Shown here: positions 1 through 43,183 of the stretch, piece after piece
Layout of the letters: every line of letters begins with the position of its first letter
How positions within the stretch are numbered: the first letter of the stretch is position 1
From: an uncultured Bacteroidales bacterium
GTDB taxonomy: Bacteria; Bacteroidota; Bacteroidia; Bacteroidales; JACABE01
DNA length: 43,183 bases
Direction: 5' to 3'
Assembly (NCBI GenBank): GCA_903899825.1
Contig: CAIUKU010000224.1
Coordinates: forward strand, 1 to 43,183
Notes under the pieces: model-generated
Database searches by the model: none
Told to the model about the DNA's origin: nothing
Seen by the model: only the letters and a program-made list of their open reading frames with translations
Position numbers and translations under genes: made by a program

Positions 1-2
1 AT

Positions 3-719
3 ATATGGGCTTATTCAGGTACAGGAGCAACTATCACCGGAACGACTAACAGTGTTACCATCAGTTTTTCTGCAACTGCAACTGCTGGCAATTTAACAGT
101 AAAAGGCAGCAATGCCTGTGGCGATGGAGTTATATCAGCCAACTATCCTGTTACAGTTAATCTTTTACCGGATGCTGCTTCTGCAATTATATCGATAGAT
201 AATGATAGCGTAAGCATAAGCGAAATCAATGTTTTATATACTGTCCCTGTTATAGCTAATGCAACTAAATATATCTGGGCTTATTCAGGACTGGGTGCTA
301 CATTTGTCGGAGGGGATACAACTACAACAGACAGTGTAAGAATCAACTTCAGTGCTGTCGCAACTTCCGGTAATTTAACCGTTAAAGGGTATAATGCATG
401 TGGTGAAGGCCTGGTATCAGTAAACTATCCAATTTATGTTTCTCCTGTTGGTATTGATGAGGATTACTATCTTTTAAATTGTAAGTTATATCCTAATCCC
501 AGCAAAGGAATGATTACTATTGAAATGGATTTGATGAGTGAAAAATCAGAAATAATTGTTTTTAATATGCAGGGTAAATCAATTTTTGCAGAAGAAATTT
601 ACAACAACCAAAAACAATTGACAAAGCAAATATCTTTAAATGGTTTTCCTAAAGGTATCTATTTTGTAAAAATTAAAACCAATAAGTTTATTAAAGTTGA
701 AAAGCTGATTCTTCAATAA
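3..719 (+). CDS. T9SS-secreted PKD-like repeat protein, 3' end (partial)
   Basis: The reading frame is open from the left edge to the TAA at 717-719, so this is the C-terminal part (about 238 residues) of a longer protein whose start lies outside the window. Two copies of a PKD-like repeat are visible. Each begins with (Y)IWAYSG and contains GNLTVKG and NACG; the starts at nt 3 and nt 273 give a 90-residue period. From about nt 490 there is a typical type IX secretion C-terminal sorting domain: YPNPSKG, then IIVFNMQGK, and GIYFVKI near the end. Family knowledge says such proteins are exported by Sec, cross the outer membrane through T9SS, and are surface-attached or released. The repeats suggest an adhesin or cell-surface protein. 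Any catalytic domain would be upstream and cannot be seen. Confidence 0.9.
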   Translation: MWAYSGTGATITGTTNSVTISFSATATAGNLTVKGSNACGDGVISANYPVTVNLLPDAASAIISIDNDSVSISEINVLYTVPVIANATKYIWAYSGLGATFVGGDTTTTDSVRINFSAVATSGNLTVKGYNACGEGLVSVNYPIYVSPVGIDEDYYLLNCKLYPNPSKGMITIEMDLMSEKSEIIVFNMQGKSIFAEEIYNNQKQLTKQISLNGFPKGIYFVKIKTNKFIKVEKLILQ

Positions 720-737
720 GTTATTTAATCCATTTGG

Positions 738-1706
738 TTAAAGTTTTGCAATTTTTTCAAGTGTTTCAAAAATTTCTTCTACAGAAGTAGAGGTTACCAG
801 TTTAATACGAAATGGTTTAAAATCAGGAATATTTTTGAAATAGCCGGAATAGTGTTTTCGCATTTCGGCTATTCCGGTTTTTTCTCCTTTCCACTCAAGC
901 GATCTGATGATATGTTCTTTGCAGATAGCTGTTTTTTCAACCATATCAGGTGGAGGTAAAATATTTCCGGTTTCAAAAAAATATTTTATTTCATTGAAAA
1001 GCCAGGGATTGCCAATAGTTGCTCTACCGATCATCAGACCATCTGTACCATATTTCATCATTTCTTTGGCTTTCAGAGGACTATCAATATCCCCATTGCC
1101 AAAAACGGGAATTTTCATGCGTGGATTGTTTTTTACTTCGCCTATCAGTGTCCAGTCAGCTTCACCATGGTACAATTGTGCTTTGGTCCGACCATGAATA
1201 CTTATAGCCTGAATGCCAACATCCTGTAATCGTTCAGCTATTTCAACAATGGGTTTACTTTGCTCATCCCAACCAAGTCGGGTTTTAACAGTAACCGGCA
1301 AATGTGTCGATTTAACGATGGCTTCAGTGATTTTAAGCATTTTTGGAATATCATTTAAAATACCTGAACCTGCTCCTTTAGAAGCTACTTTCTTGACCGG
1401 ACAACCCCAGTTAATGTCGATAAAATCGGGTTGTGCTTCCGTTGCAACTTCAGTTGCCCTGCACATTGCATCGAGGTTATGACCGAAAATCTGAATACCA
1501 ACAGGTCTTTCTGCTTCATCAAAATCAAGTTTCTCAAGGCTTTTCGTCACATCGCGAATTAATCCTTCCGAAGAAATAAATTCAGTAATCATAATATCGG
1601 CTCCAAATCTTTTACATAAGGCCCTGAATGGTGGATCGGTAATATCCTCCATGGGTGCTAATAAAAGTGGAAAATGGGGTATAAGAATGTTTCCTATTTT
1701 AAGCAT
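738..1706 (-). CDS. dusB: tRNA-dihydrouridine synthase (DusB type)
   Basis: 322 residues, the normal length for a bacterial Dus enzyme. It reduces uridine to dihydrouridine in the tRNA D-loop using FMN and NADPH. The TIM-barrel flavin domain is recognisable from LAPMEDITDPPFR near residue 16, QIFGHN, and DINWGCPVKK, where Cys102 is the expected proton donor. Further motifs are KTRLGWD, SIHGRTKAQLYHG, FGNGDI and GLMIGRATIGNPW. A helical C-terminal domain fills roughly residues 240-322. It is the last gene of a minus-strand run and begins 6 bp after nadD, so it is probably co-transcribed with nadD and gmk. The assignment to DusB over DusA or DusC rests on the overall motif pattern. Confidence 0.93.
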   Translation of the reverse strand: MLKIGNILIPHFPLLLAPMEDITDPPFRALCKRFGADIMITEFISSEGLIRDVTKSLEKLDFDEAERPVGIQIFGHNLDAMCRATEVATEAQPDFIDINWGCPVKKVASKGAGSGILNDIPKMLKITEAIVKSTHLPVTVKTRLGWDEQSKPIVEIAERLQDVGIQAISIHGRTKAQLYHGEADWTLIGEVKNNPRMKIPVFGNGDIDSPLKAKEMMKYGTDGLMIGRATIGNPWLFNEIKYFFETGNILPPPDMVEKTAICKEHIIRSLEWKGEKTGIAEMRKHYSGYFKNIPDFKPFRIKLVTSTSVEEIFETLEKIAKL

Positions 1707-1712
1707 TCGTAT

Positions 1713-2294
1713 TTATTTTTCGTAAAAGTGCATTTCTGCAACGTAAGTGTGTACTTGTTCAGGAAGTAAATATTTAACAGATTTCCCATTTTGAATTGCC
1801 TTACGAATATAGCTCGAAGAAATTTCCATCAAAGGAGATGCTACCCATTGCACTGAAGGATGATTTTTATATGCTCCGCCATCGAATCCGGGACGGGAAT
1901 AAACATATATCTGGTAACGATTGAGTATTGCTTCAAAATTGAACCATTTATTAAAATTGCTAAGGTTGTCCGATCCAATAATCAGACAAAACTGGCGTTG
2001 AGGATAGATTTCTTCCAGATTCACCAAAGTATGAATGGTATAAGAAGGTTGAGGAAGCTTATATTCAATATCGCAGGATCTGAATTGAGGATTATCATCA
2101 ATGGCTATTTTAACCATTGCTAATCGATGATAGTCTTCGAGTAAACTCGTTTTTTCTTTAAGTGGATTTTGAGGTGATATTACAAACCAAATTTCATTCA
2201 TATCAGAGTTTGTTAGCATTTGATTAGCAATAATCAAATGCCCGATATGGATGGGATTGAAAGAACCAAAAAACAAGCCGGTTTTTTTCTGCAT
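1713..2294 (-). CDS. nadD: nicotinate-nucleotide adenylyltransferase
   Basis: 193 residues. NadD adenylates nicotinate mononucleotide to deamido-NAD in NAD synthesis. The nucleotidyltransferase signature GSFNPIHIGH lies at residues 10-19, with His16 and His19 forming the HxGH motif. The C-terminal signature is SSSYIRKAI, the usual ISST-x-IR motif with Ser in place of Thr, and the middle contains LIIGSDNL, which binds substrate. Only 6 bp separate it from gmk upstream and 6 bp from dusB downstream, which indicates an operon. A gmk-nadD pair is common in Bacteroidota. Confidence 0.95.
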   Translation of the reverse strand: MQKKTGLFFGSFNPIHIGHLIIANQMLTNSDMNEIWFVISPQNPLKEKTSLLEDYHRLAMVKIAIDDNPQFRSCDIEYKLPQPSYTIHTLVNLEEIYPQRQFCLIIGSDNLSNFNKWFNFEAILNRYQIYVYSRPGFDGGAYKNHPSVQWVASPLMEISSSYIRKAIQNGKSVKYLLPEQVHTYVAEMHFYEK

Positions 2295-2300
2295 AAAAAA

Positions 2301-2870
2301 TTATTGTTTTATAAAATTTATTACAATTTCATTGGCTTTTTTTACAGAATCTTCCAGTTTATCATTGATGAGTACAAGGTCAAATTTATCTGCAAAACCA
2401 AGTTCCCAATGCGCTTTATCCATTCGTTTTTTTATACTTTCGTCATTTTCAGTAGATCTGTTTAGCAAACGTTGTTTCAATGTTTCCGGAGAAGGAGGCA
2501 TTACAAAAACGGATAAAGCCCTTTTAGAATAAGCATTTTTAATATTGAGCCCACCCACAACATCTACATCAAAAATTACATGGTGTTTTTTAAGCCAGAT
2601 TCTTTCCAATTCTGATTTCAAAGTCCCATAATATTGATCCTTATATACTTCTTCCCATTCCAGAAATTCTTCGTTGTCAATTTTTTTACGGAATTCATCG
2701 GCTGATATAAAATAATAGTCTGTCCCGTTGATTTCGTTTTCACGCATGCTTCGACTGGTAGCTGAGATTGAGAATTCAAGTAAAGGATTAAGTGTCAATA
2801 ATTGTTTTACAATGGTTGTTTTACCAGCACCGGAAGGTGCCGAAAAAATAATAAGTTTTCCTTCAGGCAT
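2301..2870 (-). CDS. gmk: guanylate kinase
   Basis: 189 residues from the chosen start. The enzyme phosphorylates GMP to GDP with ATP. The P-loop is SAPSGAGKTT close to the N-terminus. GMP-binding residues follow in SRSMRENEINGTDYYF, and the lid and LID-flanking region contains LKQRLLNRSTEND. An in-frame ATG at 2894 would add eight residues (MLKENTYN) and overlap the upstream gene. I prefer the ATG at 2868-2870 because it lies one base after the upstream TAA and gives the usual MPEGKLIIFSAPSG beginning. It is the second gene of the minus-strand run. Confidence 0.95.
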   Translation of the reverse strand: MPEGKLIIFSAPSGAGKTTIVKQLLTLNPLLEFSISATSRSMRENEINGTDYYFISADEFRKKIDNEEFLEWEEVYKDQYYGTLKSELERIWLKKHHVIFDVDVVGGLNIKNAYSKRALSVFVMPPSPETLKQRLLNRSTENDESIKKRMDKAHWELGFADKFDLVLINDKLEDSVKKANEIVINFIKQ

Positions 2871-2871
2871 A

Positions 2872-3699
2872 TTATAGGTGTTTTCTTTCAACAAAATCTT
2901 TCAACGTTAAATATGCATGTAAATCATCCTTCCATTTATGTTTTCCTTTCAGTTCTTCTAAATAGGATTCAGCTTCTGTAAGTGATTTAAATTCATTCAA
3001 TTTCAAAATAGATTCATTGTATTCTTTCATATTCCCTTTAAACAATTCATTGATAAAAAGAAATTTCTCATTGATACCGATGGCTGATTTAAGGTCTTTT
3101 ATTGCATTGTGCTGCATTTTTGAACTTATACTTTTATCGGTTTTGTTTTTTAGCAATTTTTCATTTAATGATTTAACCTCATCTTTAAATTTATCTGCAA
3201 TGGTTGTTGCTGCAATATTACCAAATAAATCTATAGGTGTTTCAACTTTAGCTGTTTGTTCTGACATGTCAGCAATTGAAGTTTCTTCTCTGATTTCATG
3301 GGCTTTTTCCTGAATAATTGCCTTAGGTTCAGGCGCAAAGATTACTTCAATACTTTCATCCACATTTAATGTTAACGTTGCATCCTGAATAACTGGTTTT
3401 TCTTCAACTACAGTCTTTTCGTGAACGATGATCAGTGGTTTTTCAACAGTTTCTTTAATTTCTTCAATAACGGCAGGAATTTCTTCCTGTCTTTCCTTTA
3501 CTTTATCAAGTGTCAATAACATATTTGCTCTTTCCAAATCACAATATTGTTCATAAAGTTTACGAATATTGGCCTTGATTATATCCATATCAATCTGAGG
3601 AATCTTTCCGGCATAAGCCTTGGTCGAATTGTTTTGTTCAACTATTAACTCGAGCTGACGAGTAATGTTATCCATGATAATAGCTTTATCCATAAACAT
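2872..3699 (-). CDS. conserved hypothetical protein upstream of gmk
   Basis: 275 residues; I do not recognise a named domain. The N-terminal 65 residues look helical. Residues of about 70-160 are acidic, repetitive in Glu, Val, Ile and Lys, and probably disordered. The C-terminal 75 residues are the conserved-looking part: LKSAIGINEKFLFINELF, then a stretch ending WKDDLHAYLTLKDFVERKHL. No signal peptide or membrane segment is visible, so it is probably cytoplasmic. It stops one base before gmk, so the two are translationally close. In many Bacteroidota this place is held by yicC; this protein is not YicC. ATG codons at 3699, 3693 and 3675 are all possible starts. Confidence 0.75.
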   Translation of the reverse strand: MFMDKAIIMDNITRQLELIVEQNNSTKAYAGKIPQIDMDIIKANIRKLYEQYCDLERANMLLTLDKVKERQEEIPAVIEEIKETVEKPLIIVHEKTVVEEKPVIQDATLTLNVDESIEVIFAPEPKAIIQEKAHEIREETSIADMSEQTAKVETPIDLFGNIAATTIADKFKDEVKSLNEKLLKNKTDKSISSKMQHNAIKDLKSAIGINEKFLFINELFKGNMKEYNESILKLNEFKSLTEAESYLEELKGKHKWKDDLHAYLTLKDFVERKHL

Positions 3700-4043
3700 T
3701 TGAAATTAAATATGAATTGATGAAAAATCAAAAAAAAGTTAGTGTTTTTTACATTAAAAATACCCGATAAAATTAGTCAAAATATTTTTTTAAACGGTAT
3801 ATTTTCAAAATTCTTTTAAACAAAATAAATCAGGGATTTTTGACCACTTAAACTCAATGACACTAAGAATCATATATTTATTTCATTCATTTTAAAAAGA
3901 GATTTTTTTCCATTTAAACAAAGAAGAAAAGGTTATAATATTAATCTTAATTATTGTTTATCAGAATTGAAATATTAAAAAAAAACAGCAAATTCGAAGT
4001 TTTCATAAATTATTGTGTACTTTTGAATTTGAAAATTTGAAAC
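3700..4043. other. divergent intergenic region, 344 bp
   Basis: Very AT-rich spacer between the minus-strand gmk run and the plus-strand glycosyltransferase genes, so it should hold promoters for both directions. A good plus-strand -7 box is present at 4018-4025. I saw no exact -7 box for the minus strand, no open frame of note and no strong hairpin. Confidence 0.6.
4018..4025 (+). promoter_or_regulatory. -7 promoter box (TACTTTTG)
   Basis: It matches the Bacteroidota consensus TAnnTTTG exactly and lies 18 bp before the start codon of the GT2 gene. A partial -33 box (TTCG, 3993-3996) stands 21 bp upstream. Confidence 0.55.
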
Positions 4044-4811
4044 ATGGTAAAAATTTCTGCTGTCATCATCACTTTTAATGAAGAAAAAAATATTGGACGT
4101 TGTATCGGTTCATTACAAGGAATAGCCGATGAAATCATCGTAGTTGATTCTTTTTCGACAGACAAAACTGTTGAAATTTGTAATGTAATGGGTGTTAAAT
4201 TTTTTCAGATAAAATGGGAGGGATATGCTGTTACAAAAAATTATGCTAACAGTCTTGCTGCATTCAATTACATCCTATCAGTTGATGCTGACGAAGCTTT
4301 GTCTGAAGCACTTCAAAAAGAAATCCTTGCTGTTAAAAATACAGAAAATCCTGTCGATGCATATAAGATAAACAGACTTACCAATTATTGCGGAAGCTGG
4401 ATTTATCATTGCGGCTGGTATCCTGATACCAAGCTGCGGTTGTGGAATAAAGAGAAAGGGAAATGGGAAGGAAATATTCATGAAGAGGTAGTAATGGCAA
4501 AGAATGCCAGCATTACTAAGTTGAAAGGCGATTTACTCCATTATTCTTATTATTCAATTCAACAGCATATCAATCAAGCCAATAAATTTACCGATTTAAC
4601 TGCTATGGAAGCGTTTCAAAAAGGTAAGCAAGCCAGTATTTTAAAAATATTTTTCAGTCCTTTGTTAAAATTTATAAGGGATTATGTTTTTAAACTCGGA
4701 TTTTTAGATGGCTATCCCGGTTATTTGGTTTGCAAAATCTCTGCTTTTGCTAGTTTTATGAAATACATAAAATTGAGAGAGTTACAGGGAAATAATAAGG
4801 ATAAAGGTTAA
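4044..4811 (+). CDS. glycosyltransferase family 2, LPS core type (WaaE/KdtX-like)
   Basis: 255 residues. The N-terminal GT-A fold is shown by SAVIITFNEEKNIGRCIGSL, the nucleotide-binding VVDSFSTDKT and the metal-binding DAD at residues 81-83 (LSVDADEAL). The order of motifs and the GNIHEEV segment resemble the WaaE/KdtX group, which adds a sugar to the lipopolysaccharide inner core. The actual sugar cannot be read from sequence. The C-terminus has a hydrophobic stretch that may lie on the inner membrane. The last residues (GNNKDKG) and the stop codon are encoded inside a 7-bp repeat array (4794-4856), so the natural C-terminus may have been altered by the repeat. A GT9 gene follows. Confidence 0.88.
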   Translation: MVKISAVIITFNEEKNIGRCIGSLQGIADEIIVVDSFSTDKTVEICNVMGVKFFQIKWEGYAVTKNYANSLAAFNYILSVDADEALSEALQKEILAVKNTENPVDAYKINRLTNYCGSWIYHCGWYPDTKLRLWNKEKGKWEGNIHEEVVMAKNASITKLKGDLLHYSYYSIQQHINQANKFTDLTAMEAFQKGKQASILKIFFSPLLKFIRDYVFKLGFLDGYPGYLVCKISAFASFMKYIKLRELQGNNKDKG

Positions 4812-4856
4812 AGGGTAAAGGTTAAAGGAAAAAGTAAAAAGTAAAAATGGTAAAGG
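4794..4856 (+). repeat. 7-bp tandem array overlapping the GT2 stop codon
   Basis: Nine consecutive 7-bp units without an indel: AATAAGG, ATAAAGG, TTAAAGG, GTAAAGG, TTAAAGG, AAAAAGT, AAAAAGT, AAAAATG, GTAAAGG. The TAA at 4809-4811 that ends the GT2 gene is part of the third unit. The unit is purine-rich on the coding strand. Confidence 0.85.
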
Positions 4857-4917
4857 AGAAATTATCATTTATTAATCTCTTGTATAAACATTATAATATT
4901 TAGTCATTCAGCAATAT

Positions 4918-5928
4918 ATGAATTTTAAACGTATCATAATCAGCAGAACGGATAGCATAGGAGATGTGGTACTTAGTTTGCCTCTTGCAGGGATATTAAA
5001 AAAATATTATCCGGATACTTACATACTGTTTTTAGGGAGTGCTTATACCAAAGATGTAATCGAAGCCTGCAAACATATCGACGAATTTATAGATTGGAAT
5101 GTACTCATGAAACTTCCTGAAAATGAAGCGGTAGCGTTTATTCAAACATTAAAAGCCGATACTATACTGCATGTTTTTCCACGCAAGGAAATAGCTGTTC
5201 TGGCTAAAAAAGCTAAGATTAAAAACAGAATCGGGACGACCAACCGAACATTCCATTGGCTCAATTGCAATAAAATGCTCAGATTGTCACGTAAGAATTC
5301 AGTTTTACATGAATCCCAATTAAACACTAAGCTTTTATTGCCATTTGGAATTGATTGTCACTTTGATTTAAAAGAAATAGCTTCTTTTTATGGTTTTAGC
5401 CCGACTATTGATTTGCCTGAAAAATTCAGTTCATTGCTGGATAAAGATAAACTCAATCTGATTTTACATCCCAAATCAAAAGGAAGTGCCCGGGAATGGG
5501 GATTGGACAATTTTGCAAAATTGATAGAAATATTGCCTGAGGATAAATACAAGATTTTTATTTCCGGAACCAGTGAAGAAGCTGGTTTGATGCAAATCGA
5601 AATTCTGGAAAAGTATGATAAAATAACAGATCTAAGTGGAAAAATGAATCTTGCTGAGTTCATTGCTTTTATTGCAGCTGCTGATGGCCTGGTTGCAGCC
5701 AGTACCGGACCTTTGCATATTGCTGCAGCCCTGGGTATACATGCTTTGGGGATTTATCCTCCAATAAGACCAATGCACCCCGGACGCTGGAAAGCCATCG
5801 GTAAGCAAGCACATTATTTTGTAAAAGAAAAAACCTGCAATGATTGCAGGAAAACCAATGATTGCCATTGCATGAAAAGTATTGCTCCAGAAACAATCAA
5901 AGAATACCTTGACACAAATTGTATTTAA
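4918..5928 (+). CDS. glycosyltransferase family 9 (heptosyltransferase-like)
   Basis: 336 residues. The family transfers heptose from ADP-heptose to the lipopolysaccharide inner core at the cytoplasmic face of the inner membrane. N-terminal motif: SRTDSIGDVVLSLPLAG. The C-terminal nucleotide-sugar domain carries LHPKSKGSAREWG and the signature AASTGPLHIAAALG (about residues 261-274). The tail is cysteine-rich (CNDCRKTNDCHC), which recalls the cysteine-rich ends of some GT9 proteins. Its position 106 bp after a GT2 gene supports a role in LPS or another envelope glycan. Whether the donor is heptose or another sugar is not determined. Confidence 0.88.
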   Translation: MNFKRIIISRTDSIGDVVLSLPLAGILKKYYPDTYILFLGSAYTKDVIEACKHIDEFIDWNVLMKLPENEAVAFIQTLKADTILHVFPRKEIAVLAKKAKIKNRIGTTNRTFHWLNCNKMLRLSRKNSVLHESQLNTKLLLPFGIDCHFDLKEIASFYGFSPTIDLPEKFSSLLDKDKLNLILHPKSKGSAREWGLDNFAKLIEILPEDKYKIFISGTSEEAGLMQIEILEKYDKITDLSGKMNLAEFIAFIAAADGLVAASTGPLHIAAALGIHALGIYPPIRPMHPGRWKAIGKQAHYFVKEKTCNDCRKTNDCHCMKSIAPETIKEYLDTNCI

Positions 5929-5951
5929 ACTAAATCAAAAAACGATATTAT

Positions 5952-7097
5952 ATGAAGAAATTTCTAAAGATAACAGGAATTATTATTGTTATAATTGGAC
6001 TCGCTTTTGTATTTGCACCTTCTTATTTAAAAAAAGCACTGATTTATCAGTATGTTGATATCGACGACCATGATATATTTGAAACCAGCACTGTTAAAGC
6101 AGGTTCCCCCCTACCCTGGAATTTAGCCAAAGACTATAATAGAATTACGATTAAGGATTCATTAAAAAAGAAAATGGAAATCTATAAAACCATTGCTTAT
6201 CTGGTGATTCAAAACGATTCCATTAAGTATGAAGAATATTGGGATACGTATAGCGACAGTTCATTAAGCAATGCATTTTCAGCTACCAAAAGTATCATTT
6301 CATTATTGGTGGGTTGTGCCATTGATGATGGCAATATAAAAAGTCTTGATCAAAAAGTAATTGATTTTTTTCCTGAATTTGCAGGTGGATATGGCAATGA
6401 ATTAACAATAAAAGATTTGTTAACAATGAGTTCCGGCTTAAACTGGGACGAAAGTTATGGTAGCCCATTTTCAAAAACTACCCAGGCTTATTATGGAAAT
6501 AACTTAAAGAAACTTATTTTTGAGCTGAAAGTAACTGAAAAACCGGCTCAAAAATTTAATTATTTGAGTGGAAATACCCAATTGCTCGGATTTATTCTCG
6601 AAAAAGCAACAGGAAAAAGTTTATCAGAATATGCTTCCGAAAAATTATGGAAACCATTGGGTGCTCAGCATGATGCCTTATGGTATCTCGACAAAAAAGA
6701 CGGCATGGAAAAGGCTTATTGTTGTTTTACATCCAATGCAAGAGATTTCGCCAGAATTGGCAAATTACTGCTCGATAGCGGTAGATGTAATGGAAAACAA
6801 ATTGTTCCAGCATCTTATATTGCACAACTTTCGCAAGCCGATACTTTTTTATCGGATGAAAACAATAAAAAAGTGGACTATTACAGTTTACACTGGTGGA
6901 TAGCAGATTACAACGGAATGAAAGTTACGTATGCCCGCGGTATATTGGGACAGTACATTTTTGTGATACCAGAAATGAATGCCATTGTTGTTAGATTAGG
7001 GCATGAAAGAGATAAAGCGTATAAGAACCATCATCCACTGGATGTTTATACTTATCTGGATATAGCAATGCAAATTTTAGAAAAAAATAAAAAATAA
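5952..7097 (+). CDS. membrane-anchored serine hydrolase (beta-lactamase/class C PBP family)
   Basis: 381 residues. One N-terminal hydrophobic segment (about residues 4-24) should anchor or export it, with the rest in the periplasm. The catalytic SxxK motif is Ser110-Ala-Thr-Lys113 in NAFSATKSIISLLVG. The second motif region is FNYLSGNTQLLG, where Tyr and Asn take the YxN role. The third (KTG-like) region is probably ARGILGQYIFV. The family includes class C beta-lactamases, DD-peptidases and esterases, and substrate cannot be told from motifs. It lies 23 bp after the GT9 gene and 1 bp before the next gene, so it is likely in the same transcript. Confidence 0.87.
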   Translation: MKKFLKITGIIIVIIGLAFVFAPSYLKKALIYQYVDIDDHDIFETSTVKAGSPLPWNLAKDYNRITIKDSLKKKMEIYKTIAYLVIQNDSIKYEEYWDTYSDSSLSNAFSATKSIISLLVGCAIDDGNIKSLDQKVIDFFPEFAGGYGNELTIKDLLTMSSGLNWDESYGSPFSKTTQAYYGNNLKKLIFELKVTEKPAQKFNYLSGNTQLLGFILEKATGKSLSEYASEKLWKPLGAQHDALWYLDKKDGMEKAYCCFTSNARDFARIGKLLLDSGRCNGKQIVPASYIAQLSQADTFLSDENNKKVDYYSLHWWIADYNGMKVTYARGILGQYIFVIPEMNAIVVRLGHERDKAYKNHHPLDVYTYLDIAMQILEKNKK

Positions 7098-7098
7098 G

Positions 7099-8124
7099 AT
7101 GCAGAAATACAGTTTTAGAAATGATTACAGCGAAGGCATGCATCCTGATATGATAGCTGCCCTTTCAGCAACAAACTTAGAACAACAGCAGGGATACAGC
7201 GAAGATGTATATTGTGAGAAAGCAAGAACAGCAATCAAAGAAAAAATCGGGAATAATGATACAGATATTCATTTTGTATCCGGAGGAACACAGGCCAATG
7301 CCATTGTTATTACATCAGCCTTAAAATCTTTTGAAGGGGTAATCTGTGCAACTACCGGCCATATCAATGTACATGAAACCGGTGCCATTGAAGCAACAGG
7401 ACATAAAATACTATTGGTTTCTTCGGAAGATGGTAAAGTAAAGCCTTCAGATATAATAGCTGAGATCAATAAAGCTGAAGATCATCACATGGTAAGACCC
7501 GGTATGGTTTATATATCTAATTCCACAGAAGTCGGGACCATTTACAGTAAAAATGAACTGACAGCATTGTCTGCAGTGTGTAAAAGCCATGGCTTGTATT
7601 TATATATGGATGGCGCCAGATTGGGTTCTGCTTTATGTTCGGAAGACAATGATCTTACAATGTCTGATCTGGCCGGACTTTGTGATGTTTTTTATATAGG
7701 TGGCACTAAAAATGGCGCCATGATGGGAGAGGCAATTGTTATTGTCAATGATAGCCTGAAAAAAGATTTTAACTACCATCTGAAGCAAAGAGGAGCCTTG
7801 CTCTCCAAAGGAAGGCTGATGGGTATACAGTTTATGGAATTATTTAAAGAAAACCTTTTCTTTGAGTTGGCCACCCATGCCAACAAAATGTCAAAAAAGA
7901 TAGCAGATGCCATCAAAGCCAAAGGCTATGCTTTTCTGACAAAACCTCAGTCCAATCAGTTGTTTCCCATATTACCGCTTAAATTGATTGCCAAATTATC
8001 CGAAAAATACGAATTTTATACCTGGAAAAAGATGGATGATGAGCATGCTGCTGTCCGCCTGGTATGCTCCTGGGCAAGCAAAGAAGAAAAGGTAAATGAA
8101 TTCATAGAAGATATTTGTAAGTAA
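7099..8124 (+). CDS. low-specificity L-threonine aldolase family, PLP-dependent
   Basis: 341 residues, the usual length. It belongs to the beta-eliminating lyase/threonine aldolase family, which cleaves L-threonine (or L-allo-threonine) to glycine and acetaldehyde. Motifs in order: FRNDYSEGMHPDM at the N-terminus, FVSGGTQAN, HINVHETGAIEATGH, the PLP-ring Asp171 in YMDGARLG, and the Schiff-base Lys204 in YIGGTKNG. The start codon follows the preceding stop by one base (TAAG-ATG), which suggests translational coupling with the serine hydrolase. No metabolic link between the two is obvious. Confidence 0.88.
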   Translation: MQKYSFRNDYSEGMHPDMIAALSATNLEQQQGYSEDVYCEKARTAIKEKIGNNDTDIHFVSGGTQANAIVITSALKSFEGVICATTGHINVHETGAIEATGHKILLVSSEDGKVKPSDIIAEINKAEDHHMVRPGMVYISNSTEVGTIYSKNELTALSAVCKSHGLYLYMDGARLGSALCSEDNDLTMSDLAGLCDVFYIGGTKNGAMMGEAIVIVNDSLKKDFNYHLKQRGALLSKGRLMGIQFMELFKENLFFELATHANKMSKKIADAIKAKGYAFLTKPQSNQLFPILPLKLIAKLSEKYEFYTWKKMDDEHAAVRLVCSWASKEEKVNEFIEDICK

Positions 8125-8220
8125 TAATATCAGTTATATGTGTTTAAAATTAAAGTCCCTTTTTTGAATTTGTTATAAATAATGTTAGTGTTTCATAAAA
8201 AGAACTTAATCTATTAGTTT

Positions 8221-8805
8221 ATGGATAAACCCAACAGAATTAATAACAGCATTAACTCAATTGTCTCATTAACAGATGAGGAATTATCAGTATTCTGTGA
8301 TGCCTTTAAAACAACGACACTAAATAAAAATGAGTTTTTCTTAAAAGAAGGACAGGTATGCAATTATATTGGGTTACTTAATTATGGGGTTATGATATAT
8401 TTCAAAACTTTAGAGAATGGTGATGAAGTAACCGTTCACTTTGCTTTTGAAGGTGACTGGGTAAATAATAATTTAAGTCGATTAAATAACGCTCCATCAG
8501 CTATAAATATTAAAGCAATTGAGGATTCAGAGATACTCTTTATTAAACATGCAGACATATCTGATTTATACCTTCAAATTCCAAAAATTGAACGATTGGG
8601 GCGAATCTTGACTGAAAGAGCCTTTGTAAATTTTGTGGAACAAACAATAGAATTTCAAACGCTTTCGGCTAAAGAACGTTATGAAAACTTACTTAAAACA
8701 CATCCTGAAATTTTTCAGAAAGTTCAACTATATCATATTGCAAATTATTTAGGCATAGCTCCAAAATCATTAAGCAGGATTCGAAAGGAGTTGTTTTTTA
8801 AATAA
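8221..8805 (+). CDS. Crp/Fnr family transcription regulator
   Basis: 194 residues. The N-terminal cyclic-nucleotide-binding fold covers about residues 15-125 (FFLKEGQVCNYIGLLNYG, then GDEVTVHFAFEGDW). It is followed by a dimer helix and a C-terminal helix-turn-helix in which YHIANYLGIAPKSLSRIRKE is the recognition part. There is no cluster of N-terminal cysteines like that of Fnr, so direct [4Fe-4S] oxygen sensing is unlikely; the effector is unknown. The gene stands alone between a PLP enzyme and an outer-membrane protein gene. A perfect 14-bp dyad starts on the base after its stop codon (8806-8819), which makes local regulation of the downstream genes plausible but unproven. Confidence 0.9.
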   Translation: MDKPNRINNSINSIVSLTDEELSVFCDAFKTTTLNKNEFFLKEGQVCNYIGLLNYGVMIYFKTLENGDEVTVHFAFEGDWVNNNLSRLNNAPSAINIKAIEDSEILFIKHADISDLYLQIPKIERLGRILTERAFVNFVEQTIEFQTLSAKERYENLLKTHPEIFQKVQLYHIANYLGIAPKSLSRIRKELFFK

Positions 8806-8819
8806 ATTTGGTAACAAAT
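8806..8819. promoter_or_regulatory. 14-bp palindrome, candidate Crp/Fnr operator
   Basis: ATTTG-GTAA-CAAAT, a perfect dyad with a 4-bp centre. It begins directly after the Crp/Fnr stop codon and lies 62 bp upstream of the next start codon. A near-consensus -7 box (GAATTTTG, 8848-8855) is 28 bp downstream, so a bound dimer would sit where an activator often does. Confidence 0.35.
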
Positions 8820-8881
8820 GTGGAGCAATTGAACAAATTATTATATTGAATTTTGCATCATAAATTTTAATACTTTATGAT

Positions 8882-9502
8882 ATGAAAAAACACATCTTTC
8901 TTATTGTTGCACTGTTTTGTGTTGCTAGAACAATTTCAGCACAATCGGATTTATCTGAAGCATCTTCTCAAAAACAGACTCACAAATCACAAACCGACAG
9001 TTTTAAAATTAAACAAACTGTGGGTGTGGCAATTGACTTATTACCCCCGATTATGAGCGCTACAGCCGGAAATATTGGTTACTCTGCTCAATTGTGGTAT
9101 GGATACAAAAAATTCAGGATTCGTGGAGTAATTGCCGGCTTTACCATGCCTGACAAACTAATGGGAAACGAGGATTTTAAAGATTTAAATACAACTGCTA
9201 CAGCATTGATTTTTGATTATTTCTTAAGAAACAACTTCAAAGGATGGTGGTTTGGTACAGGGGTTGAAATGTGGAATAACACCATAAACTCGAAAACAAA
9301 TAATCAGGATTATGATTTCAAAGATTATGTGGCCACAGCAGGAAGTGGTTATATTTTCAAAGTTTACAAAAACTTCTACATTGAACCGTGGGGCGCAGTG
9401 CATTGTATTTTAAACGACGAAAAAGTAACTGTTGGTGAAGCTGAGTATAAAACCAAAAAATTTCAGGGTGAAGTGTCACTTAAAGTAGGCTGGCATTTTT
9501 AA
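8882..9502 (+). CDS. outer-membrane beta-barrel-like protein, hypothetical
   Basis: 206 residues. A clear signal peptide (MKKHIFLIVALFCVARTISAQ) is followed by a Gln/Ser/Lys-rich linker and then alternating polar and aromatic strands (YSAQLWYGYKKFRIRG, GWWFGTGVEMW, FYIEPWGAVH). The last residue is Phe in VSLKVGWHF, the aromatic C-terminus expected of barrels inserted by the BAM complex. The size suggests eight strands. I do not recognise a specific family. It is probably the first structural gene of the cluster after the Crp/Fnr regulator. Confidence 0.7.
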   Translation: MKKHIFLIVALFCVARTISAQSDLSEASSQKQTHKSQTDSFKIKQTVGVAIDLLPPIMSATAGNIGYSAQLWYGYKKFRIRGVIAGFTMPDKLMGNEDFKDLNTTATALIFDYFLRNNFKGWWFGTGVEMWNNTINSKTNNQDYDFKDYVATAGSGYIFKVYKNFYIEPWGAVHCILNDEKVTVGEAEYKTKKFQGEVSLKVGWHF

Positions 9503-9602
9503 ATATTTAAATCTACTAAATTGAAATGATGATATTGAGTTTTACAAATATTGGTCTGAAATATCAATTTTAATACCATAGAAACAAAAATGAGTCTATA
9601 TT

Positions 9603-10436
9603 ATGAAGCAATTTTCAGGAATAAAAATTTTAATTATAACCATGATGACACTAACAGCTTGTAGTTCAACAAAAATATTTAAACAAAAGAAAGCCGAAGA
9701 ATTCGCCATGCAACCCTTACAATCAGAAAATACAATTAGCGAAAAAGAGATTGCTCATCTTCCTGATTGTGTAAAAAAATACCTGGATTATTCAGGAGCG
9801 GTTGGCAAAAGCAAGCCGCAAAATGTATCTATTGAATTTGAGGCAGATATGTACCGTAAACCAGGTGATAAACCCATGAAAGCAACTTCGGTACAGTATA
9901 ATTTTTATGGAAACTATTCACGCTTGTTTCTGATGAAAGCGAGTAAAATGCTTATTCCATTTCGTGCAATGCACATATACCGAAACCATCAGGCAACATT
10001 CAGAGTCAGAGTTGCCAATCTGTTTAATGTAGTTGATTTAAAAGGAGAAGAATTAACCATTGCCGAAACGGTTACTTTGTTAAACGATATGTGTATTTTT
10101 GTACCTGGAAATTTAATTGATAAGCGCTTAAGCTGGAAAGAGATAGATTCGCTGTCAACGGAAGTATTTTTTGTTAATGGTATTTATAAAGTGTCGGCTA
10201 AACTTTATTTCAATGAAAAAGGAGAATTAATCAATTTTGTTTCGGACGACAGGTCTGCTTTACAGGATAATGGTACAATGAAACGGGCAAGATGGTCAAC
10301 ACCGGTGAGAGATTACAAAGAGATTGATGGAAGAAAAATTCCCACCTATGGCGAAACCATCTGGCATTATCCTGAAGGTGATTTTACCTATGGGGTTTTC
10401 AAATTAAGGACGATAAAGTACAATGTGTCAAAGTAA
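9603..10436 (+). CDS. DUF6544-like lipoprotein
   Basis: 277 residues. A lipobox (TLTAC, Cys20) predicts a lipoprotein. The body resembles the DUF6544 (or related DUF6920) family, function unknown: LPDCVKKYLDYSGAVGK near residue 53, then MLIPFRAMHIYRNHQATFRV, LNDMCIFVPGNLI, ISEKE-type acidic stretches, and the closing signature RWSTPVRDYKEIDGRKIPTYG followed by WHYPEGDFTYG. That C-terminal signature is what made me choose the family. It lies 100 bp after the barrel gene and 11 bp before the flavodoxin/ferredoxin gene, so the last two are very likely co-transcribed. Confidence 0.7.
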   Translation: MKQFSGIKILIITMMTLTACSSTKIFKQKKAEEFAMQPLQSENTISEKEIAHLPDCVKKYLDYSGAVGKSKPQNVSIEFEADMYRKPGDKPMKATSVQYNFYGNYSRLFLMKASKMLIPFRAMHIYRNHQATFRVRVANLFNVVDLKGEELTIAETVTLLNDMCIFVPGNLIDKRLSWKEIDSLSTEVFFVNGIYKVSAKLYFNEKGELINFVSDDRSALQDNGTMKRARWSTPVRDYKEIDGRKIPTYGETIWHYPEGDFTYGVFKLRTIKYNVSK

Positions 10437-10447
10437 AAATTTACAAA

Positions 10448-11509
10448 ATGGGCATCAACAAAATGCTTGCTGATAAACTATATCAAAAAATTCAAATCTA
10501 CTGTTTTTCAGGTACCGGAAATTCGAGAAATGTAGCTGTGTGGTTAACTCAGGTAGCAAAAGATATGAATATTGAAAGCCATATTATAAATATTGCACAA
10601 ATCGACAGACTTTCAATTGAACCTCCTGATCCTGAATCGTTGCTTGTATTTGTTTCGCCGGTTCACGGGTTTAATTACCCGCCCATCATGCTGCATTTCA
10701 TTTTGCGGTTTCCAAAAGGAAAGAATAAAGTTGTATTGATGAATACCAGGGCAGGTATGCTTATCGGAAAATTTATTACACCGGGTATAAATGGCATTGC
10801 GTTTTACTTATCAGCTTTAATCCTTATTATCAAAGGGTTTTCTATTAAAGCTATTTTGCCTGTTGATATGCCTTCAAACTGGATTTCGCTGCATCCTGGT
10901 CTTAACCACCAGACAGTGAAATACCTGCACGAAAAAAACAAGTTAAAAGTTGAAGTTTTTGCCCGTAAGATTCTCTCAGGGAAATCTCACTTTAAAGCAT
11001 TAATAGAAGTATATGATATACTTCTAGTTCCCATTGCTTTTGGCTATTATTTTATAGGTCGTTTCCTTTTTTCCAAGACTTTTTATGCCTCAAAAGCTTG
11101 TAACAACTGTGATATTTGCATGAAAGCTTGTCCGGTAAAAGCAATCATAAAAGTTAACCAAAGACCTTTCTGGACTTTCAATTGCGAAAGTTGTATGAAG
11201 TGTATGGGCAATTGCCCTGAAAAAGCAATTGAAACCGGACATGGATTTATAATTGCCTACAGCCTGTTTTTTAGCCTGATTTTTCTAGTTGGTTTTTATA
11301 ACTATTTTGGATTATACTTTTACCGGATTGAGAACAGCTTACTTAAAATGTTGGTGGAATCGCTTCTCTTCTTGTCATTGTTAAGCTTGTGGTATCGGAT
11401 TATCCACTGGTCAATGCGATTTAAAATAATGGAAAGGATCATTGTTTTTACCTCTTTTACCAACTACAAATGCTGGGGCCGCCGTTACAAAGCCCTGAAA
11501 CCTGATTGA
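10448..11509 (+). CDS. EFR1-type flavodoxin/ferredoxin membrane protein
   Basis: 353 residues. The N-terminal flavodoxin-like domain has the FMN-phosphate loop YCFSGTGNSRNVA (about residues 18-30) and VFVSPVHGFNYPP. After a hydrophobic stretch (about 112-130) come two bacterial-type [4Fe-4S] motifs: Cys218, 221, 224, 228 (CNNCDICMKACP) and Cys246, 249, 252, 256 (CESCMKCMGNCP). Two further hydrophobic segments follow (about 267-290 and 302-320), so it is probably bound to the inner membrane. Such proteins should pass electrons between flavin and iron-sulfur centres; donor and acceptor are unknown. A second possible start is Met6. Confidence 0.8.
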   Translation: MGINKMLADKLYQKIQIYCFSGTGNSRNVAVWLTQVAKDMNIESHIINIAQIDRLSIEPPDPESLLVFVSPVHGFNYPPIMLHFILRFPKGKNKVVLMNTRAGMLIGKFITPGINGIAFYLSALILIIKGFSIKAILPVDMPSNWISLHPGLNHQTVKYLHEKNKLKVEVFARKILSGKSHFKALIEVYDILLVPIAFGYYFIGRFLFSKTFYASKACNNCDICMKACPVKAIIKVNQRPFWTFNCESCMKCMGNCPEKAIETGHGFIIAYSLFFSLIFLVGFYNYFGLYFYRIENSLLKMLVESLLFLSLLSLWYRIIHWSMRFKIMERIIVFTSFTNYKCWGRRYKALKPD

Positions 11510-11799
11510 AATATAAAATTCAATAAATAATCGAAGACAAGCGTTTAATTTATTGAAGATATTTGGAGGAATTATGAAATTCTTTGTAAGTTTGTAGTTA
11601 AAAAAATAATAAACAGATGAAACGAGCCATGTGAAAATATACACACACACGAGGATGATTATTTGGCGAAACGAAGTTCACGAACACATTAAATAATAAT
11701 TAAACTTGTGAGTAATTCCATAGGCGAAATTCGAATAGGATTAAAAAAATTAACTAATCAAACAATAACTGTTTCAGTTATTTAATTAAATATAAACAT
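11510..11799 (+). other. leader region before the DUF4395 gene
   Basis: 290 bp without a gene. It holds copy A of a duplicated promoter module (11547-11596). Transcription from there would give a leader of about 200 nt. The leader contains a tiny frame from the ATG at 11617 (MKRAM, then TGA), a CA dinucleotide run (about 11640-11650) and the partial dyad around TTCACGAA (about 11677-11684). None of these is convincing as a regulator by itself. Confidence 0.55.
11547..11596 (+). promoter_or_regulatory. duplicated promoter module, copy A
   Basis: Contains TTTG (11562-11565), 21 bp, then TAAGTTTG (11587-11594), an exact match to both boxes of the Bacteroidota primary promoter. The 50 bp are identical at 44 positions, without gaps, to 12496-12545. 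The 9-mer AAGACAAGC also precedes both copies, at 11534-11542 here. Confidence 0.75.
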
Positions 11800-12333
11800 A
11801 TGAAAATATTTAGTTTTGGAGAATACATCAGTGGAAAACCCTTTAAAGTGCTTGATGAGAGAAAAATGAGAGCCAGTGCCGGAATTATGTTCATTTTCGG
11901 ATTATTCGCCTCAATTAACGGATTTATATTGAGTCGTTACGAAATCATACCATACATCATGGGTGGATTTGTTTTAAACTTTATGATAGGCTTATTTATC
12001 AATCCAAAGTATTCACCTTCCATGATTCTGGCATCTATCTTCGTGTGGAGACAATCTCCACTACCTATAGGTGCAGTTCAGAAAAAATTTGCTTGGAGTT
12101 TAGGACTGGCACTGTCTTCTACCATATTTGTACTTTCTCTTTTTCTACAAAACGATAAAAGTTATTTTGAACCCGTTTGTATGCTGTGTCTTATCTGTTT
12201 ACTGTTGTTATATCTTGAAACAGCTTTTGGTATTTGTGTAGGTTGCAAGTTATACCAATTGGCAGTAGCAATAAAATTGCTTCCTAAACCTAAAGAAAAA
12301 CCCAACTGTATGGGGGATAGTTGTGAAAATTAA
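11800..12333 (+). CDS. DUF4395 family membrane protein
   Basis: 177 residues. About four membrane segments are visible (roughly 27-45, 49-67, 105-120 and 125-142). The family hallmark is the cysteine pair at the end of the last segment, FGICVGCKLYQL. A further CMLC and a C-terminal CMGDSC give an unusually thiol-rich protein. The fold begins with the conserved VLDERKMRASAG. Function is unknown; DUF4395 genes are often found near thioredoxin-like or sulfur-handling genes, which fits the redox character of the upstream ferredoxin gene. It has its own promoter (copy A of the duplicated module). Confidence 0.85.
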   Translation: MKIFSFGEYISGKPFKVLDERKMRASAGIMFIFGLFASINGFILSRYEIIPYIMGGFVLNFMIGLFINPKYSPSMILASIFVWRQSPLPIGAVQKKFAWSLGLALSSTIFVLSLFLQNDKSYFEPVCMLCLICLLLLYLETAFGICVGCKLYQLAVAIKLLPKPKEKPNCMGDSCEN

Positions 12334-12495
12334 TGGAGTAGCATTGTTTTAAATGAAACTTTTTAGCTTAAACATTGTAGTAATAATTTGGTAAAAGGGA
12401 CAAGTAACTTTGAACCTGATATTTGATAATAAAAAAGTTAAATATAATAATAACTGTAAACAAGCTAAAGACAAGCTGAAAAAATCAAGTAGACA

Positions 12496-12545
12496 AATTT
12501 ATTGAGGATTTTTGAAGGGATTAAGAATTTCTTTGTAAGTTTGTA
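12496..12545 (+). promoter_or_regulatory. duplicated promoter module, copy B
   Basis: Contains TTTG (12511-12514), 21 bp, then TAAGTTTG (12536-12543). All six differences from copy A fall outside the two boxes. The shared 9-mer AAGACAAGC lies at 12468-12476, 15 bp farther away than in copy A. It should drive the small gene at 12668. Confidence 0.75.
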
Positions 12546-12558
12546 AAAGTAAAATAAG

Positions 12559-12588
12559 CCAAATTTGCAGTGAGTTACGCGAATTTGG
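12559..12588 (+). other. hairpin in the 5' leader
   Basis: CCAAATTTGC (12559-12568) can pair with GCGAATTTGG (12579-12588) with one G-U pair and a 10-nt loop. It would start about 10 nt after the transcript start predicted from copy B, so it may protect the 5' end or control translation. No run of T follows, so it is not an intrinsic terminator. Confidence 0.45.
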
Positions 12589-12667
12589 ATACCTTTTTAT
12601 GAGTTTCTCATTAAAAAAAATTATAGTGACTTTTTAGAAAAACACTGGCATACAAAAATCCAATGAA

Positions 12668-13039
12668 ATGAAACTTTATACAAAATGTTCAACATGCATG
12701 ACTGATATTTCATTATGGACATGGTATTCAGACAGAATTGATTTTAAAAAATCAAATAAAGATTTCATTAATTTGACATGTAAGAAATGCAAACAGACAG
12801 ATAGATATAATATTGATAATGTAAAAGCCAAGGAAAGCAATACTGCTCAAATAATTGCTTTATCAATTTTTTTAATTGGGACACCAGTACTTCTTATTTT
12901 TCTTTGGGATTATATTTTTAAGATAAATAACATTTATGCAATTTTGATTTTGATTCTTCCATTGATAGTTCCAAGTTTAATCTATAGTATTATTATAAAA
13001 AATGACAGACAACGAGTTCGCCTTTTTAATGTAAGTTAG
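12668..13039 (+). CDS. small zinc-ribbon membrane protein, hypothetical
   Basis: 123 residues. The N-terminal 45 residues carry CSTC and CKKC (KCSTCMTD and LTCKKCKQTD), a four-cysteine pattern that should bind zinc. Two hydrophobic segments follow (about 61-80 and 87-108), and the C-terminus is basic. The layout is known from uncharacterised Bacteroidota proteins; I know no function. It is transcribed from the same type of promoter module as the DUF4395 gene, which suggests common control of two cysteine-rich membrane proteins. Confidence 0.7.
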   Translation: MKLYTKCSTCMTDISLWTWYSDRIDFKKSNKDFINLTCKKCKQTDRYNIDNVKAKESNTAQIIALSIFLIGTPVLLIFLWDYIFKINNIYAILILILPLIVPSLIYSIIIKNDRQRVRLFNVS

Positions 13040-13122
13040 AATAGAATTTTATCGAGAATGAACAATTTGAAACTAAAAAATTCACTATAACATGCAGTTA
13101 TATAACCGAAATTACTTTCAAA

Positions 13123-13157
13123 AAAATCTCATTAGGGGAAAAAGCTAATGAAATTTT
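13123..13157 (+). terminator. terminator-like hairpin after the zinc-ribbon gene
   Basis: A 13-bp stem with one mismatch: AAAATCTCATTAG (13123-13135) against CTAATGAAATTTT (13145-13157), 9-nt loop. The T-run is part of the stem, so strength is uncertain. Confidence 0.45.
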
Positions 13158-13286
13158 GGTCAATCAGTTCTTTGTTTTGAAACACCACCTGTTCTAAAAC
13201 CGATTAATTTTCTATACTTTGCGCATCATATTCATTTCTTCAAAATATTTAATCAAATATATACCACCTGTTTGAAAAATATTTTG

Positions 13287-13294
13287 TACTTTTG
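13287..13294 (+). promoter_or_regulatory. -7 promoter box (TACTTTTG) of the rpsF operon
   Basis: Exact TAnnTTTG match followed by C, 49 bp before the rpsF start. No good -33 box at the normal distance. Confidence 0.6.
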
Positions 13295-13343
13295 CACTCC
13301 ATTTTTAAAATCAATTTAATAATCATTTAAAAATTAAAACACA

Positions 13344-13718
13344 ATGTTAAACAATTACGAAACAGTTTTCATTATGACTCCCGTTTTGTCTGATGATCAG
13401 ATGAAGGAAACTGTAAAAAAATTCCAGACCTATTTGAAAGAAAAAGGTGCTGAGATTGTTTATGAGAACAATTGGGGATTGAAAAAACTGGCTTACCCTA
13501 TTCAAAAAAAATCAACAGGATTTTATTATCTTATTGAATTTAAAGCCGAAGGAACTCTTGTAGCTGATTTAGAAACTACTTACAAACGTGACGAGCGTTT
13601 ATTGAGATTTTTAACTGTAAAACTCGATAAACACGCTATAGCTTATAGCGAAAAAAGACGCAACCTCAATGCCGGTAAAAAAGCAGAAGTAGTAGTAGAA
13701 ACCACAGAATCAAATTAA
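13344..13718 (+). CDS. rpsF: 30S ribosomal protein bS6
   Basis: 124 residues. bS6 binds with bS18 to the central domain of 16S rRNA on the 30S platform. The sequence shows the normal beginning ([16 protein letters not shown]), the middle [21 protein letters not shown] and [12 protein letters not shown]. The C-terminal 30 residues are charged and extended, as usual. No Shine-Dalgarno precedes it (only A-rich sequence). First gene of rpsF-rpsR-rplI. Confidence 0.97.
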
Positions 13719-13746
13719 AAATTGTTAATTTAAAAAACTTAAAACA

Positions 13747-14016
13747 ATGGCAGACAATAGTTCAGAAATCAAATATTTAACCCCGATAGCGGTTGAAACC
13801 AAAAAGAAAAAGTATTGCCGTTTCAAAAAAAGCGGAATCAAATACATTGATTACAAAGATGCTGATTTCTTATTGAAATTTATCAACGAACAGGGTAAAA
13901 TTCTTCCAAGAAGATTAACCGGTACTTCTAATAAATATCAGAAAAAAGTATCACAAGCTGTAAAAAGAGCAAGACATCTTGCATTATTACCTTACGTAGC
14001 AGATTTATTAAAATAA
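13747..14016 (+). CDS. rpsR: 30S ribosomal protein bS18
   Basis: 89 residues. It pairs with bS6 on the 30S platform. Motifs: [19 protein letters not shown], then [17 protein letters not shown] and [13 protein letters not shown], all standard. No Shine-Dalgarno is visible before the start (AAAAAACTTAAAACA). It lies 28 bp after rpsF and 13 bp before rplI, and its TAA shares its last base with the Shine-Dalgarno of rplI. Confidence 0.97.
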
Positions 14017-14022
14017 GGAGGG
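14016..14022 (+). promoter_or_regulatory. strong Shine-Dalgarno of rplI (AGGAGGG)
   Basis: A full anti-Shine-Dalgarno match 7 nt before the rplI ATG. It stands out because the other genes of the window, including rpsF and rpsR, mostly lack one. It fixes the rplI start at 14030. Confidence 0.85.
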
Positions 14023-14029
14023 AAACACA

Positions 14030-14479
14030 ATGGAAGTAATTTTAAAACAAGACGTAGAAAACTTAGGTTACAAAGATGACCAGGTTAAAGTAAAAGACGG
14101 ATATGCTCGTAATTTTCTTATCCCTCAGGACATTGCCGTTATGGCAACCGCTACCAACAAAAAAATCCACGCTGAAAATTTAAAACAACGTGCATTCAAA
14201 TTGGAAAAAATCAAAACACAAGCCGAAACACTTTGTAAAGCACTCGAAAATGTAGTGGTTAAAATTGGTGCAAAAGCAGGTGAATCCGGAAAAATTTATG
14301 GTTCTGTAAATTCAATCCAGATTGCTGAAGCTTTAAAAGACCAGTTTAATTACGAAATCGACCGCAAAAAAATTCATATCGAAGGCGAATCAATCAAAGA
14401 ATTAGGCAGTTACAAAGCAAAAATTAACCTTCACAAAGAAATCAAAGCTGAAATCAGTTTTGAAGTAATTGCTGAATAA
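14030..14479 (+). CDS. rplI: 50S ribosomal protein bL9
   Basis: 149 residues. bL9 binds 23S rRNA near the L1 stalk through its N-terminal domain: MEVILKQDVENLGYKDDQVKVKDGYARNFLIPQ is seen in pieces (VILKQDVENLGYKDD, GYARNFLIP). A long helix follows, then the C-terminal domain with GKIYGSVNSIQIAEAL. Last gene of the rpsF operon. A strong Shine-Dalgarno precedes it, unlike its operon partners. An intrinsic terminator follows about 105 bp downstream. Confidence 0.97.
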   Translation: MEVILKQDVENLGYKDDQVKVKDGYARNFLIPQDIAVMATATNKKIHAENLKQRAFKLEKIKTQAETLCKALENVVVKIGAKAGESGKIYGSVNSIQIAEALKDQFNYEIDRKKIHIEGESIKELGSYKAKINLHKEIKAEISFEVIAE

Positions 14480-14496
14480 TTAATAGCTTAGTTTTT

Positions 14497-14527
14497 AAAG
14501 TTAAAAGTTTATAAAGTTCATAAAGTT
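14497..14527 (+). repeat. AAAGTT short-period array
   Basis: AAAGTT occurs at 14497, 14504, 14513 and 14522, that is with spacings of 7, 9 and 9 bp, starting 17 bp after the rplI stop. Confidence 0.65.
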
Positions 14528-14583
14528 ACGTTTTGCAATATTTTTTAAAAACAGAATTTAATAATTTTGTGAATATATTTAAT

Positions 14584-14615
14584 AAAAAACCCGGTTATAT
14601 TGACCGGGTTTTTTT
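14584..14615 (+). terminator. intrinsic terminator after rpsF-rpsR-rplI
   Basis: A perfect 12-bp stem, AAAAAACCCGGT (14584-14595) with ACCGGGTTTTTT (14603-14614), loop of 7, and a T-run. The A-run on the left makes it able to work in both directions. Confidence 0.9.
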
Positions 14616-14749
14616 ATTTTTGTACGGTACTAAGAAATACCGGGCTAAGCTAATTGAGAAATTTTATGATACAATGCAATGATTTACTACAAAGAATTTA
14701 CGCTATAAAACAAGATAAAGTGAAAAGATGCAGGGAAAACCACTTTACA

Positions 14750-14779
14750 AACTTTTAACTTTCAAACTTTATGAACTTA
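14750..14779 (-). repeat. AAAGTT short-period array, inverted copy
   Basis: On the plus strand AACTTT occurs at 14750, 14757 and 14765, then AACTTA at 14774 (spacings 7, 8 and 9 bp). This is the reverse complement of the array after rplI. It ends 4 bp before the next start codon. Confidence 0.6.
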
Positions 14780-14783
14780 TAAA

Positions 14784-15545
14784 ATGCTATCAAAAAACAC
14801 CATCAAACACCTGCAATCTCTGAAACAAAATAAATTCAGGGATGAATTCCGGCAGTTTGTTGCCGAAGGAGATAAACTTGTAACAGAGCTATTGTCAGGA
14901 TATTTCAACATCATTGAAATTTTTGCCGTAAATGAATGGCTGGCTACGCATAAGATAGCAAATCATATTTCTGTAACAGAAGTTTCACCTGCTGAGCTCG
15001 AAAGAATCAGCGCACTTACTACTCCCAATATGGTGGTTGCATTGCTCGAAATACCTCCATCCCAAAATACCGACCTAAGCATTTTTGATAAGCTGATACT
15101 TATGCTGGACGAAATCAAAGATCCCGGCAACCTTGGAACCATAATACGTATAGCCGACTGGTTTGGTATTTCAACTATCATTTGTTCGGATCATACGGTA
15201 GATGTATACAATCCCAAAGTCGTTCAGGCAACCATGGGTTCCATTGCAAGGGTGAATGTGCAATATACTGATTTGAAAGATTTTTTAGAAGCTGTACCAA
15301 AAAGCATTCCGGTTTACGGAACGCTATTGAACGGAGAGAATATCTACACACAGGAATTGAGCAGGAATGGCATTGTATTGATTGGCAATGAATCCAAAGG
15401 AATATCGGATGATTTACTTCCTTTCATAACACAAAAGCTGTTGATCCCATCCTATAATGTAAATAACGGAAACAAGGCAGAATCACTGAATGCCTCTATT
15501 GCTACCGCTATTGTTTGTGCCGAGTTTACGCGAAGAATTTTTTAA
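14784..15545 (+). CDS. TrmH/SpoU family RNA 2'-O-methyltransferase
   Basis: 253 residues. An N-terminal substrate-binding domain (KFRDEFRQFVAEGDKLVTEL) precedes the knotted SPOUT methyltransferase domain. Its three motifs are all present: DPGNLGTIIRIADWFG (about residues 113-128), IVLIGNESKGI (about 197-207) and LNASIATAIV (about 234-243). The family 2'-O-methylates rRNA or tRNA with SAM; the target base cannot be read from sequence. The size with its N-terminal domain resembles RlmB/TsnR-like members. The start codon ATG at 14784 lies directly behind an AACTTT array. Confidence 0.9.
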   Translation: MLSKNTIKHLQSLKQNKFRDEFRQFVAEGDKLVTELLSGYFNIIEIFAVNEWLATHKIANHISVTEVSPAELERISALTTPNMVVALLEIPPSQNTDLSIFDKLILMLDEIKDPGNLGTIIRIADWFGISTIICSDHTVDVYNPKVVQATMGSIARVNVQYTDLKDFLEAVPKSIPVYGTLLNGENIYTQELSRNGIVLIGNESKGISDDLLPFITQKLLIPSYNVNNGNKAESLNASIATAIVCAEFTRRIF

Positions 15546-15564
15546 ATAAACCAAAGCTTATTCA

Positions 15565-15581
15565 AAAACCTTTATGGTTTT
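15565..15581. terminator. bidirectional terminator between convergent genes
   Basis: AAAACC (15565-15570), loop TTTAT, GGTTTT (15576-15581), between the stop of the methyltransferase gene and the stop of the DUF1801 gene. Outer pairing of AAAGC with GCTTT is also possible. Confidence 0.5.
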
Positions 15582-15589
15582 AGTGTGCT

Positions 15590-15964
15590 TTATCTTTCCT
15601 TTCTTTTAGTCTTTAGCATGTTTTCCGCAAGCCTGAACTTAACTATTTTACTTATCAGTTCCAGAGGTAAAGGTTTATCAAGCGGAAACTGTACTGATCC
15701 TTTTGCACCTTTGTAAACCGAAAGCTCTTCTTTAAAAGTTTGTATCCCTGAAGCCGTAGGATAAAAGCCAATATGTTTTGAATATGCAGCAAAATACACC
15801 AGTATCCCTTTTTGACGGAATGCCGGCATACTGTAACTGATTATTTCTTCAGCATCCGGTGCAGCTGCCCTGATACATTCCCTGATTTGCTCTAAAAGCA
15901 GTTGAGTTGTTATTGGAAATGCTGCAATATAATCATCAATAGTATGGGGTTTTAATGGTATCAT
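15590..15964 (-). CDS. DUF1801 family protein
   Basis: 124 residues. The family (also called YdhG/YjhX-like or iron-chaperone-like) is small and cytoplasmic. Family marks here are HTIDDYIAAFP at the N-terminus, LEQIRECIRAAAPDAEEIISYSMPAF in the middle, and LVYFAAYSKHIGFYP, plus the C-terminal basic tail. No catalytic residues are known, and I would not state a function beyond a possible role in metal or stress handling. It stands alone on the minus strand. A 15-bp dyad (15999-16013) lies 34 bp upstream of its start. Confidence 0.88.
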   Translation of the reverse strand: MIPLKPHTIDDYIAAFPITTQLLLEQIRECIRAAAPDAEEIISYSMPAFRQKGILVYFAAYSKHIGFYPTASGIQTFKEELSVYKGAKGSVQFPLDKPLPLELISKIVKFRLAENMLKTKRKER

Positions 15965-15998
15965 TGAATTTGAATTTTTTCTTTTTTTACTTTATTTT

Positions 15999-16013
15999 AG
16001 TTCAGGTTGAACT
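15999..16013. promoter_or_regulatory. dyad AGTTCA-GGT-TGAACT upstream of the DUF1801 gene
   Basis: A perfect 6-bp inverted repeat with a 3-bp centre, in the position of an operator or promoter for the minus-strand gene. No regulator gene is adjacent. Confidence 0.3.
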
Positions 16014-16134
16014 GAAAAAGTTACCTTCAGTGTTTTGAAAATCCGGATGGTTTAAAACAAATCATATTATTGAATATCTGACAGATAACAAAATATAAAT
16101 ACATAAAAATTCGGTAATTTATGAAAGCAAGAAA

Positions 16135-17850
16135 TTATTCTTTAATACTTTCCTTCCAATCGCCATTCCTTTTAATAAGTTCTATCATTTTATCCACAGC
16201 TTCATTTTCAGGAATGTTTTTTTCTATTACAGTTTTACCTTTGTAAAGTGTAATTCGACCATTGCCTGCACCTACATAGCCATAATGGGCATCGGCCATT
16301 TCGCCGGGTCCGTTTACAATGCAACCCATTACTGCAATTTTCAGTCCTGTAAGGTGAGCAGTGCGTTCTTTTATGGTTTTCAGTGCTTGCTGTATATTGA
16401 ACTGTGTTCTTCCGCAAGAAGGACAGGAAATAAACTCAGTCCGGGTAATACGAACCCCACAGGCCTGCAATATGGCATAGGAAGTTTCGCTTATTATATC
16501 AGCTGTAAAATTTGAATTTTCTATACAAATCCCGTCACAAAAACCATCCACCAGCAACGCATTCAAATCGGCTGCAGCTTTTATCTGGAACATTTCTTTG
16601 TCCTCGGTCAGGTAGGTTTTCTTTACTATTACCGGCATTTTGATGCGGTGTTGTTTAAGGTAGGCAAAAAACCTGCGTTCCTGCATCATCGTATTTCCAA
16701 TAAAAGAAGTAATCAATACCCGGCTTTGGTCGATTCCTGTCAGAATGTTCATGTTTACCTCAGACATATCTTCAAATATACTATAATTAACCGGTCGTTG
16801 TGTTGTGTTATCAATCAGTACCTGATTTCGAAACGAAAATTCAGCCTTGCCATTCCCAACAACAACTACCGCTTGATTTCCACCAATTCCATTCACAGCA
16901 ATACTTTCTCTGCGTGTATACTGATAGGGGTCGACAGGATAGAGCTGTTTGTCCTTTTTGGGTTTGGATGTATTATCCCTATAAGAATTCACAATTTTGC
17001 GAGCCACCGGTAATTCAAATTCAGGGTCTTCTGTTAATGAAACCCTGATAGTATCCCCTATTCCATCATGCAAGAGCGCACCTATGCCGGCAGCAGATTT
17101 AATACGGCCATCTTCAGCATCACCGGCTTCGGTAACACCAAGATGAATGGGATAGTTATATCCTCCTTGCTTCATACATGCTACCAATAATCGTGTAGAA
17201 GCCATCATTACCTTAACATTGCTCGATTTCATCGATAAAATCAGATTATGAAAGTCGAAACCGGCTAATATCCTTATAAATTCCATGGCTGATTCCACCA
17301 TTCCCCTGGGTGTATCGCCAAAACGGTGTAATATCCTGTTGGAAAGCGATCCATGGTTGGTACCTATACGGATAGCAGTTTGGTTACGCTTACATATTTC
17401 TATCAATGGCAATAATCTTTCAGCAATACGAAACAGTTCCTGCTGGTATTCCTGTTCATTAAAATTAAATTTTCCATTATTGCGGTCGATATAATTACCA
17501 GGGTTGATTCTCACTTTTTCAACAATGGCAGCTGCTATTTCAGCTGCTTTAGGGTTGTAATGAATATCAGCTATCAAAGGTGTTGTATACCCTCTTTTAT
17601 GCAGCTCGTTTTTAATTTCAGCCAGATTTTCAGCTTCCTGAATTCCGGGAGCTGTTATACGAATGTATTCACAACCAGCTTCTATCATTCTGATGCTTTG
17701 TGCTACCGTTGCCATGGTATCCATGGTATTGGTATTGCACATTGATTGGATCCGGATAGGGTGATGACCTCCAAGAGGCGTATTTCCGATTAAAACAACT
17801 CTGCTGCGAAAACGTTGAAAGGAATAGGGGTTGTCAGAATATTGAAGCAT
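16135..17850 (-). CDS. ispG: 4-hydroxy-3-methylbut-2-enyl diphosphate synthase, long form
   Basis: 571 residues. IspG makes HMBPP from MEcPP in the MEP isoprenoid pathway with a [4Fe-4S] cluster. The N-terminal TIM barrel (PIRIQSMCNTNTMDT, ADIHYNP, VRINPGNY) is clear. The C-terminal cluster ligands are Cys476 and Cys479 in SCPSCGR, Cys510 and Glu517 in MGCIVNGPGE. The protein is about 200 residues longer than the E. coli enzyme because an extra domain lies between barrel and cluster domain (about 300-440). This three-domain form is known from Bacteroidota, Chlamydiae and plants, so the length is not an anomaly. It is followed by the radical SAM gene upstream on the same strand, 84 bp away. 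Confidence 0.95.
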   Translation of the reverse strand: MLQYSDNPYSFQRFRSRVVLIGNTPLGGHHPIRIQSMCNTNTMDTMATVAQSIRMIEAGCEYIRITAPGIQEAENLAEIKNELHKRGYTTPLIADIHYNPKAAEIAAAIVEKVRINPGNYIDRNNGKFNFNEQEYQQELFRIAERLLPLIEICKRNQTAIRIGTNHGSLSNRILHRFGDTPRGMVESAMEFIRILAGFDFHNLILSMKSSNVKVMMASTRLLVACMKQGGYNYPIHLGVTEAGDAEDGRIKSAAGIGALLHDGIGDTIRVSLTEDPEFELPVARKIVNSYRDNTSKPKKDKQLYPVDPYQYTRRESIAVNGIGGNQAVVVVGNGKAEFSFRNQVLIDNTTQRPVNYSIFEDMSEVNMNILTGIDQSRVLITSFIGNTMMQERRFFAYLKQHRIKMPVIVKKTYLTEDKEMFQIKAAADLNALLVDGFCDGICIENSNFTADIISETSYAILQACGVRITRTEFISCPSCGRTQFNIQQALKTIKERTAHLTGLKIAVMGCIVNGPGEMADAHYGYVGAGNGRITLYKGKTVIEKNIPENEAVDKMIELIKRNGDWKESIKE

Positions 17851-17934
17851 CAGGACTGTTTAATTGTTAATGATTTTATGTTGATTAATAATATGGAAAT
17901 AATAAATGGAAAGTAAATAACTTCTGTCGTATGA

Positions 17935-19257
17935 CTACTCAGGTTTTAACAAGTTTAATTCTTTGGCAATACAAAGATTCATTTTTAAAATATCATCCTT
18001 AGAAACATTTTGTGTTTTGGCAATTTTATAATATTCCTGAACCAGTCTGGCAAGTAATACACAAGCAGAACAGGAGTGAAAGAATGGTTTATAAATATTT
18101 TTGTGAGGTTCATAAAGCAAATCAATCAATTCAAAAGCTTTTTTACTGGCAAAAGCCATGGTAACATCATCGCCAAAGTCATTAATGATATCAAAAAGGC
18201 TTTTTTCGTTAATATTCCCAAGATTACTCAATCCCAGACCATACATACAAGAACGTACGCCACCTTTTGGATCAATGGTAAGCATGTTTGGTTGATAAAA
18301 ACCTTTACTTTTACACAAACTATGTGAAATTAAATCTTTAAACGAAATATTATTATTTGATTTGACAGCATAATCAGTTGCACCACCCATATCAATCAAA
18401 TCCATTGTGATGGGTGTCATAAATTTTAAGTTATTAAATTCCAGAGAGGTCTTTAAATACTCAATAAATGAATCCAACATGGCTTTACCTTCGTAAGAAG
18501 ATACCAGTTCATAATGCAATCCAATGGTTTCACAGGCCTGAATTGTAGAAGTAAGTTGCTTAATTCCAAGTGCTTCTTTATCAATACGAGAATCAAAATT
18601 AATAGCCAGTTGATTTAATCCGCTTTTCTTAAGTAGTTTTATCAAGGCCAATGAAGAAGAAAATCTTTGGTTCCCGACTTTAAACAGTATTTTGGTTCCC
18701 CAGAAGGAATTGGTAAACAACCTTGTTGGAATTCCATAACTGGAAGCATACCGGATTAAATCAAAAATATCAACATCAGCCAATAAAGCTTCTCCGCCGG
18801 TAAAATTAATACCATTCTGTAATAATCCTGCAAAATAGGCATCCGCAATAATACTTTTTACCTTGGCATAAGATAATTCATTATTTTTGTATGAACTTCT
18901 GTATGACTTTAGTAAACAATGAGGACAATTAGAATTGCACTCATAGGTAATTTCCAGATTGATGGCTTCAATATGAGCAATTGGATAATGTTGATAATGC
19001 ACTTTAAGAATTTCAACTTTTTCTTCTATATGCTGATCTTCCAGATCAATAATCTTTATAAAACCTAATTCTTCAAGCTTCTTAATATTTTTATCATCAG
19101 AAACATCACTGATTTTGAGTAAGCCACTATAATACAACTGAAATAAAAGTTTATTCAATTTTTCAATTGGTAAATTAGCCAACGCCAGCCTGTTTTTGAG
19201 CAAATCTCTTTTAATCAGGTTGCAACAAAGATTGGTTAATTGTATCGCTTTAATCAT
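17935..19257 (-). CDS. radical SAM protein with one auxiliary cluster (peptide-maturase-like)
   Basis: 440 residues. The radical SAM motif is Cys107-x3-Cys111-x2-Cys114 (YECNSNCPHC), followed by the SAM-binding NFTGGEALL (about 151-159). The first 95 residues are a helical N-terminal extension that could hold a peptide-binding winged-helix domain. The C-terminal part has Cys315, Cys337 (GGVRSCMYGLG), Cys396 and Cys399 (HSCSACV): four ligands, enough for one auxiliary [4Fe-4S] cluster, as in twitch or SPASM-like proteins. Such enzymes often modify ribosomal peptides, but others act on small molecules or enzymes. No precursor-like gene is next to it. It diverges from a secreted protease gene. 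Confidence 0.85.
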   Translation of the reverse strand: MIKAIQLTNLCCNLIKRDLLKNRLALANLPIEKLNKLLFQLYYSGLLKISDVSDDKNIKKLEELGFIKIIDLEDQHIEEKVEILKVHYQHYPIAHIEAINLEITYECNSNCPHCLLKSYRSSYKNNELSYAKVKSIIADAYFAGLLQNGINFTGGEALLADVDIFDLIRYASSYGIPTRLFTNSFWGTKILFKVGNQRFSSSLALIKLLKKSGLNQLAINFDSRIDKEALGIKQLTSTIQACETIGLHYELVSSYEGKAMLDSFIEYLKTSLEFNNLKFMTPITMDLIDMGGATDYAVKSNNNISFKDLISHSLCKSKGFYQPNMLTIDPKGGVRSCMYGLGLSNLGNINEKSLFDIINDFGDDVTMAFASKKAFELIDLLYEPHKNIYKPFFHSCSACVLLARLVQEYYKIAKTQNVSKDDILKMNLCIAKELNLLKPE

Positions 19258-19278
19258 ATTAAAAAATCATAATCGATA

Positions 19279-19286
19279 CAAACCTA
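19279..19286 (-). promoter_or_regulatory. -7 promoter box (TAGGTTTG) of the radical SAM gene
   Basis: Exact TAnnTTTG on the minus strand, 21 bp before the start codon. No -33 box at 19-21 bp. Confidence 0.5.
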
Positions 19287-19386
19287 CAATTTTTTTTTGA
19301 TAAAAGCGGATTCCAAACTAAAATTATATATAATTATACGTTAAATTACCTAAAAACAATCCAATTCCCTGGATTTTCGAACCATA

Positions 19387-19420
19387 AAAAAGGATTTATT
19401 CTTTAAAATAATTCCTTTTT
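19387..19420. terminator. AT-rich hairpin in the divergent region
   Basis: 14-bp stem with one mismatch (19387-19400 with 19407-19420), loop of 6, A-run on the left and T-run on the right. Terminator-like in shape but with only two G-C pairs. Confidence 0.35.
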
Positions 19421-19560
19421 ATCAAATCAGCATTTATAAAACTATTCATAAAAATTTCCGTTTTAATCAGTTTCTATTCATTCAACAATTATAATTTCAA
19501 TGCTAACATATTTTCAGAATTGATTAATGATATTATTTCCGGTATTTTATCTTTTTTATT

Positions 19561-19568
19561 TACTTTTG
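19561..19568 (+). promoter_or_regulatory. -7 promoter box (TACTTTTG) of the protease gene
   Basis: Exact TAnnTTTG match 65 bp before the start codon at 19634. Confidence 0.55.
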
Positions 19569-19633
19569 TCTTATAAATAAATGCTGAAAGTTCAATTCAT
19601 AAATAATAATTAAATAATTCTTTTAACCTTCAA

Positions 19634-21541
19634 ATGAAAATAAGTAAGATCAACTATATTCTATTCTTAATATTTTATTTCGGTATATCCTCATATTCAC
19701 TGAAAAGCCAGATCAGTTCCGGTGGTATTCCACCCAGTTTTGAATACAATCTGAGCAAATCACTTATTCAAACGATTACAATACTGAAACCAGATGTTAC
19801 TCAACTTTTTTTAGAAGATGAAATCACTGATAAAAAAGGAGAAGCATATCGCATGGGTGTTTTATTGCCTGTTAATAATGGCATATATAATTCAGGAACC
19901 TGGACAAAATTAAGCAATGGCGATAAAATCTGGAGATTAAGAATAACAGCCAAAGGAGCCCTGGCAACAAGTTTGTATTACGATAAATTTTATCTGCCCA
20001 AAGGAAGTCGTTTATATTTGTATAATGATGCAAAGGATCAACTGATAGGCGCATTTACCAGTAAAAACAATCACACAACGGGTCTTTTTTCTACCGGGTT
20101 GATTAATGGCGATGTATGCATACTTGAGTATTATGAGCCATTCTCAGTAAAAGATACCGTAATTATTAACATATCGGATATCAATTATGCATACAGAGGG
20201 GTGAGTGAGGTAAAAAATAACAAATTTGGGTTTGGGGCATCCGGCAGTTGTGAAGTTAATATAAATTGTTCTGAAGGGAATAACTGGCAGCTTCAAAAAG
20301 CCGGAGTTGCCCGTATCAATGTAAGGGTGGGCAGTAGTTCTAAATGGTGTACAGGCTCATTGGTCAACAATACATCGCAGGATTTTAAACCCTATTTACT
20401 CACTGCAGATCATTGTGGTATAGGGGCATCGGTTTCAGATATTACACAATGGATGTTTTATTTCAATTATGAAGCACCAGATTGTGTTGACCCTTCTTCA
20501 GAAGGCACTTTAGCATCACAGAGTATGACAGGTGCTGTAAAAATTGCCAATGGAGGCAACGCCGGAACTACAGGTTCCGATTTTTTATTATTACTATTAA
20601 ATAACGATGTACCTGAGACTTACAATCCTTATTTTCTGGGATGGGACAGAAGCGGAGATTCAAGTATTTCGGGTGTTTCAATACATCATCCTGCGGGTGA
20701 TATAAAAAAAATAAGCACCTATACTTCAACCTTAATCACAGCTGCTTATAATACAGCCCTTTCACACTGGAAAGTAAACTGGAATCCCACGGTTAACGGA
20801 CATGGGGTAACTGAAGGCGGTTCTTCAGGCTCTCCTATTTTCAATACTGCAGGAAAAATCATCGGAACACTTACTGGTGGAACTTCTGATTGTTCACAGT
20901 TAACAGAACCAGACTTTTACGGAAAATTCGACTGGCATTGGGACAAAAATGGCAATACAGCAGCTGTACATTTAAAAGAATGGCTCGACCCTTCCGGAAG
21001 TAATTTAAAACAAATAGGCGGTCTGGCTTATAATAAAGCTGATTTTTCGGCTAATACAACAATGGTTAAAAGAGGTGAAAGCATAAATTTTACGAATCAA
21101 TCATTAGGTGGCCCATCCCAATATTTATGGAATTTTGAAGCTGCAACACCCAACTCCTCTGTACTGGAAAATCCAACCAACATAAGTTATTCAGAAACAG
21201 GTCTTTTTGATGTTACCTTAACCTCAACTTATATTGAAATCGATACAAGTTTTTCAAAAACTACAAAGAAAACAGATTATATTAGGGTCTGGGATGATAT
21301 TAGAATATATACTCCACAATTCAGCGGACAGTTATGGGTAGATTTCAGCTATACCATTATTTCAAAATTAAGCATTTCTATTTTTGATGTAATAGGAAGA
21401 AAAACATTGAGTTATGAAGTAAAAAACAATCCCGATAATAAAATTAATATCAACATAAGCAGTTTGTCAACTGGCGTATATATCGTAAAAGTCATTACAG
21501 ATGTAGCAGAATATGATAAAAAAGTAGTAATAATTAATTAA
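19634..21541 (+). CDS. secreted lysyl-endopeptidase-like serine protease with PKD and T9SS domains
   Basis: 635 residues. A signal peptide ends near residue 26. A propeptide-like region covers about 30-200. The trypsin-fold protease follows, with the catalytic triad His260 (LLTADHC), Asp316 (GSDFLLL) and Ser398 (GGSSGSPIFN). The cysteine spacing and the arrangement resemble Achromobacter lysyl endopeptidase (S1 family, Lys-specific). Residues about 465-550 form a PKD domain (NFTNQSLGGPSQYLWNFE), and the end is a T9SS type A sorting domain (SIFDVIGRK, LSTGVYIVKV). It is exported through Sec and T9SS to the cell surface or medium. The gene is divergent from the radical SAM gene. Confidence 0.9.
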   Translation: MKISKINYILFLIFYFGISSYSLKSQISSGGIPPSFEYNLSKSLIQTITILKPDVTQLFLEDEITDKKGEAYRMGVLLPVNNGIYNSGTWTKLSNGDKIWRLRITAKGALATSLYYDKFYLPKGSRLYLYNDAKDQLIGAFTSKNNHTTGLFSTGLINGDVCILEYYEPFSVKDTVIINISDINYAYRGVSEVKNNKFGFGASGSCEVNINCSEGNNWQLQKAGVARINVRVGSSSKWCTGSLVNNTSQDFKPYLLTADHCGIGASVSDITQWMFYFNYEAPDCVDPSSEGTLASQSMTGAVKIANGGNAGTTGSDFLLLLLNNDVPETYNPYFLGWDRSGDSSISGVSIHHPAGDIKKISTYTSTLITAAYNTALSHWKVNWNPTVNGHGVTEGGSSGSPIFNTAGKIIGTLTGGTSDCSQLTEPDFYGKFDWHWDKNGNTAAVHLKEWLDPSGSNLKQIGGLAYNKADFSANTTMVKRGESINFTNQSLGGPSQYLWNFEAATPNSSVLENPTNISYSETGLFDVTLTSTYIEIDTSFSKTTKKTDYIRVWDDIRIYTPQFSGQLWVDFSYTIISKLSISIFDVIGRKTLSYEVKNNPDNKININISSLSTGVYIVKVITDVAEYDKKVVIIN

Positions 21542-21598
21542 TGGCTTATTTTATTACTTTGAATGAATACTTTCACTCTTTCTCTATTTAAACCTATA

Positions 21599-21633
21599 AA
21601 ATATCATAAACCCATATTCTGTTTATGATATTT
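21599..21633. terminator. perfect 13-bp inverted repeat after the protease gene
   Basis: AAATATCATAAAC (21599-21611) against GTTTATGATATTT (21621-21633), loop of 9, 58 bp after the protease stop. It has a T-run in the right arm and can end transcription. It also covers the -33 region of the dut promoter, so it could be an operator instead. Confidence 0.5.
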
Positions 21634-21636
21634 CAT

Positions 21637-21644
21637 TAATTTTG
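21637..21644 (+). promoter_or_regulatory. -7 promoter box (TAATTTTG) of the dut operon
   Basis: Exact TAnnTTTG followed by C, 15 bp before the dut start codon. Confidence 0.6.
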
Positions 21645-21659
21645 CTGAAAATTTAAGAA

Positions 21660-22091
21660 ATGAATATTAAAATCGTCAATACATCCAAACACGCTTTACC
21701 GGCTTATGAAACGGTGGCTTCGGCAGGTATGGATTTGCGGGCAGAACTTACAGAGCCTGTAACAATGAAACCACTGGAAAGATGCTTAATTCCAACAGGT
21801 TTGTTTATTGAATTACCAGTAGGCTACGAAGCCCAAATCCGTCCACGAAGTGGTATGGCTTTTAAACATGGTATTACAGTATTAAATTCACCCGGCACCA
21901 TCGATGCAGATTATCGTGGCGAAATAAAGGTAATCATTGTAAACCTTTCCAACAACGAATATGTTATTAATGATGGCGAACGAATTGCACAAATGATTAT
22001 AGCCCAACATGCCAAAGCAGAATGGTTACAAGTAAAAGAACTTGAAGAAACTACCAGAGGTGAAGGTGGATTTGGTCATACAGGAAAATAA
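21660..22091 (+). CDS. dut: dUTP diphosphatase
   Basis: 143 residues, the usual length of the trimeric enzyme. It hydrolyses dUTP to dUMP and pyrophosphate, which keeps uracil out of DNA and supplies dTMP synthesis. All five motifs are present: [28 protein letters not shown] (with the catalytic Asp), NDGERIAQM, and the C-terminal [10 protein letters not shown]. First gene of a plus-strand run that continues into nucleotidyltransferase, TPR, DUF4292 and EnvC-like genes, an order I associate with Bacteroidia. Confidence 0.96.
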
Positions 22092-22168
22092 TTAAAAATT
22101 AATAATAAGAAATGCTTCTTTCACCAGCAAGACAAGAAAAAAATTTCAATTAAACAAAAAAATAAAGA

Positions 22169-23179
22169 ATGAAGATAATAATTCCAATGGCAGGTCTGGG
22201 TAAAAGAATGCGTCCTCACACGCTCACCATCCCAAAACCATTGATACCGGTTGCAGGTAAACCCATCGTTCAACGGCTGGCTGAAGATATTGTGAAAATC
22301 AGTCAGGAAAAAGTAGAAGAAATAGCCTTTATCATCGGAGATTTTGGGGCAGAGGTGGAAGAAAGATTAATTGCCATCGCTCAGAAATTAGGAGCCAAAG
22401 GAAAAATTTATTATCAGCATGAACCCTTGGGAACTGCTCATGCGATACTTTGCGCCAAAGCATCACTCGAAGGTAAAGTTACTGTTGCATTTGCAGATAC
22501 TTTGTTCAAGGCTGATTTTGTACTGGACGAAAATCAGGACGGCATCATCTGGGTGCATGAAGTAGATGACCCCAGTGCTTTTGGGGTTGTTAAAACCGAT
22601 GAAAACGAATTAATTACCGACTTCATTGAAAAACCTAAGGAATTTATTTCAAACAAAGCTATTATTGGAATTTATTATTTTAAGGATGGAGGCTATTTAA
22701 GAGATGAACTCCAATATTTAATTGACAATAATATCATTAAAGGCAATGAATACCAGCTTACTGATGCGTTGCAAAACATGATGAAAAAAGGTACAAATTT
22801 CGCAATAGGCAAAGTAAACGAATGGTTAGATTGTGGCAACAAAGATGCAACCGTTATCACCAACCGCCGATTGTTAGAAAACAGTAAAAACGAAAAACTG
22901 GTTTCCAATACAGCCAGTATTACCAACTCTATTATCAATCAGCCCTGCTATATAGGCGAAAATGTTGAAATTTTAAACTCAATAATAGGCCCTTATGTTT
23001 CAATTGGCGAAAATTGCCAGATTAGCCATTCCATCATCACCGATACCATTATTCAAACCAATACTAAAATCAAAAATGCTAATATTGATAATTCCATGAT
23101 TGGTAACTATGTTGAATACAAAGGTGATATTAACGAACTAAGTATAGGCGATTTTACGACAATAAATTATAACGTATAG
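22169..23179 (+). CDS. sugar-phosphate nucleotidyltransferase with left-handed beta-helix tail
   Basis: 336 residues. The N-terminal nucleotidyltransferase domain has the signature IPMAGLGKRMRPHTL and PKPLIPVAGKPI, the metal-binding AFADTLF, and FIEKPKEF. From about residue 245 hexapeptide-repeat sequence follows (ITNSIINQPCYIGENVEI, SIIGPYVSIGENC, SIITDTII), a left-handed beta-helix that usually helps oligomerise. The family activates glucose-1-P, mannose-1-P or GlcNAc-1-P with NTP; substrate is not clear from sequence. It lies 77 bp after dut and 76 bp before the TPR gene. Confidence 0.88.
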   Translation: MKIIIPMAGLGKRMRPHTLTIPKPLIPVAGKPIVQRLAEDIVKISQEKVEEIAFIIGDFGAEVEERLIAIAQKLGAKGKIYYQHEPLGTAHAILCAKASLEGKVTVAFADTLFKADFVLDENQDGIIWVHEVDDPSAFGVVKTDENELITDFIEKPKEFISNKAIIGIYYFKDGGYLRDELQYLIDNNIIKGNEYQLTDALQNMMKKGTNFAIGKVNEWLDCGNKDATVITNRRLLENSKNEKLVSNTASITNSIINQPCYIGENVEILNSIIGPYVSIGENCQISHSIITDTIIQTNTKIKNANIDNSMIGNYVEYKGDINELSIGDFTTINYNV

Positions 23180-23255
23180 TATTACAACAAATAAGCTTTT
23201 ATTTCGTTAATCAATCATTCTTTATTATATTACATCCGAATTCTATCTTAATCAA

Positions 23256-24980
23256 ATGAAAATACGCAACTTATTCTTTTTTATCATTATTACAGCCGTG
23301 TTGTTAAATACAGCCTGCAAAACCATTAGCAAAAGCAAAACAAGCGAAAAATCAAATTCGGAGCGTCTGTTTATTGATGGTATTTTTATTGATGCCAATA
23401 AAGAGAAATTACTGGGAAACTATCAAAATGCCCTCGATTTGTTTACTGCCGTTCTCAATAAAGATCCTGAAAATTCAGCATCATTTTATGAAATTGCCCG
23501 TATTTACCAGGTTCAGAAAAAAAACAATGAAGCATTGGAATATGCCAAAAAAGCTGTTGGTATAGAAGGAGATAATATCTGGTATCAATTACTGCTGGCT
23601 GATTTATATAACAATAATCAACAGTATAAAGAAGCTACTGAAGTCTGGGCAACGATTGTCAGGAAAAATCCCGACAAAATTGATTCATATTACGATTGGG
23701 CCAATGCATATATTTTTGAGAAAAAATATGAGGAAGCAATTAAAGTGTATAACCTGATTGAGAAAAAAATTGGTATAACCGAAGATGTTTCCTTGCAGAA
23801 ACAAAAATTATATCTTTCAGCAAATAAATTTGATAAAGCAGTTGAAGAAATTGAAAAGCTTTCGGCTCAATCGCCCAACGATACCCGTTTTTATGCTATG
23901 CTGGCAGAGTTACATAACAGCAAAAAATTATACGATAAAGCACTGGTATATTATAACAAAATACTGGAAAAAGATCCCAATGATAAATTTATACACATTT
24001 CATTGGCAAGTTATTACCGCGAAATCGGACAAAAAGAAAAATCATACCAGGAATTGAAAACCGGAATCGGAAATCCTAACCTGGACATCGATACAAAAAT
24101 CCAGATTTTATTGTCGTATTATACCGTTACTGAAATTTACAGTGAACTGAAACCCCAGGCTTTTGAATTATCAGAGATCCTTGTTAAAACTCACCCTAAA
24201 GATCCAAAAGCATATTCTATTTATGCCGACTTTTTATACCGCGACAAAAAATACACAGAAGCCAGAGATGCATTTAGACAAGTGATTATTATTGACAGCA
24301 GTAGATACGCTGTATGGGAAACACTATTGATTGTAGAATCAGAATTAAATGATACTACTGCCCTGATGAATGAGAGTGCCAGAGCAATTGAACTTTTCCC
24401 TGAACAACCCTTGCTTTATCTTTTTTCAGGAATTTCCAATTTTCAGGCAAATAAAACTGAAGCAGCTATTAAAGCCTTAAAAACAGGTGTAGGATTGGTA
24501 GTGGATAATGACAAACTCAGCATTCAGTTTTACACTTATCTGGGCGATATTTATTATAAAAGCAAAGAATATGCAAAAGCTTTTGAAGCATTCAATAAAA
24601 TATTAAGCATAGATGAAGCAAACATTTATGTGCTGAATAATTACGCTTACTATTTATCACTACAAAACGAAGACCTTGATAAAGCGGAACAAATGGGTCG
24701 CAAATTGAATGACTTAGCACCCAACAATTCTTCTTACCAGGATACGTATGCCTGGGTTTTTTACAAATTAGGTAAATATGAGGAAGCCAAAAAATGGATA
24801 TTGAAAGCCCTTGAAAATGGAGGTTCAAAAAATGATATTATTTTAGAACATCACGGAGATATCCTCTTCAAACTTGGTGACAAAGAAAATGCATATCAAT
24901 CCTGGTTAAAAGCGATATCTATTGGCAGTGGTTCTGAATTTTTACAAAAAAAAATAGCCGATAAAAAATTGTATGAATAA
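23256..24980 (+). CDS. TPR-repeat lipoprotein
   Basis: 574 residues. A lipobox (LLNTAC, Cys21) predicts a lipoprotein. The rest is a solenoid of tetratricopeptide repeats: ALDLFTAVLNKDPENSASFY near residue 61 and then units about every 34 residues, up to YAWVFYKLGKYEEAKKW near 510. TPR lipoproteins of this kind act as scaffolds on the periplasmic face of an envelope membrane. Its last codons overlap the start of the DUF4292 gene by 8 bp, so the two are translationally coupled. Confidence 0.9.
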   Translation: MKIRNLFFFIIITAVLLNTACKTISKSKTSEKSNSERLFIDGIFIDANKEKLLGNYQNALDLFTAVLNKDPENSASFYEIARIYQVQKKNNEALEYAKKAVGIEGDNIWYQLLLADLYNNNQQYKEATEVWATIVRKNPDKIDSYYDWANAYIFEKKYEEAIKVYNLIEKKIGITEDVSLQKQKLYLSANKFDKAVEEIEKLSAQSPNDTRFYAMLAELHNSKKLYDKALVYYNKILEKDPNDKFIHISLASYYREIGQKEKSYQELKTGIGNPNLDIDTKIQILLSYYTVTEIYSELKPQAFELSEILVKTHPKDPKAYSIYADFLYRDKKYTEARDAFRQVIIIDSSRYAVWETLLIVESELNDTTALMNESARAIELFPEQPLLYLFSGISNFQANKTEAAIKALKTGVGLVVDNDKLSIQFYTYLGDIYYKSKEYAKAFEAFNKILSIDEANIYVLNNYAYYLSLQNEDLDKAEQMGRKLNDLAPNNSSYQDTYAWVFYKLGKYEEAKKWILKALENGGSKNDIILEHHGDILFKLGDKENAYQSWLKAISIGSGSEFLQKKIADKKLYE

Positions 24981-25812
24981 AATAAGTTTTCTTACCTATT
25001 GTTTGCTGTTTGTACTATTGATTGTCAGTTGTAAACCCACAAAAGAAATTACAGTTCAAAAAGAAATTACACCACAACCTGCCATTTCTAAAGAAATTAC
25101 AAAAGACAGTGTTTTTGACAATATGAGTAAAAGTCAATTTCGTTTCGAATGGTTAACAGCAAAATTTTCTGCTGACTATGAAGCAGATAATAACAATACA
25201 TCATTCAGCGGACAAATCCGGATGCGTAAAGACAGTGTTATCTGGATTTCAATTTCTAAATTTTCTATTGAAATTGCCCGAATGTTAATCACTGAAGACA
25301 GTGTTCAGTTTATTAACTGGATGGATAATTATTATTTTAAAAGTGATTTTAATTATATCAACCGCTTTATCAATAATGCAGTTGACTTTGATATGCTGCA
25401 GGCCTTTTTTATTGGTAATGATTTTAAGTATTATGAAAACGATAAATTTAAAACCAATTTTGATGGCATCCAATACCACTTATCAACCGTAAACCGGCAT
25501 AAATTAAAAAAATACATTAAAACAGAAAACGATAAATTAAAAATATTGGTTCAAAGTATATTAATAGATCCTAACACATTTAAAATCAAAGAGCTTACTG
25601 TAAAAGAAGTAAAAGCAAACAATAAACTCAAAGCAACTTACAATAACTACGAAAATATCAACGGACAGTTATTTCCTCAAAAGTTAAATGTTTTGATATC
25701 AGCTGAAAAAGAAATAAAAATCAATATTGATTTTTCCCGTATCACTATTGACGAGACTTTAAATTTTCCATTCAGAATCCCCGGAAGTTATGAAAGAATG
25801 TATCCAAAATAA
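24973..25812 (+). CDS. DUF4292 family lipoprotein
   Basis: 279 residues. A signal peptide with lipobox (LLIVSC, Cys20) leads to a Ser/Thr/Lys/Glu linker and then the DUF4292 domain (about 55-275). Typical stretches are FRFEWLTAKFSADYE, IRMRKDSVIWISISKFSIE, QFINWMDNYYFK and the closing FPFRIPGSYERMYPK. The domain resembles LolA/LolB-like lipoprotein-binding barrels in strand pattern, so it may carry lipids or lipoproteins at the outer membrane; that is inference. It overlaps the TPR gene by 8 bp and is followed 40 bp later by the EnvC-like gene. Confidence 0.87.
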   Translation: MNKISFLTYCLLFVLLIVSCKPTKEITVQKEITPQPAISKEITKDSVFDNMSKSQFRFEWLTAKFSADYEADNNNTSFSGQIRMRKDSVIWISISKFSIEIARMLITEDSVQFINWMDNYYFKSDFNYINRFINNAVDFDMLQAFFIGNDFKYYENDKFKTNFDGIQYHLSTVNRHKLKKYIKTENDKLKILVQSILIDPNTFKIKELTVKEVKANNKLKATYNNYENINGQLFPQKLNVLISAEKEIKINIDFSRITIDETLNFPFRIPGSYERMYPK

Positions 25813-25822
25813 AAAAAAACTG

Positions 25823-25830
25823 TATCTTTG
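25823..25830 (+). promoter_or_regulatory. -7 promoter box (TATCTTTG) before the EnvC-like gene
   Basis: Exact TAnnTTTG match 22 bp before the start codon. It suggests that this gene also has its own promoter inside the operon. Confidence 0.5.
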
Positions 25831-25852
25831 AACGCTTTGAATTATAAAAACA

Positions 25853-27196
25853 ATGACAGATCAGTTTAAATCGACTTTTTATCCACTTTCCAGGCAAATT
25901 GCATTTGGAATAATATATGTAATTATATTATCCCTATCCTGTTATTCTCAAATTGACAAAACTAAACTCCAGGAAAACAAGAAAAAAATTGAGGAAGAAA
26001 TTCAATTTACCAATCATCTGTTAAATGAAACCAAAAAAAACAAACAAACTTCTCTAAACCAATTAATTATTATAAAAAATCAAATTGGAAAAAGAGAAGA
26101 TTTGATAACAAATATAAGTCAGGAACTCAATGTAATAGTGGATGAAATTTCTGTAACAGAAAAAAGTGTTGACCAGTTAAATCAAGAACTTACTTCATTA
26201 AAAGCTGAATATACTAAAATGATTATTGCAGCAAACCGGAATCAGAGCGCTAACAATTTACTCATGTTTATTTTTGCTTCTGAGGATTTTAATCAGGCTT
26301 ACCAACGACTGAAATATTATCAGCAATATTCAGTTTACCGAAAAAAACAAATCAAATTAATTCAATTGACTCAAGATAAGCTCACGCATAAAAAGCAAGT
26401 ATTGGAAATTCAGAAAGTAACACAGAATCAATTACTTTCAAGCAATGAAAATGAGAAAAAGAAGCTAACAAAAGAGCATGAAGCTAAGAACCAGGCAGTT
26501 AAAAATTTACAAAAAACAGAAAAAGCTTTGTTGAAAACTTTACGCAAACAAGAAGCCGAAGCCAAAAAACTACAAAAAGATATTGAACGGATCATTGCTG
26601 AGGAAGTCAGGAAAGCCCGTGAAGCTGCCATATTAAGAGCAGAAACCGCGAGAAAAAAAATAGCAAAAACGGATATCAATCCAGATATTAAAGTAAAAGA
26701 GATTGCCAAAACAAAAGTTGAAGAAGAAAAGTTTAAAAAATCTGCAGATATCATGTCTGCTACACCGGAGGAATTAGAATTATCTTCCAGTTTTACAAAT
26801 AACAAAGGCCGCTTACCCTGGCCTTCAGAAAAAGGAATTATTTCAGGTACTTTTGGTCAGCATTCTCACCCTGAATTACCTGGTATTGTTATAAACAATG
26901 ATGGTATTGATATAACATGCAACCGTGGTGCAAATGCAAGGGCTGTTTTTAATGGAGAAGTTACAGCTGTTATTTCAGGACCCAATGGGAAACAAGTTGT
27001 GATTCTTCGTCATGGAAATTATCTTACAGTATATTCTAATCTCGAAAGTGTATTTGTCAAAAGAGGAGAAAAAATTACTACAAAACAACGTATTGGTTCT
27101 GTATATACTGATAACGATGAAAATAAAACCATTTTACAGTTTCAGATATGGAAAGGAAATGCTAAAATGAATCCTGCTGACTGGATTGCAAGATAA
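25853..27196 (+). CDS. EnvC-like murein hydrolase activator (degenerate LytM)
   Basis: 447 residues. An N-terminal hydrophobic stretch (about 15-32) exports or anchors it. Residues of about 35-285 are a long coiled coil rich in Lys, Glu and Gln. The C-terminal LytM/M23 domain starts near residue 320 (LPWPSEKGIISGTFGQHSHP). Of the usual zinc ligands, the HxxxD motif reads NNDGID and the HxH motif reads LQFQIWKG, so neither is intact. In EnvC of E. coli a similar loss makes the domain an activator of amidases and not a hydrolase. A partner amidase is not in this window. It ends the dut run. Confidence 0.9.
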   Translation: MTDQFKSTFYPLSRQIAFGIIYVIILSLSCYSQIDKTKLQENKKKIEEEIQFTNHLLNETKKNKQTSLNQLIIIKNQIGKREDLITNISQELNVIVDEISVTEKSVDQLNQELTSLKAEYTKMIIAANRNQSANNLLMFIFASEDFNQAYQRLKYYQQYSVYRKKQIKLIQLTQDKLTHKKQVLEIQKVTQNQLLSSNENEKKKLTKEHEAKNQAVKNLQKTEKALLKTLRKQEAEAKKLQKDIERIIAEEVRKAREAAILRAETARKKIAKTDINPDIKVKEIAKTKVEEEKFKKSADIMSATPEELELSSSFTNNKGRLPWPSEKGIISGTFGQHSHPELPGIVINNDGIDITCNRGANARAVFNGEVTAVISGPNGKQVVILRHGNYLTVYSNLESVFVKRGEKITTKQRIGSVYTDNDENKTILQFQIWKGNAKMNPADWIAR

Positions 27197-27238
27197 AATA
27201 TTACTGAAAATGATTCCTTTTATAGATATTTCAAAATA

Positions 27239-27310
27239 TTTTCAATAAGCTTTGCTGATTGAAAACACAAACATCAATATGAAACCGAATGTATAGTTTA
27301 TGCATACATT
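27239..27310. other. two hairpins between the EnvC-like gene and the lysozyme gene
   Basis: TTTTCAAT (27239-27246) pairs with ATTGAAAA (27258-27265), and AATGTAT (27288-27294) pairs with ATACATT (27304-27310). They lie between convergent stop codons and may end transcription in both directions. Confidence 0.4.
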
Positions 27311-27334
27311 GAAATAAAAAGAGTAAAACTTTGT

Positions 27335-28153
27335 TTATTTTTTACAGAGTTTACGCAAATCTTCCATTTTTCCATTAAATACATTAAAATCTACCTCCCC
27401 TGTTATCCCATTTACTTTTCCTCTGTCGTTGTGTTGCCAGAAATGCCATTGCTGGTTTAATCTTAGTTTTTTCTCGTAATAGTGGGCAATCCAGAATGGA
27501 TAAGTATCGAATCCCTGACCAGCAAGGTAATTGTTATAAAAATCAATATTGGTATAAATAATAGGTTTTATATGATAAGCCTTTTCAATAATTTTAAGCC
27601 AGTTTTTAATCCCTCTTACCGTATTATCTGCATGAAAACCATAAGCCAATATTTCAATGTCGAGTACTGGTGGTAAATCACCTTTTTCCAGCTTAACATT
27701 GCTGATAAAGTTTTCAGCCTGTAATTTTGAACTTATCTGTGGCCGGTAAAAATGGTAAGCACCTCTGATTATTTGATTTTTTTTAGCATTTGTCCAATTT
27801 AAATTGAAATAACGATCCATTCTGCATTCTCCTTCAGTAGCTTTAATAAAAGCAAATGAAATTTTTATGCTATCCACTTTCATCTTTTTTACTTCCTTCC
27901 AATTTATTCTTTCCTGATAGCGGGATACATCTATTCCGTGAACATTATATTTTTCGGGAATCGGAATGCCGAAATGTTTTAAATTTTTACTTTGATCGGA
28001 TGAGTTTGTGAATAACCGGTTTTCAATATAATAAAACAAACGTATTGCATTACGGCTTATTTCAACATGATAAAAATAGCCAAATCCAATCAAAACAAGG
28101 CTTATGAATGGAAATATCAATTTTAAACTGCTTTTACTTTTCTTTTTAATCAT
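27335..28153 (-). CDS. GH25 lysozyme (muramidase), membrane-anchored
   Basis: 272 residues. One hydrophobic segment (about 11-29) follows a basic start, so the protein should be anchored in a membrane with its catalytic domain outside the cytoplasm. The GH25 domain covers about 70-270. The catalytic residues are in HGIDVSRYQ (Asp75) and PPVLDIEIL (Asp165 and Glu167). Further marks are FAFIKATEG, GAYHFYRP and FWIAHYYE. The family cuts the MurNAc-GlcNAc bond of peptidoglycan. It lies opposite the EnvC-like gene, so the neighbourhood deals with cell-wall turnover. Confidence 0.92.
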   Translation of the reverse strand: MIKKKSKSSLKLIFPFISLVLIGFGYFYHVEISRNAIRLFYYIENRLFTNSSDQSKNLKHFGIPIPEKYNVHGIDVSRYQERINWKEVKKMKVDSIKISFAFIKATEGECRMDRYFNLNWTNAKKNQIIRGAYHFYRPQISSKLQAENFISNVKLEKGDLPPVLDIEILAYGFHADNTVRGIKNWLKIIEKAYHIKPIIYTNIDFYNNYLAGQGFDTYPFWIAHYYEKKLRLNQQWHFWQHNDRGKVNGITGEVDFNVFNGKMEDLRKLCKK

Positions 28154-28311
28154 TTAAAAAGCGGAATTAGTAAACATAAAATTATATTATTTTCATTGTT
28201 AAACCTATAGATATATTATCAGTCAGAAAACAGTTTTTAAATCTAAATTACAAATTTTCAAATGAGTAAACGAATAAACATAAACAAACAATACTTAAAA
28301 AAAGAGACAAA

Positions 28312-28338
28312 AAAAGGAGTCCTGTTTGAACTCCTTTT
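28312..28338 (-). terminator. intrinsic terminator of the first barrel gene
   Basis: AAAAGGAGT (28312-28320) pairs with ACTCCTTTT (28330-28338), loop of 9. On the minus strand a run of T follows, 18 bp after the stop codon of the gene ending at 28357. Confidence 0.85.
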
Positions 28339-28356
28339 CATAAACTATTTTATTTT

Positions 28357-28947
28357 TTATTGTCCGAAAGGATAAAGAATACCAATATTAATACCAATAT
28401 TAGATGCATCAAAAAAAGTAATATGATAGGTAACACTTGCTCCATATTTAAGCTCGTCGCCTATCCAAAAACCAACAGTAGGTGAAATGCCAAACTTCTT
28501 ATAATTATCCAGATGTTCATACTTAGGGATTGCAGGAGCTAAAGTAACTCCTCCAACAACATTGGCCGGAATTTCAGGTGTTGTTATAGAAGAATAAACA
28601 ACATACATTCCTAAACCCATACCTACATAAGGCATAAAACCTTCAGTATCTAGATAATATTTATAATCTGCAAAAACAGGAAGAATTCTGGTAGAAGGGT
28701 TAGAACCGGCAGGATAATCTGTTCCTTTAAAGGAATAAAACCCAATATTAAAGCCAATTGACATGTGTTCGTTCAGTGAATAAGCTACATCAGCATAACC
28801 ACCAAAACCCATATTAAATTTTTGTTCAAAACTACCAACGGGCATGGCAACTCCAGCATTGGCGCCAACACTAAACTGTGCATTTGCAATAGAAGAAAAG
28901 CCTGCTACAAGCAAAACAACCAAAACAATAGTTCTTAATTTTTTCAT
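28357..28947 (-). CDS. outer-membrane beta-barrel protein, paralogue 1
   Basis: 196 residues from the chosen start. The signal peptide is MKKLRTIVLVVLLVAGFSSI and ANAQ. The mature part has glycine-rich barrel strands (FSVGANAGVAMPVGSFEQKF, HMSIGFNIGFYSFKG, FMPYVGMGLGMYVVY, FGISPTVGFWIGD) and ends ILYPFGQ. It matches the porin/OmpA-like barrel family of Bacteroidota; no ligand can be named. An ATG 20 codons upstream (29007) is in frame, but it would put a charged stretch before the signal peptide and overlap the promoter box at 28995-29002, so I reject it. The next gene upstream is a paralogue. Confidence 0.85.
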   Translation of the reverse strand: MKKLRTIVLVVLLVAGFSSIANAQFSVGANAGVAMPVGSFEQKFNMGFGGYADVAYSLNEHMSIGFNIGFYSFKGTDYPAGSNPSTRILPVFADYKYYLDTEGFMPYVGMGLGMYVVYSSITTPEIPANVVGGVTLAPAIPKYEHLDNYKKFGISPTVGFWIGDELKYGASVTYHITFFDASNIGINIGILYPFGQ

Positions 28948-28994
28948 GATTTTCTTGAGATTAAATTCAAGGTACAATAATACTACTTTTTTTG

Positions 28995-29002
28995 CAAATT
29001 TA
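28995..29002 (-). promoter_or_regulatory. -7 promoter box (TAAATTTG) of paralogue 1
   Basis: Exact TAnnTTTG on the minus strand, followed by C. It lies 47 bp before the chosen start codon and supports it. Confidence 0.55.
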
Positions 29003-29120
29003 CTCAATATTTCTGTAAAAATATTTTACAATATAAGTAAAATAAAGAAAATCAATATAAGAAGCAGCGTTTAAGATTATTCCAAATAATTTTATACTAT
29101 TTAATGAAATAATTTGCAAA

Positions 29121-29150
29121 AAAAAAGAGCTCAAATATGAGCTCTTTTTT
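29121..29150 (-). terminator. intrinsic terminator of the second barrel gene
   Basis: A perfect 12-bp stem, AAAAAAGAGCTC (29121-29132) with GAGCTCTTTTTT (29139-29150), loop of 6, 20 bp beyond the stop codon of the gene ending at 29170. Each barrel gene therefore has its own terminator. Confidence 0.9.
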
Positions 29151-29169
29151 AATAATTATTTGAGTAAAA

Positions 29170-29727
29170 TTATTTTCCTAAAGGATAAATAAAACCAACA
29201 TTAATTCCTAAATGATTTGCATTAGAAACTATGTTATAACCAATGCTGGCACCATATTGAAAACCATCTCCCATCCAGAAACCAACTTTTGGTTCAAATC
29301 CAAAGTCGCTATTTGAAACAGTAGTTTCAGGTGAAAGTGTAATACCCATTAAAGTAATAGCAGGTACGGTTTGTGAACTCATGTACATACCAATTCCAGC
29401 ACCAACATAAGGTCTGAAACCTTCTGTTTGAAAGAAATACTTAAAATCAGCAAGAATTGGAATAACACTGAATGATGGCAAATCAATAGTTCCGATAGTT
29501 TTGCCACCAAAAGTATAGTAACCAACGTTTAATCCAACTGCCATATTTTCATTTATTGCATACTCTCCGATAGCAGAACCACCAAATCCCATGCCGACTG
29601 CATCACCAAAAGTACCCATTGGTAAAGCAATACCAGCTTTAGCACCAATACTGATTTGTGCATTTGAAGTAGAAGTAAATCCGGCTATTAATACAACAGC
29701 CAATACAATTGTCATTAATTTTTTCAT
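29170..29727 (-). CDS. outer-membrane beta-barrel protein, paralogue 2
   Basis: 185 residues. Signal peptide MKKLMTIVLAVVLIAGFTST-SNAQ. The mature part follows paralogue 1 almost strand by strand: ISIGAKAGIALPMGTFGDAV, NMAVGLNVGYYTFGG, FKYFFQTEGFRPYVGAGIGM, FEPKVGFWMGDGFQYGAS and the end VGFIYPLGK. The two genes clearly come from a tandem duplication. Upstream (29728-29908) the region is shared with the divergent peptidase gene and contains an interrupted dyad with arms GAACA and TGTTC (29762-29786). No exact -7 box was found for this gene. Confidence 0.85.
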   Translation of the reverse strand: MKKLMTIVLAVVLIAGFTSTSNAQISIGAKAGIALPMGTFGDAVGMGFGGSAIGEYAINENMAVGLNVGYYTFGGKTIGTIDLPSFSVIPILADFKYFFQTEGFRPYVGAGIGMYMSSQTVPAITLMGITLSPETTVSNSDFGFEPKVGFWMGDGFQYGASIGYNIVSNANHLGINVGFIYPLGK

Positions 29728-29869
29728 AGTTTTAAAATTTTAATTTATAATTCAATTAACCGAACAATATTAATATTTTTTTGTTCACTGTATCCATTCA
29801 TTTTTTGTTTTTTATTAACAGTTTTTTGTTGATAATTCACAATTTCTTCAATAATCTTTGAAAAATCCT

Positions 29870-29877
29870 TATTTTTG
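29870..29877 (+). promoter_or_regulatory. -7 promoter box (TATTTTTG) of the S46 peptidase gene
   Basis: Exact TAnnTTTG followed by CA, 31 bp before the chosen ATG. It lies downstream of an alternative TTG start at 29858, which supports the ATG at 29909. Confidence 0.55.
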
Positions 29878-29908
29878 CAAGCAATCCATTTTAAAAAAAG
29901 CCAAAGTC

Positions 29909-32080
29909 ATGAAGAAATTATCCATTATTTTCAATTTGTTAATAGCCATTCATTTATTTTCATTTTCTGCCAGGGCGGATGAAGGAATGTGGATTCCAAT
30001 GCTACTGGAGCAGCTGAATCAAAAAGAAATGCAGACCATGGGTATGAAAATTACCGCTGAAGATATTTATAGCATCAACCATTCCAGCCTGAAAGATGCT
30101 ATTTTGCTGTTTGGCAGTGGTTGCACCGCAGAATTTGTCAGCAGTCAGGGTTTAATTTTCACCAATCATCATTGCGGTTATGGTACCATACAGTCTCACA
30201 GTTCATTGAATCAGGATTATTTAACAAACGGATTCTGGGCAATGAAAAAAACCGAAGAATTAAGCAACCCCGGATTAACAGCAACCTTGTTGGTTAGAAT
30301 GGAGGAGGTCACTGCAAAAGTGATGGCTGTGATAAATAAAAATATGACTGAGACGCAACGTGATGAAGCTGTTGAAAAGATAAGTAAAGAAATTGTCAGA
30401 GAAGCAATAAAAGGTACTCATTACAGTGCAAGTGTAAAAGCTTTTTATTACGGAAACCAATACTATTTATTTGTAAGCGAAGTGTTTAAAGATGTTCGCT
30501 TAGTAGGTGCTCCTCCTTCAAATATTGGAAAGTTTGGCGGTGATACTGATAACTGGATGTGGCCGAGGCATACCGGAGATTTCTCTGTTTTCAGGGTTTA
30601 TGTTGGAAAAGATGGTAAACCTGCTGATTTTTCACCCGATAATGTACCCTACCAACCCAAAAAACATCTCGAAATATCATTAAAAGGATTTGAGAAAAAT
30701 GATTTTACATTTGTGTATGGCTATCCTGGCAGGACACAACAATATCTTACATCTTATGCAGTAGATTTATTATCTAGCTTCGACAATCCGGCCCGTATAA
30801 AAATGAGAGACAAACGCCTCGAAATTATTGGCAATGATATGAACAATGATAAATTAATCAGAATACAATATTCGGCAAAATACCAGGGTATTGCTAATGC
30901 ATGGAAAAAATGGATAGGTGAAGACAAAGGGATACAACGCTTACAAGCAGTTACAAAAAAACAGGAATTTGAGAAATCGTTTGTAAGATGGGTAGCTCAG
31001 GATGAAAACCGAAAGCATGCATATGGTAATTTAATGAACGATTTTGAGAATACTTATCAAAAATTAAAACCATATACCTTGGCTTATGCATATTTTTCTG
31101 AAGCAGGCCTGGCACCGGAAATCATTCGTTTTGCATACGGCTTTAAGAAACTCATTGACCAAAGTAAAAATAAATCAGTAAAAGCTGAAGATTTACAAAA
31201 AACATTGGATCAATTTAGAAAAGGATTGCCCGGCTATTTTAAAAATTATAATTTGAATACTGACAAGAAAATATTTTCCGAATTGATGAAACTGTATTAT
31301 GTGGATTGTGATAAAGCTTACCATCCTAATATTTTTGGCAGTATTCAAAAGAAATACAACGCTGATTTTTACCAATATGCTGAAATGGTCTACAATAAAT
31401 CAATTATGACTTCTTTTGAAAAAGCTGAATCATTTTTACAACATTATAAAGCCAAAGACTACCGCAAGTTGGAAAAAGATCCCGCTTACCAGTTGGCATT
31501 GAGTATCTATGAGAATTATATCAACAACATTCAGGATAAAATAATTTCTTTGAATGACAAAACCGATAGCTTGTACCGTATCTATGTAAAAGCAATGATT
31601 GAAATGCAGCCAGAAAAAAGATTTTTCCCGGATGCCAATTCAACGTTGAGGATTGCTTACGGAAAAGTAAACGACTATTACCCTCGTGATGGGGTACATT
31701 ATTTGCATTATACAACCATCGAAGGTATTATGCAAAAAGAAGACAGTACTATATACGATTATGTAGTAGAACCCAAATTAAAAACTTTATACAGGGCTAA
31801 AGATTATGGCCGTTATGCAAATAAATCAGGTGAAATGCCGGTTGCCTTTACGGCAACCAATCATACCACAGGTGGTAATTCGGGCAGTCCGGTTTTAAAT
31901 GCCTATGGTGAATTGATTGGTCTTAATTTCGACCGCAACTGGGAAGGTACCATGAGCGATGTTATATACGACCCTGACCAATGTCGCAATATTACACTGG
32001 ATATACGCTATTGCCTGTTTATTATCGACAAATATGCCGGAGCAACTAACCTCATCAAAGAAATGACAATCAAAGAATAA
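29909..32080 (+). CDS. S46 family dipeptidyl peptidase, DPP11-like
   Basis: 723 residues from the ATG at 29909; DPP7/DPP11 enzymes have about 710-720. A signal peptide (MKKLSIIFNLLIAIHLFSFS) leads to DEGMWIPMLLEQL, the S46 beginning. The catalytic His is in IFTNHHCGYG, and the catalytic Ser is Ser658 in GGNSGSPVLN. Residue Ser+18 is Arg676 (FDRNWEG). In P. gingivalis, DPP11 has Arg and DPP7 has Gly at this place, and Arg selects Asp or Glu at P1. The enzyme should therefore release acidic dipeptides in the periplasm for peptide nutrition. No peptide transporter complete enough to partner it is in the window. Confidence 0.92.
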   Translation: MKKLSIIFNLLIAIHLFSFSARADEGMWIPMLLEQLNQKEMQTMGMKITAEDIYSINHSSLKDAILLFGSGCTAEFVSSQGLIFTNHHCGYGTIQSHSSLNQDYLTNGFWAMKKTEELSNPGLTATLLVRMEEVTAKVMAVINKNMTETQRDEAVEKISKEIVREAIKGTHYSASVKAFYYGNQYYLFVSEVFKDVRLVGAPPSNIGKFGGDTDNWMWPRHTGDFSVFRVYVGKDGKPADFSPDNVPYQPKKHLEISLKGFEKNDFTFVYGYPGRTQQYLTSYAVDLLSSFDNPARIKMRDKRLEIIGNDMNNDKLIRIQYSAKYQGIANAWKKWIGEDKGIQRLQAVTKKQEFEKSFVRWVAQDENRKHAYGNLMNDFENTYQKLKPYTLAYAYFSEAGLAPEIIRFAYGFKKLIDQSKNKSVKAEDLQKTLDQFRKGLPGYFKNYNLNTDKKIFSELMKLYYVDCDKAYHPNIFGSIQKKYNADFYQYAEMVYNKSIMTSFEKAESFLQHYKAKDYRKLEKDPAYQLALSIYENYINNIQDKIISLNDKTDSLYRIYVKAMIEMQPEKRFFPDANSTLRIAYGKVNDYYPRDGVHYLHYTTIEGIMQKEDSTIYDYVVEPKLKTLYRAKDYGRYANKSGEMPVAFTATNHTTGGNSGSPVLNAYGELIGLNFDRNWEGTMSDVIYDPDQCRNITLDIRYCLFIIDKYAGATNLIKEMTIKE

Positions 32081-32099
32081 CTTCAGCATAAAAATACAG

Positions 32100-32453
32100 G
32101 TGGAAGCAAAACAATTAATACCAGACAAAAATCTTGTGGCATATTGTGGACTTTATTGTGGTGCCTGCAGTTCATACCTGAAAGGTAAATGCCCGGGATG
32201 TAAAGAAAACACGAAAGCAAGCTGGTGTAAAACCAGACAGTGTTGTATGGATAATAATTATTCAAGTTGTGCAGATTGTGAAAAGATAGCCTTCATGGAC
32301 TGTAAGAAATTCAACAATTTCTTTTCAAAGCTAATCGGGCTCATACTTCGTTCGGACAGGCCTGCATGCATAAGACGCATTAAAGAATGCGGCTATGAGA
32401 ATTATGCAATAGAAATGGCAGGCAGCAAAAGACAATCTATTAAAAGAAAGTGA
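32100..32453 (+). CDS. DUF3795 cysteine-rich protein
   Basis: 117 residues with a GTG start at 32100; there is no ATG before the conserved part. Thirteen cysteines are visible, in AYCGLYCGACSSYLKGKCPGC, the segment WCKTRQCCMDNNYSSCADC, and later single positions. This pattern is the DUF3795 mark and should bind zinc or an iron-sulfur cluster. Function is unknown. It follows the S46 gene by 19 bp, so the two may be co-transcribed. Confidence 0.85.
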   Translation: MEAKQLIPDKNLVAYCGLYCGACSSYLKGKCPGCKENTKASWCKTRQCCMDNNYSSCADCEKIAFMDCKKFNNFFSKLIGLILRSDRPACIRRIKECGYENYAIEMAGSKRQSIKRK

Positions 32454-32502
32454 ATTTGAATTAAATTTAACCCAATTTATACTTTTCTAATAATCAAATA
32501 TT

Positions 32503-32520
32503 ATCCTGTATATACGGGAT
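32503..32520. terminator. near-palindrome between convergent genes
   Basis: ATCCTGTATATACGGGAT pairs with itself except for one mismatched pair. It lies between the stop codons of the DUF3795 gene and the minus-strand lipoprotein gene. It could be a weak terminator or a protein site. Confidence 0.3.
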
Positions 32521-32593
32521 TTAATTCAATAATAGTGATGAAAGAAAACGATGGAGTGCCTTTTTTCAGGAAATCATATTATCATTTTAATAT

Positions 32594-34354
32594 TTACAAT
32601 TCCCAGTTTTCTTCCAAATCCCAGTTGGCTCTTATCGTGATTTTTACGGGATAAATCTTCACTTTTTCGGCTTGAACATTTTTGATATAATTTCCTGTAT
32701 CCCATTTTCTGTTTCTGTTTTTATCCAAAATAGCTTTTAAATAATAACTTCCCGGAGCTAAATTTTTGAACCTGAGTTTAGTATTTTTATCAATAAAGCG
32801 TTGGTTTAAGACCACTTCGTTTTCGGAGAGCAGTTGTATAATGTAGGTATGAAGGCTGTCTTTGATGCTAACATTAAGTATTAAATTTCCAATCTCCTCT
32901 ATAGTATTTGTTTTAAAACTAAACACCAGACTATCGTTGTTGAATCCAAAAATATCAGTCAACAGATCTTCCTTTAGTATCAATTTATACCCCTTTCCTT
33001 GTTTTAATTCATCATGAACCTGAAATTTACGATGAACAACATCCATAGAAACGGCATAGGTATTTATAGTGTCTTCCTCTTCAATTAGGATGATAGACAC
33101 AGTATCATATTTTAGCATCGGATTGGGAAAACTGAAACTGATTTTCTGAAAGAAATCAAAAGTCTGTGAAAGATTCGTTTTTGGAAAAATCTTAGGGATT
33201 TTTAAAGGAGTTGTTGATTTGCTGTTTTTTTGCTTTTTTTGAACATTCAGGGTATCAAGTAAAGGAGCTTTTATTGATTTTTGTTTAAGTCGAAGATTCA
33301 ACGTATCATTGAATTGATTGTTATCGTTCACTGTCAGACTTAATGAATCGATCTCTGGCTTCAATAGCCAGTAAATCAGAGTATCTTTTGTAAGGTTCCA
33401 TTCCTCAACTTTCCAATTATCGTAATCAAATTTGTTTAATGTATTGATTTTTAAATCTTTTACAGGATACCGAAAGGCAAACAATAGTTCTCCTTTTTTG
33501 ACAAACTCTGCCCTAAGCAACCTTTGAGTTGAATCAACCTCATTAAATGTTCTTAAGTCCTTTATTGAAAATAGTTTTACATCAAATGGTTTTACTTTAA
33601 GACTATCTTTGAGCAAACTATCTTTGAGTGAGGTATCCATCTTAAACACCGGTTTGTAGTATGGAATTATCAAAGAATCAGCAAAAGCGATTTTCTCAAT
33701 AGATTGATCAAACTTAAAATTATTATTTGCGTCTTTTAAAGCAAATATTTTATAGGGTATATTTCTCAGGTTATTTATGGCGTATTCACCGTTTTCACGT
33801 GTCTTTGAAAGGTAATAGGGTTTTTCTTTATATGGCAAAGAATCCTCAGTATGATCATACAACATTACATAAAAATCCTTTTCAGGTTTTTCTGTAAATG
33901 CATCTACCACTCTACCGCTCACGGTCATAGAATCAATTGTACTTCCGGTTGAAAACACAAACTGATAAGCAGATAGCACATTCCCTTCTGTTAAATCAAT
34001 TATGGCATCCCCAAAAAAGAGGGTATAAGTGGTATTTTCCTTTAATTTTTCTTTGAATTCAATAATTAAAGTTTTCCCTTTGGCATTGATCTCGGGCATT
34101 TCATTAAGTGGAGGTGAAATAAGGAGTTGATTTTTCAGATCCCTGAGCAGTATGAATTCATTAAAATTAATTTCAATTATATTTTTATTGAACTGTGTTG
34201 AATAATTTGAAGGTGTAGATCTTACAGGATTGGGAGGATTCGTATCTCTGGGCCCGCCGGAAGGAGTTATTATATTGGCACAGGAAATTAACAGTAATAT
34301 AATTACAGCATAAATACTTATGTAAGTAATGAATTTATTAAATTTATTTTTCAA
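32594..34354 (-). CDS. Ig-like domain (Ig_5 type) lipoprotein
   Basis: 586 residues. The lipobox is LLISC (Cys25), followed by ANIITPSGGPRDTNPPNPVR, a beginning I know from Bacteroidota lipoproteins with a bacterial Ig-like (Big_5) domain. The Ig-like domain covers about 40-135 (NKNIIEINFNEFILL, TYTLFFGDAIIDLTEGN). A carboxypeptidase-regulatory-like domain may follow near 145-215 (SGRVVDAFTEKPEKDFYVML). The rest is beta-rich. It is probably on the outer membrane or cell surface; the function is unknown. It lies 74 bp after the YiiX-like gene on the same strand, with a dyad and a near-consensus -7 box in between. Confidence 0.85.
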   Translation of the reverse strand: MKNKFNKFITYISIYAVIILLLISCANIITPSGGPRDTNPPNPVRSTPSNYSTQFNKNIIEINFNEFILLRDLKNQLLISPPLNEMPEINAKGKTLIIEFKEKLKENTTYTLFFGDAIIDLTEGNVLSAYQFVFSTGSTIDSMTVSGRVVDAFTEKPEKDFYVMLYDHTEDSLPYKEKPYYLSKTRENGEYAINNLRNIPYKIFALKDANNNFKFDQSIEKIAFADSLIIPYYKPVFKMDTSLKDSLLKDSLKVKPFDVKLFSIKDLRTFNEVDSTQRLLRAEFVKKGELLFAFRYPVKDLKINTLNKFDYDNWKVEEWNLTKDTLIYWLLKPEIDSLSLTVNDNNQFNDTLNLRLKQKSIKAPLLDTLNVQKKQKNSKSTTPLKIPKIFPKTNLSQTFDFFQKISFSFPNPMLKYDTVSIILIEEEDTINTYAVSMDVVHRKFQVHDELKQGKGYKLILKEDLLTDIFGFNNDSLVFSFKTNTIEEIGNLILNVSIKDSLHTYIIQLLSENEVVLNQRFIDKNTKLRFKNLAPGSYYLKAILDKNRNRKWDTGNYIKNVQAEKVKIYPVKITIRANWDLEENWEL

Positions 34355-34382
34355 GTGATTTTCTTCAAATTAATACTACAAA

Positions 34383-34411
34383 GATGCAATTTTTTATTCA
34401 TGGATTGCATC
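34383..34411 (-). terminator. 8-bp inverted repeat between two minus-strand genes
   Basis: GATGCAAT (34383-34390) and ATTGCATC (34404-34411), perfect, loop of 13. On the minus strand only a short T-run (TTTG) follows. The end of the stem overlaps a near-consensus -7 box (CATCTTTG, 34379-34386) for the downstream lipoprotein gene. Confidence 0.45.
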
Positions 34412-34428
34412 TCCTTTTAAATTATTTA

Positions 34429-35103
34429 TTACCATCCGTTTGGGATACCGTAAGCATACACTATTTTAAGTTTTTTTGATTTTGAGATACTTCCGGGTCC
34501 ATTTCCCAACTCACCTTCCGGTATTTTTGCATTCAAATCTTTATAATACTGCAGCCAGGCTGGAAAAAACTGTTTGGTATCAGGATCTTTAAACGTCATT
34601 GGATATAATGGAAAGATGGGTTTTCCATTATTTGCAATTTTAAAAGCTTCATAAATTAATTCGGAACAATAATAACTGTTGTTGGTAATACAAAAAACAT
34701 CGTCATAGGGTCGACCTACCAATTTATAAGCTTGTTGTATGGCCTGTGGAATTAAGTGGCGGTATTTTGGCTTGAGCCTGCCTACCACTACTTTTGGATT
34801 CATATTTTTATCATGGCTTTTGGCAAGAAATAAATCTAAAGGTGTGACACTTACGCCTTTTGAAACAGCTTCAATAACTACCATTTCACCTTTTTCGTTT
34901 TTAGCAGCAAGGGCCACGTGCGAAAACTTTGCACCTTTGTAACCAATCGTAACTTTTTCTATTGCATCGCAAAAAACACCACAATCCAGGTCCTGAAAAA
35001 GCAGATCTCCTTCTTCGGGAATAAAGGTCTTCACCTGACTGAAAACAGTAAAAGAAAAAAACAAACAAATAGTAAAACTTAAAAACAAAACCTTATTTAT
35101 CAT
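34429..35103 (-). CDS. YiiX-like permuted NlpC/P60 cysteine hydrolase
   Basis: 224 residues. The signal peptide ends near residue 22 (FTVFSQ). The hydrolase fold is circularly permuted as in YiiX/YebB proteins: the His comes first (His62 in AKFSHVALAA) and the Cys later (Cys146 in YYCSELIYEAF), with IPEEGDLLFQDLDC at the N-terminus. The family cleaves amide or ester bonds in the envelope, possibly in peptidoglycan or lipids. A possible -7 box (TATTTTTG, minus strand) lies at 35208-35215, 105 bp upstream. Confidence 0.87.
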   Translation of the reverse strand: MINKVLFLSFTICLFFSFTVFSQVKTFIPEEGDLLFQDLDCGVFCDAIEKVTIGYKGAKFSHVALAAKNEKGEMVVIEAVSKGVSVTPLDLFLAKSHDKNMNPKVVVGRLKPKYRHLIPQAIQQAYKLVGRPYDDVFCITNNSYYCSELIYEAFKIANNGKPIFPLYPMTFKDPDTKQFFPAWLQYYKDLNAKIPEGELGNGPGSISKSKKLKIVYAYGIPNGW

Positions 35104-35207
35104 CTCTTTGAATTATACGCTGATTCACGATTATTAAAAAAATTTCCACCATTGAATTCAAAACAATAGCTTAAATTGTAAATTATCATTTAGCCATGCA
35201 TTTTATG

Positions 35208-35215
35208 CAAAAATA
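35208..35215 (-). promoter_or_regulatory. -7 promoter box (TATTTTTG) upstream of the YiiX-like gene
   Basis: Exact TAnnTTTG on the minus strand, but 105 bp from the start codon and without a clear -33 box. Confidence 0.35.
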
Positions 35216-35287
35216 CAAATGTTTAAGTTGTTATGGAATAAATGAAAGCTTTTTTACATTTTTTTATGTTTATTGATAAAAAACTAT

Positions 35288-35295
35288 TAGGTTTG
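35288..35295 (+). promoter_or_regulatory. -7 promoter box (TAGGTTTG) of the permease gene
   Basis: Exact TAnnTTTG match 35 bp before the start codon at 35331. Confidence 0.5.
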
Positions 35296-35330
35296 TAGTC
35301 TTTAAAAACAGCCAACAGAATAAAAAACAA

Positions 35331-36560
35331 ATGTTTTATCGAAAGAAAAAATACATTGCTGCAGCCTCGCTATCTTCTATTGCATGGAGAAGATTTCTAA
35401 AGAATAAACTATCGCTTTGTTCCATGATTATAATTGCATTATTTACTTTCATCGCTATACTCGGCTATTTAATAACACCCGATCAAAGCCCCTTCTCCAA
35501 CGAACAATACCTGGAGTTAAGCACAAAAAAACCAGGTTTTAGCATTCAAATGTTAGGTGTCAGGAAAAATGAAAAAGTAAAAAAAACTAACATCTTCTAC
35601 AAAATGCTGTATGGAGAAAAATCAAGTTTTTCAAGCCTTGCAGTTTATAAATATCAATTTGAAAATGATTATATTGAAGTTGAAACATATACAGGCACCA
35701 CACCCAACGATGGAGAAATTAAAAAAATAAATCTTGCAGATGTTGTTTATCCATTGGATAATTCTACTTCTATCATTCGGAAAGATAGTATTTTGCAATT
35801 CAAGGATATTTATGGAAATACTCATAATGAATCCATTGCATCACTTAGAACCCAAATCAAAAAAGAGAATTTTTACACAAAACATTTCTGGCTGGGTTCC
35901 GACAGATTTGGCAGAGATATGCTCAGTCAATTGATAATCGGAACCCGTGTTAGTTTATCAGTGGGTTTTATTGCTGTAATTATATCATTGATTATTGGCA
36001 TTTTATTGGGAGCATTGGCAGGGTTTTTCAAAGGCTGGATTGATCAGTTAATTGTTTGGTTTATCAATGTAATCTGGTCTATTCCAACCTTATTACTAGT
36101 AATTGCCATAACATTTGCTTTGGGAAAAGGGTTTTGGCAGGTTTTTATAGCAGTGGGTCTAACAATGTGGGTAGAAGTTGCACGCGTTGTGAGAGGGCAG
36201 ATCTTAAGTATCCGTGAAAAAGAATATGTAGAAGCAGGCAAAGCATTGGGATTCAAAAATACAAGAATCATTTTCCGGCACATATTACCCAATGTAATGG
36301 GGGCTGTTATTGTGATTTCAGCTGCCAATTTTGCTTCAGCCATTCTGATGGAAGCAGGCCTTAGCTTTTTAGGTATTGGCGTTCAGCCACCTATGCCTTC
36401 CTGGGGAAGCATGATTAAAGAAAATTATGGATACATCATCCTCGACGCAGCTTATCTTGCCATATTACCGGGTATTGCAATAATGACTGTAGTTCTTGCT
36501 TTTATGATAGCAGGAAATGGCTTGCGCGATGCACTGGATGTTAAATTAACGGAGAAATAA
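35331..36560 (+). CDS. oligopeptide ABC transporter permease, OppC/DppC type, solo
   Basis: 409 residues. The first membrane segment lies at about 29-49, as in OppC. The permease core starts near residue 180 (FWLGSDRFGRDMLSQLIIGTRVSLSVG in pieces: GSDRFGRDML, GTRVSLSVGF). It includes the ATPase-contact loop EYVEAGKALGFKNTRIIFRH and ends GNGLRDALDVKL. About 130 residues between the first and second segment form a periplasmic insert, roughly 90 more than usual. No OppB, OppD/F or binding protein is adjacent, so its partners must be elsewhere. A 9-bp repeat array follows 2 bp after the stop codon. Confidence 0.9.
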   Translation: MFYRKKKYIAAASLSSIAWRRFLKNKLSLCSMIIIALFTFIAILGYLITPDQSPFSNEQYLELSTKKPGFSIQMLGVRKNEKVKKTNIFYKMLYGEKSSFSSLAVYKYQFENDYIEVETYTGTTPNDGEIKKINLADVVYPLDNSTSIIRKDSILQFKDIYGNTHNESIASLRTQIKKENFYTKHFWLGSDRFGRDMLSQLIIGTRVSLSVGFIAVIISLIIGILLGALAGFFKGWIDQLIVWFINVIWSIPTLLLVIAITFALGKGFWQVFIAVGLTMWVEVARVVRGQILSIREKEYVEAGKALGFKNTRIIFRHILPNVMGAVIVISAANFASAILMEAGLSFLGIGVQPPMPSWGSMIKENYGYIILDAAYLAILPGIAIMTVVLAFMIAGNGLRDALDVKLTEK

Positions 36561-36562
36561 TA

Positions 36563-36635
36563 GAAGTACTTAAAGTGAGTGCATAAAGTACTTAAAGTAC
36601 TTAAAGTGCCTAAAGTACTTAGCGTACTTAAAAGT
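36563..36635 (+). repeat. 9-bp tandem array after the permease gene
   Basis: The core (A)AAGT recurs at 36563 (GAAGT), 36572, 36585, 36594, 36603, 36612, 36621 (AGCGT) and 36631: five 9-bp steps, one step of 13 caused by a 4-bp insertion, and one of 10. The unit AAGTACTTA contains the palindrome AAGTACTT, so hairpins can form. On the other strand it reads as a Ser-Thr-Leu repeat by chance. Confidence 0.8.
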
Positions 36636-36650
36636 AATATGGAAATTATA

Positions 36651-36658
36651 TAATTTTG
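36651..36658 (+). promoter_or_regulatory. -7 promoter box (TAATTTTG) upstream of the YjbR gene
   Basis: Exact match, 129 bp before the start codon at 36787. A second, weaker candidate (TTTG at 36686-36689, 22 bp, TTAATTTG at 36712-36719) is closer. Confidence 0.4.
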
Positions 36659-36786
36659 CAGTAAAATAATAATAGTATTATTCAATTTGTTGCAATTTTT
36701 TTGCAAATTGATTAATTTGTGTGTTAACCGGAATAGTCTGATAACTCAAAAACTCTAAGGACTAAAGGCAATTTAAACTTAAAAAA

Positions 36787-37134
36787 ATGAACATAGAAGA
36801 ATTACGTGAGTATTGCTTATCAAAGAAAGCAGCTACCGAATGTTTCCCTTTTGATGAAGTTACGCTAGTTTTTAAAGTGTGTGGCAAAATGTTTGCACTG
36901 ACAAATTTAGACGGCGATTTAAGTGTAAATTTAAAATGCGATCCCGAAAAAGCTATAGAACTCAGAGAACAATACCCAGCAGTAAAACCCGGCTATCACA
37001 TGAATAAAAGAATGTGGAATACAGTCGAAATTGATGGATCAATGGGAGATTATTTAATCAAATCCTGGATTGACGATTCATATAACCTGATCGTAAAATC
37101 ATTAACAAAAAAACAGCAAGAAGAGTTAAAATAA
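36787..37134 (+). CDS. MmcQ/YjbR family protein
   Basis: 115 residues, the family length. Marks are EYCLSKKAATECFPFDEVT at the N-terminus, VFKVCGKMFALTNLD, LKCDPEKAIELREQYPAV and GYHMNKRMWNTVEIDG. The fold resembles CyaY; DNA binding has been suggested for the family, but the role is not known. It stands alone. A terminator follows directly. Confidence 0.92.
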   Translation: MNIEELREYCLSKKAATECFPFDEVTLVFKVCGKMFALTNLDGDLSVNLKCDPEKAIELREQYPAVKPGYHMNKRMWNTVEIDGSMGDYLIKSWIDDSYNLIVKSLTKKQQEELK

Positions 37135-37179
37135 AAAGCAGCGACCATTAATTAAATAATTTTCAGGTTGCTGCCTTTT
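37133..37179 (+). terminator. terminator after the YjbR gene
   Basis: AAAAGCAGCGACC (37134-37146) can pair with GGTTGCTGCCTTTT (37166-37179) with one bulge and one mismatch, and the T-run ends the hairpin. Confidence 0.65.
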
Positions 37180-37197
37180 AAACTTAACTAAAAATGA

Positions 37198-37228
37198 GAA
37201 AAAAGCCAAGGCTAAATAACATTGGCTT
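37198..37228 (-). terminator. terminator of the TonB-C-like gene
   Basis: AAGCCAA (37203-37209) and TTGGCTT (37222-37228), loop of 12. On the minus strand the stem is followed by TTTTCTC and lies 15 bp after the stop codon of the gene ending at 37244. Confidence 0.65.
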
Positions 37229-37243
37229 GCTTCCCGGAATATC

Positions 37244-37591
37244 TTATAACAGTTTGAAATCGAATTTAATGGCCTGTGTTTTACCAATACTGATGTCATC
37301 TTTTTCAACAACAACTTTTCCAAGGCATTTTTTTACATGTTCGCCCAATTCAACATCCAGATAATTAATCGCTTTGATTTCGATTATACCCTCAGTATTT
37401 ACAGTAAATTCAACTAAAACACTTCCTTCCTGAAAATTTTCCATTGCAAAAGAAGGATAATTTACTTGTTTGGCCAAGATTGTTTTTAACTCATTTTTTT
37501 GAGTTGTTTTATTATTGTCTTTTGCTGATGATGTAAATCCTGTCATCATGATGATTAGGATTGCAATACTAACTATTTTCATTGTTTTCAT
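37244..37591 (-). CDS. TonB C-terminal domain-like exported protein
   Basis: 115 residues. A signal peptide (about 1-23, MKIVSIAILIIMMTGFTSSA) precedes one small domain with the strand pattern of TonB-C: VNYPSFAMENFQEGSVLVEF, then VNTEGIIEIKAINYLD and HVKKCLGKVVV. There is no membrane-spanning stalk or proline-rich spacer, so it is not an energy-transducing TonB; in Bacteroidota such small exported TonB-C proteins are frequent and uncharacterised. It lies alone between the YjbR gene and the LytS gene. Confidence 0.82.
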   Translation of the reverse strand: MKTMKIVSIAILIIMMTGFTSSAKDNNKTTQKNELKTILAKQVNYPSFAMENFQEGSVLVEFTVNTEGIIEIKAINYLDVELGEHVKKCLGKVVVEKDDISIGKTQAIKFDFKLL

Positions 37592-37814
37592 ATTTGTATT
37601 TTTTAAAGATTATTATTAATTTTGATTGATGATGCAATATTAATATCATAATTAAGTGTATGCAAGTTTATTAGACGAGAATTGCTTTTGTCCGTTTAAA
37701 TGACTTGAATTGTAAGTTAAAAGCATAAATGGGATTAAATCGTTTGTTTTCAGTATTTCATCCTGTATTTTTTAGCGTTTGTCTTATTAAATTGTTATAT
37801 ATCCAATAATTTAA

Positions 37815-37822
37815 TACTTTTG
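37815..37822 (+). promoter_or_regulatory. promoter of the LytS/LytTR pair (ATTG-N20-TACTTTTG)
   Basis: Exact -7 box 22 bp before the start codon, with a 3-of-4 -33 box (ATTG, 37791-37794) 20 bp upstream. Confidence 0.6.
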
Positions 37823-37844
37823 ACACATCATTTAAAGCATTTTT

Positions 37845-38903
37845 ATGAAACAATTATCTAAAAAAATATCACAAAGCATTTTATTTCAACATCTTGTTTT
37901 TTGGGGAGTTTTGATTTTCAGCGTTTTTTTATTGTTTTTTGGATTGGGTGGATTTTCATTCAGCAGTTTTACCTCTATCCGTATTTTAAGCACTTTTACC
38001 ACCATTTTTTATATTGCAGTTTCGGTATATATCAATTTATTTTTCCTGATACCCCGTTTTTTAAAAAGGAAAAAATACATCAGCTTTGTATTGCTTCAAT
38101 TCATAAATATTATTGTTTTTTTTCTGCTTAACTTTTTTACCTCTGTATTACTGGAATACAAATTAAGTGTAATCAATTATAAATTAATACTCATCGAATT
38201 CATTTATGAATTTATATTAATCAGCCTTTTTCTAAGTATCACTTCTTTTTTAAAATTTTTACGTGATTGGATTGATTATCAAGAGGATTCAATTAATTTT
38301 AAAGAAACACAACGCCAGAAATTAGAAGCAGAACTAAAATTACTGAGAGGCCAGATCAATCCGCATTTTTTGTTCAATACCCTGAATAATTTATATGCAC
38401 TATCCCTGGATAAATCAGAGAAAACGCCTAACATGATACTCCACCTATCCGATTTAATGCGTTATATGTTATACGAATGCCGTGATAATTCTGTATTAAT
38501 CAATAAAGAAATCAACTTTATAAAGAATTACCTCGAACTCGAAAAAATAAGAATTGGTGAAAAAGCAAGCATCGAAATGAAAATAATGGGAAGTACCGGT
38601 TTAAAACAAATTGCACCTTTGCTTTTCATCCCATTTATTGAAAATGCCTTTAAACATGGAATAAATAAACAACTGGAAGCTTCTTTTATCAGAATTATTT
38701 TTGATATGGAAAAACAGGGAATTGTTAAGTTTATTATTGAAAACACCAAAGACAATAAAGATCTTATTATTGACAAGGCATATTCAGGTATTGGCATTGA
38801 AAATGTTAAAAAAAGACTATCTTTGTTGTATCCTGACAAGTATTCTTTAAAAATTACAGACAATCAAAATATTTTCAGAGTTGAATTAATTATTGAACCA
38901 TGA
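37845..38903 (+). CDS. LytS/YehU-type sensor histidine kinase
   Basis: 352 residues. Four membrane segments occupy about 15-37, 44-68, 78-100 and 115-138, with almost no periplasmic domain, so the signal may be sensed in the membrane. A short coiled coil leads to the His_kinase (PF06580) domain, with His174 in GQINPHFLFNTLNNLYAL. The ATPase part has IAPLLFIPFIENAFKHGI (N box) and SGIGIENVKKRL (G box). It passes phosphate to the response regulator that starts 4 bp before its stop codon (ATGA overlap), so both are co-translated. Confidence 0.93.
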   Translation: MKQLSKKISQSILFQHLVFWGVLIFSVFLLFFGLGGFSFSSFTSIRILSTFTTIFYIAVSVYINLFFLIPRFLKRKKYISFVLLQFINIIVFFLLNFFTSVLLEYKLSVINYKLILIEFIYEFILISLFLSITSFLKFLRDWIDYQEDSINFKETQRQKLEAELKLLRGQINPHFLFNTLNNLYALSLDKSEKTPNMILHLSDLMRYMLYECRDNSVLINKEINFIKNYLELEKIRIGEKASIEMKIMGSTGLKQIAPLLFIPFIENAFKHGINKQLEASFIRIIFDMEKQGIVKFIIENTKDNKDLIIDKAYSGIGIENVKKRLSLLYPDKYSLKITDNQNIFRVELIIEP

Positions 38904-39637
38904 GCCATAAAATCAAATGCCTGATAGTGGACGATGAGCCGCTTGCTCAACGCATTATCGAGAAATATTCAGAAGATATTCCAACCATTGAAATTATTTG
39001 TAAATGCAACAATGCATTTGAAGCCATGCAGGCATTGAATGATAAAGACATTGATCTGATTTTTCTGGATATCAACATGCCTAAATTGAGCGGTATCAAT
39101 TTTTTAAAATCCTTGAAAAATCCACCCTTATGTATTATTACAACCGCCTATTCAGAATTTGCACTGGAAGGTTATGAACTGGATGTAATTGATTATCTAA
39201 AAAAACCGTTTTCTTTTGAACGCTTTTTGAAAGCAATACAAAAAGCCCAGGAAAGAATAAAAGAAAGCACAAAAGAACACATTGTTCATGAAATATCGTC
39301 ATCTCATCATCAGGAGGAAAATTTCATTTTTGTGAAATCAAATAAAAAAACTTACAAAGTCAATATTTCTGATGTTTTTTATATAGAAGCATTGGGCGAT
39401 TATGTAAAAATACATACAACAGATAAAGTAATTGTTACCTATCAATCCATGAAAAAAATTGAAGCATTATTGCCCTCCTCCTCTTTTACAAGAATTCATA
39501 AATCCTTTATCGTTTCTATTTCAAAAATAAAATCTATTGAAGGAAACATGGTAGAAGTTAAAGATGAGAAATTACCCATAGGTAGCAATTATAAACAGGA
39601 ATTTCAGCATATCATCGATAAATCCTCGGTATCTTAA
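38900..39637 (+). CDS. LytTR family response regulator
   Basis: 245 residues. The receiver domain (about 5-125) has CLIVDDEPLAQRI, the phospho-acceptor Asp57 in LIFLDINMP, Thr in IITTAYSEFALEGYE and KKPFSFERF. The LytTR DNA-binding domain (about 145-240) shows FIFVKSNKKTYKVNISDVFYIEALGDY and FTRIHKSFIVSI. It starts inside the kinase gene (4-bp overlap). LytTR pairs in Bacteroidota control exopolysaccharide, transport or unknown genes; no target site is visible. Its TAA at 39635-39637 lies inside the TTAA shared with the stop of the convergent lipocalin gene. Confidence 0.93.
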   Translation: MSHKIKCLIVDDEPLAQRIIEKYSEDIPTIEIICKCNNAFEAMQALNDKDIDLIFLDINMPKLSGINFLKSLKNPPLCIITTAYSEFALEGYELDVIDYLKKPFSFERFLKAIQKAQERIKESTKEHIVHEISSSHHQEENFIFVKSNKKTYKVNISDVFYIEALGDYVKIHTTDKVIVTYQSMKKIEALLPSSSFTRIHKSFIVSISKIKSIEGNMVEVKDEKLPIGSNYKQEFQHIIDKSSVS

Positions 39638-40149
39638 ACTTTTTGTATTGTTTTCTTTAGTTTTTCCGGATCTAAACCTTTGTCAATAATCAGTTGTATT
39701 ACTTTCTGATACACACTTTCATCCATCACAGGTGTTCTTGAAAGTATCCATAAATACTTTCGGTTGGGATGCGAAACCACAGCCCATGAATAATCATCTG
39801 CCAATGCAATGATCCAGTAATCACCTTTAAAGGGCCAGAAAAATTGCACTTTTAATTTAGTATTATTACTGTTTTTTTTCACAAAAGCCTTGCCTTCAAT
39901 TGATGTTGCAGGACCATCTGCGCTGTTTTTGTTGCAACGATTGATTACTTTTACATAATCCTTATCCGTAATAATATATTCAGCAGAAGTATTGCAACAT
40001 CCCTTCTGGAAAACAGTCGGATATGAAGCTATTTCATACCATATCCCGGAATATTTTTTTAAATCAACGGAAGCTACCGTTGACATTTCCTGATAATTCC
40101 GACATCCAAACATAACGACTGTAATTAAAATGAATTTATAAGTTTTCAT
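39634..40149 (-). CDS. lipocalin (Blc-type outer-membrane lipoprotein)
   Basis: 171 residues from the ATG at 40149. The lipobox is VMFGC (Cys16). An in-frame ATG 12 codons upstream is possible but would lengthen the signal peptide. Lipocalin marks: LKKYSGIWYEIASYPTVFQKG (the G-x-W motif), ADDYSWAVVSHPNRKYLWILSR. The fold binds lipids; Blc of E. coli binds lysophospholipids in the outer membrane. The gene overlaps the response regulator tail to tail by 4 bp. Upstream it is divergent from polA, with 90 bp between start codons. Confidence 0.92.
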   Translation of the reverse strand: MKTYKFILITVVMFGCRNYQEMSTVASVDLKKYSGIWYEIASYPTVFQKGCCNTSAEYIITDKDYVKVINRCNKNSADGPATSIEGKAFVKKNSNNTKLKVQFFWPFKGDYWIIALADDYSWAVVSHPNRKYLWILSRTPVMDESVYQKVIQLIIDKGLDPEKLKKTIQKV

Positions 40150-40239
40150 TGCCTTCTTATTTAAAAGAATAACAATATATTGCAAAGAACGTTCAATTTT
40201 CCTGAATTTTAACTAATTTTATCCCCAAATTATACAACT

Positions 40240-43035
40240 ATGTCCGATCAAAAAAAATTATATTTATTAGATGCAATGGCATTGATTTACCGTGCTTTTT
40301 ATGCATTGAATAAAAATCCCAGAATTACTTCCAAAGGACTGAATACCTCTGCTATATTGGGTTTTGCCAATTCTCTGTATGATCTGATCAAAAATGAGAA
40401 ACCTACACATATTGGTGTCGCTTTTGATACCCAGTCCCCTACTGTTCGTCACATTGATTTTAATGCCTACAAAGCCAACAGACAGGAAATGCCTGAAGAT
40501 TTAGTAAAATCAATACCCTATATCATACAATTGATTGAAGCATTTGGCATTCCAGTTTTATTTTCGGAAGGCTATGAGGCAGATGATGTAATCGGTACGC
40601 TGGCAAAAAAAGCGGAAGCCAATGGCTATACAACTTACATGGTCACTCCTGATAAGGATTTCGGTCAACTGGTAAGCGAAAAAACCCTGATCTACAAACC
40701 AGGCAGGATGGGTGAAAAAGCCGAAATTATGGGAATTGCCGAAGTCTGTAAAAAATTTGGCATCAAAAGGACAGCTCAGGTTATTGATATGCTGGGCCTT
40801 TGGGGTGATGCTTCTGATAATATTCCCGGCATTCCCGGAGTAGGTGAAGTTACTGCCCGCAAATTACTGGATGAATTCGACAACATTGATAACATCATTG
40901 CCAATGCCGAACACATCAGTAATCCAAAACTGAGAGAAAAAGTAATCACTTATGCTGATCAGGCAATCGTTTCCCGAAATCTGGCTACCATCATCCTGGA
41001 TGTTCCCATTGAATTTCATGAAGAAAATTTAACACTCGGAAAACCAGATAAAGAGGCCCTTCAAAAACTACTGGATGAACTCGAATTCAGGGCATTTGCC
41101 AAAAGAGTATTTACAGATTTATCTTTGACTGAAAAGATTGCTCATTCAAATTCATCAGCACCTGATCTCTTTTCAATATTAGATGAAAATCCTGTAATTG
41201 ATTTTCAGGAAACCAGCCTGAAAAAAACGATAGAGAATACCCCACATCAGTATTTTTTGATTGATTCGGCTTTACTACAGCAAGAATTGCTTGAGAAACT
41301 CATGCTACAAAAAAGTATTTGTTTTGATACTGAAACTACAGGACTCGATCCCAATAATAGCGAACTGGTGGGTCTTTCGTTTAGTTTTAAAGCCGGTGAA
41401 GCCTATTATATTCCGCTACCGGAAGCTTATGCAGACACCCTGGAAATCCTTAGCCTTTTTAAAATTGTATTTGAAAACGAAAATATTGAAAAAATCGGGC
41501 AAAATATCAAATTTGATATTGCCATCCTTAAATGGTATGATGTAGAAGTCAAAGGAAAAATATTTGACACCATGATTGCTCATTATCTGTTGCAACCCGA
41601 TATGCGGCATAATATGGATGTATTGGCCGAAACCTATTTGAATTATACGCCAGTTTCTATTGAAACCTTGATTGGGAAAAAAGGTAAAAATCAATCCAAT
41701 ATGAGGGATGTTGATATTGAGATTGTTAAGGAATATGCAGCAGAAGATGCCGATGTTACTTTTCAGCTCAAGCAGGTTTTTGAACCCATGTTAAAAGAAT
41801 TCAATGTGGTTTCATTATTCAATGATGTCGAAATTCCTTTAATTCCGGTATTGGCTGCTATGGAAGCCGAAGGTGTTAAAGTAGACATCAATGTCCTGAA
41901 TAAATATTCAGCAGAACTATTCATTGAAATTCAGCAGACTGAAAAAGAGATTTTTGAACTCGCAGGAACCAGTTTTAACATTGCATCACCCAAACAGTTG
42001 GGCGAAATTTTATTTGAGCGTTTGAAAATTGTTGATAACCCTAAACATACCAAAACCAAACAGTACTCTACCGGAGAAGAAGTTTTGCAGAAATTACTCA
42101 ATAAACATCCCATTATTCAAAAAATACTGGATTACCGTTCGTTGGCCAAGTTAAAATCTACTTATGTAGACAGTTTGCCTACCATGTTCAACCCCCGAAC
42201 AGCCAGAATACACACTTCATACAATCAGGCTGTGGCTGCTACCGGAAGGCTGAGTTCTAACAATCCGAATTTACAAAACATTCCCATCAGAACCGAAAAA
42301 GGAAGAGAAATCCGTAAAGCTTTCGTTCCCCGGAATGAGGATTATGTAATCCTTTCTGCAGATTATTCCCAGATAGAATTGCGGATTATTGCCAGTTTGA
42401 GTGAAGATGAGAACATGATAGATGCGTTTATCAATAAGCTCGACATTCATACTGCCACAGCCGCCAATGTTTATGGAGTGAGTCTGGAAGAGGTAACTCA
42501 GGATATGAGACGAAATGCCAAAACCGTTAACTTTGGCATAATATATGGCATTTCTGCTTTTGGACTGTCAGAAAGGCTCAGTATTCCCAGAAAAGAGGCT
42601 GCCCAAATCATAGAGCAATACTTTCTGAAATATCCAAAAATAAAGGAATACATGGACAAAAGCATAGCTTCCGCAAGGTTAAACGGCTTTGTTGAAACCA
42701 TTTTAGGCAGACGCAGATACATTCGTGATATCAGTTCCAGTAACTTCACCCTCAGAGGATTTGCTGAAAGAAATGCCATCAATGCTCCCATTCAGGGCTC
42801 ATCGGCAGATATGATTAAAATAGCAATGATTCGCATTTATAATGAATTAAGCCGGTTAAAACTACAAACAAAAATGATGATGCAGGTTCATGATGAGTTG
42901 GTTTTTGATGTGCATAAAGATGAAATTGAAATTGTGAAACCCATTATTTACAATGAAATGAAAAATGCCATGTTGTTGAAAGTACCTGTTGAAATTGAAA
43001 TGAATACAGGCGAAAACTGGCTGGTGGCGCATTGA
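40240..43035 (+). CDS. polA: DNA polymerase I
   Basis: 931 residues, complete three-domain form. The 5'-nuclease covers about 1-295 (LYLLDAMALIYRAFYAL, GYEADDVIGTLA, PGIPGVGEVTA). The 3'-5' proofreading domain (about 340-520) keeps its acidic residues: Asp363 and Glu365 in CFDTETTGLDP, Asp426 in NIKFDIAIL and Asp503 in YAAEDADVT, so proofreading should work. The polymerase domain has SADYSQIELRIIASLSED (motif A), RRNAKTVNFGIIYGISAFG (motif B, with Phe as in E. coli) and QVHDELVFDV (motif C). It fills gaps and removes primers. Near-consensus TAATTTTA (40212-40219) may be its -7 box. A 7-bp repeat array begins 1 bp after the stop codon. Confidence 0.97.
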   Translation: MSDQKKLYLLDAMALIYRAFYALNKNPRITSKGLNTSAILGFANSLYDLIKNEKPTHIGVAFDTQSPTVRHIDFNAYKANRQEMPEDLVKSIPYIIQLIEAFGIPVLFSEGYEADDVIGTLAKKAEANGYTTYMVTPDKDFGQLVSEKTLIYKPGRMGEKAEIMGIAEVCKKFGIKRTAQVIDMLGLWGDASDNIPGIPGVGEVTARKLLDEFDNIDNIIANAEHISNPKLREKVITYADQAIVSRNLATIILDVPIEFHEENLTLGKPDKEALQKLLDELEFRAFAKRVFTDLSLTEKIAHSNSSAPDLFSILDENPVIDFQETSLKKTIENTPHQYFLIDSALLQQELLEKLMLQKSICFDTETTGLDPNNSELVGLSFSFKAGEAYYIPLPEAYADTLEILSLFKIVFENENIEKIGQNIKFDIAILKWYDVEVKGKIFDTMIAHYLLQPDMRHNMDVLAETYLNYTPVSIETLIGKKGKNQSNMRDVDIEIVKEYAAEDADVTFQLKQVFEPMLKEFNVVSLFNDVEIPLIPVLAAMEAEGVKVDINVLNKYSAELFIEIQQTEKEIFELAGTSFNIASPKQLGEILFERLKIVDNPKHTKTKQYSTGEEVLQKLLNKHPIIQKILDYRSLAKLKSTYVDSLPTMFNPRTARIHTSYNQAVAATGRLSSNNPNLQNIPIRTEKGREIRKAFVPRNEDYVILSADYSQIELRIIASLSEDENMIDAFINKLDIHTATAANVYGVSLEEVTQDMRRNAKTVNFGIIYGISAFGLSERLSIPRKEAAQIIEQYFLKYPKIKEYMDKSIASARLNGFVETILGRRRYIRDISSSNFTLRGFAERNAINAPIQGSSADMIKIAMIRIYNELSRLKLQTKMMMQVHDELVFDVHKDEIEIVKPIIYNEMKNAMLLKVPVEIEMNTGENWLVAH

Positions 43036-43036
43036 G

Positions 43037-43183
43037 TTGGAAGATGGAAGATTGAAGATGGAAGACAGGTGTTGGAAGATGGAAGTCGGAAGTCGGAAGA
43101 CAGAAGTTGGGAGTTGGAAGATGGAAGACAGAAGTTGGAAGATGGAAGACAGAAGACAGAAGTTGGAAGATGGAAGATGGAAG
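43037..43183 (+). repeat. 7-bp tandem array after polA
   Basis: Exactly 21 units of 7 bp with no insertion or deletion, running off the right edge. Variants: ATGGAAG 7 times, TTGGAAG 5, ACAGAAG 4, TCGGAAG 2, and ATTGAAG, ACAGGTG, TTGGGAG once each. Each TTGGAAG is followed by ATGGAAG (5 of 5). The strand is strongly purine-rich. The period is not a multiple of three, so it does not encode a repeat in one frame. Confidence 0.92.

Follow-up and report, generated by a model that had tools for sequence, protein, structure and literature searches.

Tandem arrays of 7-9-nt units at open reading frame edges in Bacteroidota follow a common position and strand rule

Why should an uninterrupted run of heptamers begin one nucleotide after the stop codon of polA in an uncultured Bacteroidales bacterium, and does it belong to something wider? 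The window in which this array stands, meaning the whole stretch of DNA analysed here (43,183 nt), holds four further arrays (Table 1), and a sequence-only reading had taken them together for one genome-wide class tied to gene ends. Such a class was indeed found in the host genome, in the sister species designated G001, in other genera and in Flavobacterium. It is, however, wider and more ordered than that reading had guessed when it proposed a scan for arrays of period 7-9 near stop codons. It did not include the strand rule, the presence of arrays at either edge of intergenic DNA, or the precedent in Rehm et al. 2015 (PMC4692102).

The array after polA and other arrays of the window

The gene upstream of the array was identified as polA by Pfam (DNA_pol_A, E = 2.9e-164). 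Its stop codon is TGA at 43033-43035, the array starts 1 nt downstream, and the 147 bases from 43037 to 43183 divide into 21 in-phase heptamers with zero indels, all as first counted; TRF scored the tract with periods of 7 and 28. Unit positions 4 and 7 are invariably G and positions 5 and 6 nearly always A, and the column counts agree that variation is concentrated in positions 1-3. From the same counts, the ratio of G to C on the sense strand is 59:7, with GG runs and one lone GGG unit (TTGGGAG). The C-terminus of polA is native (...LVAH before the stop) and conserved in relatives; in the two sister species inspected the orthologues stop at the same residue, and no array was found 3' of them. 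Uncultured Bacteroidetes MAGs are the closest named relatives for polA, and they include the sister species G001 that was used for the statistics below.

The ordered succession of variants that had been pointed out was confirmed: all 5 TTGGAAG units have ATGGAAG as the next unit (permutation p = 0.001, for a pair chosen post hoc), and the triplet TTGGAAG-ATGGAAG-ACAGAAG stands in tandem at 43114-43155 (permutation p = 0.027). Multi-unit block duplications were seen, in keeping with the suggested growth by slippage, and because block duplication by slippage yields such an order, it suffices to account for it; a specific code in the unit order was rejected. Other arrays of the GGAAG family have different local orders, for example an alternation of TCGGAAG and ATGGAAG at locus L031.

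It is correct that the array reaches the edge of the window, but this edge is the end of the contig itself (G000:C224, 43,183 bases, contig 224 of a 526-contig draft genome); the array therefore runs into a contig end and has at least 21 units. Another host-genome contig opens in a 150-bp TTTACCC/TTTAACC heptamer array (L149 6-155), a further assembly break at an array, and among 77 sampled contig ends only 2 lay at arrays. An assembly artefact was ruled out on this count and because other species have such arrays well within long contigs, as does a Flavobacterium chromosome that is complete (the L107 genome).

Table 1. Features of the window (positions counted from its first base)
Feature	Position	Strand	Context
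Heptamer array AAGGATA/AAAGGTTA	4797..4861	+	3' end of glycosyltransferase gene (Pfam); ORF stop 4809-4811 inside the array
9-mer array AAAGTTTAT/AAAGTTCAT	14490..14527	+	Roughly 10 nt past the L9 ribosomal protein gene's stop
Intrinsic-terminator-like hairpin with T tail	14584..14614	+	Between two arrays of one intergenic region
9-mer array of the same family as 14490..14527, opposite sense (AAACTTTATGAACTT on +)	14742..14775	-	Few nt before start codon 14784 of SpoU methylase gene
9-mer array AAAGTACTT/AAAGTGCCT	36563..36632	+	From 2-3 nt after the stop of OppC-type permease gene
polA (DNA polymerase I)	40240..43035	+	Pfam hits; array adjoins its stop codon
Heptamer array, 21 units, consensus (A/T)(T/C)GGAAG	43037..43183	+	G-bearing strand is the polA sense strand; cut by contig end

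All four further arrays exist, and three of them are at gene ends as claimed; the one at 14742-14775 instead lies just before a start codon and in the opposite strand sense. The region between the L9 and SpoU methylase genes thus carries complementary members of one 9-mer family (14490-14527 and 14742-14775) around an intrinsic terminator. Two accounts of individual arrays were discarded. A phase-variation SSR, which lies in an ORF or promoter and switches expression by its number of units, does not fit, the polA array being 3' of the stop and members of the class seldom occurring inside ORFs or between divergently oriented genes. A 'stop trap', in which the array itself supplies the stop and is flush with it automatically, holds for the window array at 4797 and for L039 and L283, and fails for the native stop of polA.

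A shared position and strand for many unrelated units

The statistics rest on samples, an unselected 0.35 Mb of the host genome and 1.12 Mb of G001, with simple ORF calls as gene calls, so that start sites are uncertain. The G001 sample contains 89 arrays, mostly of period 7-9 and built from dozens of unit sequences, where shuffled sequences yield almost none. Over all the arrays seen, up to 27 units were counted, with detectors that leave out short arrays. Units of period 7, 8 and 9 in the two samples include AGTTATG, AATTAGG, AGGCATT, GTTATTAA, GATTTGGT, AAAGTTTAT and AGTACTTGG. An (A/G)AAG core, by which the class had been defined, does not delimit it, as many unrelated units obey the same rule: the 5' side of the G-bearing strand is at an ORF edge, and the array runs from there into intergenic DNA. 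The unit is exchangeable, its position and strand much less so. We consider this description, of a class with a strand rule, very probably correct.

The rule was seen most clearly in G001, where an array was called flush when within 6 nt of an ORF edge, and expectations came from placing arrays at random inside their own intergenic regions. On the 5' side of the G strand 30 arrays were flush, against 9.2 expected (p<5e-5), 21 of these edges being stops and 9 starts of opposite-strand genes; on the other side 8 were flush, against 9.8. In tandem regions 20 G-type arrays (the G-bearing, C-poor strand being the mRNA strand) and 8 C-type arrays were near the stop, compared with 3 and 27 farther on (p = 2e-6). 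Stops had 21 of 37 G-type arrays within 6 nt (4.0 expected), and 10 of 36 C-type arrays were placed likewise before starts (5.7 expected, p=0.024). In convergent regions 13 of 14 arrays were on the predicted strand. Scoring by the nearest ORF edge instead of flushness gave a weaker fit, with 42 arrays in tandem regions fitting and 18 not, and all three scorable arrays in divergent regions violating the strand rule. Array density is higher in convergent than in tandem regions. Divergent regions hold very few arrays (4 of 81, p=1e-5), and so do ORFs (3 of 89); the rare cases in predicted ORFs include arrays of period 7 and 9 at L223 6063-6107 and L157 6778-6805. No comparable strand bias was found at 3' ends of G001 free of both arrays and terminators.

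The host GGAAG family behaves in the same way, with 7 of 13 arrays flush on the predicted side and 0 on the other. Those with flanks begin 0, 0, 0, 1, 1 and 1 nt after a stop (the window, L031, L032, L035 and, twice, L036), two more lie at -4 and 10 nt, and GGAAG is always on the coding strand. Three successive GGAAGNN units were matched 63 times on 12 contigs of the host genome, and the reversed control pattern not at all. Across the order, GGAAG arrays occur in 15 genera, and four-unit matches in 15 of 198 genomes, with 204 in one and few or none in most; the genome with 204 (G268), the most of any searched, has C-richer variable dinucleotides. Of 149 genomes from the taxonomic class, 9 contain AGTTATK. 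Arrays are few in G003, another sister species, and abundance therefore changes quickly.

Moreover, units differ at corresponding sites. Among reciprocal-best orthologues of the host genome and G001, 3 gene ends are arrayed in both species, with differing units (chance alone, at 7 and 8 of 73, would give about 0.8; the numbers are small); GGAAGTT faces AGGCATT at one pair of orthologous 3' ends and AAAGTTCAT faces AGAGTACTT at another. In a fourth orthologue pair (window 36560) the unit family is common to both species: the sister species has a few copies of a related unit, GGAGTACTT, in a short array after its OppC-type permease orthologue.

Among 19 GGAAG arrays from other genera of the order, 8 began flush after a stop as predicted, compared with 1 on the opposite side. 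Of 22 placed Flavobacterium arrays 14 were flush, 5 after a stop and 9 at an opposite-strand start, and none of the 22 touched a stop with its wrong side; the loci in both counts were picked by pattern. The polA neighbourhoods of Flavobacterium and Dyadobacter gave 9:0 arrays on the predicted strand at the nearest stop, and at Flavobacterium-type polA loci ATTTTAG stands 2-5 nt after the stop in 28 of 50, in many extending as a heptad array, the Flavobacterium loci being related by descent. Flavobacterium genomes contain up to 168 matches to the ATTTTAG pattern, and the complete chromosome 13. Strong conservation of the Flavobacterium polA array was looked for and not found. In six array-free Flavobacterium loci (L077, L091, L098, L099, L101, L103) a lone ATTTTAGATT unit stands right after the polA stop, as if a seed or remnant. 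The region 3' of polA in Dyadobacter (L064 5893-6039) has a palindrome-like 10-mer array that switches sense midway, being G-type for each of the convergent genes.

What the arrays might do

We slightly favour, as a tentative reading, that the arrays are strand-asymmetric elements that halt untranslated transcription at its entry into an ORF, perhaps through Rho. Transcripts entering from outside, either antisense RNA at the 3' end of a gene or read-through reaching a start, would at the array consist of long, unstructured and nearly G-free RNA, onto which Rho or a similar termination factor may load readily, and ribosomes following the transcript would prevent that loading. Transcripts leaving the ORF would carry the G-bearing strand and would not be caught. 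At polA, the antisense RNA (CTTCCAACTTCC...) would halt convergent or stray transcription before it enters the gene. Many unrelated units could serve, we propose, because slippage easily makes long unstructured tracts.

Several observations are consistent with termination, beginning with the position and strand rule itself, the rarity of arrays in ORFs and between divergent genes and the differing units at orthologous 3' ends. Of the 70 3' regions of G001 that bear arrays, 1 has an intrinsic terminator (hairpin plus T tail), against 81-86 of 431 other regions and an average of 7.0 (range 2-13) in length-matched, equally masked array-free controls, which suggests that arrays in this species stand where intrinsic terminators are missing. 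The antisense strand of the polA array is predicted to be nearly unstructured (-2.6 kcal/mol over 147 nt) and has a C:G ratio of 59:7. A rut site is described as at least 70-80 nt long, unstructured and with C>G (PMC6407284), and the antisense strand agrees with this in length, structure and composition, its rut activity being a prediction. A Rho gene is present in the host genome, and in F. psychrophilum antisense RNAs are for the most part the product of incomplete termination and spurious initiation (PMC9723704). On the other side, YC dinucleotides, the Rho contact, are not enriched over G001 units (66, against 68.7 +- 5.1 from letter composition). Arrays and terminators coexist in the window (14480-14783, with an array, a terminator and a complementary array before the next start), and they are not exclusive at Flavobacterium polA (11/27 vs 12/23). 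Moreover, an array just before a start would fall within the leader of the gene that follows, a place in which a tract resembling a rut site is expected to do harm. The lack of a strand bias at G001 3' ends free of arrays and terminators, and the modest conservation of the Flavobacterium polA array, also count against termination.

Nearly as likely as termination is neutral or selfish spread, in which arrays grow by slippage and are copied between intergenic sites, and selection merely purges those that harm promoters, starts or ORFs, so that the observed positions and strands are what is left. The patchy, lineage-specific abundance of GGAAG matches, the array-free polA of two sister species and the multi-unit block duplications all agree with it, as do the Flavobacterium polA arrays, which have shrunk to a single unit in several species and whose conservation (0.60) does not exceed that of synonymous sites (0.65). 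A damage filter, however, leaves unexplained the one-sided flushness in G001, the 13:1 strand choice at convergent stops and the replacement of units at the same gene end. A directional insertion of DNA, perhaps by a single-strand transposition process that targets short words like stop codons, could seed arrays at ORF edges with a polarity fixed relative to the edge regardless of gene direction, as observed, and would fit the recurrence of identical units at many loci and in distant genera; the array borders inspected show no common flank, and we think this improbable.

A function in the RNA, with C-poor tracts after stops and G-poor tracts before starts acting on translation or mRNA stability through RRM proteins or pairing of 3' and 5' regions, seems unlikely to us, though less so than insertion. 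It would account for arrays flush with translation boundaries, starts included (the C-type arrays of G001, and Flavobacterium), and for the two complementary 9-mer arrays around one terminator in the window. In Bacteroides, moreover, an RRM protein with a global role binds single-stranded RNA by preference (PMC11697453). Exchangeable units at orthologous sites are nevertheless awkward for sequence-specific binding or pairing, and G001 starts that face divergent genes are without arrays. G-quadruplex formation, the proposal made for GGGNATC heptamers in Xanthomonas and Nostoc, is highly improbable here even though those repeats share the positional and strand rule: most units have a single G or a GG pair (ATTTTAG, AGTTATG, AAAGTTTAT) and still obey it. 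The rule cannot depend on a quadruplex, because single-G units, incapable of forming one, follow it too, and a quadruplex origin was rejected on this ground.

Returning to termination, its broadest form is a speculative proposal that we hold to be rather doubtful as a whole: that position, strand and composition, not sequence, may define an element class whose tandem arrays, made of any low-structure 7-9-mer, mark ORF edges, block the entry of untranslated transcription into ORFs and partly replace intrinsic terminators. Such a class would be common throughout Bacteroidota, and the heptamers of Xanthomonas and Nostoc that are taken for quadruplex elements would belong to it.

Relation to known elements and repeats

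The arrays resemble rut sites as long, unstructured, G-poor RNA, here on the strand that enters the ORF; they differ in being tandem repeats without YC enrichment, with a low absolute C content in many units, and their termination activity is putative. The STRR heptanucleotide repeats of filamentous cyanobacteria, known from literature that both Rehm and MacGregor cite, are likewise described as dispersed degenerate heptamer arrays.

We searched the literature outside subscription journals for a named Bacteroidota class of gene-end repeats and found MacGregor 2015 (PMC4679880) alone, which sets aside the idea that no equivalent had been described in this phylum. There, TAACTGA heptamer arrays are reported from Beggiatoaceae, cyanobacteria and five Bacteroidetes, with contigs ending inside arrays, and the units are read as translational regulator sites before starts; in F. 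litoralis, 12 of 14 sets are forward before starts and one 7-unit set lies right after a stop in reverse sense. Heptamer arrays in Bacteroidetes and contig ends within them are common to both cases, but a single fixed unit is involved there, compared with a class of units here ((A/T)(T/C)GGAAG at polA) and one rule for both edges.

The closest parallel is that of Rehm et al. 2015 (PMC4692102), whose review of the field notes an excess of heptamers in bacterial genomes, reported since 2007 without a function. The GGGNATC heptamers that they described in Xanthomonas and Nostoc are intergenic and scarce in ORFs and between divergent genes. Their G strand is mostly less than 50 bp after stops (sense) or before starts (antisense), the ORF on its 5' side being the nearer one whatever its direction. 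Many of these repeats are transcribed, and a preference for four units marks them; quadruplex formation was stressed, and a function was not found. The arrays described here share with them the heptamer build, the G-strand rule at stops and starts and the scarcity in ORFs and divergent regions. They differ in their many units and periods of 7-9, in placement within a few nt, in belonging to a different phylum and in lacking G-tracts, most units having no quadruplex capacity (taken as four or more runs of three G), as well as in the scarcity of intrinsic terminators in one species and the turnover of units at orthologous sites. It is these differences that our analysis adds to the known rule. 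As the rule is kept by non-quadruplex and mutually replacing units, its explanation must lie in strand, position and composition, and this long-standing heptamer oddity becomes testable by strand-specific RNA-seq of Flavobacterium or Bacteroides.
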